This document shows, one piece after another, positions 1-64,000 of a stretch of DNA of 64,000 bases. Position numbers and translations under genes: made by a program. Below the pieces are notes generated by a model. It had not been told where the DNA came from. It made no database searches and worked only from the letters and a program-made list of their open reading frames with translations. Source of the DNA: Synechococcus sp. Nb3U1 (GTDB taxonomy: Bacteria > Cyanobacteriota > Cyanobacteriia > Thermostichales > Thermostichaceae); NCBI RefSeq assembly GCF_021533835.1, contig NZ_JAKFYQ010000001.1, positions 1,336,079 through 1,400,078 on the forward strand, in the 5' to 3' direction. Each line of letters starts with the position of its first letter. The stretch's first letter is position 1.

Positions 1-359
1 TCCGTCCAACTATAAGCTACAGCCGCCTTCTTGTGGATCTGTAGGGCTTCATACTGAGCTGCTAACTTGTTGCTAGTCCAGAGATCGTCCGCGTCAATAA
101 AACTAAGATATTCACCTTGTGCGTGACAAATCCCTCGATTGCGGCTTGCTGAAACACCCCCGTTTGGGTAACTAAAGACATAAATACGACTGTCTTCTTT
201 CGCTAGTCGCTGCGCAATAGCAACAGTTTCATCATCTGAACCATCGTCGATGACTAGAATTTCTATGTCTACAAAATTCTGATTCATCACAGAACGCAAA
301 GTTGTCTCCAAAGTTGGGGCTGCATTAAAAGCTGGAATGATGACAGAAATTAAAGGCAT
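1..359 (-). CDS. Family 2 glycosyltransferase, C-terminus beyond window
   Basis: This is the N-terminal part of a GT-A fold glycosyltransferase; the gene runs off the left edge, so about 119 residues are visible. The protein starts MPLISVIIPAFNA, followed by the nucleotide-binding IDDGSDDE segment and the metal-binding SFIDADD motif near residue 97, which are the family 2 hallmarks. The start is supported by AGGAG seven bases upstream of the ATG. It is the last visible gene of the minus-strand exopolysaccharide operon, 37 bases after the SGNH gene. It presumably adds one sugar to the lipid-linked repeat unit on the cytoplasmic side of the membrane. Donor and acceptor cannot be read from the fragment. 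Confidence 0.88.
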   Translation of the reverse strand, partial: MPLISVIIPAFNAAPTLETTLRSVMNQNFVDIEILVIDDGSDDETVAIAQRLAKEDSRIYVFSYPNGGVSASRNRGICHAQGEYLSFIDADDLWTSNKLAAQYEALQIHKKAAVAYSWT

Positions 360-396
360 TACTTTTCTCCTGAGCAACCTTGTGTACCTCTGATAG

Positions 397-1620
397 TTAA
401 GGATGCAATAAAGGTTCTTCTGATACAGTCTTAGCTTGCGTGAGGGTAGCTAGATTTAGAGGATATACTTCTTCAGTATATCGAGTTTCTTCATGACGTT
501 TAATATCAGCAACTACACGAGCTAAATCTGGCTGTTTTTCATGCCATATAGAACGCTCATTAGCTATAGCTTCTAAATGGAAAGACAGCATCTCAGGAAT
601 CAAATATCGCCCAAAATCTGAAGGAACTGTTTCAAGCTGACGATTAAATATCCTATTTAATACTAGCTGCCCTACTGCCGGTGTGTAATGAGAGCTATCG
701 GTATAATAAATCATACCAGGATCAATTACTTCGCTAGTGACACTGTTATAGCCTGAGAAATCCCATACTGGGTGTAGTGAAACGATATCTCTTTTCCAGT
801 CTTCGAACAAAGGCCATAGGCCCAGATTATAAATAGATTCCCACTCTGTAGCATGCGCAGGGGAAATAAATAATTTCAACTGAATTTCTCGATTGGCGCA
901 AGTTTCTATGATTGCTTTCAGGTGGGCTAAAGAGTTCTTATAGCTACTAAATCCTTTGTAGACTCCATCCTGGTACTGACGCTGAGCCTTAGCAATAGTA
1001 TCAAAGAACACCCTTAAATCAACTTCTCTTGGTCTCCGAACCATCATTCCATTTACCCGTATTGATCCCGGTGGGTTAGGATTTTGATTGCGTACCAGAG
1101 TTTCCCAGCTAGCACCCAAAGCATCTAATGAGAGAGTTATATCCAGCAAATCCGATCCGATGATCCCAACATGGCCTAGTCTCTGCTCTCTAAAATCTGG
1201 TTGAGGGGTTCGCAGATCGTTGAACATTTGGAAGTCAAGTCCAATAACCACCTGTTCCAATTCAGGTTGAATAGTTAAAGCATGCTCTAAATAGCGACGT
1301 AACTCGTAAATATTAGGTGCTGTTAGTCCCAGATTGTATGCTGGCTGAATCAATGCTGGATGGGAAGGATCAAGACCAATATCGGTGCGAGAGGAACCCA
1401 ACAAAATACTTTTCGGTCGGATCCTGGCTATATCAACAGCCTTAAATAATCTACTGTTATTCAGTGTTTTGGGCTTGATGGCATTAATACCAGCTATCGA
1501 TGGGGAGCCAATGACGCCCAAAGGATCAATAACCAGGTTAAATAAGCTTGTTGTGCACATTGCTGAAAATGACAGCGCTATGAAGATTTTATTGAAGTTG
1601 CTAAAGCTGTATTGACCCAT
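397..1620 (-). CDS. SGNH-type polysaccharide O-acylation accessory protein (AlgJ/AlgX/DltD-like)
   Basis: The product has 407 residues with an N-terminal signal anchor (about residues 9-30) and an extracytoplasmic SGNH/GDSL-like domain. The nucleophile block reads GSSRTDIG near residue 75, and the distal catalytic pair is the DSSH motif near residue 307. In AlgI/AlgJ and DltB/DltD systems such a protein works with an MBOAT acyltransferase to move an acyl (usually acetyl) group onto an exported polymer. The MBOAT gene lies directly upstream in the same operon, which is the main reason for this role. The start has AGGAG five bases before the ATG. The acyl group and acceptor polymer are inferred. 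A plain secreted esterase is the alternative. Confidence 0.75.
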   Translation of the reverse strand: MGQYSFSNFNKIFIALSFSAMCTTSLFNLVIDPLGVIGSPSIAGINAIKPKTLNNSRLFKAVDIARIRPKSILLGSSRTDIGLDPSHPALIQPAYNLGLTAPNIYELRRYLEHALTIQPELEQVVIGLDFQMFNDLRTPQPDFREQRLGHVGIIGSDLLDITLSLDALGASWETLVRNQNPNPPGSIRVNGMMVRRPREVDLRVFFDTIAKAQRQYQDGVYKGFSSYKNSLAHLKAIIETCANREIQLKLFISPAHATEWESIYNLGLWPLFEDWKRDIVSLHPVWDFSGYNSVTSEVIDPGMIYYTDSSHYTPAVGQLVLNRIFNRQLETVPSDFGRYLIPEMLSFHLEAIANERSIWHEKQPDLARVVADIKRHEETRYTEEVYPLNLATLTQAKTVSEEPLLHP

Positions 1621-1675
1621 AACTACTCCTACATAAATTCACCTTTTAGTTAGTCCAAAATCAGCCAAAATTAAC

Positions 1676-3154
1676 TCAGAACTGAAAGTAAAGAAACTCC
1701 GTGACTCGACTCATTGACAACAAAGTCAGCACAGACAAACAACTGAGAAATAAACCCCACCACCACCGTGGTCTAAACCGCTGAACTAGCTCCTGTGTAT
1801 TAGGCAAAAATACAACCCACAAGGTCAAGATGGCTAGAACGATGAGACTCTCCTGACCACCCGGAAAATAATCCAAGCTAGGAAGATCGTTAAATCGGAC
1901 ACCAAACTTTTCTAGATCGCCTAATGACCCACGGTACTTCCCAGGTAACAGCACCCCCTCTACACCTGTCATGACCCATAGAATATGACCTGCATCTGTA
2001 AGAGATTGAGCCCTAAAAATAACCCAACCTACAGTCACAGCTAAAAAAGTAATCGCCCATGATACTACTTTTGGCAAACGAAAACCCACTTTTCCCCAAA
2101 CGTGATTGACACTAAGGCATACTCCATGAAATCCACCCCAGACGATATAAGTCCATCCAGCACCATGCCAAAGACCACCTAGCAGCATCGTAGTCATGAG
2201 ATTGATAACTCTGCGAGTTTCTCCAAGACGGTTACCTCCCAACGGAATGTAGAGATAATCCCTCAGGAAGTTTGACAAAGTAATATGCCAGCGGTGCCAG
2301 AATTCAATGATCGAAGCAGCCTTATAAGGAGAGTTAAAGTTGAATGGCAATCTTACATTTAACATCAGTCCGAGCCCAATAGCCATATCACAATAACCAG
2401 AAAAATCAAAATAGAGTTGATAAGTGTAGCTAAGCGCTGCTGTCCAAGCCTCAATAAAGCTCAGATCAACAGCATGATTGAACGGCAGTGCCACCCATCC
2501 TGAAATACTGTCAGCGATGATAACTTTTTTTGATAAACCAATGAAAAACGCTACACAGCCTAAGGAAAAGTTTTTCTGAGAAAATAACAAGTTTCGCAGT
2601 TTATCAAACTGAGGTATAACTTCTTGATGATGGACGATAGGACCAGCAATTAGCTGTGGGAAGAATAGCACAAATAAACTATAGTCGAGAAAGGAGTAAC
2701 TTGAAGTTTGTCCGCGATACACATCAACTAGATAGGCAATTTGCTGGAATGTATAGAAAGAAATTGCCAGCGGAAGGATAATGCTATCTACGTGGAATAG
2801 CTGAGTTAGCCATGTGGACAATGATGAGAAAGGCAACCAAGACAGAAGGAAACCTGTATATTTGTAGTATGCAATGAGGCCGATATTAAAAAACAAACCC
2901 AAACATAAAATTATTCTCGAAAGTTTCTTCTTGTATCTTTTCTCTTGAAGATACCTTCCCAATTGATAATTTACTCCTATCGAAACAAGTATTAATGGTA
3001 TGAATGTAACATTCCAATATCCGTAAAAAACTAGAGAAGACAACAACAGCCACCCTTTCGAGAGAGTCACTGAACCCAAACGGCCTATCCAGAAATAACC
3101 TCCTAAACAGAGAGGCAAGAACAAAAAAATAAATAGGAAGGAATTAAACAACAT
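1676..3154 (-). CDS. MBOAT family membrane O-acyltransferase (AlgI-like)
   Basis: The protein has 492 residues and many membrane segments. The diagnostic MBOAT blocks are FWHRWHITLSNFLRDYLY and LGGLWHGAGWTYIVWGG; the histidine of WHGAGW near residue 328 is the expected catalytic His. AlgI-type enzymes pass acyl groups across the membrane to a partner that acylates exopolysaccharide. I start it at the ATG at 3154, giving MLFNSFLFIFLF, the usual AlgI beginning. A longer open frame reaches 3334 but lies inside the upstream glycosyltransferase gene. The stop of that gene and this start share one base (TGATG), so translation is probably coupled. The SGNH protein downstream is its likely partner. 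Confidence 0.9.
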   Translation of the reverse strand: MLFNSFLFIFLFLPLCLGGYFWIGRLGSVTLSKGWLLLSSLVFYGYWNVTFIPLILVSIGVNYQLGRYLQEKRYKKKLSRIILCLGLFFNIGLIAYYKYTGFLLSWLPFSSLSTWLTQLFHVDSIILPLAISFYTFQQIAYLVDVYRGQTSSYSFLDYSLFVLFFPQLIAGPIVHHQEVIPQFDKLRNLLFSQKNFSLGCVAFFIGLSKKVIIADSISGWVALPFNHAVDLSFIEAWTAALSYTYQLYFDFSGYCDMAIGLGLMLNVRLPFNFNSPYKAASIIEFWHRWHITLSNFLRDYLYIPLGGNRLGETRRVINLMTTMLLGGLWHGAGWTYIVWGGFHGVCLSVNHVWGKVGFRLPKVVSWAITFLAVTVGWVIFRAQSLTDAGHILWVMTGVEGVLLPGKYRGSLGDLEKFGVRFNDLPSLDYFPGGQESLIVLAILTLWVVFLPNTQELVQRFRPRWWWGLFLSCLSVLTLLSMSRVTEFLYFQF

Positions 3155-4221
3155 CAGTACAATACCTCCCACATCAATTCTTTCCATGCCTGCAAATAGT
3201 TTTGATGCCCTTCCTGCGTGGAAAGTCTTCCCCTTTCTCCCCACCGTCTTAACTGCCAAGGAGAAGCCAGAGCCATAATTCGGATCCCTTTGGCCAGCTC
3301 GGTTGGATTTTTTGGAGTGACCAGCAAACCACAAGATTCACCGTCAGAACCTCGTACTTGTTCTATTAAGCCATCGATCCGACTTGCGATGATAGGCTTC
3401 CCGGCTGCTCTTGCTTCTAGACAAACATTTCCCCAGGGTTCCCAGAGTGAGGGAATGATCACCACATCGCAACGGCCAAGAAAATTTGCTACATCTTCCA
3501 CTTGGCCCAAAAAAGTGACCGATGACAGGTGTTCAGCCATGCGATGTAGAGCGCCCTCTAACTCCCCAGATCCCCCTAGCAGAAGCTTGACTGGTAAGTC
3601 TTTAACCTGCTCCATAGCTTCAATGAGCACTTCGAATCCTTTCTGTGTGCAAAAGCGACCATAGGCGCCTAAGATTAAATCTCCCTCTCGAGATTTGGGA
3701 AACAGCTTAGCGAAGCGCTCAAGGGAGGGGCACTGATGAATGAGTCTCAATTGGTGATCTGAAGCCAAATGATGCTTCAGCATCCAGTCCGCTTGGGCCT
3801 GTGAGATGGTAACCACAAGGTCTGCTAAACGATAGAAGACTCGCAGGACACTGTGAAACCTCCAGGGTTGTGAGACGTTGTGTTCTTCATATCCTTGCGA
3901 ATAGGCATGTTCGTGAATGATTAACTTGGCTTTCGGGAAGCGAGTCTTGAGACGCAATAAGTCAGGCAATCCCTTTAGACGACAAGTAGGGTGATAAACA
4001 ATTAAATCAGGTTCTTTTATGCCCTGAAACGAGTGGAGACAGAGTTTCTCCACGTCAAAAACTACAATCTGAAAATCAAAGTTATTCGATAGATCAGATT
4101 GAATTAAGCCTCGAAGATTCGATTTTACTCCTCCCATTTTGTCATCTTTGACAACATGAAGAACTCGTCGTTTTTCAACGATGGAACCAGTGAACTTAGA
4201 AAGCAAAGGAGTCACTTGCAT
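3154..4221 (-). CDS. Family 4 glycosyltransferase
   Basis: This 355-residue GT-B fold transferase has the group 1 C-terminal domain, visible as LGAYGRFCTQKGFEVLIEA, then LLLGGSGELEG, and the donor-site block EPWGNVCLEARAAGKPI with its conserved acidic residues. It has no signal peptide, so it acts on the cytoplasmic face, probably adding a sugar to the undecaprenyl-linked repeat unit. It sits between a GT2 and the MBOAT gene in the exopolysaccharide operon and overlaps the MBOAT start by one base. Sugar specificity is not readable. Confidence 0.88.
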   Translation of the reverse strand: MQVTPLLSKFTGSIVEKRRVLHVVKDDKMGGVKSNLRGLIQSDLSNNFDFQIVVFDVEKLCLHSFQGIKEPDLIVYHPTCRLKGLPDLLRLKTRFPKAKLIIHEHAYSQGYEEHNVSQPWRFHSVLRVFYRLADLVVTISQAQADWMLKHHLASDHQLRLIHQCPSLERFAKLFPKSREGDLILGAYGRFCTQKGFEVLIEAMEQVKDLPVKLLLGGSGELEGALHRMAEHLSSVTFLGQVEDVANFLGRCDVVIIPSLWEPWGNVCLEARAAGKPIIASRIDGLIEQVRGSDGESCGLLVTPKNPTELAKGIRIMALASPWQLRRWGERGRLSTQEGHQNYLQAWKELMWEVLY

Positions 4222-4272
4222 AGATTCTACCTGAGAAAGCTAGACATTTCCGTGGCCGTTGAGAGTATTCAT

Positions 4273-5202
4273 TTAAGTTGACTGGAGTAAGTCTGCCCGA
4301 CCCTCTCGAATTCCTAAATAGCGAGTCCAGGGAACACAGACATCTAGCCAAGTTTCTAAGAAACTATCTCTAACTGCTACAGTAATAGGCTCATGTCTGA
4401 CTTTCTGAATAAAACGACTCAAACAGCGGAGCGCAAAAGTGAATAAAGACAATCCTGCCTTCGATAACTCCCTCCTCCCAGTAGGAATTTTAAGCTTCCA
4501 TCGGTGATGTAATTCAACCAATGTACGAGCTTTGTATCTCTGTGATCGGCAAAGGGCTCGAATATCGGCACGGTAGCGATGATAGACAATTCCCCCTTGT
4601 TGCAAAAAATGAATTCGGTAAGGTGTTAGACTCTGCATTCTCCAATTTAGGTCTACCTCCTCTCCGCCAGACCGGTTCAGTAACAAACCAACTCTCCGAA
4701 AGACTTCTGCTCTATACATGACATTCGCTGTACAGGCCGTCGGCAAAAACAGATGGTGTTCTGGACAGTGGCTAGGACTGCGTAGAGTTAAAGCTTCATA
4801 GCGAATGATTGGATCATCTAATCTATGAGGTTTTATAGTGCCAGCAACAGCACCTATCTGCTGGTGTGTAAAACCTTCTAGTAAATCCTGAATCCACCGT
4901 GGATCCAATACACAATCTACATCTGTGCAGGCTATGTATTCACCTTGTGCTTCTCGAATACCCCGATTGCGAGCTGTGCCACACCCAGGGACAGGTTCAA
5001 ATAAAACTCGATGGCCACTTTCTTGGAGTAGTTTTGCAGTTCTATCGTTGGAATTGTTGTCTATCAAAAGAATTTCAAGCCTATGGCTTGGGTAGTCTAA
5101 TGCTTTAAGAGAATCTAGCAAGGTCGGCAACATCTTCTCTCCATTAAAAATGGGAATGACTACCGATACCAAAGGTAAAGACATCCATTTCTGCACTTCC
5201 AT
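4273..5202 (-). CDS. Family 2 glycosyltransferase
   Basis: The 309-residue protein carries the GT-A N-terminal fold: LVSVVIPIFNGEK, then LLIDNNSNDRT, GTARNRGIREAQGEYIACTD and the DVDCVLDPRW metal/nucleotide block. The C-terminal third carries basic stretches resembling membrane-associated GT2 proteins. AGGAG seven bases ahead of the ATG at 5202 supports the chosen start over the internal Met at residue 7. It lies in the exopolysaccharide operon between the flippase and a GT4, so a role in repeat-unit assembly is likely. Confidence 0.88.
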   Translation of the reverse strand: MEVQKWMSLPLVSVVIPIFNGEKMLPTLLDSLKALDYPSHRLEILLIDNNSNDRTAKLLQESGHRVLFEPVPGCGTARNRGIREAQGEYIACTDVDCVLDPRWIQDLLEGFTHQQIGAVAGTIKPHRLDDPIIRYEALTLRSPSHCPEHHLFLPTACTANVMYRAEVFRRVGLLLNRSGGEEVDLNWRMQSLTPYRIHFLQQGGIVYHRYRADIRALCRSQRYKARTLVELHHRWKLKIPTGRRELSKAGLSLFTFALRCLSRFIQKVRHEPITVAVRDSFLETWLDVCVPWTRYLGIREGRADLLQST

Positions 5203-5254
5203 CTAGAATCTCCTCTTAAGAAGAAGGGGAATGGTTAGATAACGATGAGGAAAT

Positions 5255-6754
5255 TTATGTATTAGAACGGACACTAAAGCGCGAAAACTTATTTGCCCAG
5301 CGGGCTGGCAAGATTCCAATCCCTTCCTGAATTATGTTTGGGGCTATCAGCTGCAATGTTCCTAAGTAGAGGATTCCTCCTAGCAGAATGGCTGTCACCA
5401 GCAAACTGCTTGCAGAGCCCAGCCACAGCATCTTCATTGCGAAGACACCGACTGTCATTCCAGCTGTAGCATAGAGGATTTCGCTTAGATTACTAAAGTA
5501 GGCAATAAAGTTCGAGTTGACGCATTTCAGAGTCAGATACAAACCAATTATCGATACTAGAGAAGTGAAGCTAGTAAAACTCAGCGCCACACCCCGAATG
5601 CCAAATGGGATCCCTATCAAGAAGGATAAAACAGCTACTCCTACTGAGGTAGCAATCAGGTTGAGTCGCAATTGAGTTTGCCCAATCGCTATCAAAACTG
5701 TCCCATCAAGGGCCTTTAATCCGACAACCAGTGCTCGTACTGCTAGGATCTGCAAAATAGGTGCCGCAGGCAACCATTTTTCGCCGTAAAATACACGTAT
5801 CAATTCAGGTGCCAAAAGGATAAGTCCTACAACAAGCGGAATAACTACCGCTACAACCAACTGGTTGGCTCTAAACCAACTCTGCTTTACTTTGGTTAAA
5901 TCCTCCTGCTGTCGAGCTAAGGCTGGAAACAAGACTCCTGCTAACACCTGAGCGATCCGATCCAACGGAGCTGTCATCAAGTTATAGGCCATGCTGTAAA
6001 AGCCGAGCTCAACTGCGCCAAGGAATCTTCCTATCAAAAGATTATCGACATTCCGCCCCACATATCCCAGTAGGTTCCCCCCCAGAACATTGTTGCTAAA
6101 GCCACTCATTTGCTGTATATCTGCCCATCGAAATTTCCAAGTGGGTCGCCAATTTGAGACGTACCAGAGCAATATTGTTCCTAGCAAGCTAGTTATGACA
6201 ATACGTCCGACTAGACTCCAGACTCCCCAACCCATATATGCCATTATCAGCCCCCCAATGATGCCAACTAGATGGCTCAGCATTCGACGAAGTTCTAGTG
6301 CTCGAAAGCGCATTTTTCTAGTCAGTAGAGCTTCCTGTGTACTCCCTAAAGCAACAATAAAGAAACAACAGGCCAAGGCTGAAATAACCCACTGCACTGC
6401 TGGAGTTTGATAGAAGATGGCAATTGGCCAGGAGAGGAAAATGCCAACGAGAGAAAGGCCAAATCCTACGCCTATATTCATCCAAAAAACGCTAGAGATG
6501 TGATGTGACTCTATGTTTGCACGCTGAACTAGTGCTGCTCCTAGACCTAAATCCAGTACGACATGGACAATTCCCGTAAACACACTAGCCATTGATAACA
6601 AACCAAAATCCTCAGGCGATAGCAATCGAGCCATCACCACCGCGCTACCTAAACTCAATATCTGTTGCATTACTTGGGATCCCACCTTCCAGCGCAGTCC
6701 ACTGAAAAGGCAAGAACGCAAGTTGTTTGAGGGTGAGGTTTCAAGGTTCGCCAT
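5255..6754 (-). CDS. Wzx-type polysaccharide flippase (MOP superfamily)
   Basis: The 499-residue protein is almost entirely hydrophobic helices, with the polysaccharide-synthesis/flippase pattern near the N-terminus: a cytoplasmic amphipathic start, then GLRWKVGSQVMQQILSLG and MARLLSPEDFGLLSMASVF. The LSPEDFG segment is typical of PST/Wzx transporters. It would flip lipid-linked repeat units to the periplasmic side for the polymerase encoded at 8815-10167. It is co-directional with glycosyltransferases, 15 bases after the GT2 gene. Confidence 0.88.
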   Translation of the reverse strand: MANLETSPSNNLRSCLFSGLRWKVGSQVMQQILSLGSAVVMARLLSPEDFGLLSMASVFTGIVHVVLDLGLGAALVQRANIESHHISSVFWMNIGVGFGLSLVGIFLSWPIAIFYQTPAVQWVISALACCFFIVALGSTQEALLTRKMRFRALELRRMLSHLVGIIGGLIMAYMGWGVWSLVGRIVITSLLGTILLWYVSNWRPTWKFRWADIQQMSGFSNNVLGGNLLGYVGRNVDNLLIGRFLGAVELGFYSMAYNLMTAPLDRIAQVLAGVLFPALARQQEDLTKVKQSWFRANQLVVAVVIPLVVGLILLAPELIRVFYGEKWLPAAPILQILAVRALVVGLKALDGTVLIAIGQTQLRLNLIATSVGVAVLSFLIGIPFGIRGVALSFTSFTSLVSIIGLYLTLKCVNSNFIAYFSNLSEILYATAGMTVGVFAMKMLWLGSASSLLVTAILLGGILYLGTLQLIAPNIIQEGIGILPARWANKFSRFSVRSNT

Positions 6755-6769
6755 ACAGGTTTCTAGGGT

Positions 6770-7762
6770 TTACTTAGGTAAATCTAGGAGGGAAGAATGA
6801 GGAGCCAGAGAAAATCGAATTAAGGGACGTGAAATAGACTGTAAGTGAACAGCAATCAAAGTTAGCAGTGAACGGGGATCCCGCCAGAAAATTGATCCGT
6901 CACTAGCAACAGCTTTAGCAATATATTCTTTGGCCAACTCTGGTTCTTGGGCTGTCAACGCCAAGCGAGCTAGGAGACGATAGAAAAAAGCGTAAGCTGT
7001 AGGCATCATTGTTCTCACCTTCTCTGTGGAACGGTTAAAAGCAGCTTGCAAAACTTGTTCGCCACATTCCTGCATTTTTTTGACATTAAAAGATAAACCA
7101 CTTGGCCGAACGCGATATTCGCATAAGACTTGTGGATGTCGATAAAAGCGATGGGATCCCTGCTCTGCTACTTTTAGCCAAAAGTCAAGATCTTCACAGC
7201 TTCGCAAACTTTCATTAAATCCTCCAATTTGATCAAACAGCGCTCGTCGAAAGATTGCATTTGAGCCATGACCGATAAAGTTCTTACAGAGCATTGCCAG
7301 CAAAGGATCTGAATGTATTGGACGACCACTCAGGGTTAGCCAAGTTGGACGACCATCATCCCGAATTATCCTCGAGACGCTGTAGACAATGCCAACCTCT
7401 GAATGGTGTTGTAGTATCTCAACGTGGGTCGCTAACTTTTGGGGGAGATAACGATCATCAGCATCCAATAGAGCAATAAACTCACCCCGAGCATGTCGAA
7501 TTCCCCAATTACGGGAAGAAGCAAGTCCCCCGTTTGGTTTCGATAAAAGATGGAAGCGGGGATCCCTTTGGCACCAAGGTTCTACAGCCTCTGCAGTGCC
7601 ATCTGTGGAGCCATCGTTAACTATCAATACCTCAAAGCTCTGCCAAGTCTGACAAACAAGAGACTGAAGAGCTTCAGAGATATACTTCTGCACATTGTAG
7701 GCAGGAACAATGACACTAACTGTTGGAGTAGGATGCATAGAAGGGTTGGATTGATGAGCCAT
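6770..7762 (-). CDS. Family 2 glycosyltransferase
   Basis: The GT-A domain fills the first two thirds of this 330-residue protein: VSVIVPAYNVQKYI, VLIVNDGSTDGTAE, SSRNWGIRHARGEFIALLD and the DADDRYLP metal site near residue 92. The C-terminal region is alpha-helical and of unknown specificity. There is no obvious ribosome binding site before the first ATG; the Met at residue 9 is an alternative start. It is part of the minus-strand exopolysaccharide operon, between the hydrolase and the flippase genes. Confidence 0.88.
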   Translation of the reverse strand: MAHQSNPSMHPTPTVSVIVPAYNVQKYISEALQSLVCQTWQSFEVLIVNDGSTDGTAEAVEPWCQRDPRFHLLSKPNGGLASSRNWGIRHARGEFIALLDADDRYLPQKLATHVEILQHHSEVGIVYSVSRIIRDDGRPTWLTLSGRPIHSDPLLAMLCKNFIGHGSNAIFRRALFDQIGGFNESLRSCEDLDFWLKVAEQGSHRFYRHPQVLCEYRVRPSGLSFNVKKMQECGEQVLQAAFNRSTEKVRTMMPTAYAFFYRLLARLALTAQEPELAKEYIAKAVASDGSIFWRDPRSLLTLIAVHLQSISRPLIRFSLAPHSSLLDLPK

Positions 7763-7782
7763 GGGTTGAACAAATCAAGTAG

Positions 7783-8751
7783 CTACACTGATCTAGTCCA
7801 AGAACGATACATTTCATAGAAAGGGTTTACAGGACGATTTTCGTAATCGATCAAGCCAGGCCAGCCACCTTCACTATGCAAATGATGCAGACGGAAATAA
7901 CAGATGGTCAAAACCTGTCCCTTTACATAAGGAAGCACTTCATCTAGCATTTGTCGCCACTTCTGATAATCCCTGCCATGATCAGCTCGAGCCTGGGGCA
8001 AAAAATTCCACTCAGTAATGATGATTGGCTTGGAGCCATATAATTGCTTCACTTGGTTCAAGTGCCACTTCATTTGCTCGACTGTAAAGGTATAGGGATG
8101 GCTGCCAGCATAGTCCACATAGTTCAGATATCCTGCAGTTAAATACTCTTGTGTAATATTGGTATTCCAACCTGTTTCCTGCCAAGCAGAGAAAGATCCT
8201 CCAAGAACTTTCTCCCTTTGAGAGTGTAATGATTCCCAGGCTGGCTTGAGTACCAACTGCACATATTGACGACCTGTGCCTAACCAATATTTTCTGCCTT
8301 CTAACTCATTGAGGATCTCCCAGATATCGATAGATTCTCTAATGCCTGGTAGGGTTTGCACCCAATCGAAATAAGCCTTGACCTCAGTTGCAGAGGAGGG
8401 AACCTCGCGGTTTTGAAATAGAACAATGACCTTGAACCCAGCCTGTTTCAATCGTCGAGCTCGATCAAAGACACCACTGCTAGGTTCACGACGCTCATTC
8501 CAATTCACATTAGCCCAGAGACGAACAGTACTGATCTTCAGATCCTGTAAGACAGAAATGATCTCAGACGCATTGGCATCATTTCCCACCTCTACTCCAT
8601 AGAATGGATCCAGTCTCACAAACATCTTGCTTGAAATTCCTGTCATTGAACCAGAGCAAGCAAAAATAATAGATGCAGCAATCAGAGCAACCGTAATGCT
8701 CATCCCCCTAATACTCAAGAAAATGGATTTGCGAAGAAAACGGTTCGGCAT
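7783..8751 (-). CDS. Exported clan GH-A glycoside hydrolase-like protein
   Basis: The protein has 322 residues. An N-terminal signal sequence (about residues 13-32) is followed by FACSGS, which may be a weak lipobox. The rest looks like a TIM-barrel hydrolase of clan GH-A: WANVNWNERREPSSGVFD, the acid/base EILNELEG near residue 145 and the nucleophile strand IITEWNFLP near residue 240. No specific GH family can be fixed by eye. Its place inside the exopolysaccharide operon suggests it trims or releases the polymer in the periplasm, as other operon-encoded hydrolases do; this is inference. Confidence 0.7.
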   Translation of the reverse strand: MPNRFLRKSIFLSIRGMSITVALIAASIIFACSGSMTGISSKMFVRLDPFYGVEVGNDANASEIISVLQDLKISTVRLWANVNWNERREPSSGVFDRARRLKQAGFKVIVLFQNREVPSSATEVKAYFDWVQTLPGIRESIDIWEILNELEGRKYWLGTGRQYVQLVLKPAWESLHSQREKVLGGSFSAWQETGWNTNITQEYLTAGYLNYVDYAGSHPYTFTVEQMKWHLNQVKQLYGSKPIIITEWNFLPQARADHGRDYQKWRQMLDEVLPYVKGQVLTICYFRLHHLHSEGGWPGLIDYENRPVNPFYEMYRSWTRSV

Positions 8752-8814
8752 AGTAGCATCCGTTGATTTTTTAGATTAAGTCTAAAAGAGTATCCTTTAG
8801 GCTTGTTGTTATAC

Positions 8815-10167
8815 CTATTGCTGCCATGGGAAGGGAGGTTCCTGCCACCATGGTGGTAGCCACTGACGACGGATGGTTTGCTCACCCCAATTCCAAGCAC
8901 AGCCCAACCAAGCAGATAGCGTAAAGGCAGTCACACTTGCAGCGTGATATTCCTCAGTGAGCATGACAAACGTGAGCCCGACCCAAGCTCCCAAGCAGGG
9001 TGCCAAACGAGGGTGTTTTAATACCCAATTCACCAACGCCACAGCTATAGCCAGCCAAGCCAAAATGATCAAAGCAGAACCAATGGCCCCAGTTTGGTAG
9101 AGCGAAGAAAGAACCTGCGAATGGGATCCGAGTGGATGGTGTGTAATTCTCGAATGCCCTTGAGCCCCATAGCCAAAAAAGGGAGAATCTAGAAAGGCTT
9201 CAAAAGCCTCCCGATACATTTCCTGGCGTAGTGTGAAGGAGTCCCGTCGATAATTGAAGAGATACCAGGTGAAGCCGCTAATTAAAAAAGGAGAAGCTGC
9301 TGCCAAGGGAATCACCAACCCGTTCAATATTCGACGTCCCCAGCGACTACCAAACCAGAGGCTAATTAGAGTCGCTGCCCCAAAAGCCAGTTGAGCCATA
9401 CGAGCTGCTGAAAACCGAAGCGTTACTACTGCACCCATGAGTCCAACCCAACGCCAAAATCGACTCTCCTCCGTTAACGCGATCTGACTCAGGATCAAAC
9501 TCATCGTCCCAGCTAAGGGAGACCAATAGTAAAACGACTTCAGACGAGGGACTAAAACGGGATCCACCTCCCAGGCGATCCGATCCAGGCCATAGAGCTG
9601 CGCCTCAAAGAAAACTCGAGCAGGTATCGAAGGCCACAATATCGTCACAAGGCTGTGGGTTTCCAAAAGGGATCCCGTCAGGCGTAGGTACCCTTCCCCA
9701 ATCACGACTGCGATCAGCTGGCATAGGCCGACTATACAGGCCGCTCTAACCACCACTTGAAAACGAACCTGTAACCGGCGCACGGCGTACCAAACCGCCA
9801 CCGTCAGCACCCAAACACCCAAAATTGCTCCCAAAGCAGTGAGGCTACGCCCAACCTCTGCTACCCCTAAAGCCAAATTAATGAGCAGAGAAACCAGCCA
9901 AGCGATGATGTAGCCACACCAGAGGTGCCATCCCACCAACAGTGGAACTGGCTGTGGGCGATACCAACTGCGCAACAGCAAATACCCCCCCACCAGTGGG
10001 TAAACAATAATTTGAATGCCCAGAACCCACCAAAGCGGCACCAAAGCAATCGTCCAAAAGATCACTTTTTCTGCGTGTTGATCAGGCAGCACATGCCTGA
10101 ACGACTCAGAAAGCCACTCGGCTTCAGCTTTCGAAGACTGTGGAAAGGGAGCTGTTAACATTGCCAC
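8815..10167 (-). CDS. Wzy/O-antigen ligase family polysaccharide polymerase
   Basis: This 450-residue protein has about ten or more hydrophobic segments and, in the C-terminal half, the periplasmic loop typical of O-antigen ligase/polymerase proteins: FFGYGAQGHSRITHHPLGSH followed by LSSLYQTGAIGS. It would polymerise flipped repeat units. The start is either a GTG at 10167, which shares a base with the upstream TAG, or an ATG two codons later at 10161; both imply tight coupling to the copolymerase gene. The base composition here looks richer in G+C than in the genes to its left. Confidence 0.82.
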   Translation of the reverse strand: MAMLTAPFPQSSKAEAEWLSESFRHVLPDQHAEKVIFWTIALVPLWWVLGIQIIVYPLVGGYLLLRSWYRPQPVPLLVGWHLWCGYIIAWLVSLLINLALGVAEVGRSLTALGAILGVWVLTVAVWYAVRRLQVRFQVVVRAACIVGLCQLIAVVIGEGYLRLTGSLLETHSLVTILWPSIPARVFFEAQLYGLDRIAWEVDPVLVPRLKSFYYWSPLAGTMSLILSQIALTEESRFWRWVGLMGAVVTLRFSAARMAQLAFGAATLISLWFGSRWGRRILNGLVIPLAAASPFLISGFTWYLFNYRRDSFTLRQEMYREAFEAFLDSPFFGYGAQGHSRITHHPLGSHSQVLSSLYQTGAIGSALIILAWLAIAVALVNWVLKHPRLAPCLGAWVGLTFVMLTEEYHAASVTAFTLSAWLGCAWNWGEQTIRRQWLPPWWQEPPFPWQQ

Positions 10168-12326
10168 TAAACCACCTCAGGCAATAAACCTTGATTTTTG
10201 GATTTGCCCAGTCGAGGGTGCCCTTTGACGACAGTATGAGCCCCCGTTCCCACCACAACTTGACCCAGCAGGCGGGTATCCCAAGTGCGCAAGGTTTCTG
10301 CTGCCGCTGCTGCTCCCCTTCGCCCCAATTGCTGCGGAGCCGCAACCCAGAGTACCCCATCACACAAAGAAGCCAGTAATGTCGCGGCTGAGCCTTGGGA
10401 AACGGGTGGACAATCCAAGATCACCAAGTCATACCGTTTGCGCAACCGCTCCAAAAGCATTGACCATTTCTTGTAGGCAGAAAGGGAAAGCCCCACTTGA
10501 TAAGTCAACACATCGAATCCACGCAGTTCGGCACTGGCCTTAGAACCATTGGGTCTCTCTGCAGTTTGAGTTTGCAACCACTCGCGCCATTGCCGTTCCT
10601 CTTCAGCGGGATCTTTTAAATCTCGCTCCTCCAGAGTAGTGGCATCAAAACGGCTCAGATGAGGGGATCCCATCTCATTGGCGTTGGCCCGTACTAGCAA
10701 AACTCGGCGACGAACTTGCGCTTCTAGAAGGGCTAGGTTTTCAGCCACCAACCCACTCCCTTCGGGGCGAGACCAACTGGCAATGGCAATGGTATGCACT
10801 TCTCGGGGCAGCATACGCATGTGGGCTTGCAAAGTTTGATAGCCATCCAGCAGAGGGTTTTCCTTCCCGGAACTGGGGTCTGCCAGCTTCTCCACTCCCC
10901 CCCAAGGCACAGCACTGAGTACAGGCAGCGGCAGAATGTCTCGCAACTCCGGCAGGGTCCGCAACTTGTTGTTGGTGGCAACCTTAGCCCACACCGCCCC
11001 CAGTCCTGTGAGCGTGCCTAAAACCAGGGCCACAGCATAAAGAGGTTTGCGATTGGGGCCAATCGGAACGCTTCGCTGGCTGGGTGGTTCGATCACCCGT
11101 ACATTGCCCAAACTTTGTTGCTCGAGAATACGGCTAGAGGCGAGGTTTTCGCTAAAGATCAAGTAAGTCTGGCGAGCTCGATCCAAAGCCAGTTGCAGCT
11201 GGGTGTGCTCTTTCAACAACTGAGGTAGCTCGTTGTAACGGCTCTGAATCTCCGCGAACTGACTGTTTAGTTGGCCGAGGCGCGCATTTTGAGCAGCACG
11301 TTCTACCCCCAGCTCAAACCATTGCTCAACTAAGCCCTGCTGAACGGGATCCGGAATGGCCAGATCGGATCCGGCTTGCTCCCCCAAAGCTCGTATGGAA
11401 TAGTCTCGAAGTAGAGCGGCTAAGCGCTCTCTTTTTTCCAGGGCACTGAGTACCTGGGGATTTTGATCGGTGTAGCGGGATTGCAACTGAGCCAATTCCG
11501 TCTCCGCCTTGACCAAATCCGCTCGCAAAGCTTGAAAGTTGGGATCCCGGCTCAGACCGACAATCCGTAATGCGGCATCTGGATCCTCCGGCAGCTGACC
11601 TTGCAGGCTTTCAATCCGCTGCACTGTTGAAGAAAGCTCCACCTGAGCCGCTTGTACCCGCTGGCGCATCTCATTCAGAGTACGAGCCACATCTGCTGTC
11701 TCACTGCCACCTCCCAAAAAGCGATTTTCCTGTTGGAAGGCTTCCAGAGCATCTTGGGCATTTTTCAGATCCTCTTGTAGCTCTGGCAATTGGCGTTCTA
11801 GGGCCCGCCGCGCCTGAGACGCCCTCTCTCGGTTCAGTCGTAGGTTTTCCTGGATATAAACTTCGGTGATGGCAGCGACAACCTTCGGTGGCAATTCTGG
11901 ATCTGTAGAGGAATAGCTGATTTCTACCAGATCAGTTCCCCCCAGCAGCTTTACTCCGAGTGCCCCTTGAGGAACCCCTTGCCGCTCCAGCCCCGCCTGC
12001 TCAAGAGCCTTTTCAAAAATGGGAGTAGAGCGGATCAGGGCGATTTGGTTATTGATCGGGTTAACCCGATCCCCAACCGTATCGAGGCTGCTCACTCCCG
12101 AGTTGTTCGCCCCCGAGACCAAACGCTCCACACTGCGCGGGGACTCGATCAATAACTCCGAGCGAGCCTGGTAAATGGGAGGGATACGCCGAATCCAGTA
12201 CACCGCCGGCCCCAACACAGCGATCAGAACCAGCAGAAACAACCAAGATTCTGGCAAGAAAGCACGGATCACCCGTTCCGGTAGGGGACGACGCACAGGC
12301 ATAGCGTAAGTGGAATCAAAAGTCAT
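10167..12326 (-). CDS. Wzc/Wzz-like polysaccharide copolymerase with degenerate kinase domain
   Basis: The protein has 719 residues. It contains a first membrane helix (about 30-46), a Wzz-type chain-length domain, a long periplasmic coiled coil with the GNVR-like block near residues 340-410, a second helix near 425-447, and a cytoplasmic BY-kinase-like domain. The kinase domain is unusual. The Walker A site reads SWSRPEGSGLVAENLA near residue 517, without GK[S/T], and the Walker A-prime strand reads VLLVRANANE instead of the usual IDAD. A Walker B-like LVILDCPPV remains near 632. There is no tyrosine-rich tail. It probably controls chain length and export without autokinase activity. It follows the GT4 gene with an ATGA overlap. 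Confidence 0.88.
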   Translation of the reverse strand: MTFDSTYAMPVRRPLPERVIRAFLPESWLFLLVLIAVLGPAVYWIRRIPPIYQARSELLIESPRSVERLVSGANNSGVSSLDTVGDRVNPINNQIALIRSTPIFEKALEQAGLERQGVPQGALGVKLLGGTDLVEISYSSTDPELPPKVVAAITEVYIQENLRLNRERASQARRALERQLPELQEDLKNAQDALEAFQQENRFLGGGSETADVARTLNEMRQRVQAAQVELSSTVQRIESLQGQLPEDPDAALRIVGLSRDPNFQALRADLVKAETELAQLQSRYTDQNPQVLSALEKRERLAALLRDYSIRALGEQAGSDLAIPDPVQQGLVEQWFELGVERAAQNARLGQLNSQFAEIQSRYNELPQLLKEHTQLQLALDRARQTYLIFSENLASSRILEQQSLGNVRVIEPPSQRSVPIGPNRKPLYAVALVLGTLTGLGAVWAKVATNNKLRTLPELRDILPLPVLSAVPWGGVEKLADPSSGKENPLLDGYQTLQAHMRMLPREVHTIAIASWSRPEGSGLVAENLALLEAQVRRRVLLVRANANEMGSPHLSRFDATTLEERDLKDPAEEERQWREWLQTQTAERPNGSKASAELRGFDVLTYQVGLSLSAYKKWSMLLERLRKRYDLVILDCPPVSQGSAATLLASLCDGVLWVAAPQQLGRRGAAAAAETLRTWDTRLLGQVVVGTGAHTVVKGHPRLGKSKNQGLLPEVV

Positions 12327-13417
12327 GGCAGTCGCGGGGTAAGAGAGTCAGGTGGAATCGCAGGGGAGTGCAAAGCGGTGCGGTGCAAACGCTGATAGAG
12401 AGCCTCGTACTGTTGCCAGGTGCGCTCAAACCTCCAATGGCGCTGGTAATCGGCACGAGCAGCTTGCCCAAAATGTCTGCGCAGTTGAGGGTTGCTCAAC
12501 AGTTGGGTTAACCCTTCCCGTAGAGCAGGTGCATCTTCTGGCGGGATCAACAACCCATTTCGCTGGGGATGCAGGGCCTCGGCAGTGCCACCCACATCCG
12601 TTGCCAAACAAGCTAAGCCAGCAGCCATCGCTTCTAGCAGAGAAAGGGGTAACCCCTCTAGGAGGGAGGGCAAGACAAATACCTCAGCCAAAGCCAGCCA
12701 CTCCGGCACCCAAGCGGTGTGGCCGATCCAAAACACATCGGCGTCAAGGCCCAACTGCTGTGTCTGCTTTCGGAGCGGATTTTCCAGAGAGCCGGAACCC
12801 GCCATTACGAACCCCCATGCTTTGCGCAGAGCGGGATCCAATCCGGCAATGGCCTCTAGCAAATAGTGGTGTCCCTTTTCCGGTTCCAGTCGAGCAACCG
12901 TCAGGCAGAGCTTTTTTTTCTGCCCTGGCAGAGACTGCTGCAACTTGGCCACCTGCTCTGGCTCAGGCAAACGGGCTGTGATGCCGTTTTGGATAACGGC
13001 TCGACGGTAGGATGGCAGGTTAAAAAACTCAGCATGGTGACGATCCATCGCCTCGGAGCACCCCACCACCACATCTGCCAAAAGAGTGAAGCGGCGCCGG
13101 GTGGTATAGGCAATGTGGTTGGTTTGCACACTGGGGGGGCGATTGGGGATCCCTCGCAACAGGAGGGAGCAATAGCGATCATGCACATGCACCACATCAG
13201 GAGAATCACGGGCGATTCGCTGCCCAAACCGCAGCCAATCCCAAAGCTTGTTGCCGGTGAAAAACTGTTCTGCCCCCGCGTCTGCAAACACCTGTGCATC
13301 CCTGGCCAGGATGGATACCGTGTGCCCTGCTGCCTGCGCTGAGGCCTGCAAGTCCAGAACCACCTGAAGGGTGCCTGTGCCGGTTTTGGACTGGTAGAGA
13401 GCATGCAATATCTTCAT
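12323..13417 (-). CDS. Family 4 glycosyltransferase
   Basis: A 364-residue GT-B enzyme. The N-terminal Rossmann half begins MKILHALYQSKTGTG and contains VVHVHDRY; the C-terminal donor half has LCLTVARLEPEKGHHYLLEA, FVMAGSGSLE and LPSLLEGLPLSLLEAMAAG with the family's E-x7-E pattern. It is cytoplasmic and presumably adds a sugar to the lipid-linked intermediate. Its stop overlaps the start of the copolymerase gene by four bases (ATGA), and it follows the WecG-like gene after a short gap. Confidence 0.88.
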   Translation of the reverse strand: MKILHALYQSKTGTGTLQVVLDLQASAQAAGHTVSILARDAQVFADAGAEQFFTGNKLWDWLRFGQRIARDSPDVVHVHDRYCSLLLRGIPNRPPSVQTNHIAYTTRRRFTLLADVVVGCSEAMDRHHAEFFNLPSYRRAVIQNGITARLPEPEQVAKLQQSLPGQKKKLCLTVARLEPEKGHHYLLEAIAGLDPALRKAWGFVMAGSGSLENPLRKQTQQLGLDADVFWIGHTAWVPEWLALAEVFVLPSLLEGLPLSLLEAMAAGLACLATDVGGTAEALHPQRNGLLIPPEDAPALREGLTQLLSNPQLRRHFGQAARADYQRHWRFERTWQQYEALYQRLHRTALHSPAIPPDSLTPRLP

Positions 13418-13463
13418 AGCATTCCCAACTGTTCTGCCGAATCCCTCAAACTCTCAGCCCTAA

Positions 13464-14543
13464 TCACTTGGGCATCTCCTTCCGCAGCAACCTCTCGGTC
13501 ACTACTTCCAAGGCTTCTTCAAGTGCCCAGCCATGGTGTAAAACGACTTCTCGAAAGGGCCTACCCGTCAACTGGTGTTCCACCAGCGCTTGCTCTACTT
13601 GGGCGGGCTTAAGGATCCCCGATTCCGCCAGCATTTGGCCCAGAAGGCGAATTTTAGCTTCTTCGGGAGGCTGCATTCGCCGGACTGGAAGAGTCCGTTC
13701 TGCCGGATCAGCCTGCTCGACCCAAGACACCCGAAACCCTTGTAGGCGAGCCAAAGTCAACATCAAGACAAAGGTAGGATTTCCCAGCAGATAACGGACG
13801 GACAGTCGCTGTGGCTCACGAGACAGCCGGTACAACCATTCCAAACCGACATCGGACAACCACTTTGGACAGTCGGGTACCACGCCCGCCAAACGGTCAA
13901 TCACAGCCCCACCGGAAAGAATCGCATTCACAGCCAGGCGCTCTCGATGTTGCTCAATCCAGTATTCTTGTCTGGGCATACCCATGCCAACGATCAAGAT
14001 CTGGCAGCCGCTGGCGCGGATCGATTCCACGATGGCTGTATTCTCTTCAGAATCTTCCGCAGCAAAGTAACCATGATGCCCGGTTACCTGAAGATGGGGA
14101 TAAAGCCGGCGCAAATTGCTCAGGGACTTCTCCAAATGAGTTGGGCTCCCCCCCAGCAAGTACAGAGACAATCCTTCCCGTTGGCAACGCTCCAGCAAAA
14201 GGGGCATGAGGATGCTGTAGGAAACTCGATACTCCACAGGCAGCTTCAGCTTGCCCAAGTAGCCAATCGCCTTGAGGATGCCAATACCGTCGCAATGGAC
14301 GATATCTGCTGCCTGCAAGAAGCGATAGAACCGGGGACAGATCATCGAGAGGTTGAACCCATGCACATTGCAGTGGGCAATCACTCGGCGCTGGTTGTAC
14401 CGACAGGCTTGCCAGATCTCTTCCACCAAAGCGGGAGCCGTCATACAGTGCAGTTGACGCCCCAGCAAATCCACAGCAAACACCTGCCCCAACGCTTTCG
14501 TCGGAACAGATGGTGGCAAAATTTGCAAGTGCGTGGACATCAT
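13464..14543 (-). CDS. WecG/TagA/CpsF family glycosyltransferase with GspE-N-like C-terminal domain
   Basis: This is the first gene of the minus-strand exopolysaccharide operon. The WecG/TagA fold shows as HCNVHGFNLSM, the DIVHCDGIGIL block with the catalytic Asp, LYLLGGSPTHLEKS and the signature GMGMPRQEYWI. Such enzymes transfer N-acetyl-aminosugars to lipid-linked acceptors. About 55 extra C-terminal residues, roughly LGQMLAESGILKPAQVEQAL through the end, resemble the helical MshEN/GspE N-terminal domain and are not part of the enzyme fold. I start at the ATG at 14543; a longer frame begins at 14582. It is divergent from the PqqD-like gene. Confidence 0.87.
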   Translation of the reverse strand: MMSTHLQILPPSVPTKALGQVFAVDLLGRQLHCMTAPALVEEIWQACRYNQRRVIAHCNVHGFNLSMICPRFYRFLQAADIVHCDGIGILKAIGYLGKLKLPVEYRVSYSILMPLLLERCQREGLSLYLLGGSPTHLEKSLSNLRRLYPHLQVTGHHGYFAAEDSEENTAIVESIRASGCQILIVGMGMPRQEYWIEQHRERLAVNAILSGGAVIDRLAGVVPDCPKWLSDVGLEWLYRLSREPQRLSVRYLLGNPTFVLMLTLARLQGFRVSWVEQADPAERTLPVRRMQPPEEAKIRLLGQMLAESGILKPAQVEQALVEHQLTGRPFREVVLHHGWALEEALEVVTERLLRKEMPK

Positions 14544-14582
14544 CGGGAAAACCAGCTCTACCAGAAGGCCAAAACCTACCAT

Positions 14583-14950
14583 TCAGCCTGAACTCCAAAC
14601 CGCCACCGCCGTTCGGCAGCAAAGCCTGTGGAGGCAGACATTGCAAGTAAGACATGCACTATTGCCAAGTTCCATCTTTCTTAAGAATTTATTTATATTT
14701 GACCGAGTCACAAAGATGGTGCTCTCTGGCAGGAACAGATAGATACCGCAAAAATGCTTTCTGTGAGCAGATCATGGATAAATCTAAAGAAAATATAAAA
14801 AAAGATAGTCTTTTCTTTGGGACTAGGCAAACTCAGAGAGTATTCCGCTCTGCTTTTGAGGTCTTCTGCTGATGTGGGAGGGGCTCTGTACTTGAGTTGC
14901 GATCGTCTCTTGGGGTGAGTTGAGCGGGTTTGACACTGTGGAGCTTAACC
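14583..14950. promoter_or_regulatory. Divergent intergenic region of the exopolysaccharide locus
   Basis: About 370 bases separate the two divergent halves of the polysaccharide locus. The middle (about 14680-14820) is clearly AT-rich with A and T runs, unlike the flanking genes, which fits promoters firing both ways. I could not pick a convincing -35/-10 pair. No tRNA or open frame with a recognisable product is present. Confidence 0.4.
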
Positions 14951-15265
14951 ATGAGCGTGTTGAAAGCTGCACCTGCTATTACGGTTGACAGCACTGTTGT
15001 GTGCATTGGCAACCAAGTTTCCTCCTCTCTTGAGGATGGAGCCGTCTTGTTGGATTTGGATTCTGGGGTTTACTACGGCCTCAACAGTATTGGCTTTTAC
15101 ATTTGGACTCTAATGAAGAGTCCGATTCGGATCGGCCATCTTCTGAGCTGTTTGCTAGAAGACTACGAAGTCGATCCACAGGTGTGCGAACAAGAGGTGC
15201 TGGATCTGGCCCGATCGCTTGCTTCGGAAGGGTTAATTCAGGTTGTGACCGAAGCCTGTCCTTGA
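14951..15265 (+). CDS. PqqD-like (RRE-fold) small protein
   Basis: The product has 104 residues and matches the PqqD pattern: a strand pair around SSLEDGAVLLDLDSGVYYGL, then NSIGFYIWTLM, a helix ending LLEDYEV, and a final helix finishing LASEGLIQV. PqqD proteins bind leader peptides of ribosomal peptides (RRE fold) or serve as accessory chaperones. I start at the ATG at 14951; a TTG lies further upstream. No maturase, transglutaminase-like B2 protein or precursor peptide is nearby; the next gene is the priming sugar transferase. Its role here is unknown. Confidence 0.8.
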   Translation: MSVLKAAPAITVDSTVVCIGNQVSSSLEDGAVLLDLDSGVYYGLNSIGFYIWTLMKSPIRIGHLLSCLLEDYEVDPQVCEQEVLDLARSLASEGLIQVVTEACP

Positions 15266-15315
15266 TTGGGATTCCAAACTTTCCGCTGTCTTCACATTCT
15301 CATCGGCTTGATCTT

Positions 15316-16257
15316 ATGGTTTCAGAGTTGGTTTTACAGGCAGCAAGGCCCTCTTCAGCACTTTTGCCAGAGGAGATGTTGCTCAGCTTCCACTTTCACT
15401 GCTGGATCCTCAAGCAGTTCAAGGGATCTTTATTTGTTCAGCCTGATTCACAGTGGCGACGGGATTCCCTGACAGATTGGGATCCCCGCCCAGCCGTTCT
15501 CAGCTGGCTCCAGTACAGTTCTGCCCGACGCATTTTTCTTGACCCCTCTCTGTCGCAGCAGGACATCGATCTGTGGGCGGATTTGGCAGTCCAAACGGGT
15601 CGGCCAGCATCCATGCAGTTGACCACTCCGTCTCTGTTTTGGTTGCCGGAGCACCGTCATCCATTGCCCTGGCAGGTTAAGCGTTGGTCGGATCGTCTGG
15701 TGGCGGCTTTCGGCTTGTTGTGCTTGAGCCCGGTTTTTCTTGGGGTGATGGCGTTGATGTTCACCTCCTCTCCGGGTTCTTTCTTTTTCAAACAATGGCG
15801 GGTTGGGCATGGGGGTAGGTTATTTCGCATCATCAAGTTCCGCACCATGGTGCCCAATGCAGACAAACTGCACCATCAGGTTATGGGGAACCAAAACGGT
15901 TTGCACAAACGCCAAGATGACCCTCGCATTACCCCAATCGGACGCTGGATGCGCAAATACAGCATCGATGAGCTACCCCAATTGTTCAATGTGGTGTTAG
16001 GGCAAATGAGTTTGGTGGGGCCACGTCCTTGGGCTATTTACGACGCGATTCGGATCCCTGCCTCCTGCCGACATCGCATGCTTGCCCTGCCAGGAATTAC
16101 TGGGGCATGGCAGGTTTCGGCACGTTCAACCCAGTTAGATTTGGAAGTTGTCAATCGCATGGATTTGCAGTACTTAGGTCATTGGTCTTTGCTCAAAGAT
16201 TTATCAATTCTCTTGCAAACATTGCCCAAGGTTGCAACCGGTTTCGGCGCATTTTGA
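15316..16257 (+). CDS. HepC-like polyprenyl-phosphate sugar-1-phosphate transferase
   Basis: The 313-residue protein has the bacterial sugar transferase (PGT) domain in its C-terminal two thirds: a hydrophobic hairpin anchor (VAAFGLLCLSPVFLGVMALM), RVGHGGRLFRIIKFRTM, the DPRITPIGRWMRKYSIDELP catalytic block, QMSLVGPRP and GITGAWQVSARS. It would attach the first sugar-1-phosphate to undecaprenyl phosphate and so prime the repeat unit. The N-terminal 110 residues are specific to cyanobacterial HepC-type proteins. The open frame extends back to 15103 but overlaps the PqqD-like gene; ATG 15316 is preferred, and a TTG at 15262 is possible. Confidence 0.85.
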   Translation: MVSELVLQAARPSSALLPEEMLLSFHFHCWILKQFKGSLFVQPDSQWRRDSLTDWDPRPAVLSWLQYSSARRIFLDPSLSQQDIDLWADLAVQTGRPASMQLTTPSLFWLPEHRHPLPWQVKRWSDRLVAAFGLLCLSPVFLGVMALMFTSSPGSFFFKQWRVGHGGRLFRIIKFRTMVPNADKLHHQVMGNQNGLHKRQDDPRITPIGRWMRKYSIDELPQLFNVVLGQMSLVGPRPWAIYDAIRIPASCRHRMLALPGITGAWQVSARSTQLDLEVVNRMDLQYLGHWSLLKDLSILLQTLPKVATGFGAF

Positions 16258-16268
16258 GGAATTTGACC

Positions 16269-16544
16269 ATGAGTTATTTGTACATTGCCTACCCTGCTAG
16301 CTATGAAGGGGATCCCAGTTGGGCTAAGCCTGTCGGGGCGGGAGCTTCTTTAGAACATCTGCTCTGTAATGGTATTTTTTTGCGACAGGGAGAGATTCAC
16401 ATTTATCGTTGTCGGGTCTTGAGCGGAAATGGCTCTGGCAGCAGTTCTAGAGTGAAGTGCGAGAGCTTTTTGGGCACCTACTGCGCTACCTCTGAGGTCT
16501 TTCGGCCTGCTGAACCCAATTTGGTCTGGAGACAAACAGGTTGA
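16269..16544 (+). CDS. Small hypothetical protein, possible gene fragment
   Basis: A 91-residue open frame follows the priming transferase after 11 bases, starting MSYLYIAYPASYEGDPSWAK. It contains GIFLRQGEIHIYRCRVL, ends in a serine/glycine-rich stretch and has four cysteines. I do not recognise it. It could be a genuine small protein of the polysaccharide operon or the remnant of a longer gene. It is included because it fills most of the gap before the UDP-glucose dehydrogenase gene on the same strand. Confidence 0.35.
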   Translation: MSYLYIAYPASYEGDPSWAKPVGAGASLEHLLCNGIFLRQGEIHIYRCRVLSGNGSGSSSRVKCESFLGTYCATSEVFRPAEPNLVWRQTG

Positions 16545-16645
16545 CCCATGCCCGACAAAGCTCCTGCTTCATCTCAGGCCTTACAGGTATGAAGCGGGAA
16601 AAGGCTGTAGTTTGTTCGATGCTCGTTAGGAAGGTGAGCCCGACC

Positions 16646-18136
16646 ATGAATGTAACTGTCATTGGTACTGGTTATGTAGGCTTGGTAACGGGTGCCTGCT
16701 TGGCTCAAATCGGCCATCAGGTGATCTGTGTGGACAATAACCGCGATAAAATTGCGGCCCTACAAGCTGGAAAAATTCCAATTTACGAGCCAGGGTTAGA
16801 GTCGATTGTCTTTCGTCACTCTTATAGATTTCTAGATAGATCTCTGGATCATGAAATAGATCATGAAGCTGCATCCTCTCCTCCAGGATCCATTCAATTC
16901 ACCACTGACCTCAATCGCGGCATCGAATTCGGGGACACTATCTTCATTACGGTTGGCACTCCGGCTTTACCCTCCGGGGATCCGAATCTGCAATACGTAG
17001 AAGCAGTGGCCCGTGGCATCGGACAGGGCTTAATCCGTACCCAAACGCGCTCTCGTTACCGAGTTATTGTCAATAAGTCCACGGTGCCGATTGGCTCCGG
17101 GGATTGGGTGCGCATGATGATTTTGGATGGAGCCGCCCAGGCAGCCAAAGAGGAATTATTGGTGGGCAGTTCAGTGTTGGCGGGATCCCACGGCAATCCT
17201 CGGCGCTTCGATCTGGAGTCTGTTTTGCCCCGCTTCGATGTAGTTAGCAACCCAGAATTTTTAAGAGAAGGCAGCGCCATTTGGGATACCTTCCATCCCG
17301 ACCGCATTGTAATCGGCTCGGATAGCTCGACGGCAGTCGCGATCATGCGGCAGCTTTACGAACCGATCATTGACCGCAGCTGGGATCCCGAGGCAACAAC
17401 AGACGAGCGACCGCCGGTACCCTTTTTGGTGACGGATTTGGCCTCAGCGGAAATGGTGAAATACGCCGCCAATGCCTTTTTGGCCACCAAGATTAGCTTC
17501 ATCAACGAAGTAGCCACCATTTGTGAGCGGGTGGGGGCTGATGTGACGGAGGTGGCTAGAGGCATTGGTCTCGATTCTCGGATTGGCCCCAAGTTTCTCA
17601 ACGCTGGTATTGGCTGGGGGGGCAGTTGTTTCCCCAAAGATGTCTCGGCGCTGGTGCGCACAGGGGCAGATTACCACTGTGCTACTCCCATTTTGGAAGC
17701 GGTGATCGAGACCAACCGGCAGCAACGGTTTCGGGTGGTGGAAAAGCTGCAGCAGGAATTGAAGGTGCTGAAGGGGAAAACCATTGGCCTGTTGGGGCTC
17801 ACCTTCAAACCCAATACCGATGACATGCGGGATGCTCCTTCCCTGACGGTGATCGAACAACTGCTGAAATTAGGAGCCAAGGTCAAAGCCTACGACCCGA
17901 TGATTCAAGCAAATGAGGGATCCCTGGCGGGGGTGCAGTTGGAGCGGGATGCCCTAAGCTTGGCCCAAGGATGTGATGCACTGGTTTTGGTAACGGAGTG
18001 GCCGGAGTTTGCCAGTGTGGACTTTGACTGTCTGGCGGCGGGGATGCGGCGAGCCTTGATCGTGGATGGCCGTAACTTTTTCTCACCCGAATTGATGCAC
18101 CAAGCAGGGTTTACCTACATTGGCATGGGGCGTTGA
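16646..18136 (+). CDS. ugd: UDP-glucose 6-dehydrogenase
   Basis: The protein has 496 residues. It oxidises UDP-glucose to UDP-glucuronate with NAD, feeding acidic sugars to the exopolysaccharide. Visible features are the N-terminal dinucleotide fold MNVTVIGTGYVGLVTGACLA, the central SAEMVKYAANAFLATKISF block, the catalytic cysteine in GWGGSCFPKDV, and the C-terminal UDP-binding domain with LGLTFKPNTDDMRDAPS. An insert of about 25 residues after position 60 makes it slightly longer than the common form. The ATG at 16646 is chosen because it begins the Rossmann strand directly; the frame is open further upstream. Confidence 0.95.
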   Translation: MNVTVIGTGYVGLVTGACLAQIGHQVICVDNNRDKIAALQAGKIPIYEPGLESIVFRHSYRFLDRSLDHEIDHEAASSPPGSIQFTTDLNRGIEFGDTIFITVGTPALPSGDPNLQYVEAVARGIGQGLIRTQTRSRYRVIVNKSTVPIGSGDWVRMMILDGAAQAAKEELLVGSSVLAGSHGNPRRFDLESVLPRFDVVSNPEFLREGSAIWDTFHPDRIVIGSDSSTAVAIMRQLYEPIIDRSWDPEATTDERPPVPFLVTDLASAEMVKYAANAFLATKISFINEVATICERVGADVTEVARGIGLDSRIGPKFLNAGIGWGGSCFPKDVSALVRTGADYHCATPILEAVIETNRQQRFRVVEKLQQELKVLKGKTIGLLGLTFKPNTDDMRDAPSLTVIEQLLKLGAKVKAYDPMIQANEGSLAGVQLERDALSLAQGCDALVLVTEWPEFASVDFDCLAAGMRRALIVDGRNFFSPELMHQAGFTYIGMGR

Positions 18137-18232
18137 GGTGAAGTGGGAAAGCCTTGCAGCAGGTGGCGGCTAAGGATTCCAAAGCCATGAACTTGAACGG
18201 TCTAACTCAAGTAGAGAAAGAGGATCCCTGAC

Positions 18233-19327
18233 ATGAAACGGCATGCTTTGGTTCTTGCCTGCACTCTTGGTTTGAGCTGTTTTCCTGTGGCGGCGATAGC
18301 GGCTGAACCTCAACTAAGCCTAGATGGCCGCCTAACCTGGCAGGAGCGTGCCTACATTCTGGGGCCTGGGGATCGGGTTCGGGTGACGGTTTTGAACGAG
18401 CCCAGCCTGAGTGGGGATCAGCAGGTGTTATTGGATGGCACCTTGGCCTTGCCTCTGGTGGGCACGGTACCGGTGGAAGGAATGACGCTCCAACAGGCGG
18501 CTGGAGACTTGGAAAGAAAATTTGCCTTTTATTTGAAATACCCTTCGGTCAGTGTCAGCCTTCTGGATACACGCGGTTTTCGCATCAATGTGGTGGGGGA
18601 GGTAACCCGACCCGGGGGCTACACAGTCTCTCCCAAGCAGGGTACAACCGGTGCGTCTGAAGTGCTGGAGGTGGGGGCCACCACCCTACGGGAAGATGTC
18701 CCTCGATTGACCCAACTGCTCCAATTAGCGGGCGGGATCACTCAAAAGGCGGATATCCGTAACATCGAGATCCGGCGGCAAACCCGGAATGGCGACGAGC
18801 AAATTTTGCAAGTCAACCTCTGGGAACTGCTACAAAACGGAGCAGCCAGTGAGGATCCGATCATCTACGACGGCGATACGATTCGGGTTCCGGTTGCCAG
18901 CCAGGTTAGCCCCGCTGAAATTAGCCAGCTCAGTGCCGCCAATTTTGCCCCGGACACCATCACCATCAATGTTGTCGGTGAAGTCACTCGTCCCGGCGCG
19001 GTTAGCCTCAGCCCGAATGCCTCTTTGAATGTGGCTATTTTGGCCGCAGGAGGATTTACCCCCAAAGCCCAACAGAGCGTGGAACTGATTCGTCTCAATC
19101 CGGATGGCAGTGTGGAAGCCCGGCAGATTGGGGTCGATTTTGCTCAGGGCATCAGCGAGGAGAGCAACCCTCCCCTACGCAACTCGGATGTGATTGTGGT
19201 TCGCCCCTCTGGTGCGGCGCAGATGTCCGATAGTTTGGATGTTGCCCTCAACCCGATCAATATTCTTTTGCGACCGCTCACCAGCATTGGTAACCTTTGG
19301 CGGGTGATCGACTTGCTAACACGCTAA
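18233..19327 (+). CDS. Wza-like polysaccharide export protein with SLBB domains
   Basis: The 364-residue exported protein begins with a signal peptide ending AAIAA before EPQLS. A poly-export (PES) domain follows, starting YILGPGDRVRVTVLNEPSLSG, then two SLBB-type repeats recognisable from INVVGEVTRPGGYTVSP and INVVGEVTRPGAVSLSP. OPX proteins form or gate the outer-membrane channel for Wzy-type polymers. No convincing lipobox is present, so it looks like a soluble or membrane-associated OPX. It is co-directional with ugd and galE and would act with the copolymerase encoded on the other strand. AGAGGA precedes the ATG. Confidence 0.9.
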   Translation: MKRHALVLACTLGLSCFPVAAIAAEPQLSLDGRLTWQERAYILGPGDRVRVTVLNEPSLSGDQQVLLDGTLALPLVGTVPVEGMTLQQAAGDLERKFAFYLKYPSVSVSLLDTRGFRINVVGEVTRPGGYTVSPKQGTTGASEVLEVGATTLREDVPRLTQLLQLAGGITQKADIRNIEIRRQTRNGDEQILQVNLWELLQNGAASEDPIIYDGDTIRVPVASQVSPAEISQLSAANFAPDTITINVVGEVTRPGAVSLSPNASLNVAILAAGGFTPKAQQSVELIRLNPDGSVEARQIGVDFAQGISEESNPPLRNSDVIVVRPSGAAQMSDSLDVALNPINILLRPLTSIGNLWRVIDLLTR

Positions 19328-19390
19328 TCAATTTAGGGTAGGTGCTTTGTTCCTCTATTCTGGGTGGGATCCACCACTGACGGTTTGCCT

Positions 19391-20377
19391 ATGCGTTTCT
19401 TGGTTACAGGCGGTGCAGGTTATATCGGTAGCCACACCTGCAAAGCGTTGGCCATCTCCGGCCATACCCCCATCACCTACGACAATTTGGTATATGGGCA
19501 CCCTTGGGCCGCTCGCTGGGGCCCCCTAGAAAAGGGCGATATTGCTGACCGGGAGCGACTGGATCAGGTGATCAGACAGTATCAACCGGAAGGGGTGATC
19601 CACTTTGCCGCCTATGCTTACGTGGGAGAGTCGGTGCAGGATCCGGCCAAGTACTACCGCAACAATGTGGGTGGCTCCCTAAGTTTGTTGGAAGCGATGC
19701 GAGATCACGGGATCCCCTACATCGTCTTCTCCAGTACCTGTGCCTCCTACGGTGTACCCGAACGGATTCCGATCCCAGAAAGTCATCCCCAACGTCCGAT
19801 CAACCCCTACGGCCAGAGCAAGCTGATGGTGGAACAGATGCTGCGGGATTTTCGCGTTGCCCACGGGATCCAATCGATTAGCCTCCGCTATTTTAATGCG
19901 GCAGGGGCGGATCCCGATGCCGAAATTGGCGAGGCCCACGACCCGGAAACCCACCTGATCCCCTTGGTGTTGGATGCCGCTAGCGGCCAGCGGCCCCACA
20001 TCACCATTTTTGGCGATGACTACGATACCCCAGACGGCACTTGTATTCGAGACTATATTCACGTCACCGACTTGGCCCAAGCCCATATCCTAGCCGTGGA
20101 AGCCTTGGCAACCCATCAGCCTGTGCAACCCGCCTACAACCTGGGTAATGGTCAAGGCTTTTCGGTCAAAGAGGTGATCGCCACAGCCGAAGCGGTGACC
20201 CAAAGAGGGATCCCGGTTCAAATCGGGGCACGCCGACCTGGGGATCCCCCTCGCTTGGTGGGCGACGCCAGCGCCATCACACAAGACCTAGGCTGGAAAC
20301 CCGCTTACGCCGACTTGGTTCAGATCATTGAAACTGCCTGGCGCTGGCATCAGAAGCAACCCTATTCCACCCAGTGA
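19391..20377 (+). CDS. galE: UDP-glucose 4-epimerase
   Basis: The 328-residue enzyme interconverts UDP-glucose and UDP-galactose. The NAD-binding start [20 protein letters not shown], the FSSTCASYG serine block, the catalytic [13 protein letters not shown] tyrosine motif and the downstream [11 protein letters not shown] are all present. The ATG at 19391 starts the Rossmann strand; the ORF could extend 27 bases upstream. It is last in the plus-strand polysaccharide group, and its 3' end overlaps that of the convergent gap2 gene by 16 bases. Confidence 0.95.
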
Positions 20378-21381
20378 GCAGCCATGTATTCCGCCAGATC
20401 TACCACCCGCTGGGAGTAGCCCCACTCGTTGTCGTACCAGGCCATCACCTTGACCAGATCGCCACCCAGCACATTGGTCATTTCCGCATCCACAATTGCT
20501 GAGCAGTCATGGCCGCGATAGTCGATCGACACCAATGGAATATCGGAATAGGCGAGGATCCCTTTCATGTTGGTTAAAGAGGCTTCCCTAAGCGCATCAT
20601 TCACCTCTTCAGCAATGACACTCTTCTCCGTTTGCACGACCAAGTCCACCAGAGAAACATTGGGGGTAGGTACCCGGACGGCCACCCCGCTCAGTTTGCC
20701 CTTCAGCTCTGGAATCACCAGCGCCACTGCCTTAGCTGCCCCTGTGGTGGTGGGAACCATGCTCAAAGCAGCCGCCCGCGCCCGACGCAGATCCCGGTGT
20801 CCACCGTCCAAAATGCGCTGATCGCCGGTGTAACTGTGGGTGGTGGTCATAGTGGCCCGGACGATACCAAATTTTTCCAGCAGCACCTTGATGATCGGGG
20901 TCAGGCAGTTGGTGGTACAGCTGGCGTTGCTGACGATGTTGTGCCGCACAGGGTCATAAGTAGCTTGGTTTACTCCGTACACAAAAGTGGGAATGTCGCT
21001 ACCTTTGGCTGGAGCTGTAATCATCACCTTTTTGGCCCCGGCTTCGATGTGCTTGGAAGCGCCCTCATAGTTGACGAAGACACCCGTAGCTTCGATCACC
21101 AGATCCACATTCCAATCTTTCCAGGGCAGGTTACTGGGGTTGCGATCGGAAACGGTGTTGATGTGTTTGCCATTCACCACCAAACCCCGCTCGGCGGGCT
21201 CAACTTCCGCCCCTTGCAGTGGCCCCAGGATGGAATCGTATTTGAGCAGGTGGGCAGCAGTGCGAGAATCGGAAGTGTCATTGATGGCGACAATGTCCAG
21301 GTTGGACTGAGCGCGACCCAACCAACAGCGCAGAAAGTTGCGACCGATGCGACCAAATCCGTTGATTGCTACCCTGACCAC
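20362..21381 (-). CDS. gap2: Glyceraldehyde-3-phosphate dehydrogenase, Gap2-type
   Basis: The 339-residue GAPDH begins [20 protein letters not shown], contains the active-site [12 protein letters not shown], and ends with the conserved [19 protein letters not shown]. The N-terminal sequence, including [20 protein letters not shown], matches the cyanobacterial and plastid Gap2 (Calvin-cycle, NAD(P)H) type rather than glycolytic Gap1. The start codon is GTG with AGGAG close upstream. It converges on galE with a 16-base overlap of coding ends. About 155 bases of upstream non-coding DNA probably carry the promoter. Confidence 0.93.
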
Positions 21382-21536
21382 TGCTCCTGACCTCGCTGCT
21401 TGAAATTCTTTAGGTGCTGCTTAGCACATGATATCGCAAGCCCTGGATATTCTGAAGGTAAAATTTGGGATCCCTGGGTTGAATCCTAGGGACATAAGAG
21501 GCTAAACCACTATTCAGAGAAGGGATCCGCAACCTT

Positions 21537-22082
21537 TCAAGAAGGATATCGCTGATGGAGCAGAGCCATGGCCGAGGCGACATTTTCCACCCCCCGCTGT
21601 TCCAATAGATCCGTAAACATACTGTCTATCCAGTACAAGCGTTCGCTGATGATGCCGCTCCAGGCGCGATACAGTTTCACTTGGACTTCTAGGGGCAAGA
21701 GGATTAACCCTTCTGTCGAGAGGCGTAGGGTTTGCACCTCCATCAGGCTCACAGCCGTAAAGGAGCGCCGCCGCCCCGTTAGCAGAGAAAGCTCCCCAAA
21801 CACCCGCCCCGCATGCAAAGTGGCCAACAAATAGTCGCCTGGGTGCCGCACGTATTGCCGCCGCAGCTCCACCACCCCGCTCAGGAGCACATACAAGTCG
21901 CTGCTGGGATCCCCTTCCTGAAAAATCACATGGCCCGGTTGAAAGCGACTGGGCAACAGCGCCGTGGTCAGGGCTTGCCACTCGGCATCCTCCAGCGATT
22001 GAAACAGCAGGTGCTCACGAACACGCTCGAAGGGGAAATGGCGGATGCTACTCATGGGTGACTGGGGCCGAATCTGTCTCAT
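21537..22082 (-). CDS. Stand-alone cyclic nucleotide-binding domain protein
   Basis: The 181-residue protein has one cNMP-binding jelly roll: LLPSRFQPGHVIFQEGDPSSDLY, LLSGVVELRR, then the phosphate-binding cassette GRVFGELSLLTGRRRSFTA near residues 95-110. There is no CRP-type HTH; the C-terminus is a helical tail, so it is not a transcription factor of the usual type. The cassette has GELSLLTGRRRS, similar to the functional R[ST]A pattern, so ligand binding is possible. An ATG at 22055 is an alternative start. It lies 57 bases downstream of the ABC ATPase gene. Confidence 0.82.
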   Translation of the reverse strand: MRQIRPQSPMSSIRHFPFERVREHLLFQSLEDAEWQALTTALLPSRFQPGHVIFQEGDPSSDLYVLLSGVVELRRQYVRHPGDYLLATLHAGRVFGELSLLTGRRRSFTAVSLMEVQTLRLSTEGLILLPLEVQVKLYRAWSGIISERLYWIDSMFTDLLEQRGVENVASAMALLHQRYPS

Positions 22083-22139
22083 CCTACCGTCGGAGGGAGG
22101 AGAGGAGATGAGTTGGGTTCCATAAGAGCGGGGAGATGT

Positions 22140-22958
22140 CTAGTCCTGGCCGTAAACCTGCCGTAAGCTTTCTAGCACTGCACCCGTCAGCTCAAAAAAA
22201 CGCGGTGAGCGCCAAGTTTCGAACCCCCGCGGTTGTGGCAAGTCCACCGGGATCACCTTGGCAATTTGGCCGGGATTGGGGGTCATCACCACCACCCTGG
22301 TGGAGAGGAACACGGCCTCTTGAATGGAGTGGGTGACGAAGAAAACGGTCTTTTGTGTGGTTTCCCAAAGGCGGAGCAATTCTAGGTTCATTTTCTCGCG
22401 GGTGATCTCATCCAAGGCCCCAAAAGGCTCGTCCATGAACAGCAGCTCTGGGTCAAAGGCTAAAGCACGGGCGATCGACACCCGCTGTTGCATGCCCCCT
22501 GAGAGTTGCCAAGGATAGTTATGTAGGAAATTCTCTAGCCCCACCCGTTTCAGCATCGCCTTAGCCCGCTCTTGTCGCTCCCCTTTAGACAGATGCATCA
22601 CCTGCAAAGGCAACATCACATTCTCCAGGGCAGTACGCCATTCCAGCAGGGTAGGAGCCTGGAAAATATAGCCGTAAAGGCGATCTTGTCGCGCCTGTTG
22701 CGGGGTTCGTCCGGCAATGGAAAGGGATCCCTCGCTGGGCTGCTCCAGATCCGCCAGAATGCGCAGCAACGTGGTTTTGCCACAGCCAGAGGGGCCGATC
22801 AAGGCGATAAATTCCCCCTGCTGCACCTCCAGATTCACATTCCGCAGCGCCACCACCTCTCCGGTTGGGCTGGGGTAGCGCTTGCCCACACCTCGTAGAC
22901 TGACCAAGGCACCCACTTCGCTGGTTTGCAGGCCGGTGGAGAGGAGAGAAGGATTCAT
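22140..22958 (-). CDS. ABC transporter ATPase, nitrate/sulfonate/taurine type
   Basis: The 272-residue ATP-binding subunit is complete: Walker A LIGPSGCGKTTLLRIL, Q-loop region GYIFQAPTLLEWRTALENV, signature QLSGGMQQRVSIARAL, Walker B LLFMDEPFGALDEIT, and H-loop FVTHSIQEAVFLSTRV. The TLLEWRTALENV sequence is typical of the SsuB/TauB/NrtD group. There is no permease or binding-protein gene next to it; a matching-type permease lies 16 kb away at 38202-39077. Substrate cannot be assigned. Confidence 0.9.
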   Translation of the reverse strand: MNPSLLSTGLQTSEVGALVSLRGVGKRYPSPTGEVVALRNVNLEVQQGEFIALIGPSGCGKTTLLRILADLEQPSEGSLSIAGRTPQQARQDRLYGYIFQAPTLLEWRTALENVMLPLQVMHLSKGERQERAKAMLKRVGLENFLHNYPWQLSGGMQQRVSIARALAFDPELLFMDEPFGALDEITREKMNLELLRLWETTQKTVFFVTHSIQEAVFLSTRVVVMTPNPGQIAKVIPVDLPQPRGFETWRSPRFFELTGAVLESLRQVYGQD

Positions 22959-23053
22959 GGAAACGAAAATACCGAGGCGGAAACGTTATCCACCATTAGA
23001 GACGCAAACAGGCAGGTTGACCAGTCTGACAACAGCCATCCTTCTTCTGGCCG

Positions 23054-23389
23054 TTATTCTTCTAGCACGTAAGAGATGGCGTTTTTGTTGACGCAAATAA
23101 ACTCTGCATGGGCAACCCGGCGACCGTTGACAAACATTTCTGAATCCGTCATGGCCACAAATGTACGTTCATCATTGAGCAAGCTGGAAACCCGTCGCTC
23201 GAACTCGGTGCCTTCCAAAAACACTTCCCCGCGAATATCCGTGCCATCGAGGGTGCGAATACGGATGCGTCGCCGCTCTTCCCCCACCGCTTGAGCTGTT
23301 TCATATGCCCCCCGCCGGGCTGCCTTTTTCATGGAGCGACCCGAGGTACTCATGGCATCACGCAAATCGTCGAATGGCTCGCCGTTCAT
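23054..23389 (-). CDS. Conserved hypothetical small protein
   Basis: The 111-residue soluble protein has an N-terminal helical, basic part (MKKAARRGAYETAQAVGEERRR) and a C-terminal beta-rich part including IRIRTLDGTDIRGEVFL, LLNDERTFVAMTDSEMFVNG and AHAEFICVNKNAISYV. The C-terminal half looks like a small beta-barrel of the PilZ or SH3-like kind, but no family can be assigned safely. It sits between the Hsp70 gene and the ABC ATPase gene on the same strand. Confidence 0.55.
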   Translation of the reverse strand: MNGEPFDDLRDAMSTSGRSMKKAARRGAYETAQAVGEERRRIRIRTLDGTDIRGEVFLEGTEFERRVSSLLNDERTFVAMTDSEMFVNGRRVAHAEFICVNKNAISYVLEE

Positions 23390-23702
23390 CTGCTAACCTC
23401 AACTCGGATCTATCAGGTTTATAGCTGGATAATCGCTAAAAGGGGCAGATTGAGTGCTACCCACCGAGTTAAGATTAACACGATCGCCCATCCCCAGCTC
23501 GTAAGTATTCATCTTTCTTCGCTGCATCACCTGACCTATAAAGCAGTGAGAGCATCTACGGGGCTGAAAGCTAATCATGATTTCTCTCCTTGGGGTTGTT
23601 CTTGCAAATCAGCCCGAAATTCCGAAACTGAGCTGCTCTTTTGCAGTTGAGGATTGGGATAAAGTCCGTTCTGTAGCGTAAGCTCAGTGTCGAGTAATTT
23701 AC
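23390..23702. other. Non-coding stretch with no recognised element
   Basis: This stretch of about 313 bases lies between the Hsp70 stop and the start of the small hypothetical gene. I saw no tRNA, repeat, strong hairpin with T-run or recognisable small gene. It probably holds the promoter of the 23054-23389 gene. Confidence 0.4.
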
Positions 23703-25295
23703 CTAACTTAAAGTGGCCACGGGCTGAGCGTCCGCTAAGAGTTGTTGAGTTTGCAAATCGGTGATGGTGGCCAACAAGCGCCGGGATCCATCCACGGCAA
23801 ATTCGATGCGGAGGCGATCTTCTCCGGCGCGGCCAGGAGGGGTAAGGTGGGCCAAACAAATGGGTTCGGGAGCCGATCCGGGGGCTGGGGCTTGGGCAAG
23901 GGAACGGAAATCCGTTTGGCGGGTCAGCTGACGGCTACTCATGCGCCCTAACTCGTCATAGATCACCTCGGACTGGGCCACCTGGGCCACTTCCCCCACA
24001 TCCAGCCGAATCTCCGTTTGACCGTCGTTGGCCACCTGTAAAATGAGGGGATCCGGGCGCTGACAGGGATAGGGACAGCCCCGCTCAAACAGAGGGTAGT
24101 AGCTGTAGCTTTTTTGTGAGGGATCCCAGAGGCGAATGGCGTAGCTGTGGTGCAGATGGTCATCCAGCTTCACTTGGCGGCCCAGTTGCAGAGCGCCAAG
24201 GGCCACCGCATCGAAAGGGCGCTCACATTTAACCCGCTTTTTGCCGAAATAGGAGCGGATCAGATCTTGCACCACCGGTAGCTGGGAGCTACCCCCCACC
24301 AGCAGTACCTGCTCAATTTGGGCTTTGCTAAATCCCTTGGCCTGTGCCGTCAGGAGAATTTCATCCAGGCAATGGCGAATTTGATCCAACATCTGATGGC
24401 TTTCTAGGATCTCCTCCAGCATCTGGCGATCCAACCTCAGCTCATGGGCGATCAGGGTATCGTCATCGAACCAACTGCCCACCGCCTCAGATTGGCTAGA
24501 GAGAGTGATCTTGAGCTGTTCTGCCCTCTCCAGCAGGTTGAGCCAGCCCAGGGATCCGATTTGCGCTCGCGTTAGGCCCAGTTGCTCGAGCAGATACTCG
24601 GCAATCCAGGTATCGATATCCAGCCCGCCCACATAGGCATCCGACTTGGCGATTACTTCCGCTTTCAGGGTGGGATCCCCCGGTTGGGGGGCAAGGGTAC
24701 GCACCAGGCTGAGATCCAGGGTGCCACCGCCAAAGTCTACCACCAACACCACCGCCCCCGGCTGAGCGACGGCATAGCCCAGGGCGGCTGCGGTGGCTTC
24801 ATCAACAATTTGAATCGGATCCCAACCGCAGGCGCTGGCTACACCCCGGATCCAACTGAGATAGCGCTCGAAGGATCCCACCGGAGCCGTAAACACCACC
24901 CGTTCCGGTCGCAAGTGCTCTTTGGGGAGCGCTTCCATCACCGCTTGCAAAAAGGCTCGGGCGACGGTCTCGGCATCGTAGCGTTGGCCATCCAGCAGCC
25001 GAGGGGGAGGGACAAAATCTGCCACCAACTCCCGTTTGAAGCCCTGGAACAACCGCTGGGGATCCACTGTTCCCCAACGGCCTGAGCGCACGGTTTCTCC
25101 CACCAACAGTTGATCGGATCCTTTGACAAATACAAGGCTAGGAATGACAGAGTGGGCTTGTGCTGGGCGAGATAAGCCGGGAAAGGTGAGAGTACGGGCG
25201 CTTTCTTGGAGGGGATCCCAGCAACAGACGACGGTATTGCTGGTACCAAAATCGATGGCCAAGGCCGCAGCAGTAGGTTTTTTTGCAGAAGCCAT
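23703..25295 (-). CDS. Short Hsp70-family chaperone ATPase
   Basis: The 530-residue protein has a complete Hsp70 actin-like ATPase domain: phosphate 1 motif IDFGTSNTVVCCWD, VVFTAPVGSFERYLSW, DEATAAALGYAVA, phosphate 2 VVDFGGGTLDLSLV and adenosine motif VLLVGGSSQLPVV. The substrate-binding part is only about 150 residues and lacks the DnaK lid, ending near LLADAQPVATLS, so it is not DnaK itself. It starts two bases after the stop of an HTH-GrpE-like gene, implying that both are made together and that the upstream protein is its nucleotide exchange factor. Confidence 0.9.
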   Translation of the reverse strand: MASAKKPTAAALAIDFGTSNTVVCCWDPLQESARTLTFPGLSRPAQAHSVIPSLVFVKGSDQLLVGETVRSGRWGTVDPQRLFQGFKRELVADFVPPPRLLDGQRYDAETVARAFLQAVMEALPKEHLRPERVVFTAPVGSFERYLSWIRGVASACGWDPIQIVDEATAAALGYAVAQPGAVVLVVDFGGGTLDLSLVRTLAPQPGDPTLKAEVIAKSDAYVGGLDIDTWIAEYLLEQLGLTRAQIGSLGWLNLLERAEQLKITLSSQSEAVGSWFDDDTLIAHELRLDRQMLEEILESHQMLDQIRHCLDEILLTAQAKGFSKAQIEQVLLVGGSSQLPVVQDLIRSYFGKKRVKCERPFDAVALGALQLGRQVKLDDHLHHSYAIRLWDPSQKSYSYYPLFERGCPYPCQRPDPLILQVANDGQTEIRLDVGEVAQVAQSEVIYDELGRMSSRQLTRQTDFRSLAQAPAPGSAPEPICLAHLTPPGRAGEDRLRIEFAVDGSRRLLATITDLQTQQLLADAQPVATLS

Positions 25296-25297
25296 TG

Positions 25298-25903
25298 TTA
25301 GCTCAATCCTCCTGGCAAAGAACGGCTGACTTTGGCTGGACAGAAAATATCTTCCCCCTGACGGTAGCCGACAAAGCGGATGTAAACGGGATCTCCAGCT
25401 TGAATATCCGGTTGATCCGGCTGATGCAGTTGCGGATTGAAGGGAACCGATTCTAGGGGGCTGCCGATGGGTTCGTACCCCCAGTGCTGGAGCAGGGCAT
25501 CAAGGGAGCGGAAGAGGGCCGTGACATTCTGGGCGGGCCAGTCGGGTTTGCGCTGGGCGATCTGGCGAATGGTGGGGTAGCTAGTGAGCAAGGGTTGCAA
25601 CAGAGAGAAGGTCGCGTCTGAGGAAGCAGGGGAATGGGGTAAAGGAGCTGATTGATCTTCTGATTGATCTGGTTTATCCGGGGCTTGGTTGCTGGGATAG
25701 ATGAGATGGAACAGAGATTGCAACTCCCAATTCAAGGCTAACGCCAGCTGTTGCAGTTGTTGTAGGCGCAGGGATCCCCACTCTCCCCGGCGCAGATGAT
25801 CGATGGCCCGCCGACTGACACCCGATTGCTTGTGCAAAGCTTGCCAAGAAGATATCCCTAGAGTTTGCATACGCTGGCGCAATGGTTCATCTAAGGGGTT
25901 CAT
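25298..25903 (-). CDS. HTH-GrpE-like fusion, probable exchange factor of the adjacent Hsp70
   Basis: The 201-residue protein has an N-terminal XRE-like helix-turn-helix, residues about 12-60 (LGISSWQALHKQSGVSRRAI, then LRRGEWGSLRLQQLQQLALA). A low-complexity linker follows. The C-terminal segment matches the beta head of GrpE: WGYEPIGSPLESVPFNPQLH, then DPVYIRFVGYRQGEDIFCPA and KVSRS. GrpE drives ADP release from Hsp70. Fusion to a DNA-binding-type domain suggests a dedicated or regulated cochaperone. The long GrpE dimer coiled coil is short or absent here. The Hsp70 gene follows after two bases. The GrpE call rests on motif reading only. Confidence 0.7.
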   Translation of the reverse strand: MNPLDEPLRQRMQTLGISSWQALHKQSGVSRRAIDHLRRGEWGSLRLQQLQQLALALNWELQSLFHLIYPSNQAPDKPDQSEDQSAPLPHSPASSDATFSLLQPLLTSYPTIRQIAQRKPDWPAQNVTALFRSLDALLQHWGYEPIGSPLESVPFNPQLHQPDQPDIQAGDPVYIRFVGYRQGEDIFCPAKVSRSLPGGLS

Positions 25904-25943
25904 GTGCTGTACCCGAGCGGCTCATCGGTATTCCCCAGGATAA

Positions 25944-27311
25944 TCACAGCCCCTTCAGATACCCATTGGCACCGGTCGGGATCCCGGAGAATGGTCGGTT
26001 GGCTTGTTGGTGCTCCACCAGCCGACCCAATTCTCGCTCGAAGGTGACCAAGGCGCGGTTGGTTTTGCCCCCCAAGTAGAGGCCGGACTCTGCTTGCAAG
26101 GCCCAGATTTGGCTATGGCTGAAATAGCTCATCACCACCCCCACCATCAACAGCCCAAACCCGAGATATACCCAAGGGATGCCGGGATCCGACTTGATTT
26201 GCAAGCCTGTAGAGCCAATCACCTCATCCAGATGCAGGGTGAGCCGATCGTTCAAGGCTAAACTCATGCCCTGGCGCAGGGATCCGATCCATTGGCCGTC
26301 GTTGTTGTAGAGCAGCCCTGTCCCCTGCAGATCCGGCAATAGCAGCGTCAACCCCTCACTCAGATCCGGTTTGGTGGGCACAAAAGCTCCCCAAAGTTTG
26401 CTGCCCGACTCCGTACGCACCGACACCACCGGGATCTGAAAGCTGGGGCTGTTGTTAACACGGATACGGGCACTATCGATGCTCCAGTCCGCTTGATAGA
26501 GGGTAACTCCCTGATAGCTGAGGGGATGATTCACGGAAATGGTCTGGTGTTTGGCTTCTACGCCCTGATCGAGAATGGAGAGATCTGAATAAAACTGCTT
26601 GACGCGACCCTCCGGAGAATAGTCGATCCAGAATCGGTTCACCCGAATTTGCCAGGTGGGCGGGTGGGCCAGATCCCCGGCGCCGGTTAGGTGTTGAATG
26701 GGGGCGGTGCTGCCGCTGGGGATCAACTCTTGGGCCTTGAAGCCGCTGATGCTGCCCCAAATGGCACCCAAGAGAATTAGCAGCATGCTGACATGCACCA
26801 GAATTGGGCCGATTTTACCGATCAAACCCTTACGGGCATATAGCTGGTTGCCCTCCTGAAACACTGCGTAGCCCTGTTGACGCAGATATTCCGGGATCCC
26901 TTGCAATGTTCTTTGGGGTAGATAAGTGCGAAACGGCAGGCGCTGAAAAGACTGCGGACGGGTGAAGTAGCTCCAGCGACGGGCTACCTTCAGCATCGGC
27001 CATTGGCGGGTAAAAGAACAAGCGGTGAGACTGCTGCCAAACAGGATCAAAATCGCCAGAAACCAAGGGGTGCGATAGACATGATCCAATCCGACATTTA
27101 AAATCACCCGCCAGGTGAGGAAGCCAAACAGGGCGGGGTGTTCTGGATAGTGGGCTTGATAAAAAGCAGCGGTTTCCTCTTGCTCGATCACCGTGCCTGT
27201 GGCGCTCAAAAGGGCAATCACCAGCAATAGGCCAATCGCCAAGCGCAAATCCGCCAACAACGGCAGCAGCTCATGACGAAAATACCGCCGCACGGAAGAG
27301 ACCAAAGCCAT
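25944..27311 (-). CDS. ccs1: Cytochrome c biogenesis protein Ccs1/ResB
   Basis: The 455-residue System II haem-handling protein has three N-terminal membrane helices (LRLAIGLLLVIALLSATGTV, PWFLAILILFGSSLTACSF, IGPILVHVSMLLILLGAIWG), a large lumenal ResB domain (about residues 195-385) and a final helix VYLGFGLLMVGVVMSYFSHS. The conserved VHVSMLL histidine is present. With CcsA it delivers haem to apocytochromes such as f and c6 on the lumenal side. It follows ccdA on the same strand by about 100 bases, and its CcsA partner is not in the window. ATG 27311 is preferred to a TTG at 27329. Confidence 0.92.
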   Translation of the reverse strand: MALVSSVRRYFRHELLPLLADLRLAIGLLLVIALLSATGTVIEQEETAAFYQAHYPEHPALFGFLTWRVILNVGLDHVYRTPWFLAILILFGSSLTACSFTRQWPMLKVARRWSYFTRPQSFQRLPFRTYLPQRTLQGIPEYLRQQGYAVFQEGNQLYARKGLIGKIGPILVHVSMLLILLGAIWGSISGFKAQELIPSGSTAPIQHLTGAGDLAHPPTWQIRVNRFWIDYSPEGRVKQFYSDLSILDQGVEAKHQTISVNHPLSYQGVTLYQADWSIDSARIRVNNSPSFQIPVVSVRTESGSKLWGAFVPTKPDLSEGLTLLLPDLQGTGLLYNNDGQWIGSLRQGMSLALNDRLTLHLDEVIGSTGLQIKSDPGIPWVYLGFGLLMVGVVMSYFSHSQIWALQAESGLYLGGKTNRALVTFERELGRLVEHQQANRPFSGIPTGANGYLKGL

Positions 27312-27411
27312 GGGCAAAAACCTAAGCAAAATTGATAGAAGGAGACCCGTCCACCGTTCTGGCTACGCAAGGTGCGGAGCACCATCTTAGCCCGCACACA
27401 GGGCTCCCTTT

Positions 27412-28161
27412 TCAAGCCCAAGCAGACAAGAGGGTGAGGGTGCCAAATCCAATCAGTACCACCCCACTGGCATAGGTGAGCCAGCCCGACCAGCGCCGCA
27501 TCGACAACAGTTGTTTGAGAGTTCCGGTAAACACTCCCGCCAATACTAGCGGCGACACCAACCCCAACCCATAAGCCAACAGCAACCCAGCCCCCACCCA
27601 CGGTTGCCCTGTGGTGGCAACCCAACCCAGCAAAGCCACCAAAACCGGTGTGCTACAAGGGGAAGCCACCAAGCCAAAGGTCAAACCCAGTAAAACGGCC
27701 CGACTCAGCGCTGGCCACTGCCCCGGAATCTCGATGCGGTTCGCCCAGTTGGGAAAGCGCAGCGGGATCACTTCCAACAAATTCAAGCCCATGAGGATAG
27801 CGATACCCCCCATGACATAGGGCCAAAAGGATCCCGTTTGTCCGTAAACCCGGCCTAGTAGGGCTGCCCCCAAGCCCAATAGTGTCAGGGTAAAGGCAAC
27901 TCCAACTGCAAACCCTAGGGACAGGATCCAGGCTTGCCAGCGGATCCCGTCGGTGGCTGCGTTGGAATTGGGAGTATAGCCGCCGATATAACCAATGGTG
28001 ATCGGGAGCATGGACAACATGCAGGGGGAAAGACTGGTGAGTACTCCGGCTAAGCCCACCACCAACAGGCTGAGGGGAGACAGGTGCTGAAGCTGAAACT
28101 GAACAAGCTGAGTCGCCCATTGCTCCAGGTGATAGAGCCAAAGCTGCACGGCATCAAACAT
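27412..28161 (-). CDS. ccdA: Thiol-disulfide transporter CcdA
   Basis: The 249-residue membrane protein has six hydrophobic helices. The two redox cysteines lie in LTSLSPCMLSMLPITIGYIG (helix 1) and ASPCSTPVLVALLGWV (helix 4), the CcdA/DsbD-beta pattern. It carries reducing equivalents into the lumen or periplasm to keep apocytochrome CXXCH cysteines reduced for haem attachment. The pairing with ccs1 downstream gives a System II module. Confidence 0.93.
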   Translation of the reverse strand: MFDAVQLWLYHLEQWATQLVQFQLQHLSPLSLLVVGLAGVLTSLSPCMLSMLPITIGYIGGYTPNSNAATDGIRWQAWILSLGFAVGVAFTLTLLGLGAALLGRVYGQTGSFWPYVMGGIAILMGLNLLEVIPLRFPNWANRIEIPGQWPALSRAVLLGLTFGLVASPCSTPVLVALLGWVATTGQPWVGAGLLLAYGLGLVSPLVLAGVFTGTLKQLLSMRRWSGWLTYASGVVLIGFGTLTLLSAWA

Positions 28162-28184
28162 ACGGGATCCGAATCTATTTCCTT

Positions 28185-28208
28185 GAGTTTAACAAGGAGT
28201 TTAACAAG
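28185..28208. repeat. Perfect 12-base tandem duplication
   Basis: The unit GAGTTTAACAAG occurs twice head to tail, just upstream of the ccdA start and within the mfd-ccdA gap of about 236 bases. It may be a binding site pair or a slippage duplication. The rest of the gap shows no gene; a small inverted repeat TCTGAG-N5-CTCAGA lies about 110 bases further on. Confidence 0.5.
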
Positions 28209-28397
28209 CGAATGCAACCCGAGCTGGGATCCCCAAGCATGACCCATAATCAAGTGTTACTGCTATTCCTGTTCTCGGAACAATGAAGTTGAATCTAAAC
28301 ACTAGTAAATGTCTGAGAATGTCTCAGAACATCTTATCTTCATCACTGACGATACAACCCGTCAAGACAAGTTGCTCCAACAACACAGGGATTGCTA

Positions 28398-31300
28398 TTA
28401 GGAAGCCACTTGGATCCCAGTTTCCATACGCTCTCGTGTCAGAGCTAGGTTCATTTTCTTCAGCCATTGCAAAAGGTTCTCTAATTGCTGAGGTGGGGTC
28501 ATCATCCCCAATCCACGCACAGTCACTTTACCAGATTGATAGACAAAGCGAGGTTGTAAATGGGAGGGAAGGGTTTCCTTGAGGCGATTCCAAGCGGGCT
28601 CTTCCATGGGTGTTTCTAGCAAAATATGCTCTTTGGCTGGTTTAATGCGCGAAAAACCAAGGGAACGGGCTATCAACTTTAATTCCATCACCCGCAGCAG
28701 TTCCTGAGTGGGTTTGGGTAAGGGGCCAAAACGGTCTTGCCACTCCTGAGTAATTTGAAAGAGTTCTACTCGAGAACTGGCTGTGGCCAATTGTCGGTAC
28801 GCCTGCATTTTTTGATCCCCATCAGGTATATAGCTTTGTGGGATCATGGCTGTTACATTGAGGTCGATTTGGGTATCTTCTACCTGTGGGATCTCTTGGC
28901 CACGAATTTCTTTAATGGCATCCTGTAACATTTCCAGGTAAAGATCGAAGCCCACCGCATTGAGCTGGCCCGATTGTTGGGTTCCCAACAGATTTCCTAC
29001 ACCGCGAATTTCCATGTCTCGCATCGCCAATTGATAACCGGATCCCAGCTGGGTAAATTCTTGAATAGCCCGTAGTCGTTTGTGGGCATCTTCACTGAGT
29101 ACCCCATTTTCTCGGTAGAACAGCCAGGCATGGGCTTGGATCCCGGCCCGACCGACCCGACCCCGCAATTGATAGAGTTGGGATAGACCAAAAGCCTGGG
29201 CATTTTCGATCAAAATCGTATTCACTCTTGGAATATCTAGCCCGGATTCGACGATGGTGGTACAGACTAAAATGTCGGTTTCGCCGTTGTTGAAGCCGAG
29301 CATGGTAGATTCCAACTCACCTTCTGGCATTTGTCCATGGCCGACGGCAATGCGAGCCCCAGGCACCCATTCCCGCAGTTTGGTGCTGGTTTCTTCAATA
29401 CCTTCAATGCGGTTGACCACGTAAAAGACCTGCCCACCCCGATCCAATTCTTGTCGAATGGCGGTGCGAATCACCTCAGGGTTGTAGGGAGAAAGATGGG
29501 TTTTAATTGGGCGGCGGGAAGGGGGAGGGGTTTGAATGAGGCTCATTTCCCGCAGGCCAGATAGAGCCATGTAGAGGGTGCGGGGAATGGGGGTAGCAGT
29601 GAGGGTGAGGACATCTACCTGCGTTTTGAGGGCCTTGATTTTCTCTTTTTGATTAACGCCGAAGCGTTGCTCTTCGTCGATCACCAACAGTCCGAGGTTT
29701 TTGAAGTGAACTTCTTTTCCCAAGAGTTGATGGGTACCGACAACCACATCTAATTCGCCACTTTTGAGACGATATAAGATCTCTTTTTTCTCTTCATTAC
29801 TGCGGAAGCGATTGAGCAAACCAACTTGGATAGGGTATGGGGCAAATCGCTCTTTCAGGGTGTGGTAATGTTGCTGGGTCAGGATGGTGGTCGGGGCCAA
29901 AAGGGCCACTTGTTTTCCGGCGCTAACTGCCTTAAATATGGCGCGAATGGCTACTTCTGTTTTCCCGAATCCGACATCTCCGCACACCAGTCGATCCATG
30001 GGGCGATGAGATTCCATATCCTGCTTGACTTCCTGTATGGAGCGAATTTGATCGGGGGTGAGGGTGTAAGGAAAGGAGTCTTCCATCTCCTGTTGCCAGG
30101 GGGAATCGGGGGGAAAGGCAAAACCTGTTTGTTCGGCCCGCTTAGCGTAGAGTTCGAGTAGATCAAAGGCAACTTTTTGAATGCTTTTTTTCACCTTCTG
30201 TTTGGTCTTTTCCCAGGCACTCCCGGACATTTTGTTGAGGGTGGGAGGGGCATCGCTACTGGGGCGGTAGCGAGATAGGGAATTGACCTGGTCGGCGGCC
30301 ACTCGCAACAGGCCATCGCTGTACTGAATCACCAGGTACTCACGGGTTTCGTTGCTAACCGTCAGGCTCTCCAGTTTCAGGAACTTGCCAATGCCGTGGG
30401 CTTTGTGAACGACAAAATCGCCGGGTTGTAACAAGTTGGGATCCACCTGGCGGGAGCTGGCTTGGCGGCGTTTGCGCACATAGGTGGGGGTGGCGAGGCT
30501 GTGTTGGCCGAAAAACTCGCGGTCGGTGAGCAGCGCTAGACGTAGGGTGGGCAGGATAAATCCTTCCAATTCCGCCAAACCGGAATACTTGAGGGCGATC
30601 GGGGTATGAGATTCTACTTGTCGATCCAGGGCCGGAAAATCTTTCGGGTTGGGTACGTATTGGGCGGGGCAATCGTGTTCTTGCAGTAGAGCGACGACTC
30701 GGGATGGTTGGGCAGAAACAATCCACACCTGTAACTGTTGCTTACGGTGTTCCCGGATCGTCTTGGCCAAGGATCCGAATTGGTGGGGAATGGCTTGAAC
30801 GGCTCGCCCTTTGAAATCGACGGGGGCGGGTTCTAATCCATTTGGAGCGGGGGAAGATAAGGATTTAGCGGTTAAGCGCCGGAAGGGATCCCAGTCTGGG
30901 GCATTGAGGTCGAAGGGACGGTGAAAGGGTGGGAGGGCTGGTTCTGTGGCTTGGGCTAGCTGCCATTGTTCTTGGGCGTGGTAGAGCCATTGTTGGCTGT
31001 GGGCCTGGCATTGCTCCGGTTCGTCGATCAGGATCAGGGTAGCGGGATCCAGATAGCTGAGCAGGTTGGCGGGTTGATCGTAGAGCAAGCCCAAAAAGCG
31101 GCGGAGACCCTGGGGTTGATGGGCTGGGTCGCTCAACTGAGCTTGCAGGGTTGGGGGGAGGCGATCGGCTTTGGCCTCCAGAGCGGGCTTTAGGATCGGG
31201 CTATAGCCGGTGGGGGTGAGCCAAATGTGGGGGATCCCGTCCTGAGAGCGCTGGCTGACGGGGTCAAATTCCCGCAGTTTTTCTAATTCATCTCCAAACC

Positions 31301-31883
31301 ACTCCAGGCGTACTGGCCATTCGGAGGCAACTGGAAATACATCGAGAATATCCCCCCGTTGGCTCCACTGCCCCTCACTTTCCACCAGGTTGACCCGTTC
31401 GTAGCCGAGGCGGGCCAGGTGTTGTCCCAGGTGTTTCGGGGATAGTTCCATACCTACTTCCAACCGGAAACAAAAGGCTCGAAAGACTTCGGGAGGGGGA
31501 AGGTGGGGTTGTAGGGCTCGCTCAGTTGCCACCCAAGCAACCTTTTTTTTGCCCTGAATGCGATCCGCCAAAACTTGGAACTGCCCCCATACCAGCTCGG
31601 GTTCCAGATCAAATGGCTCGTAGGGGGAGGCTTCGGAGGTGGGATAAAACTGTACTGTGTCCCAACCCATGCCCTCGAGTTGGGCTGTCCAGCGACCGGC
31701 TTCTTCTAGGGTGGCAGTGATGACCAACAGGGATCCCTGTTGGGCCACGGCTGAAGCGATCAACCCCTTGGGGATCCGCCCCAAACCCTGAATTTCTGCC
31801 CGCTGCTGGGATCCCAGTTGTGCCGAGAGATCCTGAATCAGGCTGGATTGAGCCAAGAAGCGTACCAATGGGATAAAAGACAT
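28398..31883 (-). CDS. mfd: Transcription-repair coupling factor
   Basis: The 1161-residue Mfd removes RNA polymerase stalled at DNA damage and recruits UvrA. Domains in order: a UvrB-like region in the first third ([19 protein letters not shown]), the RNA polymerase interaction domain near residue 490 ([20 protein letters not shown]), a RecG-like translocase with Walker [16 protein letters not shown] near 634, Walker [11 protein letters not shown] near 734 and the GRVGRAG motif, and the C-terminal TRCF domain ([20 protein letters not shown]). Start ATG 31883 ([10 protein letters not shown]) is favoured over an ORF start at 31940. Length is normal for the family. Confidence 0.96.
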
Positions 31884-31972
31884 CCTCACCCCCAAACGCA
31901 AAAGCGGATCCCTAATAATAAAAATAGATAGGGATCCCAATTTTGGCAGGCTGAACGGGGGATCAGCAGCCG

Positions 31973-32254
31973 TTAGCTAGGGATACTTTCGTTGACGCTC
32001 TCGGGGGTGCGGGGCGCGGTGAGAGCTTCTAGTTCGGCTCCGGAAGGCATTCTCTCCCAGAATTCGGCCAAATGCTGTAGGCCAACAAAGCCCAACTGCC
32101 ACAGGATCAAAGCCAAAGGGCCGCGCTGTTGCTTCTGGATTTTTAGGGCTAGGGCCAACTGTTTGGGTTGGAGAATATGTTTCTGCTCGGCGAACTGGCA
32201 AAACTGCCGATCCGATTGGCTGAGCGCTAACAAATCAGGCGCGGTCGGTTCCAT
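31973..32254 (-). CDS. DUF2949-like small protein
   Basis: The 93-residue soluble protein has a two-helix core [20 protein letters not shown] followed by [17 protein letters not shown], resembling the short cyanobacterial DUF2949 family and, more distantly, the N-terminal helical domain of GspE/PilB ATPases. Function is unknown. The ATG at 32254 is used because the longer frame to 32314 has an unlike, basic N-terminus. It lies 89 bases upstream of mfd on the same strand. Confidence 0.6.
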
Positions 32255-32388
32255 AGGTCTAGCTTCACAGAGGAAGCGGAGCTTTGAGTTAGTTCTTCTC
32301 AGGGTACGCGCCAACCCAGGGTACCCCCAAGGCGAGTCAGGGCACAGACCGCTGTGGTTTGTAGCATATTCTACCAGAGCTTGAGGAT

Positions 32389-33192
32389 TTATCCCCAGGG
32401 GTCATCCCCAAAAGGATTGTCTGACCAATAACCCCCTTGCTGCGGTGGGGGTGGCTGTTGTGGTGGAGGCGGGATGTATGCAGGGGCGGTCGGGGGTGAA
32501 GCGGGTATCGGGGTGGGTTTCTCCATTTCTTCTACGCGAGGTAGATCGGCGGGTTTGGGTTCGACGCCGAGGCTTCTCAGTTTGGCCTGGGTTTCTTCCA
32601 CTTGGGCGTTGAGTTCTTCTAGGTAGGCGCGGTAGTGGTTGGCAGCTTCTAGGTACTGTTTGGCTTTTTTCTCGTTGTCGATGACAACTTCTTCTAGCTC
32701 TTTGGTGCGAACGGTGTAGTCGGCCTCTTGGTTGGTCAGATTTTCGATGGCTTGGTTGAGAACCGCTCGACGGCGCTCTAACTGGGAGACAATTTCTGCT
32801 AACTGCCGTTCCCGCTCGCTGAGGCTGCGCTCCCGGTTTTGGGTTTGCTCCAGTTGAAAGCTGGCTTGGCTGAGTTGCTCACGTAAGTACATGACCTGGG
32901 GTTCTGTCTCGTTGCGCTCCTGCTGCAACTCAAAGACCCGCGCCTCCAGATTGTCTTTTTCTTGTTGTAAGACTTCGCGCTCATTCAGCAGGCGAGTATA
33001 GAGCTGATTAATGAAATCCACCTCCATCACCACCTGGCTGAGCTGGGTGGCATACTCCCCCACGGAAGCCAAATCCCGAGCCAGGTTTTGGGTTTCGCTG
33101 GTGGCTTGCTCGGCAAAAAATTGGGGGAGTTGGGTGGTTTCTCTGAGGCGTTGGGTGAACTGTTTGAAGCGGAAAGAGAAGTTGTTCGCCAT
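32389..33192 (-). CDS. Coiled-coil protein with proline-rich NPF-containing tail
   Basis: In this 267-residue protein, residues about 50-205 form a long heptad-rich coiled coil (LNEREVLQQEKDNLEARVFE and REQLSQASFQLEQTQNRERS as examples). A proline-rich linker with PPPPQQPPPPQQ follows, then the terminal motif DNPFGDDPWG. There is no signal peptide or membrane helix. The layout suggests a structural or scaffold protein whose tail binds a partner; no function is recognised. It lies between the DUF2949-like gene and the low-complexity-tail membrane protein gene. Confidence 0.65.
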   Translation of the reverse strand: MANNFSFRFKQFTQRLRETTQLPQFFAEQATSETQNLARDLASVGEYATQLSQVVMEVDFINQLYTRLLNEREVLQQEKDNLEARVFELQQERNETEPQVMYLREQLSQASFQLEQTQNRERSLSERERQLAEIVSQLERRRAVLNQAIENLTNQEADYTVRTKELEEVVIDNEKKAKQYLEAANHYRAYLEELNAQVEETQAKLRSLGVEPKPADLPRVEEMEKPTPIPASPPTAPAYIPPPPQQPPPPQQGGYWSDNPFGDDPWG

Positions 33193-33323
33193 TGCCGGTG
33201 CGGTAGCCTCGAAGGTCGGGGGGATGCCGATGGTCAGACTTCACTGGATGTGGTCTGGATCCCATTCACCTTAGCATCGCCGAGGGGCTTTTTTGGGGTG
33301 GATTTTGGCTTGAGGAGCAGGTC

Positions 33324-34058
33324 TTAAGCAGGATCTACAGGTGTTTCGGAAGCTGTCTCAGGGGGAGCTGTGGATTCGGGGTGTGAGGGTGTCGAATGGG
33401 TGGGCACACTAGAAGCAGAACCTGACTCGGCTAAAGCGACTTCGGGTTCTTGACTGGGCAAGGGAAGCCAACTGAGCAACCTCTGCAAAAGCTGGGTGCG
33501 CTGGCTACCGACCACGGAAAACTGGCTTTCTATCTGGTGGGTGGGGATGGGCTCAATTTGGGCCAATTCTGGCTCACTTAACAGGAGCACCCGTGCCACT
33601 GACACCGGGATCTGCAGGAACAAGTTGGCCCCCCAAAAGCCAAGGGCAGCCATGACCAAACCGGCAATGCGGGTGCCATGGCTGGGGGTGAGTGGGGCAA
33701 AAAGAGGGGCAAAGTCGTAGAGGCGCTCACACACCTCCAGCATCAGAATGGCGGCCAAGACCGTCAAGATTTTTTGTTCCGGGCTGAGGAAGGCAGCCAA
33801 GATGCGGCGCTGCTCGGGGGTGAGGTCATCGGGGGCAATCGAGACCACCAACAAACTGAAGATATTGAAGGGTTTGCGCCACTGCATGACAAAAATCGGC
33901 ACAATGCCGGCAACAGCCACCAAAGCCTGCTCGACCCCGACCGGAAACAGGGGATCCCCGGTGGCCAAACCGATGACGGTCAATCCAATCCAAAGGGGAA
34001 AGACGAGGATCCCGGCAGCATGGATCCAGAGGAAAGGCTCCTGCCAGTGTTTGCGCAT
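33324..34058 (-). CDS. Membrane protein with low-complexity tail
   Basis: The 244-residue protein has four or five hydrophobic segments in the first 165 residues (for example FLWIHAAGILVFPLWIGLTV, ALVAVAGIVPIFVMQW, KILTVLAAILMLEVCERLYD and VMAALGFWGANLFLQIPV). A cytoplasmic tail follows, rich in Ser, Pro, Thr and Glu. It matches the general design of a conserved cyanobacterial family known only by this architecture. It follows ndhS on the same strand by about 41 bases. No function can be assigned. Confidence 0.7.
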   Translation of the reverse strand: MRKHWQEPFLWIHAAGILVFPLWIGLTVIGLATGDPLFPVGVEQALVAVAGIVPIFVMQWRKPFNIFSLLVVSIAPDDLTPEQRRILAAFLSPEQKILTVLAAILMLEVCERLYDFAPLFAPLTPSHGTRIAGLVMAALGFWGANLFLQIPVSVARVLLLSEPELAQIEPIPTHQIESQFSVVGSQRTQLLQRLLSWLPLPSQEPEVALAESGSASSVPTHSTPSHPESTAPPETASETPVDPA

Positions 34059-34099
34059 GGTGAAAGTTCAGTCGGGGGGCTGGACAAGGGAAGGTGGCG

Positions 34100-34348
34100 C
34101 TAGGAATGGCTCATGGATTTATCAACCACTTCCAGCTCTGTGAGGCGAAAGCTCACCAACTTGTCCCAATTGCCCCCTTCAAAAAGGACAGCAGCGTGGT
34201 CATCGGTGACCCGTTGAACCTGCCCCTCAAAGCGATAATAGGTATCGGCGGGGTTGATGATCCGAACGGCAATTCCGGGGTAGATCAAGGGTTCTTCCAT
34301 CAGGAGTGATGGGGTAGTGGACTGGGGGGATGATTGGGTTGAAGTCAT
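34100..34348 (-). CDS. ndhS: NAD(P)H dehydrogenase-like complex subunit NdhS
   Basis: The 82-residue soluble subunit of NDH-1 binds ferredoxin for cyclic electron flow. The conserved SH3-like core is clear: [20 protein letters not shown], then [20 protein letters not shown] and [13 protein letters not shown] place the start at the second of two close ATGs (34348), because AAGAGA sits seven bases before it; the first ATG (34354) is almost on top of that site. It is divergent from an FHA gene, with an 85-base gap between. Confidence 0.9.
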
Positions 34349-34433
34349 GGTCATTCTCTTGAGAAACCCTGTCCTATCATTATGGGGGAAAGCCAATCCC
34401 ACGCCGAACAAAATCAGGTGAAGCTCCAACGCA

Positions 34434-35018
34434 ATGGTTACCGATACAGAGTCTTCCCGCTTGCGTACCTGGCATGTACTGGTGATCGATGACGATCAGG
34501 GGCGGCGGGCTGTGGCGCTGAATGCGGCCACCTATTCGATTGGCCGGGATCCCAACAGTGCGATTGTGGTTCATTCAGCGGCTATTTCTCGGCAGCACGC
34601 GCTGCTGCTGCGGCTACCACAAAAATCGGGTCAGTACGTCTATCGGCTGCTGGATGGCAATATCGAGGGTAAGCGCAGCACCAATGGCATCTCGGTGAAT
34701 GGGGAGAAGTGTTTCACTCGGGATCTGAAGGATGGGGATCAGATTCTGTTGGGGGATCAGGTACCGATTCAGTACTGCATTCGTCAGTTGTCGGATGAAG
34801 ATTTTCAGCAATACTTGCAATCTGCCAACTTCCGCAGTGTGAAGGCGGAGGTGGTGGATCGGCGATCGACCACGATGCAAAAGTTTGATCCGCCCTCTAC
34901 GCAGGTAATTTTGCCGCAGGAGGAGACGACGGAAAATATCAAAGATTTGAGATCTCAACGTCGCAACCCACTGGGGTTACTGATGCAGACGATCTGGCGG
35001 CGGTTGAGGCGGGGGTGA
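34434..35018 (+). CDS. FHA domain protein
   Basis: The 194-residue protein has an FHA domain over residues about 12-110: [20 protein letters not shown], then RQHALLLRL, and the phosphopeptide-binding [11 protein letters not shown] loop. FHA domains bind phosphothreonine peptides. The C-terminal tail is basic ([17 protein letters not shown]) and may contact membrane or nucleic acid. It is divergent from ndhS and convergent with the antiporter, with ten bases between their stops. A second protein of similar design is encoded at 48153-48563. Confidence 0.9.
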
Positions 35019-35028
35019 TGATAATTCT

Positions 35029-36624
35029 TTAACGCTCAGGCATACCGACCCGTTCTGGGTCTGGAAAATCGGCAGGGATCCCAGCAGAGCTATCTTTGCG
35101 ATCTTGCTCTGTGACTTCTGTCTGCAGATCCAGAAGGGAAGGAGTCTCAGAGGCGTCTAATTCATCAGATTGAACAGGGTCAGCTTCTGTTGGTTCTTCC
35201 CTGACCAAGACCCCGCGCAGCCATAGGGGGGCAACAAACGTGGTGGCGATGACCATAACAATAATGCTGACATCGAGGGCATCGGAGAGAACACCGCTAG
35301 CGGCTCCAACGCCGGCAAAGACTAAACCTACTTCACCGCGCGGGATCATGCCCACCCCGATGGCATATCGGTTAATGCCCGGTTTGGCAAACACTCCAAA
35401 ACCAGCTGCTAGCTTGCCGACAATGGCCACCCCAATCAAGAAGAGCGCGATCACCAAACCTTCTCGGTTGGCGGGAATGGCGGGGTTGAGGACGGCGAGG
35501 TTGGTTTTGGCCCCCACACAGACAAAGAAAATGGGCACCAATAGGTCGGAGATGGGTTTGATTTGCTCTTCTAGCTCCTGGCGTTTATCGGTTTCCGCCA
35601 GGATCAGGCCGGCAGCAAAGGCACCCAAAATGGCCTCTAGGTGGATGATTTGCCCGATATAAGCCAATACAAAGGCAAGGACAAGGGCAGGCAGAAGTGG
35701 ATTGCCTCGGGTTTTGAGGCTGTTGAGGAGGGCGACGAAGTAGGAGCTGAGCAGGCGCCCCAAGACGATGGAACCGACTAAGAAGGTGACGGCACTGATG
35801 ATGATGATGCCAATGTCGGTGAGGTTGACTTCTCCGTTTTTGGCCAGGCCAGCTACCACCGCCAAGATGATGATGCCGAGGACATCATCCAAGACGGCAG
35901 CGCCGATGATCACCTGTCCTTCTGGGGAGGTCAGCTTTTGTAATTCGGCCAGGACACGGGCGGTGATGCCAATGCTGGTTGCGGTCAGGGCAGCTCCGGC
36001 AAAGACAGCGGGTATGGCGGGCACATGAAAGAAGTAAAGCAAGCCGAGGGTACCCGCGAGAAAAGGGACAGCAACACCAATGACGGCTACGGCTGCTGCT
36101 TGAGGGCCCACTCGCAACAGTTCGCTCAGATCCGATTCCAGGCCAATTTCGAATAGGAGGATGATCACCCCAATTTCGGAGAGGATATCGATGATCTCGC
36201 TTTGGGCAGAGAACACCTGTGTCAGGGATCCCTCGCTGAGGCCGGCGGTGGCTTGCAAAAATTGCATCAGGGTGGAGGAATGGGCCAAGGTTTGTAGTTC
36301 TTCTCCGGAGACTTGTCCTTCGCGGAAAACCAGCAGTCCCAGGACGGAAGCACCCACCATGACGCCACCGAGTAGCTCGCCCAGTACGGGTGGAAAGCTG
36401 AGACGAACGGCAATTTCTCCAGCAACGCGGCTGGCCAGGTAGATAACCACCAAAGCCATCAACACCGCTACCAGGATCAGGGGAGAAAGATTGGTCGCTA
36501 CTTCTGGATCAACGGGTGGATCAAGGGGGGCAGCGGTTTCTACAGCGAGCAACAGCGGGTTCACGCAATTGAACAGCAAGATCTCAACCTCAGATGGACA
36601 GCCTTTCGTCTTATGTTGGCCCAA
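35029..36624 (-). CDS. CPA2-type cation/proton antiporter
   Basis: The protein has up to 531 residues and about 12-13 helices. It has the CPA2 pattern PPVLGELLGGVMVGASVLGL and GVIILLFEIGLESDLSELLR, the transport-site region AALTATSIGITARVLAELQK, and GAAVLDDVLGIIILAVVAGL with the conserved Asp pair. It exchanges Na+ or K+ for H+. The C-terminus is a short acidic tail with no TrkA-N domain. The start is uncertain: the longest frame uses TTG at 36624, and a GTG at 36564 (then NPLLLAVETAA) is equally possible. Confidence 0.88.
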   Translation of the reverse strand: MGQHKTKGCPSEVEILLFNCVNPLLLAVETAAPLDPPVDPEVATNLSPLILVAVLMALVVIYLASRVAGEIAVRLSFPPVLGELLGGVMVGASVLGLLVFREGQVSGEELQTLAHSSTLMQFLQATAGLSEGSLTQVFSAQSEIIDILSEIGVIILLFEIGLESDLSELLRVGPQAAAVAVIGVAVPFLAGTLGLLYFFHVPAIPAVFAGAALTATSIGITARVLAELQKLTSPEGQVIIGAAVLDDVLGIIILAVVAGLAKNGEVNLTDIGIIIISAVTFLVGSIVLGRLLSSYFVALLNSLKTRGNPLLPALVLAFVLAYIGQIIHLEAILGAFAAGLILAETDKRQELEEQIKPISDLLVPIFFVCVGAKTNLAVLNPAIPANREGLVIALFLIGVAIVGKLAAGFGVFAKPGINRYAIGVGMIPRGEVGLVFAGVGAASGVLSDALDVSIIVMVIATTFVAPLWLRGVLVREEPTEADPVQSDELDASETPSLLDLQTEVTEQDRKDSSAGIPADFPDPERVGMPER

Positions 36625-36824
36625 GTGGAGCGGGTGAAAAGGCTGGGGATCCCACCCATGTAGGCCGGAAGACTGTTACAAAAGCTAACCTCCATTGGGT
36701 CTGCTTGCAACGCCCATATCGGCACTTTTCCCGAACTTTTCTTGACGGGATCTTGAGGGTTATGAGCAGGGTTCTCTGCGATCCCTAGGGTTTGTGGCAA
36801 GAATCCGCCACTATGATCTGTGGG

Positions 36825-38230
36825 ATGGCACAGATTTTTGGCTTGGTCATTTCGCGGCAGCTGAGTGGGCGTTTTTTCAAGCTCTCGGCTTACAACATTC
36901 TTTCTAATTTAATGGCGCCGCTGGCGGGGCTGTTGGATGTGGCTTTTTTGGGGCATTTGCCGGAAATCCGTTATTTGGCGGGGGTGGCGCTGGCAACGGT
37001 GATCTTCAACTTTATCTATTGGTCGTTTGGTTTTTTGCGCATGTCTACAACAGGCTTGGTGGCTCAGGCTGCCGGACGAGGCGATGGGGAGGAGGTCTGG
37101 CGGGTGGGTCTACGGGCGATGGGGTTGGGGATAGGGATTGGATTACTCCTTTTGCTGTTGCATCCGCTTTTACGGGAGGTGGGGTTTGCCCTTTTGAGCG
37201 GTACGGATGAGGTTAAGGCTGCAGGGCGAGATTACTTCAATGCTCGGATTTGGGGGGCTCCTGCCTATTTGCTCGGTTTAGGAATCCTGGGTTGGTTCCT
37301 GGGCAAAGAGGCAGGGGCGGGCGGTGTTGATCCTTTCATTGGTGGGAAATCTGGGCAATGTGGTGCTGAATTATGTTGGGGTGGTGGTGTTGGGTTGGGG
37401 GAGCTGGGGGGCTGGGCTGGCGACGGCGGGTAGCGAGTGTTTGATGGTGTTGACGGGGCTGGGATACTGGGTAGGGCAAGAGGGGCTATCTGGGAAGCGT
37501 CTATGGAGGTTGTGGGGATCCCTGTGGGAGGCTAAGGCTGTAGGGGCGGTCTTTAGTTTGAATGGGGATATTACCGTACGGACTTTTGCATTGGTGCTCA
37601 GTTTTGCCCTGTTTACCCATTTCAGTTCTGGTATGGGGGTGGAGATCCTGGCGGCGAACACGCTGCTGCTACAGGTGCTGACGTTGACGGCCTATTTTGT
37701 GGATGGGTTTGCTTTTGCGACAGAGAGTTTGGCGGGTTTTTATCATGGGCGCAAACAAAGGGAAGCTGGGGAGGCGGCGGCGCAGCAGCAGTTGTGGGGG
37801 GGTGCTGGGGTTAGCGAGTGGGCTGAGTTTGCTGTCGGGTTTGGTCATTGCTCTGGTATTCACGGGGTTTTCGGGGAGCTTGTTTGGCCTAATCACCAGC
37901 CAAGGGGCGGTTTTGGCGCAGATTGAGCCGTTTGTGATTTGGTTGATTCCGGTGCTGGTGCTGGGATCTTTGGCGTTTGTTTTGGATGGGTATTTTCTTG
38001 GCCTGACGGAAGGGGCGACGTTGCGCTGGGCGAGTCTATTTTCCACGACGGTGGGGTTTTTGCCGGTTGGTGTATGGGCTTGGACAAGGCGGGATCCGCA
38101 GCTACTCTGGTTGGCAATGGCTTTGTTTATGGCGGCTCGGGTGATCAGTTTGGGATCCCAGGTGCCGCGGACTTTATCGTTAACGAGTGCGAAGATGGGT
38201 GATGATGCCTCCTCTGCGAACCTTGAGTGA
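36825..38230 (+). pseudogene. MATE family efflux transporter, split by two single-base G insertions
   Basis: Three overlapping frames together encode one complete MATE exporter of about 467 residues: MAQIFGLVISRQLSGRFFKL in frame one, VLILSLVGNLGNVVLNYVGV in frame two, and GVLGLASGLSLLSGLVIALV in frame three. Removing one G from the GGGG run at 37314-37317 and one from the seven-G run at 37796-37802 joins them without any other change. So either the gene is a recent pseudogene, the G tracts switch, or the assembly has homopolymer errors. MATE proteins export drugs or metabolites using ion gradients. The 3' end overlaps the ABC permease start by 29 bases. Confidence 0.85.
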
Positions 38231-39077
38231 CCGTTGGCTGCCAATTCTCTGCGTAGGGATCCTGTTGCTGCTGGTTTGGGATCCCTTGTCTGTTTGGGTG
38301 AATAGCCCGGCAGCAGAACGCCTGTTGGAGCGGGGGACGGCGGATTGTCGGACGGTATTGGAATGTGCGCGCCAGTTGCGCAACCCGATTTTGCCTTCTT
38401 TGGGGCAGTTGAGTCGGGGGTTGGCGAATATGGCGTTGCCGCTCACTTCTACTAGCACGGTCGGGTACAATGCCCTGATCACAGCAGCAGAAACGTTGGT
38501 GGGTTTGGGGCTGGCTTTGCTGGTGGGATTTGCAACGGCGGTGGCGCTGGTGTTTTCGCGGGCCTTTGAGCGGATGATGCTGCCCTGGATTGTGGCTTCC
38601 CAGAATGTACCGATTGTGGCTTTGGCGCCGGTATTGGCGGTGCTGTTGGGGCAATACGGGGTACAGGGATTGTTGCCTAAGGCGATTGTGGCGGCCTATA
38701 TTGCTTTTTTTCCGTTGTCGATTGGTATAGCTAAGGGGTTGAGCAGTGTACTGCCTTTGCAGTTGGATTTGATGCGCACTTATCATGCCCACCCGCTGCA
38801 GGTGTTTTGCTGGGTGAGGATCCCGGCGGCTTTGCCGATGCTGTTTACGAGCCTAAAAATTTCGGCGGCGATGGCCTTGGTGGGGGCGATTGTGGCGGAA
38901 ATTTCGATCGTCAGCTTCTCTGGGTTGGGGCCGATGTTGCTGAGCCGTTCCTACTACAGCGACATGGTTGGGTTGTGGGTGATCATGGGGGTGGCGGCGG
39001 CCCTGGGGATCCTTTTGGTGCAGGGGATCGGACTGCTGGAGAAGACCTTGATGAGGTGGCAGCAACCCACTTCGTAA
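38202..39077 (+). CDS. ABC transporter permease, nitrate/sulfonate/taurine type
   Basis: The 291-residue protein has an N-terminal helix, a periplasmic segment and five further helices with the binding-protein-dependent permease loop: FCWVRIPAALPMLFTSLKIS, then AAMALVGAIVAEI, and earlier LVGLGLALLVGFATAVAL. This is the NrtB/SsuC/TauC group pattern. The start is one of two adjacent ATGs (38202/38205) inside the 3' end of the broken MATE gene. An unusual ATPase gene follows after eight bases. No solute-binding protein gene is present. Confidence 0.85.
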   Translation: MMPPLRTLSDRWLPILCVGILLLLVWDPLSVWVNSPAAERLLERGTADCRTVLECARQLRNPILPSLGQLSRGLANMALPLTSTSTVGYNALITAAETLVGLGLALLVGFATAVALVFSRAFERMMLPWIVASQNVPIVALAPVLAVLLGQYGVQGLLPKAIVAAYIAFFPLSIGIAKGLSSVLPLQLDLMRTYHAHPLQVFCWVRIPAALPMLFTSLKISAAMALVGAIVAEISIVSFSGLGPMLLSRSYYSDMVGLWVIMGVAAALGILLVQGIGLLEKTLMRWQQPTS

Positions 39078-39085
39078 CTGGAAGA

Positions 39086-39862
39086 ATGTCTGATTGGCCA
39101 CTGTTTGAGCTGGAGCAGTTTGGGATCCAAGTTCGGGGGCGAACGCTTTTGCACGGGGTTTCCTGTCGGATCCCGGAGCGGCAGATCACGGCCATTTTGG
39201 GGCCGGAAAGAAGTGGGAAAACCCTACTCTTACATGGCCTGAATGGATTCATGGCGTTGCTGGCAACCCAGCCCGACTGCTCTATCCAAACGATGGGAAC
39301 CCTGTGCTACCGAGGTTATCCCCTGGCTTGTGGTTTTGGAGTCAGGAGTGGAGCGATTGCTTTGGTGGTGCCTCGGGTGTTCCCGGGGTCGATTTTCGCC
39401 AATGTTGCCTATGGGGTGAGGGCACAAGGGCAGCGGACGGAGCGCTTGTATTTGGAGGAGTGGGTGGCAAAATGTCTGACTTGGGTGGGGTTGGATGATC
39501 TGGTCGCCCGCTGGCAAGACTCGGCGGACTTGCTTTCTCCCGGAGAACAACAACAGTTGGCCTTAGCTCGAGGGCTGGCGATCAGGCCGGAGGTGCTGCT
39601 GCTGGATGAGCCGTGGACGGGGTTGGATGCGGTCACCCAGGAACATCTAAGTCAACTGCTGCGAAGTTTGCGCCAGCGTTGCGCCTTGGTGGTGACCAGT
39701 CGTCGCTATCAGGCTGCGGTGAGGATCGCGGATTGGCTGCTGCTGCTGGAGCGAGAAGAGGAGGGTGGGCGGTTTGTTGCGGCGGGATCCCCTCAGGAGT
39801 TGCTGATGACCCCACCCAGTCGAGTGGTGCAGGACTACCTATCCCGCTACATGAGAACTTGA
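39086..39862 (+). CDS. PstB-like ABC ATPase lacking Q-loop and H-loop residues
   Basis: The 258-residue ATP-binding protein has Walker A AILGPERSGKTLLLHGLNGF near residue 40, signature LSPGEQQQLALAR near 151, and Walker B EVLLLDEPWTGLD. SIFANVAYGVR is a PstB-like block. Two normally fixed residues are missing: the Q-loop segment reads LVVPRVFPGS without Gln, and the switch histidine region reads VTSRRYQAAVRIAD with Ser in place of His. It lies eight bases after the permease gene, so the two likely work together, although their nearest families differ. Catalysis may be weak or depend on another ATPase such as the one at 22140-22958. Confidence 0.82.
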   Translation: MSDWPLFELEQFGIQVRGRTLLHGVSCRIPERQITAILGPERSGKTLLLHGLNGFMALLATQPDCSIQTMGTLCYRGYPLACGFGVRSGAIALVVPRVFPGSIFANVAYGVRAQGQRTERLYLEEWVAKCLTWVGLDDLVARWQDSADLLSPGEQQQLALARGLAIRPEVLLLDEPWTGLDAVTQEHLSQLLRSLRQRCALVVTSRRYQAAVRIADWLLLLEREEEGGRFVAAGSPQELLMTPPSRVVQDYLSRYMRT

Positions 39863-39898
39863 GGGACGGGATCCCTGCAAGCCAATCTTAAGGGATTG

Positions 39899-39931
39899 AT
39901 ACTCCAGATAATTAATACTTATCTGGAGTAT
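39899..39931. promoter_or_regulatory. 13-base perfect inverted repeat overlapping a -10-like TATAAA
   Basis: The left arm ATACTCCAGATAA (39899-39911) and right arm TTATCTGGAGTAT (39919-39931) are exact complements around a seven-base spacer. The right arm runs into TATAAA (39929-39934), a plausible -10 box, 130 bases upstream of the Rubisco activase ATG. An operator for rca is one reading. A hairpin ending the ABC operon is the other, but no T-run follows. Confidence 0.6.
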
Positions 39932-40065
39932 AAAAGTCTTTTCCTCCGGGAATCCCCCTTCCCAGTCCGAAATTCTCCCCAAAACCGCCCTCACCCCCAG
40001 GGATCCACCTCTCCGGTAACAGACAATGAACAGGGAACCCCCTATACCCACTGCGCCAAGATCAG

Positions 40066-41295
40066 ATGAGCTACTACATCGCCCCCGCCTTTCTCAAAAC
40101 GGTCGCCCTCCACTTAGTCAAAAACCATCTCGACCTCCGCCATGTGCGAGTTCCCCTCATCCTTGGAATCCATGGCCGCAAAGGGGAGGGCAAAACCTTT
40201 CAATGTGACTTGATCTTTGAGCGCATGAAGGTTCATGCCATCCATATTTCTGGCGGAGAACTGGAAAGCCCTGATGCCGGGGATCCCGCCCGTATGATCC
40301 GCTTGCGCTACCGAGAAGCAGGTGAGCATATCCGCAAATTTGGCCAATTGGCCACCCTGATGATCAACGACTTGGATGCCGGTGCAGGCCGCCTGAACGC
40401 CATGACCCAGTACACCGTCAATACGCAACTGGTCAGCGCCACCCTGATGAACATCGCCGACAACCCCACCAACGTGCAGCTCCCCGGCAGCTACGATGCC
40501 AAACCCCTCCCCAGAGTGCCGATCATCGTCACAGGCAACGACTTTTCCACCCTCTATGCCCCCCTCATCCGCGATGGTCGCATGAGCAAGTTTTATTGGG
40601 ATCCCAGCCGAGAGGATCGCATCAACATCGTGCAGGGTATCTTTCAATCCGATGGGTTATCTTCCGGTCAAATTGAGCGCTTGGTGGATACCTTTCCTGA
40701 ACAAGCCATCGACTTTTTCGGGGCCTTACGCTCACAAATTTATGATGAACAAGTGTGGCACTTTATCCAACAGGTGGGCCTAGAAGGAATTTCCTTCCGT
40801 CTGCTCAAAAGCAAAGAAGGAGCTCCCAGCTTCCCGCCACCCCAATTTTCCCTAGAACAGTTGATTCAATTTGGCCAACAGCTCAAAACCCAACAACAAC
40901 AGGTGGAAAACCGCCGTCTCTCCGAAGAGTATCTCGGCCTCAAGCGACCCTCTGCTCAAGAGCATTCTCTACCGCCGAGTTCCCTCAAGACTCAACCCTC
41001 CCCCTTCAATCCTTCTTCTGTCAAACAGAACCTTGAATTGCCCCCAGAAGTGGAAAGCCAAATTCGACAGATATTGGCACAAGGCTACGAAATCCAGGTG
41101 GAACACGTGGACAAACGGCGCTACCGAGTCAATTCCTGGCAAAGCTGCGGAGCAGCACATCTGAAAGAATGGCCCCAAACCCGCGAAGTCGTTGAGCAGT
41201 GCCTGAGCCATTTTCCAGGAGAATATATACGGCTAGTAGGCGTGGATCCCGCCAAGAAGCAGCGCATGGTCGAAACCATCATTCAGCGTCCCTAA
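40066..41295 (+). CDS. rca: Rubisco activase with C-terminal Rubisco small-subunit-like domain
   Basis: The 409-residue protein has an AAA+ domain (residues about 1-290) with Walker A GIHGRKGEGKTFQCDLIF, Walker B LMINDLDAGAGR, sensor IIVTGNDFSTLYAPL and the arginine-finger region DGRMSKFYWDPSREDR. A proline/serine-rich linker follows. The last 85 residues match the SSUL repeat of CcmM: LPPEVESQIRQILAQGYEI, EHVDKRRYRVNSWQSCGA and GEYIRLVGVDPAKKQRM. Cyanobacterial activases of this design remodel inhibited Rubisco and use SSUL to join carboxysomes. Only one cysteine is visible in the SSUL domain. Confidence 0.95.
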   Translation: MSYYIAPAFLKTVALHLVKNHLDLRHVRVPLILGIHGRKGEGKTFQCDLIFERMKVHAIHISGGELESPDAGDPARMIRLRYREAGEHIRKFGQLATLMINDLDAGAGRLNAMTQYTVNTQLVSATLMNIADNPTNVQLPGSYDAKPLPRVPIIVTGNDFSTLYAPLIRDGRMSKFYWDPSREDRINIVQGIFQSDGLSSGQIERLVDTFPEQAIDFFGALRSQIYDEQVWHFIQQVGLEGISFRLLKSKEGAPSFPPPQFSLEQLIQFGQQLKTQQQQVENRRLSEEYLGLKRPSAQEHSLPPSSLKTQPSPFNPSSVKQNLELPPEVESQIRQILAQGYEIQVEHVDKRRYRVNSWQSCGAAHLKEWPQTREVVEQCLSHFPGEYIRLVGVDPAKKQRMVETIIQRP

Positions 41296-41327
41296 CGGGG
41301 GATCCTCACCCTACTTCACCACTCCTT

Positions 41328-41353
41328 CAGAGTATTCAATCAGAGTATTCAAC
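41328..41353. repeat. 13-base tandem repeat with one mismatch
   Basis: CAGAGTATTCAAT is followed immediately by CAGAGTATTCAAC in the gap between rca and the small convergent gene. It is probably a slippage duplication; no function is evident. Confidence 0.45.
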
Positions 41354-41360
41354 CAGATGC

Positions 41361-41573
41361 TTATTCCAGAACAAGCCAATGGGATCCTCTCGAGATCTGA
41401 ATTTGTTTTTGGCCTGCTTTATGAAATTTAACAGTAACCACATCAAAGGCAAAAGCAGAGTCGACCTTAACCACCAAACCCGACCCAAAAGTGGCATGTT
41501 TCACCCGTGCCCCTCGATAAAGATTGCCAAATAGTTCTTTAGGCGCATTTGAAGGATCCGCCGTAGTGGTCAT
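41361..41573 (-). CDS. Free-standing UvrD/PcrA C-terminal (DUF3553-like) domain protein
   Basis: The 70-residue soluble protein consists almost wholly of the pattern RGARVKHATFGSGLVVKVD and VVTVKFHKAGQKQIQIS. It matches the Tudor/SH3-like module at the C-terminus of UvrD and PcrA helicases, which contacts RNA polymerase. No helicase gene adjoins it. It converges on rca, with 65 bases between stops. A role in binding RNA polymerase or DNA is inferred from the module only. Confidence 0.65.
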   Translation of the reverse strand: MTTTADPSNAPKELFGNLYRGARVKHATFGSGLVVKVDSAFAFDVVTVKFHKAGQKQIQISRGSHWLVLE

Positions 41574-41799
41574 ACTGGTTCTCCTGAATTAAATCTAAAC
41601 TTATGATTGAGCTGATTCTAGCAAGTTGCCTCAATAATCTTGAGCCATTCTTCCCGTAATAGGACTTCGACAGAGAAAGGAAAAACTGTCAATCCATAAA
41701 ACCACTTGCAATTCACAGGACTCCCCTGCATTGTAGCGCTGAGACAAGATGGCACAATGAGAGAATCCCTCGTTTGTCTTAAGGATTGAGCCGCTGCGC

Positions 41800-42372
41800 A
41801 TGCTATTGCTCCGCATTTTCCTGGTTTTTCTGCTGGTGGTCGGCATGAGTTTGTCCACAGCCCCCGCCAATGCCCTGCTCAATGATGACCATTACGACGG
41901 CAACATTTTTGCCCTCTACGGCTCCAACGGCGGCATGATCCCCCCCCGCGTCTCCCTTAAGCAAGCCAAAGAGCAAGGGATCCCAGCCCTCCTCATCTAC
42001 TACATCGACGACAGCAGCGACTGCAAAAAATACGCCGCTACCATCGCCAACCTGCAAGTCCGCTATGGCTTGGGTGTCTACTTCATTCCCTACTCCGTCG
42101 ATTCCCTCTCGCCAGAGGATGAGCGGGGCCAATACTACACCGGCCAAGTCCCCCAAACCCTCCTTTTCGACCCGGAAGGGAACATCGCCTATCAATCTGT
42201 CGGCAACCGCCCCATCACCGAAGTGGAAAATGCCATTCGCGCCCTCTTTAAGTTGGATCCCGTCCCCCCAGGGGTGATCAAAGCCAAACCCTTTAACGAA
42301 ATCCAAACCGGATTTGCCGGCTCCCGTTCTCCTGCAGCCCCAGCGTCCACCTCCACAGAGGCCCAACCGTGA
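41800..42372 (+). CDS. Exported thioredoxin-like thylakoid/periplasmic protein
   Basis: The 190-residue protein begins with a signal peptide MLLLRIFLVFLLVVGMSLST ending APANA. The mature part looks like a thioredoxin fold: LLIYYIDDSSDCKKYAATIA, then YGLGVYFIPY, GQVPQTLLFDPEGNIAYQSV with the cis-Pro loop VPQ. The usual CXXC is reduced to SSDC, so classic disulfide exchange is unlikely. Similar cyanobacterial proteins have been linked to photosystem I accumulation, but I cannot confirm orthology. The next gene starts with GTGA overlapping its stop. Confidence 0.65.
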   Translation: MLLLRIFLVFLLVVGMSLSTAPANALLNDDHYDGNIFALYGSNGGMIPPRVSLKQAKEQGIPALLIYYIDDSSDCKKYAATIANLQVRYGLGVYFIPYSVDSLSPEDERGQYYTGQVPQTLLFDPEGNIAYQSVGNRPITEVENAIRALFKLDPVPPGVIKAKPFNEIQTGFAGSRSPAAPASTSTEAQP

Positions 42373-42659
42373 CAGCCCTTCCCAATCCAGATCCTTCCGA
42401 TTCCCTCAATCATCTACAAGAAAAACTTCACACTCTACAAAACCGCCTCGCCGACCTGAGAGAACTGGAGCGCATCGCCCAACTCCCGCCCGAGCAATGG
42501 GCCGAAATTCAAGCGGAAGCCAGCCAACTGGAACAGCACATTCAAGCTTACCTACTAGAAGTGTTCAACCCCATCCCTGCTACCTTCTGGCAAGTAGTCC
42601 GCTTCGGCGGCCTTGGCCTTCTGATCGGCATTGCTCTCCAGCGCTGGGTGCTTAGTTAA
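42369..42659 (+). CDS. Small protein with coiled coil and C-terminal membrane helix
   Basis: The 96-residue protein has a helical region (LNHLQEKLHTLQNRLADLRE, then QAEASQLEQHIQAYLLEV) leading to a C-terminal membrane helix FGGLGLLIGIALQRWVL. The start GTG overlaps the stop of the thioredoxin-like gene (GTGA), so the two are translationally coupled. No family is recognised. It could be a tail-anchored partner of the upstream lumenal protein, though on the other side of the membrane. Confidence 0.6.
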   Translation: MTALPNPDPSDSLNHLQEKLHTLQNRLADLRELERIAQLPPEQWAEIQAEASQLEQHIQAYLLEVFNPIPATFWQVVRFGGLGLLIGIALQRWVLS

Positions 42660-42723
42660 CCTGTCCCGTTCCCCGATACACCCTTTAAGATGAGAAGGCC
42701 CTCGGATCCCAGTCTTTTCCCCT

Positions 42724-43587
42724 ATGCGACGACCCAGCCAGCTAACCCTCAACTTTGATACCTCTCGCTTCTTACCTCTGATTGGTTTGCTTTTGGTGGC
42801 ACTGATCTTTCTACCCCGGTGTTTGCTAGTGGTGCAGCCCGGTTATGAAGCCGTCATATTTAACCGCTTCACAGGAGTGGAAATGTCTCCCCGCCGGGAA
42901 GGGATCCATCTGCTGATTCCAGTGATGCAGTTCCCCACCCTTTACGATGTGCGCACCCAAACCTACAACATGACCAGCCAAAGTGAAGAACATAGTGTCA
43001 AAGCGGATGATTCTTTGACAGCCCTCACTGCCGATGGTCAACGAGTCGATCTAGACGTATCTGTTCGCTATCGCCTGGATCCAGCGCGAGTTCCCGAAAT
43101 TCATCAGAATGTGGGCCCCGGTTACCTGAACAAAATTATTCGCCCTGCCTCCCAAGCGGTGGTACGCAACGTCATCGCCCGTTATTCCGCCATTGGCGTT
43201 TACTCCGAACAACGGGCTGAAATCCAGGAACAAATTGCCGCCGAGCTATCCAGCTTAATGCAGGCAGAAGGATTGGTCTTGCAAAGCTTGCTCCTACGCA
43301 ATGTGGAATTTTCCAAGGAATTTCAGTCTGCCATCGAAGCCAAACAAATCGCTGAACAAGAAAAACAAAGAGAAGTTTTCCGAGTAGAGCAAGCCGAGCT
43401 GATTAAACAACGGATGATCGTCAAAGCCAGCGGCGAAGCCCAAGCCATTACCCTGAAAGGCGAAGCGCTCCGCAACAATCCAAACGTCATTCAGCTAGAG
43501 TATGTCCGTAATCTGCCCGACGACATCAAAACCATCGTCAGCGAGCAAAATACTATTCTAAACTTTGGGGATTTTCTGAATAAATAG
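42724..43587 (+). CDS. Prohibitin-like SPFH/band 7 membrane protein
   Basis: The 287-residue protein has one N-terminal membrane helix (FLPLIGLLLVALIFLPRCLL) and then an SPFH domain: VVQPGYEAVIFNRFTGVE, REGIHLLIPVMQFPTLYDV, ADGQRVDLDVSVRYRL. A long charged helix follows (FQSAIEAKQIAEQEKQREVF, GEAQAITLKGEALRNNPN). This is the prohibitin layout; cyanobacterial prohibitins form ring complexes linked to membrane protein quality control. It follows the small membrane protein by 64 bases on the same strand. Confidence 0.9.
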   Translation: MRRPSQLTLNFDTSRFLPLIGLLLVALIFLPRCLLVVQPGYEAVIFNRFTGVEMSPRREGIHLLIPVMQFPTLYDVRTQTYNMTSQSEEHSVKADDSLTALTADGQRVDLDVSVRYRLDPARVPEIHQNVGPGYLNKIIRPASQAVVRNVIARYSAIGVYSEQRAEIQEQIAAELSSLMQAEGLVLQSLLLRNVEFSKEFQSAIEAKQIAEQEKQREVFRVEQAELIKQRMIVKASGEAQAITLKGEALRNNPNVIQLEYVRNLPDDIKTIVSEQNTILNFGDFLNK

Positions 43588-43626
43588 CCTGGGCTCCCAG
43601 TCGTAGCTCTCGCACCTTATGCCACT

Positions 43627-44127
43627 CTAAACAGATTCCTTCGGTGTCTCTACGTTTGTATCAGACGAATCAGATTTAGCGATACTGAATCGATTTTGCC
43701 GAATGGCTTGCATAACGGCCACTGTAAACAAATGCGAAAGTAACCCAACCGGCCCCGCAAACAAGCACAAAAGGAGCGAATGACTTGTCCAAACTTGCTT
43801 ATCCCGTCCTTCCAGATAGATCCAACGACCCACAAACAAATCCATCACAATGTAGTGAACCCAGCCAGCAGCCATCACCTGCGGTCGGCCGAACAGTTGA
43901 GTTAAATCCGACAGAGAAAGCTGCGGATCCGAAAAGCCCTCCAAACTCGCCCCATCAAACCCTGTCACCAGTAGGTATAAGTACACTGCCGCCAACACCG
44001 CAATCGGCAACAATGGCTCCATCACCTTACGGGTTACCTTCCAACCCGGCAGCAGGATCATCAAAGCCCAAAACGGCAACGCAAACCAGTTGGCTCCGTT
44101 AAAGATCATCTCCAGCATGTTCGGCAA
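43627..44127 (-). CDS. ABA4-like membrane protein
   Basis: The 166-residue protein has four hydrophobic segments. The conserved block VHYIVMDLFVGRWIYLEG and the following SLLLCLFAGPVGLLSHL are those of the ABA4-like family (plant ABA4 is needed for neoxanthin formation). In cyanobacteria the substrate is unknown. The first ATG at 44127 or the Met at residue 4 (44118) could start it. It is convergent with the SPFH gene. Confidence 0.8.
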   Translation of the reverse strand: MPNMLEMIFNGANWFALPFWALMILLPGWKVTRKVMEPLLPIAVLAAVYLYLLVTGFDGASLEGFSDPQLSLSDLTQLFGRPQVMAAGWVHYIVMDLFVGRWIYLEGRDKQVWTSHSLLLCLFAGPVGLLSHLFTVAVMQAIRQNRFSIAKSDSSDTNVETPKESV

Positions 44128-44222
44128 CCCACAACCCTACCTGTTCATTATCGGCCCCCTCACCTGTTCAGATCCCACACCTGCACCGGATAATCAATAA
44201 AACGCCTCTCCCAGAATTCGTA

Positions 44223-44765
44223 ATGCAACCTCTTCACCTTCCCGCACAAGATCCCGTCAATGTGCCAGATGTGAGCGGCTCAGGATACCCAGAACCCTTT
44301 CGCTCCCGTATGGGGGATCGCCTCAAGAAGCGGCTAGGAGAAGCCTGCGGCCTCACTCAATTTGGGGTCAACCTAGTTACCCTAGGGCCAGGCGGTCAAT
44401 CGGCTTTACGCCATTGGCACACCCTTGAGGACGAGTTTGTCTATATTCTCTCTGGTGAGGTAACGCTTATTAGCAATGGGGGTCCACAAATCTTGAAAGC
44501 GGGCATGTGTGCTGGTTACCCTGCCGGGAAACGAGATGCCCATCACTTCATCAACCATTCCGATCAACCCGCTCAATATCTGGAAATAGGTAGCCGCATC
44601 CCTGGGGATACTGCTTTCTACCCCGATGACGATTTACTGTGGATAGAAACAGAAGCGGGCACAGTCGGAGCCCACAAAAATGGCGAGTTTTACCCCGATG
44701 AGTGCAATCGGATCCCTGAGAATTCACATGAGAATTCAATTCACAAAGGACAAATACTTGATTAA
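44223..44765 (+). CDS. Cupin domain protein
   Basis: In this 180-residue protein a single cupin barrel contains metal-binding motif one, LRHWHTLEDEFVYILSGEVT, and motif two around AGYPAGKRDAHHFINHSD. The two His and Glu of motif one, and the His of motif two, are present, so metal binding is likely. The C-terminal 45 residues are hydrophilic. The metal, and whether it is an enzyme or a sensor, cannot be read. It is divergent from the ABA4-like gene by about 95 bases. Confidence 0.85.
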   Translation: MQPLHLPAQDPVNVPDVSGSGYPEPFRSRMGDRLKKRLGEACGLTQFGVNLVTLGPGGQSALRHWHTLEDEFVYILSGEVTLISNGGPQILKAGMCAGYPAGKRDAHHFINHSDQPAQYLEIGSRIPGDTAFYPDDDLLWIETEAGTVGAHKNGEFYPDECNRIPENSHENSIHKGQILD

Positions 44766-44880
44766 GCCTGTCAAGCCCACCAAGGTGATAGTGGCTCCTC
44801 TGCTACCATTCCTTTAATAGCAAAAGGGATTCCTCGAACCCGTACTGGGTATGCTGGATCTGCCACTTCCAACCCTAATC

Positions 44881-46623
44881 ATGTGCAGATTCACAAGTCG
44901 TCACATCGCCTATCAAATTGCTCATGGGTTTTGGATTGGGGTACTGCTGTTTATCCTGCTAGGGATCCCGGCTTGGCCTCAATCGAACAGCATCAACAGA
45001 GAAAGCGAATCCGCATCGGTCGTGCTGGATGGGCAAGTGTTGTTTCAAGTACAGGCTTCCGGCCAATTCAATGCCCAGGAACGCGCCAACTTCATTAACC
45101 TTTTCTTAGAAGATGCCATCACAGCTTCAGAACCTGTACAAGTTCAAATTGAGGAGCGGAATAATTTACCCACCTTACTCTTGAATGGACGGTATCTACT
45201 CACAGTCACCGATCAAGACGTTGAGGAAAATCAATCTCCCCAAGCGCAAGCAGAAACATGGGCAGACCTTTTAGAAATAGCACTGGCAGAAGCCCAATCC
45301 CAACGCAGTGTTGAATACCTACAAACCGCTGGCATCCAAGCTGGGATTGCCGTCGGTGCCGCCTTGATTTTGCATAGTGTCTTGGGTTGGTTACGTCGTC
45401 GGTGGCGGAGAGGCTCCAATTCTTCACAACTGCTATTGACCCTGGTCATTCTTTTCGGTCGATTGGGTTTATGGTTGGTGACAGGAGCCTACATCATTCG
45501 CCTCTTTCCCCTCACACGTCATTGGTTTTATCAAGTCAGTGTTGCCTTAAATTGGGGCTTGGATCCAGATCCAACTCCCCGCCTACCAATCTTTCTTGGC
45601 TTAGTGACATTCTCACTACTGATTGGCCATAGCACCCCATCCATCCTCATTGCTCTGTTTCAGCGTTTCAGCTCTTCCAAATTCTTTGTCATTCTGGAAA
45701 AAGTTCTCACCCCTCTACGGGAAGCCCAACAGATAGCAGGTACAGTATTGCTTTTACATGCTTCCCTCAATATTTTAAGACCTTACTCCACAGTATTTGC
45801 TCTGTTGCGACCCTGGCTAGATTTAGCTCTTGTCGTTAGCTTGGCTTGGCTTTTGTCCAGAGGATTTCGACAAGTGATCCGGCTCTATGGTATAGATTTA
45901 ATCCGCAAGCTAGGATTAGAAATTGATGAATTTGTTTTGGTAATCGAGACTGTTATCAATGCAGTAATCATTGTATTTTCTATATTCATCTTTGCTCAAA
46001 CTCAACAGTTCAACCTGATTGGTTTGATCACCAGCCTGGGGATTGGCGGATTGGCAGTAGCTTTTGCCGCTCAAAAAATTATTGAACAAATCCTTAGTAC
46101 CATTGTTCTGTATTTGGATCGACCCTTTGTCCCCGGAGATTATATCCGCATGGCAAACGGGCAAATCGGTCGTATCGAGTCCATTGGTCTACGCTCCACC
46201 AAGATTCGCACTGCTGCCAAAAGCACTCTGATGATTGTCCCCAACTCTAACTTGGTCAATGCCGAGATTGAAAACCTGACTATGGCCAAAAAGGTGATGG
46301 TATTACTGTACTTGGATTTTCTCAAGCCCCTTGAGGATCAAGATGCAGCTTTAGTAAAGCAGGTTATTGCTGAAGAGACCAATTCTTTGTTTGGCATTGA
46401 TCCAGGTAGCACCAATATCTCATTACTTCATAATGCTGAAGAACGCATCACCAGAGCCAGAATTACCTTCTTTATTCTTGGCTCCAGCGAAAACTCCATT
46501 CAGTTGCGCAAAAGGCTATTGGAATTGGCCAACGAAAAGATTTCCAAGAAACTCATGAAATTTGGGATCCAGTTTTTCCTCCAGGATCCCACCATCTATG
46601 TGGAATCTCCTGTCACTATCTAG
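44881..46623 (+). CDS. Mechanosensitive channel of the MscS family with periplasmic N-domain
   Basis: The 580-residue protein has a signal peptide (residues about 1-35, ending AWPQS), a periplasmic domain of about 110 residues, several membrane helices, and then the MscS core: pore helix GLITSLGIGGLAVAFAAQK, beta domain LDRPFVPGDYIRMANGQIGR, and TKIRTAAKSTLMIVPNSN. The channel would release solutes on hypo-osmotic shock. I prefer the ATG at 44881 because it gives a normal signal peptide; another ATG in frame lies at 44851. The stretch is richer in A+T than its neighbours. Confidence 0.9.
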   Translation: MCRFTSRHIAYQIAHGFWIGVLLFILLGIPAWPQSNSINRESESASVVLDGQVLFQVQASGQFNAQERANFINLFLEDAITASEPVQVQIEERNNLPTLLLNGRYLLTVTDQDVEENQSPQAQAETWADLLEIALAEAQSQRSVEYLQTAGIQAGIAVGAALILHSVLGWLRRRWRRGSNSSQLLLTLVILFGRLGLWLVTGAYIIRLFPLTRHWFYQVSVALNWGLDPDPTPRLPIFLGLVTFSLLIGHSTPSILIALFQRFSSSKFFVILEKVLTPLREAQQIAGTVLLLHASLNILRPYSTVFALLRPWLDLALVVSLAWLLSRGFRQVIRLYGIDLIRKLGLEIDEFVLVIETVINAVIIVFSIFIFAQTQQFNLIGLITSLGIGGLAVAFAAQKIIEQILSTIVLYLDRPFVPGDYIRMANGQIGRIESIGLRSTKIRTAAKSTLMIVPNSNLVNAEIENLTMAKKVMVLLYLDFLKPLEDQDAALVKQVIAEETNSLFGIDPGSTNISLLHNAEERITRARITFFILGSSENSIQLRKRLLELANEKISKKLMKFGIQFFLQDPTIYVESPVTI

Positions 46624-46674
46624 TAAATATCAAATAAATATCAAAGCTGTAACGAGTCTAAGCCGACAAGAGAG

Positions 46675-48027
46675 TTACCCCAGGGGCATATGTTGCGGAA
46701 TAAAATCCGTATAAACCTCCCCCTTCAAAAAAGCCTCGTGACGCAGAATCTGTTGGTGAAAAGGGATCGTAGTAGGCACCCCAGTGATGGCACATTCGCT
46801 CAAAGCCCGTTGCATACGTCGGATAGCCGCCGCTCGGTTTGGCCCCCAAGCGATCAATTTGCCCAGTAGCGAATCGTAATAGGGCGGGATCCGATAGTCG
46901 GTGTAGATATGGGAGTCCATCCGTACCCCTGGCCCCCCCGGGGGCAAATAGGCACTGATTGTGCCGGATTGCGGACGAAACTGCTGCTTGGGATCCTCAG
47001 CGTTGATACGACATTCGATGGCGTGCCCCCGCAGTTGCACATCCTTCTGACGAAAAGAAAGGGCTTGCCCCTGGGCAATGCGAATTTGCTCGGCAATCAG
47101 ATCCAGCCCAGTCACCATTTCCGTCACGGGATGTTCCACCTGAATGCGAGTGTTCATCTCGATGAAATAAAACTGGCCGTGTTTATCTAGCAAAAACTCC
47201 ACCGTCCCCGCCCCCACATAGTTCACCACCTTGGCTGCTTTTACCGCAGCAGCCCCCATGCGAGCGCGGAGAGTTGCGGTCAGAGCTGGACTAGGAGCCT
47301 CTTCTAGGAGCTTTTGATGTCGCCGTTGAATGGAGCAATCCCGCTCGTATAGATGCACCACATTACCCTGGGTATCCGCCAGAATTTGAAACTCCACATG
47401 GCGGGGCCGCTCGATGAATTTCTCCAGATAAATGCCCCCATCCCCAAAAGCCGCTTGGGCTTCCCCCTGAGCGGTGCGCATCATCTTGAGCAAATCTTGG
47501 GCATCTTTAGCCACCCGCATCCCCCGACCGCCGCCCCCTGCCGTCGCCTTGATGATCACGGGATAGCCAATTTTCTCCGCCAGCTTCACCGCCTCATCAT
47601 CCGAGCCAATCAGCCCCCGACTGCCCGGCACAGTGGGTACCCCCACCGATTGCATGGTCTCCCGGGCTGTGGCTTTATCCGCCATCTTGCGCATCGAGTC
47701 AGGAGAGGGGCCGATAAAGATCAGATTGTGATCCGCGCACATTTCGGCAAACTTGGCATTTTCCGCCAAAAACCCATAGCCCGGATGAATAGCCGTCGCC
47801 CCACGAGTAAGCGCCGCTGAGATGATATTCGGGATATTCAGATAACTTTTGGCCACCGGGGCATCCCCCACACAGACAGCCTCATCCGCCAGTTGCACAT
47901 GCAGAGAGTTTTGATCAGCAGTGGAATAAACGGCTACCGTCGGGATCCCCATTTCCTGACAGGTGCGGATAATGCGTAGGGCGATCTCACCTCGGTTGGC
48001 GATCAGAATCTTGGTGATGGGCGGCAT
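46675..48027 (-). CDS. accC: Acetyl-CoA carboxylase, biotin carboxylase subunit
   Basis: The 450-residue biotin carboxylase carboxylates biotin on AccB for fatty acid synthesis. It begins [20 protein letters not shown], has [17 protein letters not shown], the glycine-rich ATP loop [16 protein letters not shown], and the carboxylase block [20 protein letters not shown] with its catalytic Glu and Arg. The gene stands alone; accA, accB and accD are not nearby, as is usual in cyanobacteria. Confidence 0.96.
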
Positions 48028-48152
48028 GAGGGGCGTTCAAGCGAAAGTGGAAACCTTAGCCGCCAGAGTCCAGCGGCCCCTGCTAAACACAGTCTTGCGA
48101 AAATTGATCCTACCACGGTGCAGAAAACCTGCTGGCAAGGATTCCAAAGTCT

Positions 48153-48563
48153 CTACAAACCCACAATCTGGGTATTTTCAAAAGTAGAGAGAATTGCATC
48201 CAGATCCTTGGTTTGCAGGGAATAAGTAGCGGTGGCATCGTTACCAAATTGAATTTCATCCCCATCTTCCAAATCCTGGAACTCCACCCGCTGACCCCGT
48301 ACATACAAGCCATTGGTGCTGGGGGTACCGTGAATGTCTCCATCGATGATCTGGTAAGTGAACCCATCCGGCGAAGCGGGAGATTCCGTTTTTACCAAGA
48401 TAGCGTGGTGGCGGGAAGCATATTGCGAATCAATGCGAATGCTGTTGCCCGGATCCCGACCCAGCGAATACAGCTCAGCCGTTAACCAGTAGGCCTTTGG
48501 CCCGTTGCGATCCTTGACGATCAGCACATGATTGAGGGTGGGTCGGAGAGGGGGCGTGGTCAT
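48153..48563 (-). CDS. FHA domain protein
   Basis: The 136-residue protein is essentially a single FHA domain: ELYSLGRDPGNSIRIDSQYA, SRHHAILVK and the STNGLYVRGQRV loop, with GR, S-x-x-H and N landmarks in place for phosphothreonine binding. The Met at 48563 is chosen; the open frame extends to 48587. It lies 125 bases downstream of... rather, upstream of nothing co-directional but accC further on, and is divergent from rubA. It is paralogous in design to the FHA protein at 34434-35018. Confidence 0.88.
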   Translation of the reverse strand: MTTPPLRPTLNHVLIVKDRNGPKAYWLTAELYSLGRDPGNSIRIDSQYASRHHAILVKTESPASPDGFTYQIIDGDIHGTPSTNGLYVRGQRVEFQDLEDGDEIQFGNDATATYSLQTKDLDAILSTFENTQIVGL

Positions 48564-48774
48564 GAGGTACACCCGCTTGCACACCACGGAAGCAGGATAG
48601 CTAAAACGATAACATGGGATCCTGTAGCAACTTTAGCTCCCTTGCTTGACTCTGGGTAACGAAGATCATGACCTCTTTGAACTCCATACCGACAGGAGCG
48701 ATTGGCCACCCTGAGAAAAAAAGTCTGAGTAGATTTTTGTAACAAATCCTCTCATAATAGAATCGAAGATACAG

Positions 48775-49197
48775 ATGGATCCCTTACCCATGAATGGCTC
48801 GCAACCGGATCCCAGTTTAGGGCCAAAGCCGCCTCGCCTGATCGAGCTGGCCGAAGACGAAACCGATGCGCAGCTCAGCGATCCTCTGCAGATGCAGCGC
48901 TATGAATGCCGTTCCTGTGGCTATGTCTATGAGCCTGCCAAGGGGGATCAGCTGAATCGGATCCCGGTGGGAGTCCCCTTTGAAGAATTGCCCGCAGATT
49001 GGAAATGTCCTGTATGTCGGGCGGATCAGCGACTGTTCCAAGCAGTGGGGGTGAAAGGGAAGCCCTCAGGTTTTCAGGAGAATTTGGGCTATGGACTTGG
49101 AGTGAACGTAATGACCCCCACTCAAAAGAACCTGCTCATTTTCCTGGGGTTGGCGCTGGGATTTTTATTCCTGATGAGTTTTTATTTCGTTGAGTGA
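48775..49197 (+). CDS. rubA: Membrane-anchored rubredoxin RubA
   Basis: The 140-residue protein has the rubredoxin iron site as YECRSCGYVYEPAKGD and LPADWKCPVCRADQ, four cysteines in two CXXC pairs, and a C-terminal membrane helix NLLIFLGLALGFLFLMSFYF. RubA of this type is needed for assembly of photosystem I (iron-sulfur centre FX) and affects PSII. It is directly coupled to ycf48, whose start shares a base with its stop. A second possible start lies at 48790. A CATAAT -10-like box is at 48753-48758. Confidence 0.94.
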   Translation: MDPLPMNGSQPDPSLGPKPPRLIELAEDETDAQLSDPLQMQRYECRSCGYVYEPAKGDQLNRIPVGVPFEELPADWKCPVCRADQRLFQAVGVKGKPSGFQENLGYGLGVNVMTPTQKNLLIFLGLALGFLFLMSFYFVE

Positions 49198-50192
49198 TGG
49201 TCAAGATGTTCAAACCTCTGAGAATGGTGTTGCTCCTCTCTTTGTCAGTGCTGCTGATGGCGGCACGAATGCCCAGTATGCGAGTGGTACCGTGGCAACA
49301 GGTGGAAGTGCCCACTGAAAATACCCTTTTGGACATCGCCTTCACCGGCAGTAGCGGCTCCCATGGCTGGTTGGTGGGAGACAAAGCCACTCTGCTCGAA
49401 TCCCAAGACGGCGGCCTGTCCTGGCAAGTTCGTGAGCTGATCGGACTTGCGCCAGAGGCCTATCTTTCCTCGGTTAGCTTTGCCGGGGCAGAGGGCTGGG
49501 TGGTTGGGCAACCCAAGATTCTTTTGCATACCCTCAATGAGGGATCCGATTGGACATCCATTCGGCTCAGCGATCAATTGCCGGGTGAGCCCCTTTTAAT
49601 CGAGGCGTTAGGGCCAGGCTCAGCAGAGATGGTCACCAATGTAGGGGCTATCTACCGTACCGAAGATGGTGGACAAAACTGGCATGCGCAGGTGGATCAA
49701 CCGATCGGTGTGGTGAAAAACATTGCTCGTAGCCCTGCCGGAGAATACCTGGCGGTGTCGTCTCGGGGCAGCTTTTACTTCCTCTACACGCCTGATAGCC
49801 AAACCTGGAAGCCCTATCCCCGCGAGAGTTCTCGTCGTATCCAAAATATGGGCTTTGGGCCTAATGGTAGCGCCTGGAAGCTCAACCAAGGGGCGGAAAT
49901 TACCCTTACCGATGATTTCACCTCCGGCGAGTGGGTACAGCCAATTCGTCCCGGGCGTGCCCTTAGCTTTGGCTACTTGAATGCTGCCTACCAAAATGAC
50001 CATGATCTTTGGGTCGTCGGGGGGGGGGCTACCCTGATCCACAGTCCAGACGGTGGCAAAACCTGGGAACAAGCCACCAAGGTAAGCCATGTACCCGCCA
50101 ATTTCTACAGCATTGAATTTCCCACCCCCGAGCAAGGGTTTATTCTCGGGCAGCGGGGCTCCCTTTTGCGCTACGTTGGCTCCAACTCCTAG
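49197..50192 (+). CDS. ycf48: Photosystem II assembly factor Ycf48
   Basis: The 331-residue lumenal protein is a seven-bladed propeller built from repeated blades with D-G-G-x-x-W motifs (LLESQDGGLSWQVRE, YRTEDGGQNWHAQ, SPDGGKTWEQA). Ycf48 stabilises newly made D1 during PSII assembly. The N-terminal export signal reads MVLLLSLSVLLMAARMPSM; where most cyanobacterial homologues have a lipobox cysteine this one has Arg, so it may be soluble rather than lipidated. The ATG at 49197 shares its A with the rubA stop (TGATG). The usual psbEFLJ genes do not follow; murG does. Confidence 0.94.
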   Translation: MVKMFKPLRMVLLLSLSVLLMAARMPSMRVVPWQQVEVPTENTLLDIAFTGSSGSHGWLVGDKATLLESQDGGLSWQVRELIGLAPEAYLSSVSFAGAEGWVVGQPKILLHTLNEGSDWTSIRLSDQLPGEPLLIEALGPGSAEMVTNVGAIYRTEDGGQNWHAQVDQPIGVVKNIARSPAGEYLAVSSRGSFYFLYTPDSQTWKPYPRESSRRIQNMGFGPNGSAWKLNQGAEITLTDDFTSGEWVQPIRPGRALSFGYLNAAYQNDHDLWVVGGGATLIHSPDGGKTWEQATKVSHVPANFYSIEFPTPEQGFILGQRGSLLRYVGSNS

Positions 50193-50210
50193 TCGCGCTT
50201 AGGGATCCCT

Positions 50211-51314
50211 TTGAGTACAAGGGTTAGGGACAGAGCCTCACCCCCTCGCCTGTTGGTCGCCGCCAGCGGCACGGGGGGACATGTGTTTCCGGCCTTGGCC
50301 ATTGCCGAGCAGCTACCCGATTGGCAGATCGAATGGTTGGGGGTGTCGGATCGGATGGAGGCGAAGCTGGTACAGGAGCGCTACAGGCTCCACTGCGTTG
50401 CCATGTCTGGTTTACAGGGATCTCCCCTCGAGAAGCTGCGGGCCTTGGCTCAATTGGGCCGTTCAACCCTGCAGACACGCCAAATCCTCAAGTCCGGACA
50501 GTTTGATGTGGTGCTGACCACTGGCGGATACATTGCCGCGCCGGCGATCTTGGCGGCGCGTGCGCTCGGGGTACCAGCGGTGTTACATGAATCCAATGCC
50601 ATCCCCGGCAAAGTCACCCGTGCGTTGGGGAGATGGTGCCAGCGAGTAGCTTTGGGCATGGCAGAAACGGCAAAATATCTACCGGGGGTGGCCACCCAAG
50701 TGGTGGGGACACCCGTTCGATCTGAGTTCTACAGCCCCCAACCCGTACCTGCCGATCTCCCGATTCCAGATGGGGAGCCCTTCATTTTGGTCATGGGGGG
50801 CAGCCAAGGGGCAAGGGGACTGAATCGCATGGTCGCCGCCTGTGCGGAGGCTTGGTTGCAGTCTGGGGCCTGGATTGTGCATTTGACGGGTGGTATAGAA
50901 GCCCAGGCCCCAGAGTCTGGGATCCCTCAGCATCCCCGTTACTGGCGATTTCCCTTTCGAGCGGATGTGGCCAATTTGTTGCAGCGAGCAGATTTTGCCA
51001 TCAGCCGTGCTGGAGCCATGAGCCTGGCGGAATTGCTAGCCACAGGCACACCGGCCCTTTTGATACCTTATCCCTTTGCCGCCGAGGATCATCAGTACCA
51101 CAATGCTCTCGCTTTCGTGCAGTGCGGCGGGGGAGTGGTCATGCGAGAATCCGAAAAGAATCTGGACTTACTCCGGCAGACGGTGTTGACTTGGTTGGCT
51201 CATCCCCAAACCATCACTCAAATGGCCACTAACCTGAAAGCCGCTGCCCATCCGGCAGCAGGCAAAGCTATGGCCCACCTGTTGCAAGAGATCCTTCAAG
51301 ATTTGGCCCGTTAG
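50211..51314 (+). CDS. murG: UDP-GlcNAc:lipid I GlcNAc transferase MurG
   Basis: The 367-residue enzyme converts lipid I to lipid II on the cytoplasmic face for peptidoglycan. The first half has the glycine-rich loop AASGTGGHVFPALAIAEQL and LTTGGYIAAPAILAARAL; the second half has ILVMGGSQGARGLNRMV, ISRAGAMSLAELLATGTPAL and the PYPFAAEDHQYHNA donor site. The start is a TTG at 50211, with AGGGA a few bases upstream; no ATG is available before the glycine loop. It follows ycf48 by 18 bases. Confidence 0.94.
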   Translation: MSTRVRDRASPPRLLVAASGTGGHVFPALAIAEQLPDWQIEWLGVSDRMEAKLVQERYRLHCVAMSGLQGSPLEKLRALAQLGRSTLQTRQILKSGQFDVVLTTGGYIAAPAILAARALGVPAVLHESNAIPGKVTRALGRWCQRVALGMAETAKYLPGVATQVVGTPVRSEFYSPQPVPADLPIPDGEPFILVMGGSQGARGLNRMVAACAEAWLQSGAWIVHLTGGIEAQAPESGIPQHPRYWRFPFRADVANLLQRADFAISRAGAMSLAELLATGTPALLIPYPFAAEDHQYHNALAFVQCGGGVVMRESEKNLDLLRQTVLTWLAHPQTITQMATNLKAAAHPAAGKAMAHLLQEILQDLAR

Positions 51315-51332
51315 TCCCACAAGGGGTCAGCC

Positions 51333-52091
51333 GTGGTACCGCAGGGATTGGACAGCACTCCGCACCGCCTACACAACCACTCCGAAGCTCTAGAGCCACT
51401 GACGGTGGAACAGGTTCTGACTCGACTGGAGCAGTGCTTTGGGATCCCAAGGCCCGTTAGCCCCGGCGGCCTGTCCTTCCACCCTGACCTGCTGGATGAA
51501 CTGGTGGGCACAATTCTTTCCCAAAAAACCACCGTTCGCATTAGCGGTGCGGAGCAGGTTCACAACAGCAGCCGCGCCTTTCGTGCCCTCAAAGCAGCCT
51601 TTCCCCGTTGGGAACAAGTATTGACTGCCGACCCGGAAGCGCTAGCCCTAATCATTCGCCCCGGAGGATTGCCCAATCTCAAGGCAGTTCGCATTCAAGA
51701 GCTGCTGGCAGAAATTCAAAACCAACAGGGATCCCTGCAACTAGACTTCTTGGCAGAACTGGACAATGAACGCGCCCTCGACTACTTGCTCTCCCTGAAA
51801 GGGGTAGGGCTGAAAACTGCCACCTGTGTGCTGTTGTTTGGGTTGGGCCGTGATCTCTGCCCGGTCGATACCCATGTGCATCGGCTGGCCAATCGCTTGG
51901 GCCTAGTGCGGGCTAAACATCCCGACGAGACCTTTGCGCAACTGTCTGGCCGCATTCCAGTCGGCAAAGCCTATTCCCTCCACATCAACCTGATCCGCCT
52001 CGGCAAACGCATCTGCAAAGCCCGTATGCCCGAATGTGGCCGCTGCCCGCTGCGCCGAGAGTGTCCTTCCGCCCTACTGCGACAGCGCTGA
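51333..52091 (+). CDS. Endonuclease III-like HhH-GPD DNA glycosylase
   Basis: The 252-residue protein has the HhH motif LLSLKGVGLKTATCVLLFGL with the lysine of bifunctional glycosylase/lyases, the catalytic aspartate in CPVDTHVHRLANRLGL, and a C-terminal 4Fe-4S cluster loop CKARMPECGRCPLRREC with C-x6-C-x2-C-x5-C spacing. It removes oxidised pyrimidines or related bases. The N-terminal region around VGTILSQKTTVRISGA departs somewhat from classic Nth, so it may be a sub-family member. The start is a GTG. The 3' end overlaps the convergent ClC gene by 18 bases. Confidence 0.85.
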   Translation: MVPQGLDSTPHRLHNHSEALEPLTVEQVLTRLEQCFGIPRPVSPGGLSFHPDLLDELVGTILSQKTTVRISGAEQVHNSSRAFRALKAAFPRWEQVLTADPEALALIIRPGGLPNLKAVRIQELLAEIQNQQGSLQLDFLAELDNERALDYLLSLKGVGLKTATCVLLFGLGRDLCPVDTHVHRLANRLGLVRAKHPDETFAQLSGRIPVGKAYSLHINLIRLGKRICKARMPECGRCPLRRECPSALLRQR

Positions 52092-53906
52092 TTCTTCCGG
52101 GGCAGGTTCACCAAGGATCCCGTCTTCCTCGGAGGGGATTTCCGGCTCCAGGGCCTGCCGCACCGATTGCAGCTCTTGGGAGAGCAATACCCGCTCCCGA
52201 TCCAACAGGCCCACAATGTGCTCCGGATCCTCCCGAGACACCACCGGCAACTGGCGCAAATCGTATTGGTACATGGGCTCGGCTGCCACCACCACCGCCT
52301 CATCCGGGAAGGTAGTCAGGACAGGGGCCTGACTGACCTCCTGCACCGTCAATTCCGCCAGTTCCGAACCCTCTTTACGGGCCAAAGCCCGTTCTAGGTC
52401 TTGGAGGGTGAGAATGCCCCGCAGCCGCTCCTGTCCATCCACCACCAAAGCGCTGTGGCACTTCTCCTGCATTAAACTCTCCAGGGCTTCGCGCACCGGC
52501 ATATCCTGCCTCAGCAGCAGGGAAGGGGCCACCATCACTTCTTCCACCGTCAGCCCGGTGTTCTGCCCCCCTTCCCCGTTGGCCCGCCGGCTCTCTTCTC
52601 GAACCGAGGGATAGATGGCCGGGGGATGCAACTGCTCCGTCAACCAAATGCTCAACCCCACTGCCGCCATCAGAGGTAATGCAATGTGATAGTCCCGCGT
52701 CATCTCAAATAGCAACAAAATCGCCGTCAAAGGAGCCCGCACACTGGCCGCCAGCACCGCCGCCATCCCCACCATGGCGTAGGCCGCTGGGGGAGAAAGG
52801 GAAATTAACGGCAGCACCCGGCTCAGCACCTGACCATATCCAGCCCCCAGCACCGCCCCCAAAAACAAAGCCGGGGCAAAGGTTCCCCCCACAAAGCCAC
52901 TGCCCACACTGAGGGCACTCAGTAACAATTTGCCCAGCAGCAACAGTGCCAACTGGCCCGAGGAGAAAGGCACTGCTTGCAGAATCGATTCCACAGTTTC
53001 GTAGCCCACCCCCAACCCCAACGGGATCCCCAAGCCCAAAAGACCCAGGATCCATCCCCCCAGGATCGGCTTGCTCCAGGTAGGCCAAACGGCAAGTGGG
53101 CCACTAGCAAACAGGCGTTTGCCCCATTCCAGGCTGTAGCTAAAAGCAATCGACACCAAGCTGGCCAAAAGGCCCAAGCCCAGATAAAAGGGCACCTCTA
53201 GCAACCCTTGCACCTCGTAGGCGGGCAACACAAAAGCTGGCTGGGTAATAGCAGGCAAAAGAAAAGCTGGCTGTGCCCCCAACCCCACCTGAGCGATCAG
53301 GGCTGCCACCACCGCCGCCAGCACCACCACACTCACCGCCGATGTGGTAAAGCTGCGGGATAGGGCCAACTCCAGCGCCAAAAACACCCCCGCAATCGGC
53401 GCATTAAACCCCGCCGCCAACCCTGCCGCTGCCCCCGCGGCCACCAACAGTTGCACCCGCTCCCGAGATAAGCTCAGGCTCTGCCCTAACAGGGATCCCA
53501 GCAGGCCACCACTTTCTACACTAGGAGCCTCCGGCCCCAAAGAAGCCCCCGCCCCCAAAGAGATAGCCGCCGCCAACAACTTGAGAGGGATCCACCAGGG
53601 TCGAGGTGCCAGAGGACGGGTGGGACTGACCAAATTGGAGAGGCTAAAGCTAGGCAGGGGCACCGCTATCCAGAGGGCACTGATCAAGAGTCCCCCCAAG
53701 ACCGGCGCCAGAGCTAACACCCAGGATCCCAGCGGCAACAGGCTATCCACAAGGGTGTCCTGCAGCAGATAGCGAAACCAGCCGATTAAATAGCGAAACC
53801 CGATCACCAACAGACCCGTGCCTAAGCCTACTCCCGCCGCCAGTAGCAGCAACAGGTTCTCCGAGGAAAAACGCAGGCGGGGATCCGAAACGCTAACGCT
53901 GTTCAT
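52074..53906 (-). CDS. ClC-family chloride channel/transporter with CBS domains
   Basis: The 610-residue protein has a ClC membrane domain and a C-terminal CBS pair (VEEVMVAPSLLLRQDMPVRE, then VQEVSQAPVLTTFPDEAVVV). The gating glutamate motif reads SLGPEAPSVESGG (a GPEAP version of GREGP), and GGTFAPALFLGAVLGAGYG is the GxFxP element. The first selectivity motif GSGIP cannot be found; the matching stretch reads PSFSLSNLVSPT. This suggests a different anion preference. AAGGA precedes the ATG at 53906; the frame continues upstream to 53957. It lies 37 bases downstream of map. Confidence 0.88.
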   Translation of the reverse strand: MNSVSVSDPRLRFSSENLLLLLAAGVGLGTGLLVIGFRYLIGWFRYLLQDTLVDSLLPLGSWVLALAPVLGGLLISALWIAVPLPSFSLSNLVSPTRPLAPRPWWIPLKLLAAAISLGAGASLGPEAPSVESGGLLGSLLGQSLSLSRERVQLLVAAGAAAGLAAGFNAPIAGVFLALELALSRSFTTSAVSVVVLAAVVAALIAQVGLGAQPAFLLPAITQPAFVLPAYEVQGLLEVPFYLGLGLLASLVSIAFSYSLEWGKRLFASGPLAVWPTWSKPILGGWILGLLGLGIPLGLGVGYETVESILQAVPFSSGQLALLLLGKLLLSALSVGSGFVGGTFAPALFLGAVLGAGYGQVLSRVLPLISLSPPAAYAMVGMAAVLAASVRAPLTAILLLFEMTRDYHIALPLMAAVGLSIWLTEQLHPPAIYPSVREESRRANGEGGQNTGLTVEEVMVAPSLLLRQDMPVREALESLMQEKCHSALVVDGQERLRGILTLQDLERALARKEGSELAELTVQEVSQAPVLTTFPDEAVVVAAEPMYQYDLRQLPVVSREDPEHIVGLLDRERVLLSQELQSVRQALEPEIPSEEDGILGEPAPEESALSQ

Positions 53907-53943
53907 GGGTTCCTTAGGAGGTAGGCAATGCGGAAGGTGCGCC

Positions 53944-54819
53944 TCAGCCCAGCGCACAAGGTAGGGTCAAGATCTCCACACCCGTTTCAGTGACGGCCAC
54001 CGTGTGCTCAAACTGGGCCGAGAGCTTGCCATCCAGGGTGACAGCCGTCCACTTATCCGCCAGCACCTTCACTTTCCAGGTACCCTCATTGATCATCGGT
54101 TCGATGGTGAAGACCATGCCTGGGCGCAGTTTTTCCCCTTGCCCCGCTTGGCCGTAATGGGGGATCTGCGGAGCCGTGTGAAATTGACGACCCACGCCAT
54201 GCCCGACAAAATCCCGCACCACTCCATAGCCTTGGGCTTCGGCATATTCCTGAATCGCAGCACCAATATCCCCCACTCGACCACCAGGTTTCACCGCCGC
54301 AATGCCGCGCCGCAAACATTCTTCGGTTACCTCCACCAGTCGGCGTGCCCGCTCAGAAGGCTGCCCGACAAAAAAGGTTTTCGAGGTGTCTCCGTGGTAG
54401 CCTCCCAAAATCGGGGTGACATCGATGTTAATGATGTCCCCCTCTCTAAGGATCTGCCTGGGACTGGGAATGCCGTGGCAAACTACCTGGTTGATGCTGG
54501 TGCAAATGGATTTGGGAAAACCGTGATACCCAAGGGGGGCACTTTTGGCACCGTGGGCTTGTGTCCAACGCTCTGCCTCATCGTTCAGGGCTTGGGTGGT
54601 AATCCCAGGTTGCACCATCGGCTCGAGATGATTGAGCAGATCTGCCGCCAACTGGCAGGCGCGCCGCATTTTTTCCAGCTCGCGGGAAGAGAGCAAAACC
54701 AGAGGTTGCGGGGCTTGGGTGAGTTGGTTCATGCCCATTTGCAGGGCGGATCCCAACTGCTCTCCCAACCGCTGAGAACGACGAGTTAAATCCGTCAATA
54801 AAGTTCGCATCTCTTCCAT
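53944..54819 (-). CDS. map: Methionine aminopeptidase type I
   Basis: The 291-residue enzyme removes N-terminal Met from nascent proteins. All metal ligands are visible: Asp in INIDVTPILGGYHGDTS (both Asp residues), His in VGHGVGRQFHTAPQIPHYG, Glu in GMVFTIEPMINEG, Glu in SAQFEHTVAV. GGAAAG eight bases before the ATG at 54819 supports this start, which gives about 30 residues more than the shortest form (Met at 54732). ClC follows on the same strand. Confidence 0.94.
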   Translation of the reverse strand: MEEMRTLLTDLTRRSQRLGEQLGSALQMGMNQLTQAPQPLVLLSSRELEKMRRACQLAADLLNHLEPMVQPGITTQALNDEAERWTQAHGAKSAPLGYHGFPKSICTSINQVVCHGIPSPRQILREGDIINIDVTPILGGYHGDTSKTFFVGQPSERARRLVEVTEECLRRGIAAVKPGGRVGDIGAAIQEYAEAQGYGVVRDFVGHGVGRQFHTAPQIPHYGQAGQGEKLRPGMVFTIEPMINEGTWKVKVLADKWTAVTLDGKLSAQFEHTVAVTETGVEILTLPCALG

Positions 54820-54913
54820 CGCTAAAGCTTTCCACGAAAATAACTGTCAGTAGGGATCCATCCATAGGTTGGGAACCTAGGGTAAGGGCAACTCATGAAA
54901 GGCTGACATCTAC

Positions 54914-55522
54914 TCACAGACCCAGCCGCCGCCGGTGTCGAATCTGTTCCGCCAGCCATAGCCCCAAAAAATAGCTGATCAAGGCTCCCCAAAAACCCAC
55001 AAAAGCACAGCCTAAAAATAGGGTGCCCGATACTTCCACGCCCCACTGCATCCAACTTTGCCAAGTGGCTGCCACCAGCTCCTGTGTGGCCACCGATGTG
55101 TGGGATCCCAGCAGCCATTTCCCCACCTGGTAGTTAAAGGCGTAAATGGGCACATAGGTGAAGGGATTGCTCACCCAAGTGCCCGCCGCTGCCACCAGCT
55201 TATTGCCACGAAAGGGGACAGCCAGCACCAGAGCGGCCAAGGTTTGAAAGCCAAAGATCGGGAAACAGCCAGCAAACACCCCCACCGCCAACCCCCGGGC
55301 AATTTGCTGCGGAGTGGATTGCAGCCGCAACAGGCGCAGGTAAAGATAGCGCAACCCCCGCTTCCAGGAGGGATCCCGACGGGTCAAAGTGACCCCAGAT
55401 TGAGAGACAGATTGAGCATTAAAACGGGGCACAGCGGATCCGGATCGGCGAAAGAAGGTACCCCAAGGCACCGAGGGCAAGGAGGGCAGAGGAGGCAGCC
55501 TCAACCAGAGAGGGGGACTCAT
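54914..55522 (-). CDS. DUF2062 membrane protein
   Basis: In this 202-residue protein the DUF2062 pattern is clear in the second half: TPQQIARGLAVGVFAGCFPI, FGFQTLAALVLAVPFRGNKL, AAAGTWVSNPFTYVPIYAFN, with two or three membrane helices. The molecular role is unknown. I use the ATG at 55522; the open frame extends to 55576. It lies about 94 bases upstream of map on the same strand. Confidence 0.85.
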   Translation of the reverse strand: MSPPLWLRLPPLPSLPSVPWGTFFRRSGSAVPRFNAQSVSQSGVTLTRRDPSWKRGLRYLYLRLLRLQSTPQQIARGLAVGVFAGCFPIFGFQTLAALVLAVPFRGNKLVAAAGTWVSNPFTYVPIYAFNYQVGKWLLGSHTSVATQELVAATWQSWMQWGVEVSGTLFLGCAFVGFWGALISYFLGLWLAEQIRHRRRLGL

Positions 55523-55650
55523 GGTGGCAAGATGAGAGAAGGTGTTAAGTCCTGTAAATCCAGTGTATCCTTCCACCTGCTGGCGACAAAGGGCTTTTGA
55601 ATGAGACTTGGACTGCCGATGGATGGCCTCAATCAGGGCACCTTGGGGAA

Positions 55651-55800
55651 CTAGGTCAGTTTATCCACCAAAGCCAACACGAAATTCAGACCCAAATAGG
55701 AGACCAGCGCCACCAAAAACACAAACAGGGTGATGCTAAACAAAGATTGCAGGGATCCAGATCCGGTTTGGGGTTCCGGCTTTTCGGGAGGAGTGGCCAT
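55651..55800 (-). CDS. 49-residue single-span membrane peptide
   Basis: A short open frame reads MATPPEKPEPQTGSGSLQ, then one membrane helix FSITLFVFLVALVSYLGLNF, then VLALVDKLT and a stop. GGGAG lies about 11-12 bases upstream... rather, GGAG occurs just inside the gene, so no clear ribosome site is visible. The design resembles small photosynthetic or NDH-1 subunits, but I cannot name it. It is on the same strand as the DUF2062 gene, 128 bases upstream of it. Confidence 0.6.
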   Translation of the reverse strand: MATPPEKPEPQTGSGSLQSLFSITLFVFLVALVSYLGLNFVLALVDKLT

Positions 55801-55957
55801 GATCAATCCAGTGAGAAAGATGATTTTTACTTAGGATCCCATCTTGGCTGCACATTTACATCTAGATAATCTGCCCACCACGGTGCCCCATGGCTTGGAG
55901 CAGCTTTTGGATGAGGGATATTTTCCAGGCGGTCAGGCTTGAGGGTGAAGGCAGCCT

Positions 55958-57019
55958 CTACCCCTCAGCCAAAATTCCTCGCAACAAGGGATCCGCCCCA
56001 AAGCGCACCACATCCGTACAGGGCAGCCCCGTTTCGGATTCCACTTGGGCAATATGTTCGTGGGCAGCAGACTCCTCCCAGCCAAAGGTATTCAGGGCAA
56101 TACCTGCAACCGGCACAGAGGCAAAGGCCCCACCAGCGCCCGCCACCTGCTCGTACAGATCGATAACGTTGGATAACGGCGGTATAGGCACATAGTCCAT
56201 ACCCTTGATGTGGGTCTGTCCAGCCCGGTGCACCAAGATCAGGTGGGTCGGCTGGGATCCACGGATCAGAGGGAGTGTCGCTGTCGAGGCGGGGTTGAGC
56301 AGGGATCCCTGACCTTCAATGTGCAGAATGTCGTGCTCGGGGCCATGGCGCATCACCAGCTGCTCCACCGCTCCGCTGGCATAGTCCACCCGCACCGCAT
56401 CCAACGGGATCCCATCCCCACTGAGCATAATCCCAGTTTGTCCGGTGGCCAGAAACCGAGAACGCAAGCCCCGTTCCAGGCTGGCCTGGTGGAGTTCTAA
56501 GCTGGTAGACATTTTCCCCACGCTCATATCGGTGCCCACCGTCAGCACCCGTTTGCAGGCGAGCATCCGCGCCAATGCCTTACCCACCGACAACCCCTGG
56601 GGTTCCTGGCGAATATCCCAAATCCAGGCCCCTGGCTGTAACCACTGTTGGAACTGTGGATCCTCAGCCATAGGCGTATGCAGCCCATTCACCAAAGATA
56701 GACCGGCTCCTAAAGCTTGGCCCAACTCCTCCCGCCACTCCTGCGGCAACTGTCCACCGGAAGGGGCAATCCCAATCGCCAAGATCTCCGGTTGATAAGC
56801 CAGAGCCTCCGCCACCGAGGCGACAATCGGAATAGGTTTCGGGATCCCCGTCAGCTCCGCCAGGGATCCCCCTGCCTGCTCCCGATCGATCACCGCCACC
56901 ACCTGAAACTGCCCGTAGCGCAGTAGCGACAAGCCGGTTTTGCCCTGATCCCGCAGTAGGCCCCCATGCAATAAAACAGCCACGCGGCTCTGATTGGAAA
57001 GGGCTCCTGGTGCTGACAT
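55958..57019 (-). CDS. DUF1611 protein, DgcN-like (D-glutamate N-acetyltransferase candidate)
   Basis: The 353-residue protein has the DUF1611 two-domain layout: an N-terminal Rossmann-like part (VAVLLHGGLLRDQGKTGLSL, VVAVIDREQAGG) and a C-terminal P-loop-like part with VLTVGTDMSVGKMSTSLELH and HDILHIEGQGSLLNPAS. Some DUF1611 proteins (DgcN) N-acetylate D-glutamate, and their partner DgcA, an enolase-superfamily enzyme, racemises the product. The next-door gene is exactly such an enolase-superfamily enzyme, nine bases away, which supports this reading. The start is ATG 57019; a TTG lies six bases upstream. Confidence 0.75.
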   Translation of the reverse strand: MSAPGALSNQSRVAVLLHGGLLRDQGKTGLSLLRYGQFQVVAVIDREQAGGSLAELTGIPKPIPIVASVAEALAYQPEILAIGIAPSGGQLPQEWREELGQALGAGLSLVNGLHTPMAEDPQFQQWLQPGAWIWDIRQEPQGLSVGKALARMLACKRVLTVGTDMSVGKMSTSLELHQASLERGLRSRFLATGQTGIMLSGDGIPLDAVRVDYASGAVEQLVMRHGPEHDILHIEGQGSLLNPASTATLPLIRGSQPTHLILVHRAGQTHIKGMDYVPIPPLSNVIDLYEQVAGAGGAFASVPVAGIALNTFGWEESAAHEHIAQVESETGLPCTDVVRFGADPLLRGILAEG

Positions 57020-57028
57020 GAGCAACCC

Positions 57029-58087
57029 CTACCCCAAAACGCCCGACAGAGTCACCCCCAAACCCGGTTGGTCGGTAGGTACTAAACGGCCATTATGCAG
57101 GATGGCCCCGGAAAAGGGATCATCCACCAGATTGAGATGGCTATCCAAATCCAGGTAGTCCACCCAAGGAGCCAGATGGGCCGCTGCCGTATTGCCCAAG
57201 GCCGTGTTGCTATAACAGCCCAGCATCACCTGCAAGCCGTGGGATTTGGCAGTGTGGATCATGCGCAGAGCTTCGCTGAGGCCACCACATTTCATTAGCT
57301 TGATGTTGATCCCATGCACTCGATCCGTGAGACCAGGAATATCACCACTGTCAAAACAGCTCTCATCCACAAAGATCGGCAGCTTCGACTCATGCCAGAG
57401 AGTGATCAACCCCGCCTCCCGTCCCCTGTCCAAAGGCTGCTCCAGATAGCTCACCCCCTGCCCCGCCAGCCAGTTGCTCATGCTCAGGCTCTGTTCCACC
57501 GTCCAAGCACCATTGGCATCCACCGTAATCAGGGATCCCAGCGGGATCACCTCCTGTACCGCGATCAGCATATTTTGATCCGCCATCAACCCCAGCTCGC
57601 TGCCCAGCTTGATTTTGAAAGCCTGAGTTTGAGTCTCTTTCATCCAGGCCAAGGCCCGTTCCTGGGCTTCCTGCGGTGAAGCAATACCGATCGTCATCGT
57701 GGTGGGTTTAATGCGGCCCAGATCCAAACCCCACAACCGCCACAACGGGATCCCCAACCGTTTGCCCATCCAATCGTGCAAAGCCATATCCACCGCCGCC
57801 CGTGCTGCCGAAGGGATCCCTTCCTGCACCAGTCGCGCTTCAATCTGCTGGCGATCCCAAGCAGAATAGCGCCGCAACAGCCCCTTGGCCACTTCCAGCC
57901 CCGTCAAAATATCTTCCAAAGACTGGTGATAGTCGTCGCTGACCGAAAAAGGACAAGCCTCCCCCCAGCCCTCCACGCCCTCCTGCTCAATCCTCACCCA
58001 GGCCAGAGAGGTATCCGTGTGGGTGCCCCGACTGATGGTGAGGGCATAGCGCTTGTGAACGGTGAAGGTTTCGACATAAACCTGCAT
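57029..58087 (-). CDS. Enolase-superfamily epimerase, dipeptide epimerase/DgcA-like
   Basis: The 352-residue muconate-lactonizing subgroup enzyme has the catalytic lysine pair in AFKIKLGSELG, metal ligands Asp in TVDANGAW, Glu in YLEQPLDRG and Asp in IFVDESCFDSGD, and the second-side lysine in GINIKLMKCGG. These match L-Ala-D/L-Glu epimerases and the N-acetyl-D-glutamate racemase DgcA. The stop is nine bases before the start of the DUF1611 gene, so the pair forms an operon likely handling D-glutamate or muropeptides from cell-wall turnover. The choice between the two activities is inference. Confidence 0.85.
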   Translation of the reverse strand: MQVYVETFTVHKRYALTISRGTHTDTSLAWVRIEQEGVEGWGEACPFSVSDDYHQSLEDILTGLEVAKGLLRRYSAWDRQQIEARLVQEGIPSAARAAVDMALHDWMGKRLGIPLWRLWGLDLGRIKPTTMTIGIASPQEAQERALAWMKETQTQAFKIKLGSELGLMADQNMLIAVQEVIPLGSLITVDANGAWTVEQSLSMSNWLAGQGVSYLEQPLDRGREAGLITLWHESKLPIFVDESCFDSGDIPGLTDRVHGINIKLMKCGGLSEALRMIHTAKSHGLQVMLGCYSNTALGNTAAAHLAPWVDYLDLDSHLNLVDDPFSGAILHNGRLVPTDQPGLGVTLSGVLG

Positions 58088-58250
58088 AGCAGTGAATCCT
58101 GACGAGCTGGGCTACCCACCCCCCTGAGCTTAGCCTGGTTCCCCAACCCCCAGAGCCAACCCAGCTCCAAACCTGAAAAAAATGATCCGTTCCCTTACCC
58201 ACCGTCTATGGTGGGATCCAGATCCATCCTCCCTTCGTCGCCTGCCCCGC

Positions 58251-59888
58251 ATGAATACCGCCGAACTCCTAATCCGCTGCCTTGAAAACGAGGGGGTAGA
58301 GTACATCTTTGGCCTGCCCGGCGAAGAAAACCTGGAGGTGCTGCAAGCCCTGCGCCACTCCTCCATACAATTCATCACCACCCGCCACGAGCAGGGGGCC
58401 GCCTTTATGGCGGATGTCTATGGTCGATTGACGGGCAAAGCGGGGGTATGCCTATCCACCCTAGGGCCGGGCGCGACCAATCTCATGACCGGGGTAGCTG
58501 ACGCCAACTTAGATGGAGCGCCGCTTGTGGCCATTACCGGACAGGTGGGCACCGATCGCATGCACATCGAGTCCCATCAATACCTGGATTTGGTGGCCAT
58601 GTTCGAGCCCGTCACCAAGTGGAACGCCCAGATTGTCCGCCCCAGCATCACCCCTGAGATCGTGCGTAAAGCCTTCAAGCTGGCCCAAACCGAAAAACCT
58701 GGCGCCGTCCACATCGACCTGCCGGAAAACATCGCCGCCATGGAAGCCAGCGGGATCCCCTTGGGCAAAGATCGCCTCGAGAAAACCTACGCCTCCTTTC
58801 AAAGCCTGAACGAAGCCGCCTCCTTGATCTCCCGAGCCCATAACCCCCTGATCCTGGCGGGCAACGGTGCCATTCGTGCCCAAGCCAGCGATGCCCTGAC
58901 AGAATTTGCCACACGCCTGAATATCCCCGTGGCTAATACCTTCATGGGCAAAGGAGTGATCCCCTATACCCATCCCCTTTCCCTCTGGGCCGTCGGCCTA
59001 CAACAACGGGATCTAATCAGCTGCGGCTTCGACAAAACCGACCTGGTCATCGCCGTCGGCTACGACCTGATCGAATACTCCCCCAAAAAATGGAACCCCG
59101 ATGGCAGCATCCCCATTGTCCACATCGCCGCTCTACGAGCGGAAATTGACAGCAGCTACATTCCCCAAGTAGAAGTGATTGGCGATATCTCCGACTCTCT
59201 GCTAGAACTGCTGCGCCGCTCCGATCGCGCTGGCAAACCGGATCCCTACGGCATCAGCCTGCGGGAAAACATCCACCGCGAATACCTCCGCTACGCCCAA
59301 GATCAGAGCTACCCGATCAAGCCCCAGAAGCTGATCTACGACCTGCGCCAAGTATTGCGGCCAGAGGATATCGTCATTTCGGATGTCGGGGCTCACAAAA
59401 TGTGGATGGCCCGCCTCTACCACTGCGACAAACCCAATACTTGTCTTATCTCCAACGGTTTTGCCGCCATGGGCATCGCTATTCCAGGGGCCTTGGCCGC
59501 CAAGCTGGTGCATCCCGAGCGCCGTATCGTGGCCGTCACAGGGGATGGCGGATTCATGATGAACTGCCAAGAACTGGAAACCGCCCTGAGAGTGGGCACC
59601 CCCTTCGTCACCTTGATTTTTAACGATGGCGGCTATGGGCTGATCGAATGGAAGCAGCACAACCAATACGGCGAGGCAGCTTTTATCAAGTTTGGCAATC
59701 CAGACTTCGTTAAGCTAGCAGAGAGCATGGGCCTGAAGGGCTACCGAGTCGAATCAACCGGCGAACTGATCCCCACCCTCAAGCAGGCTCTAGATCAACC
59801 CGTCCCCAGCCTCATCGACTGCCCCGTCGACTACAGCGAGAATCTCTACTTCAGTCAACGCTCCCAAGCCTTGGTTTGCGAGATTTAA
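58251..59888 (+). CDS. Acetolactate synthase large subunit, catabolic AlsS type
   Basis: The 545-residue thiamine diphosphate enzyme has the activating glutamate in ITTRHEQGAAFMADVYGRL, the LSTLGPGATNLMTGVADAN loop, and the ThDP/metal site TGDGGFMMNCQELETA followed by IFNDGGYGLIEWKQHNQYG. The IEWKQ segment and short length are like catabolic AlsS rather than FAD-dependent IlvB. It condenses two pyruvates to acetolactate. No small subunit or AlsD decarboxylase gene is nearby. The start is ATG 58251 (MNTAELLIRCLENEG); the frame is open to 58182. It is divergent from the epimerase operon. Confidence 0.88.
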   Translation: MNTAELLIRCLENEGVEYIFGLPGEENLEVLQALRHSSIQFITTRHEQGAAFMADVYGRLTGKAGVCLSTLGPGATNLMTGVADANLDGAPLVAITGQVGTDRMHIESHQYLDLVAMFEPVTKWNAQIVRPSITPEIVRKAFKLAQTEKPGAVHIDLPENIAAMEASGIPLGKDRLEKTYASFQSLNEAASLISRAHNPLILAGNGAIRAQASDALTEFATRLNIPVANTFMGKGVIPYTHPLSLWAVGLQQRDLISCGFDKTDLVIAVGYDLIEYSPKKWNPDGSIPIVHIAALRAEIDSSYIPQVEVIGDISDSLLELLRRSDRAGKPDPYGISLRENIHREYLRYAQDQSYPIKPQKLIYDLRQVLRPEDIVISDVGAHKMWMARLYHCDKPNTCLISNGFAAMGIAIPGALAAKLVHPERRIVAVTGDGGFMMNCQELETALRVGTPFVTLIFNDGGYGLIEWKQHNQYGEAAFIKFGNPDFVKLAESMGLKGYRVESTGELIPTLKQALDQPVPSLIDCPVDYSENLYFSQRSQALVCEI

Positions 59889-59905
59889 GGCTCAACTGGG
59901 GCATA

Positions 59906-59946
59906 GTAAGCCCAGGATTGACCCCATCCAGGGAGTGGAGGCTTAC
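59906..59946. terminator. Possible hairpin after the acetolactate synthase gene
   Basis: GTAAGCC (59906-59912) and GGCTTAC (59940-59946) are exact complements around 27 bases, 18 bases past the stop. There is no T-run, so this is a weak terminator candidate. A TTGACC at 59959-59964 with a poor -10 follows before pilB. Confidence 0.3.
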
Positions 59947-60013
59947 GTACCCTTACCATTGACCCCTGTAGCCCAGTGCAGTCAAATAGAAACATCATTG
60001 GTGGCCTAGCAGC

Positions 60014-62074
60014 ATGAATGACTTTCCTCCTTCCTTGAGTACCCGCCGCAGCACCGCTGCCAGCAAAGCCCTGGCCATCGCCAACGCCAGCATCACCCCC
60101 TTTGGCCGCAAATTAAAAGAATTAGGCTTGGCCAACGATGCCCAAATTCAAGAAATTCAAAAGGCTTTTAAGGGGGAGCGAGACGGCAACGGCAAAGCTC
60201 TTGCTCTGATTGTCAAAGACATTGTTGGCAAGGAGATCACCCCAGATCTTGAGCGCGCTTACAAACGGCAGCAACTGTTTGAGTTGAAGGTGATTTATGG
60301 GATCCCTTCCCTCGACTTGGATTTGGATCAGGTGGAAATATCAGAAATTACCCCCCTGATTGATTCGATCTTGCCCCTGGATATTTGTAACCGCTACAAG
60401 TTTTTGCCCATCCGCCAGGAAGACAACCAGGTGCTGGTGGCGATGGTGAAGCCAGATAACCTCCAGGCTCTAGACGACATTCACCGTCGTTTCCGCATTC
60501 AAGGATTGAAACTGCAGCGGCGAGTGTTCACGCAGCGGGATTTTGATACCTTGATCAACCGCTACATGGATGTCCAGGCAGATCTGCTGGCCATCAAGGG
60601 GATCAACGACGTTGCGGCCATTCAGTCAGAAGAAGAGGTCGTTGTCAACACCGCCGAGATCGACCTGGATAGCATCGAAGATATTGCCATCGATGAGGCC
60701 AGCGAGGGATCCCTGGAGCAGCAGGTCAAATCTGCCGACGATGCCCCGATCATCAAACTGGCCAACCAAATTCTGATTAAAGCCCTGCAAGAAGGGGTTT
60801 CCGACATCCACATCGAGCCTCAAGAAGAGTACCTGCGGGTTCGTTTCCGCAAAGATGGAGTGTTGCGCCAAGCCTTTGAGCAGTTCCCCAAAAAGATTGT
60901 TCCCGCCCTCACCGCTCGCTTCAAAATCATCTCCAACCTGAATATTGCCGAGCGGCGTATGCCCCAGGATGGACGGATTCGCCGCGTATTCAAGGGCCGC
61001 AAAGTGGACTTCCGGGTCAGCACCCTGCCCTCCCGCTACGGCGAAAAGATCGTGATGCGGATCCTGGACAACTCCGCCACGCAACTGGGCTTAGATAAAT
61101 TGATTACAGATCCAGAAACCCTTGACAGCTTCAAAGAGATCGTCAAGCGGCCCTTTGGCTTGATCCTGGTCACTGGGCCAACCGGATCTGGAAAAACCAC
61201 CTCTCTCTATTCGGCTCTATCCGAAGTTAACGATCCGGGCATCAACATCAGCACCGCCGAAGATCCGATTGAATACTCCCTGCCGGGGATCACCCAGGTG
61301 CAGGTGATCCGAGAAAAAGGGATGGACTTTGCCCTGATCCTCAGAGCCTTCCTGCGACAGGATCCCGATGTGATTCTGGTGGGGGAAACCCGCGACCACG
61401 AAACCGCCAAAACCGCCATCGAAGCCTCTCTGACCGGTCACCTGGTGTTGACGACCCTGCACACCAACGATGCCCCTGGAGCCATCGCCCGTCTCACAGA
61501 AATGGGGATCGAGCCCTTTATGATCTCCAGCTCGTTGCTAGGGGTGCTAGCGCAGCGTTTGATGCGCCGGGTTTGCAGCAACTGTCGGATCCCGTACCAT
61601 CCCAGCCCAGAAGAATTGGCTCGCTACGGCCTCACTTTGACTGGCGATGGCGAACAGCTCACCTTCTACAAAGCCAACAAACTCTCCCCCAAAGAGGTGG
61701 AACAGCACAAGGCCTCCGGCAAGCCAATCTGCGAAAAATGTGGGGGAGTGGGCTATAAAGGCCGGGTTGGTGTTTATGAATTCATGCGCATGAACGATCG
61801 CATTGCCGAGTTGATCAATAAAGAAGCTCCCACCGAGGTCATTAAAGAAGCGGCGGTGGAAACTGGCATGAAGACTCTGCTGGCCTACAGCTTAATGCTG
61901 GTGAAACAGGGCCATACTACTTTAGAGGAAGTCGACCGGGTCACCCTCACCGACAAGGGCTTAGAAAGCGAACTGAAGGCTCGTGCCAAAGCCCTCAATA
62001 CCTGTCGTAACTGTGGGGCTGCCCTGCACATCGACTGGATGGATTGTCCCTACTGTCTAACGCCGAAGTTTTAG
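60014..62074 (+). CDS. pilB: Type IV pilus extension ATPase PilB with C-terminal zinc-ribbon extension
   Basis: The 686-residue secretion ATPase has an N-terminal GspE-N domain, N2 domain, Walker A TGPTGSGKTTSLYSAL near residue 388, Asp box region TAEDPIEYSLPG, Walker B DPDVILVGETRDHET, the His box GHLVLTTLHTNDA, and the tetracysteine metal site CSNCRIPYH near 521 with CEKCGGVGY near 573. An extra tail near residues 660-686 has a second pair of CXXC knuckles (TCRNCGAAL and DCPYCLTPKF). In Synechocystis the C-terminus of PilB1 is reported to bind Hfq. It is first in the pilB-pilT-pilC cluster. Confidence 0.95.
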   Translation: MNDFPPSLSTRRSTAASKALAIANASITPFGRKLKELGLANDAQIQEIQKAFKGERDGNGKALALIVKDIVGKEITPDLERAYKRQQLFELKVIYGIPSLDLDLDQVEISEITPLIDSILPLDICNRYKFLPIRQEDNQVLVAMVKPDNLQALDDIHRRFRIQGLKLQRRVFTQRDFDTLINRYMDVQADLLAIKGINDVAAIQSEEEVVVNTAEIDLDSIEDIAIDEASEGSLEQQVKSADDAPIIKLANQILIKALQEGVSDIHIEPQEEYLRVRFRKDGVLRQAFEQFPKKIVPALTARFKIISNLNIAERRMPQDGRIRRVFKGRKVDFRVSTLPSRYGEKIVMRILDNSATQLGLDKLITDPETLDSFKEIVKRPFGLILVTGPTGSGKTTSLYSALSEVNDPGINISTAEDPIEYSLPGITQVQVIREKGMDFALILRAFLRQDPDVILVGETRDHETAKTAIEASLTGHLVLTTLHTNDAPGAIARLTEMGIEPFMISSSLLGVLAQRLMRRVCSNCRIPYHPSPEELARYGLTLTGDGEQLTFYKANKLSPKEVEQHKASGKPICEKCGGVGYKGRVGVYEFMRMNDRIAELINKEAPTEVIKEAAVETGMKTLLAYSLMLVKQGHTTLEEVDRVTLTDKGLESELKARAKALNTCRNCGAALHIDWMDCPYCLTPKF

Positions 62075-62090
62075 GAAATCTGCTGGATGC

Positions 62091-62118
62091 TTGACGATGC
62101 TGAGGTGTCGACTATAAC
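62091..62118 (+). promoter_or_regulatory. Sigma-70-like promoter upstream of pilT
   Basis: TTGACG (62091-62096) and TATAAC (62113-62118) are spaced by 16 bases, close to consensus, and lie just past the pilB stop and 86 bases before the pilT ATG. It suggests pilT can be transcribed independently of pilB. Confidence 0.6.
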
Positions 62119-62203
62119 AGTCCTATACGGTTGCTCCTTTGTCACGCCGCCATTGTTTCCCTTTTGATTGCCGGATCCACTCATTTTTGGAGACCCCGAC
62201 CCT

Positions 62204-63346
62204 ATGCAATTGATGATCGAAGACTTGATGGAAGCCGTCGTCCAGAAGGGCGGCTCCGACATTCACATTTCGGTGGGTCTGCCCCCCTACTTTCGTGTCA
62301 ATGGTCACCTGGAACCGACAGAACATGACCCCCTCTCGGCGGAGGAAGTGCAGCGGTTGGTCTTCAGCATGCTCAACAATACCCAGCGCAAGCACCTGGA
62401 GCAAAACTGGGAATTGGACTGTTCCTACGGGGTGCGAGGGATAGGCCGTTTTCGGGTCAATGTTTACCGAGATCGCGGCACCTATGCCTGTGCCATGCGC
62501 GCCCTCGCCGCGGAGATCCCCCACATCGACAAACTGGGGCTACCGGACATTTGTAAGGAGATGGCTCGTTTGCCACGGGGGTTGGTGCTGGTGACTGGCC
62601 CCACCGGCTCCGGTAAATCCACCACCCTGGCCTCGATGCTGGACATGATCAACCGTGAGCGAGCCGAGCACATCCTCACCATTGAAGATCCGATCGAGTA
62701 CATCTACACCCCCATCCGCAGCATCGTTCACCAACGGCAGTTGGGGGAAGACACCAAGAGTTTTGCCAACGCTCTCAAGGCGGCGATGCGGGAGGATCCC
62801 GATGTTATTTTGATCGGGGAAATGCGGGATCTGGAAACCATTCAGTTGGCCATCACCGCTGCCGAGACCGGCCACCTCTGCTTTGCCACCGTTCACACCA
62901 GCTCTGCAGCCCAAACCGTTGACCGCTTGGTGGATGTGTTTCCACCCGAGCAACAACAACAGATTCGGGTGCAGTTGTCCAACTCCTTGCGAGCGGTGTT
63001 TACCCAAACCTTGGCCCGCCGCCACAACCCCAAACCGGGAGAGCCAGGGCGGGTGCTGGTGCAGGAGATCATGATCGTGACTCCTGCTATCGCCAACCTG
63101 ATTCGGGAGGGGAAAACCGCCCAGATCTACTCCGCCATTCAAACGGGTGGTAAGCAGGGCATGAAAACCCTAGAGCGGGATCTCGCGGATCTTTACTTGG
63201 AGGGCAAGATCGACTTCGATACCGCCATGTCCAAGACTTCTCGTGCCGAAGAACTACAGCGGCTTTTGGGCAATACCGCTGGGGCGCCATCCGCTGCTGG
63301 AGCGGCGGCTCAACAACGGCCTGCCGCAGTTGCTGCCCGTCGCTAA
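62204..63346 (+). CDS. pilT: Type IV pilus retraction ATPase PilT
   Basis: The 380-residue ATPase disassembles the pilus fibre during twitching. It has the N-terminal PAS-like domain (GGSDIHISVGLPPYFRVNG), Walker A TGPTGSGKSTTLASML, IEDPIEYIYTPIRSIVHQRQ, Walker B DPDVILIGEMRDLET, the His box and the PilT AIRNLIRE-equivalent AIANLIREGK near the C-terminus. The alanine/glutamine-rich tail is a family-specific extension. ATG 62204 has GGAG 11 bases upstream; a longer frame uses TTG at 62168. Confidence 0.95.
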   Translation: MQLMIEDLMEAVVQKGGSDIHISVGLPPYFRVNGHLEPTEHDPLSAEEVQRLVFSMLNNTQRKHLEQNWELDCSYGVRGIGRFRVNVYRDRGTYACAMRALAAEIPHIDKLGLPDICKEMARLPRGLVLVTGPTGSGKSTTLASMLDMINRERAEHILTIEDPIEYIYTPIRSIVHQRQLGEDTKSFANALKAAMREDPDVILIGEMRDLETIQLAITAAETGHLCFATVHTSSAAQTVDRLVDVFPPEQQQQIRVQLSNSLRAVFTQTLARRHNPKPGEPGRVLVQEIMIVTPAIANLIREGKTAQIYSAIQTGGKQGMKTLERDLADLYLEGKIDFDTAMSKTSRAEELQRLLGNTAGAPSAAGAAAQQRPAAVAARR

Positions 63347-63397
63347 ACCGCGACTTGGGGATCCCTGGATGAGGGTTCATCACAGATCTCTAGCCAG

Positions 63398-63444
63398 TCT
63401 CTAGCGAGAGAACCAATTTGTGGCTAAGCTCTAGCTGAGAGAGC
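63398..63444. repeat. Two small adjacent hairpins between pilT and pilC
   Basis: TCTCT-AGCG-AGAGA (63398-63411) and GCTCT-N7-AGAGC (63428-63444) are five-base-pair stems in the 182-base pilT-pilC gap. Both contain CTCTAGC. They may attenuate transcription or set transcript ends between the two genes. There is no T-run after them. Confidence 0.35.
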
Positions 63445-63528
63445 ACAATGGGTCACAGGTTTGGGTTTGAATATCAAGCCAAGGGATCCCACTCAGTTAC
63501 ATCGAATGATCTATTCAGGGGTGAAGCC

Positions 63529-64000
63529 ATGCCTCGCTTTAAGGTTCGGGGGTTACAAGCCGGTCAACCTGTACGCAGAACGGTGGTGGCCAACAACTTA
63601 ACAGAAGCCCGCTCACGGCTGCGTCAGGAAGGCATTTTCGCCAAGCCCGAGGATATTCAAGAAGAGAAACCTCTCATTTCCTTTGACAAATCCTCCTTCG
63701 ACCTGTCGATGATGGGATCCATCGATACCCGCGACAAGGCCGTGTTTTCCCGACAATTTGCCGCCTTGATCAACTCTGGGGTGTCGATGGTGCGCTCCCT
63801 GACGATTATGGAGGAGCAGACTGGCAACCCCAAACTCAAGAAATACCTGAAAGCAGTTCGTTCTGACGTGGAGGCAGGGAAGAACCTTTCCGATTCCATT
63901 CGCCCTTTCCCAGATGCCTTTGATGGCCTCTACTGCAGCATGGTGCAGGCGGGAGAAGTGGGCGGTGTGCTGGACGAGGTGCTGAATCGTCTGGCCAAGC
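63529..64000 (+). CDS. pilC: Type IV pilus inner-membrane platform protein PilC, partial
   Basis: The first 157 residues are visible before the window ends. MPRFKVRGLQAGQPVRRTVV is the usual cytoplasmic start, and the T2SF domain begins with DKAVFSRQFAALINSGVSMV and continues YCSMVQAGEVGGVLDEVLNR. PilC is the membrane platform on which PilB and PilT act. It follows pilT on the same strand, completing the pilB-pilT-pilC order common in cyanobacteria. Confidence 0.94.
   Translation, partial: MPRFKVRGLQAGQPVRRTVVANNLTEARSRLRQEGIFAKPEDIQEEKPLISFDKSSFDLSMMGSIDTRDKAVFSRQFAALINSGVSMVRSLTIMEEQTGNPKLKKYLKAVRSDVEAGKNLSDSIRPFPDAFDGLYCSMVQAGEVGGVLDEVLNRLAK

Follow-up and report, generated by a model that had tools for sequence, protein, structure and literature searches.

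What is a GrpE-type protein doing with a DNA-binding-type domain at its N-terminus, and why is it encoded next to an Hsp70 that has no lid? The question is raised by two neighbouring genes of the cyanobacterium Synechococcus sp. Nb3U1, found in a window of 64,000 nucleotides (by window we mean the whole stretch of DNA that was analysed). The answer we favour is that the first gene probably specifies a dedicated, tethered GrpE-type co-chaperone, working for a specialised accessory Hsp70 of cyanobacteria, the product of the second.

A gene pair distinct from the housekeeping chaperones

The features discussed here are the following, in window coordinates.

25298-25903, minus strand: HTH-GrpE open reading frame, 201 aa
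25694..25903, minus strand: Cro/C1 (XRE)-type helix-turn-helix (HTH), residues 1-70 (Pfam HTH_26, AlphaFold2 helices, structure alignment)
25631..25693, minus strand: disordered linker, residues 71-91 (pLDDT <50 at 72-75 and 83-89; linker comparison)
25319..25630, minus strand: GrpE-type core, residues 92-195 (profile match E 1.6e-6; Z 8.8 to 1dkg_B and 4ani_B)
23703-25295, minus strand: lidless Hsp70 open reading frame, 530 aa
24171..25274, minus strand: Hsp70 ATPase (nucleotide-binding) domain, residues 8-375 (Pfam HSP70 3.7e-29; VIA-align Z 29-30 to the DnaK nucleotide-binding domain)
24453..24464, minus strand: tight hairpin, residues 278-281, at the site of the GrpE-signature loop of DnaK (DnaK alignment; hairpin in the model)
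23706..24146, minus strand: Hsp70 beta substrate-binding domain, residues 384-530, alpha lid absent (AlphaFold2 strands to 528; DnaK alignment)

The first-pass annotation had placed the stop codon of the HTH-GrpE gene two bases from the start of the Hsp70 gene, and coordinates and strand agree: bases 25296-25297 are all that separates that stop from the ATG of the Hsp70. The stop and start codons of the pair overlap by 1 base in the nearest relatives and by 4 bases in several more distant ones, an arrangement which, judged from the sequence, points to translational coupling. The pair is kept across the window genus with 73-88% identity, and this, together with its conservation across genera, rules out a chance open reading frame. 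A housekeeping GrpE is ruled out as well: a canonical GrpE (6e-45) and DnaK are encoded side by side at a separate locus of the same genome, so that the HTH-GrpE/Hsp70 pair must be seen as an extra system. A scan of genome contigs with the window Hsp70 returned a single locus. On the same strand, the pair is preceded, after a gap of 40 bases, by a gene for a ResB-like cytochrome c biogenesis protein (25944-27329, minus) and followed by a DUF6812 gene (23054-23389, minus); in the locus comparison, both are absent from the neighbours common to several genomes.

An HTH joined to a GrpE-type core

As a single sequence, the window protein falls below the Pfam threshold for GrpE. Its sole Pfam match is HTH_26 (residues 8-64), whose E of 6e-4 falls narrowly short of the curated cut-off; a search of the PDB with the same single sequence gave nothing informative. 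A family profile made of the window protein and 36 relatives from cyanobacterial genomes matched the GrpE proteins of Geobacillus, Thermus and E. coli present in the PDB, with E-values of 1.6e-6 to 2.1e-6. The alignment spans the coiled coil, the bundle and the head, including the PFDPxxH, GY and AxV motifs. Within the family, Pfam finds HTH_26 in 32 of the 37 members and GrpE in 17 of the 37 (best E 2.5e-8).

The AlphaFold2 model of the 201-residue protein has a mean pLDDT of 86.7 and a pTM of 0.57, which leaves the arrangement of the domains not fixed. It comprises five HTH helices (5-14, 20-27, 31-38, 47-56 and 61-68), a disordered linker, helices at 92-118 and 132-141 and a seven-strand beta head at 144-193; as bundle helices of the GrpE-type core we count 92-118 and 125-141. 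The head carries the motifs VPFNPQLH ... GYRQGE ... PAKV, and the corresponding FNPxxH, GYxxGE and PAKV are strongly conserved in the family alignment. With VIA-align, residues 3-70 superpose on the 434 repressor (Z 9.1), residues 84-195 on E. coli GrpE 1dkg_B (Z 8.8, 103 residues, rmsd 3.8) and residues 92-195 on 4ani_B (Z 8.8, 98 residues, 26% identity). A Z near 8 is borderline when taken alone; we take kinship with GrpE as shown because these values of 8.8 and the family-profile match agree. Foldseek, used with the whole chain, gives weak E-values for GrpE (0.015 and above).

Profile, model and structure alignment thus concur with the initial description of the protein, an XRE-like HTH joined to a GrpE head. 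It had further been proposed that the coiled coil of GrpE was lost. This is true of the window genus; in most relatives a heptad segment some 30 residues long persists, which the linker comparison places between the HTH and the bundle. As the bundle helices are kept in the window protein, its dimerisation need not be lost.

An Hsp70 that departs from DnaK

Residues 8-528 of the Hsp70 superpose on DnaK with a Z of about 30-33 (VIA-align). The chain stops at the end of the beta substrate-binding domain (SBDbeta), where the lid of DnaK starts, and both the SBDalpha lid and the C-terminal tail are absent. In the AlphaFold2 model the last helix is over by residue 368 and strands run to residue 528, and the Foldseek matches include lid-deleted DnaK structures. 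The protein had been called lidless from its sequence, and model and alignment now say the same.

Positions were mapped onto E. coli DnaK numbering by manual count, in an alignment that used the genome's own DnaKs; by that count the lysine of the DnaK 'AKRQ' motif is K55, while the catalytic lysine, K70, is retained as window K87 and E171 as window E166, both of them invariant. Around this preserved catalytic site four features differ. The IIB loop, known in reviews as the GrpE signature (DnaK 290-295), is 4 residues shorter in all the Hsp70s aligned except the most distant row, L096. The window Hsp70 has Ser in place of R56, a residue that in DnaK forms one of the two salt bridges of the cleft; among the aligned paired Hsp70s the K55 site is mostly Arg and E267 is invariant. 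R167 is replaced by Gln in the window genus, and the interdomain linker, LLLD in DnaK, reads LHHS, with similar sequences in relatives. The roles of these residues in DnaK (loop, salt bridges, R167 and linker) are documented (PMC8215388; PMC6843406). The changes at R56, R167 and the linker indicate that the cycle of this Hsp70 differs from that of DnaK, and the four differences would be expected to weaken coupling to J-domains and to make any contact with GrpE non-canonical. As the Hsp70 has neither the GrpE-signature loop nor a normal linker, canonical nucleotide exchange is here something that we infer.

Two lineages in the cyanobacteria

The first-pass annotation took the pair to be a dedicated Hsp70 with its own co-chaperone, a claim that invites a survey of cyanobacteria. 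The profile search covered 146 genomes of the phylum and matched 63 of them: 59 of the 64 Cyanobacteriia, the five misses all falling in one family, and 4 genomes from other classes. A tree of the GrpE core (107 columns, obtained with a quick method, unrooted and with many forks open) splits the family into two paralogous lineages, A, which includes the window protein (support 97), and B. The Hsp70s of lineage A likewise group together (support 99), the deep branches of their clade matching those of the GrpE tree, and when the two trees are compared the genomes of the window family group after two HTH-bearing families. The lineage-A genes for GrpE and Hsp70 are adjacent or overlapping in most genomes, with a 1- or 4-base overlap in many, and the pairwise distances of the two partners correlate over 24 pairs with an r of 0.94, part of which is explained by shared species history. 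A lineage-A Hsp70 stands without an adjacent lineage-A GrpE in G030, G044 and G057, and the reverse is seen in G016. Pairing and similar trees in lineage A, added to a domain reading that was right, speak for a dedicated couple.

Outside the class, three genomes likewise have the two genes side by side (L114:3879-4550, L115:4078-4992, L116:3970-4503); no HTH and no membrane helix was detected in their GrpE-type gene, which the Hsp70 gene precedes in L114 and L115. L079, L080 and L081, which belong to one family, have a lineage-A Hsp70 gene without a GrpE-type gene beside it, and in all three the next gene after the Hsp70 is a conserved one of 169 aa. A search of plasmids gave no match for the GrpE-type relative and distant Hsp70s only for the Hsp70.

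Members of lineage B keep the HTH, and most of them the coiled coil; their gene is usually apart from that of their Hsp70. A gene for a sulfiredoxin-like protein (ParB_N), a Dps-like ferritin or both is found in the same orientation, in most cases immediately upstream, at 17 of 25 lineage-B loci versus none of the 30 lineage-A loci, 'sulfiredoxin-like' and 'Dps-like' being our readings of ParB_N and Ferritin domain matches, the former with an SGCHR motif. In L056 and L067 the gene order is sulfiredoxin-like, ferritin, HTH-GrpE, Hsp70. This context ties lineage B to oxidative stress and possibly to the protection of DNA. Operon-like rows with a lineage-B HTH-GrpE include L054, L056, L064, L067, L070, L071, L073 and L074, among others.

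A changing N-terminus

In lineage A it is the N-terminus that changes. Thermostichus-like and deep-branching families have the HTH, which stands by itself in the window genus, in the rest of its family and in two further families, f14 and f17. With membrane helices called by hydropathy only, L043, L112 and L113 have a membrane helix followed by the HTH, and in 16 rows of the tree such a helix is the sole N-terminal element. Outside the window family, most lineage-A relatives have a membrane helix that replaces or precedes the HTH. An N-terminus that varies in this manner looks like an exchangeable tether, not like a fixed transcription domain. The presence of the HTH in deep branches of the unrooted tree suggests that the HTH was there first, that the membrane helix was added and that the HTH was then lost.

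Membrane helix, HTH, coiled coil and GrpE-type core are all present in one protein at L043:4986-5834, L112:4089-5012 and L113:3925-4707. At L043, the downstream gene overlaps by 4 bases and resembles a membrane permease, not an Hsp70. L068:4425-5585 encodes a family member of 386 aa with a long extension N-terminal to the HTH.

What the head and the tether might do

The mechanism that we would propose for a dedicated, tethered co-chaperone is as follows. An Hsp70 reduced to an ATPase domain and a beta pocket would probably hold its clients loosely. Through its beta head and bundle helices the partner would bind the ATPase domain and alter the nucleotide state of the Hsp70, and the exchangeable N-terminal tether would decide where the chaperone works. 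This tether would be a DNA-binding-type HTH in the window genus, a membrane helix in many cyanobacteria and both in a few. Pushing the idea further is more speculative, and we do so tentatively: the tether might set the site of the chaperone, at the nucleoid via the HTH or at the membrane via the helix, with a local action of the lidless Hsp70, on proteins bound to DNA for instance, and with lineage B, the one linked to Dps, serving the nucleoid in oxidative stress.

The strongest objection to this reading is the missing GrpE-signature loop: HscA and HscC have lost that loop too, which has been read as a sign that they work without GrpE (PMC8215388). This leaves two possibilities, a rebuilt interface or a head that serves as a scaffold. 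In the latter case the GrpE-type head would be a scaffold or an inhibitor that places or locks the Hsp70, and not an exchange factor, which we consider unlikely. The loop is shortened in all the paired Hsp70s aligned, as this alternative would have it, and the replacement of R56 may raise intrinsic release of ADP, as argued for HscA and HscC (PMC8215388). The head motifs FNPxxH, GYxxGE and PAKV, by contrast, are under strong conservation, and with the K55 site mostly Arg and E267 invariant one cleft bridge could remain, so that exchange could still need help.

The other alternatives bear on the HTH. It had been suggested at the outset that nucleotide exchange may be linked to transcription or to the positioning of the chromosome. 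In favour of such a link count the net charge of the HTHs devoid of a membrane helix (+1 to +6, with one exception at -1), their mostly basic recognition helix and Arg46, which by alignment we take to be the equivalent of the DNA-contacting Arg43 of the 434 repressor. Against a general role in transcription count the membrane helix of most lineage-A relatives outside the window family and the want of an operator: upstream of the pair, in five genomes of the window genus, there is no conserved operator-like element, nor is the upstream sequence itself conserved. An autoregulated operon with a conserved operator is therefore not supported, since these five regions have no common element. That the protein should be a transcription regulator, its head telling an idle lidless Hsp70 from an occupied one and its HTH tuning the pair or stress genes, thus seems quite improbable to us; the DNA-binding features of the HTH, the operon with Hsp70 and the frequency of lineage B in sulfiredoxin/Dps operons speak for it, but many relatives keep the pair though their HTH is lost or membrane-bound. 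Somewhat unlikely, in our opinion, is an HTH that binds protein instead of DNA, as RodZ does with MreB, its partner being the ATPase domain of the Hsp70, through a second contact, or something in the membrane. Hsp70 and MreB have the actin-type fold in common, and the MreB model does match the window Hsp70 (E 7.7e-12). YmfM, which has a RodZ-type HTH, is among the Foldseek matches, the three HTHs that follow a membrane helix have, with start codons chosen mechanically, a lower charge (-4, +1, +1) and have lost Arg46, and the HTH of RodZ is needed for binding to MreB (PMC3599482). The positive charge and basic recognition helix of most forms without a membrane helix go the other way, and the pair is intact in many relatives without an HTH, which makes this domain dispensable for holding the Hsp70.

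Comparison with known systems

Targeting of Hsp70s is usually credited to J-domain proteins. If true, a GrpE-type protein with a switchable anchor, of the DNA type or in the membrane, would imply that nucleotide exchange, too, can be tied to a place; and with a partner that has neither the lid nor the loop taken to mark users of GrpE, the pair would be a test of what a GrpE head really needs. The family is present in 59 of the 64 Cyanobacteriia sampled, yet undescribed in the literature that we searched: no HTH-GrpE fusion, and no pair of HTH-GrpE with a lidless Hsp70, was found in a search where subscription journals were thinly covered. A survey of conflict systems in eLife has Hsp70 and GrpE together only in a different context. 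Cyanobacteria are known to have another specialised Hsp70 system, DnaK1-DnaJ3-GrpE of Nostoc. In the parts of that study available to us it is described with the single annotated GrpE homolog counted in that genome, without mention of the present family (PMC9239167).

With GrpE (PF01025) the family shares the bundle helices, the beta head and its motifs, the profile match in the PDB and a gene beside that of an Hsp70. It differs by its N-terminal HTH, membrane helix or both, by the absence of the long coiled coil in the window genus, by a partner Hsp70 without the GrpE-signature loop and by a window sequence which, alone, falls below the Pfam model. The Hsp70 has the ATPase domain, catalytic residues and SBDbeta of the DnaK type (PF00012); unlike DnaK, it has no SBDalpha lid or tail, LHHS stands for LLLD, the IIB loop is shorter and R167 is replaced. 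HscA and HscC are likewise specialised Hsp70s without the GrpE-signature loop, and for HscC a connection with tail-anchored J-proteins of the membrane has been described (PMC8215388). They keep their lid, however, and are thought to be independent of GrpE, whereas the window Hsp70 is lidless and comes with a dedicated GrpE-type gene. Finally, RodZ combines a Cro/C1-like HTH with a membrane helix and has an actin-fold ATPase as its partner. That partner is MreB, and RodZ has no GrpE head; in the present family the membrane helix, if there is one, precedes the HTH.
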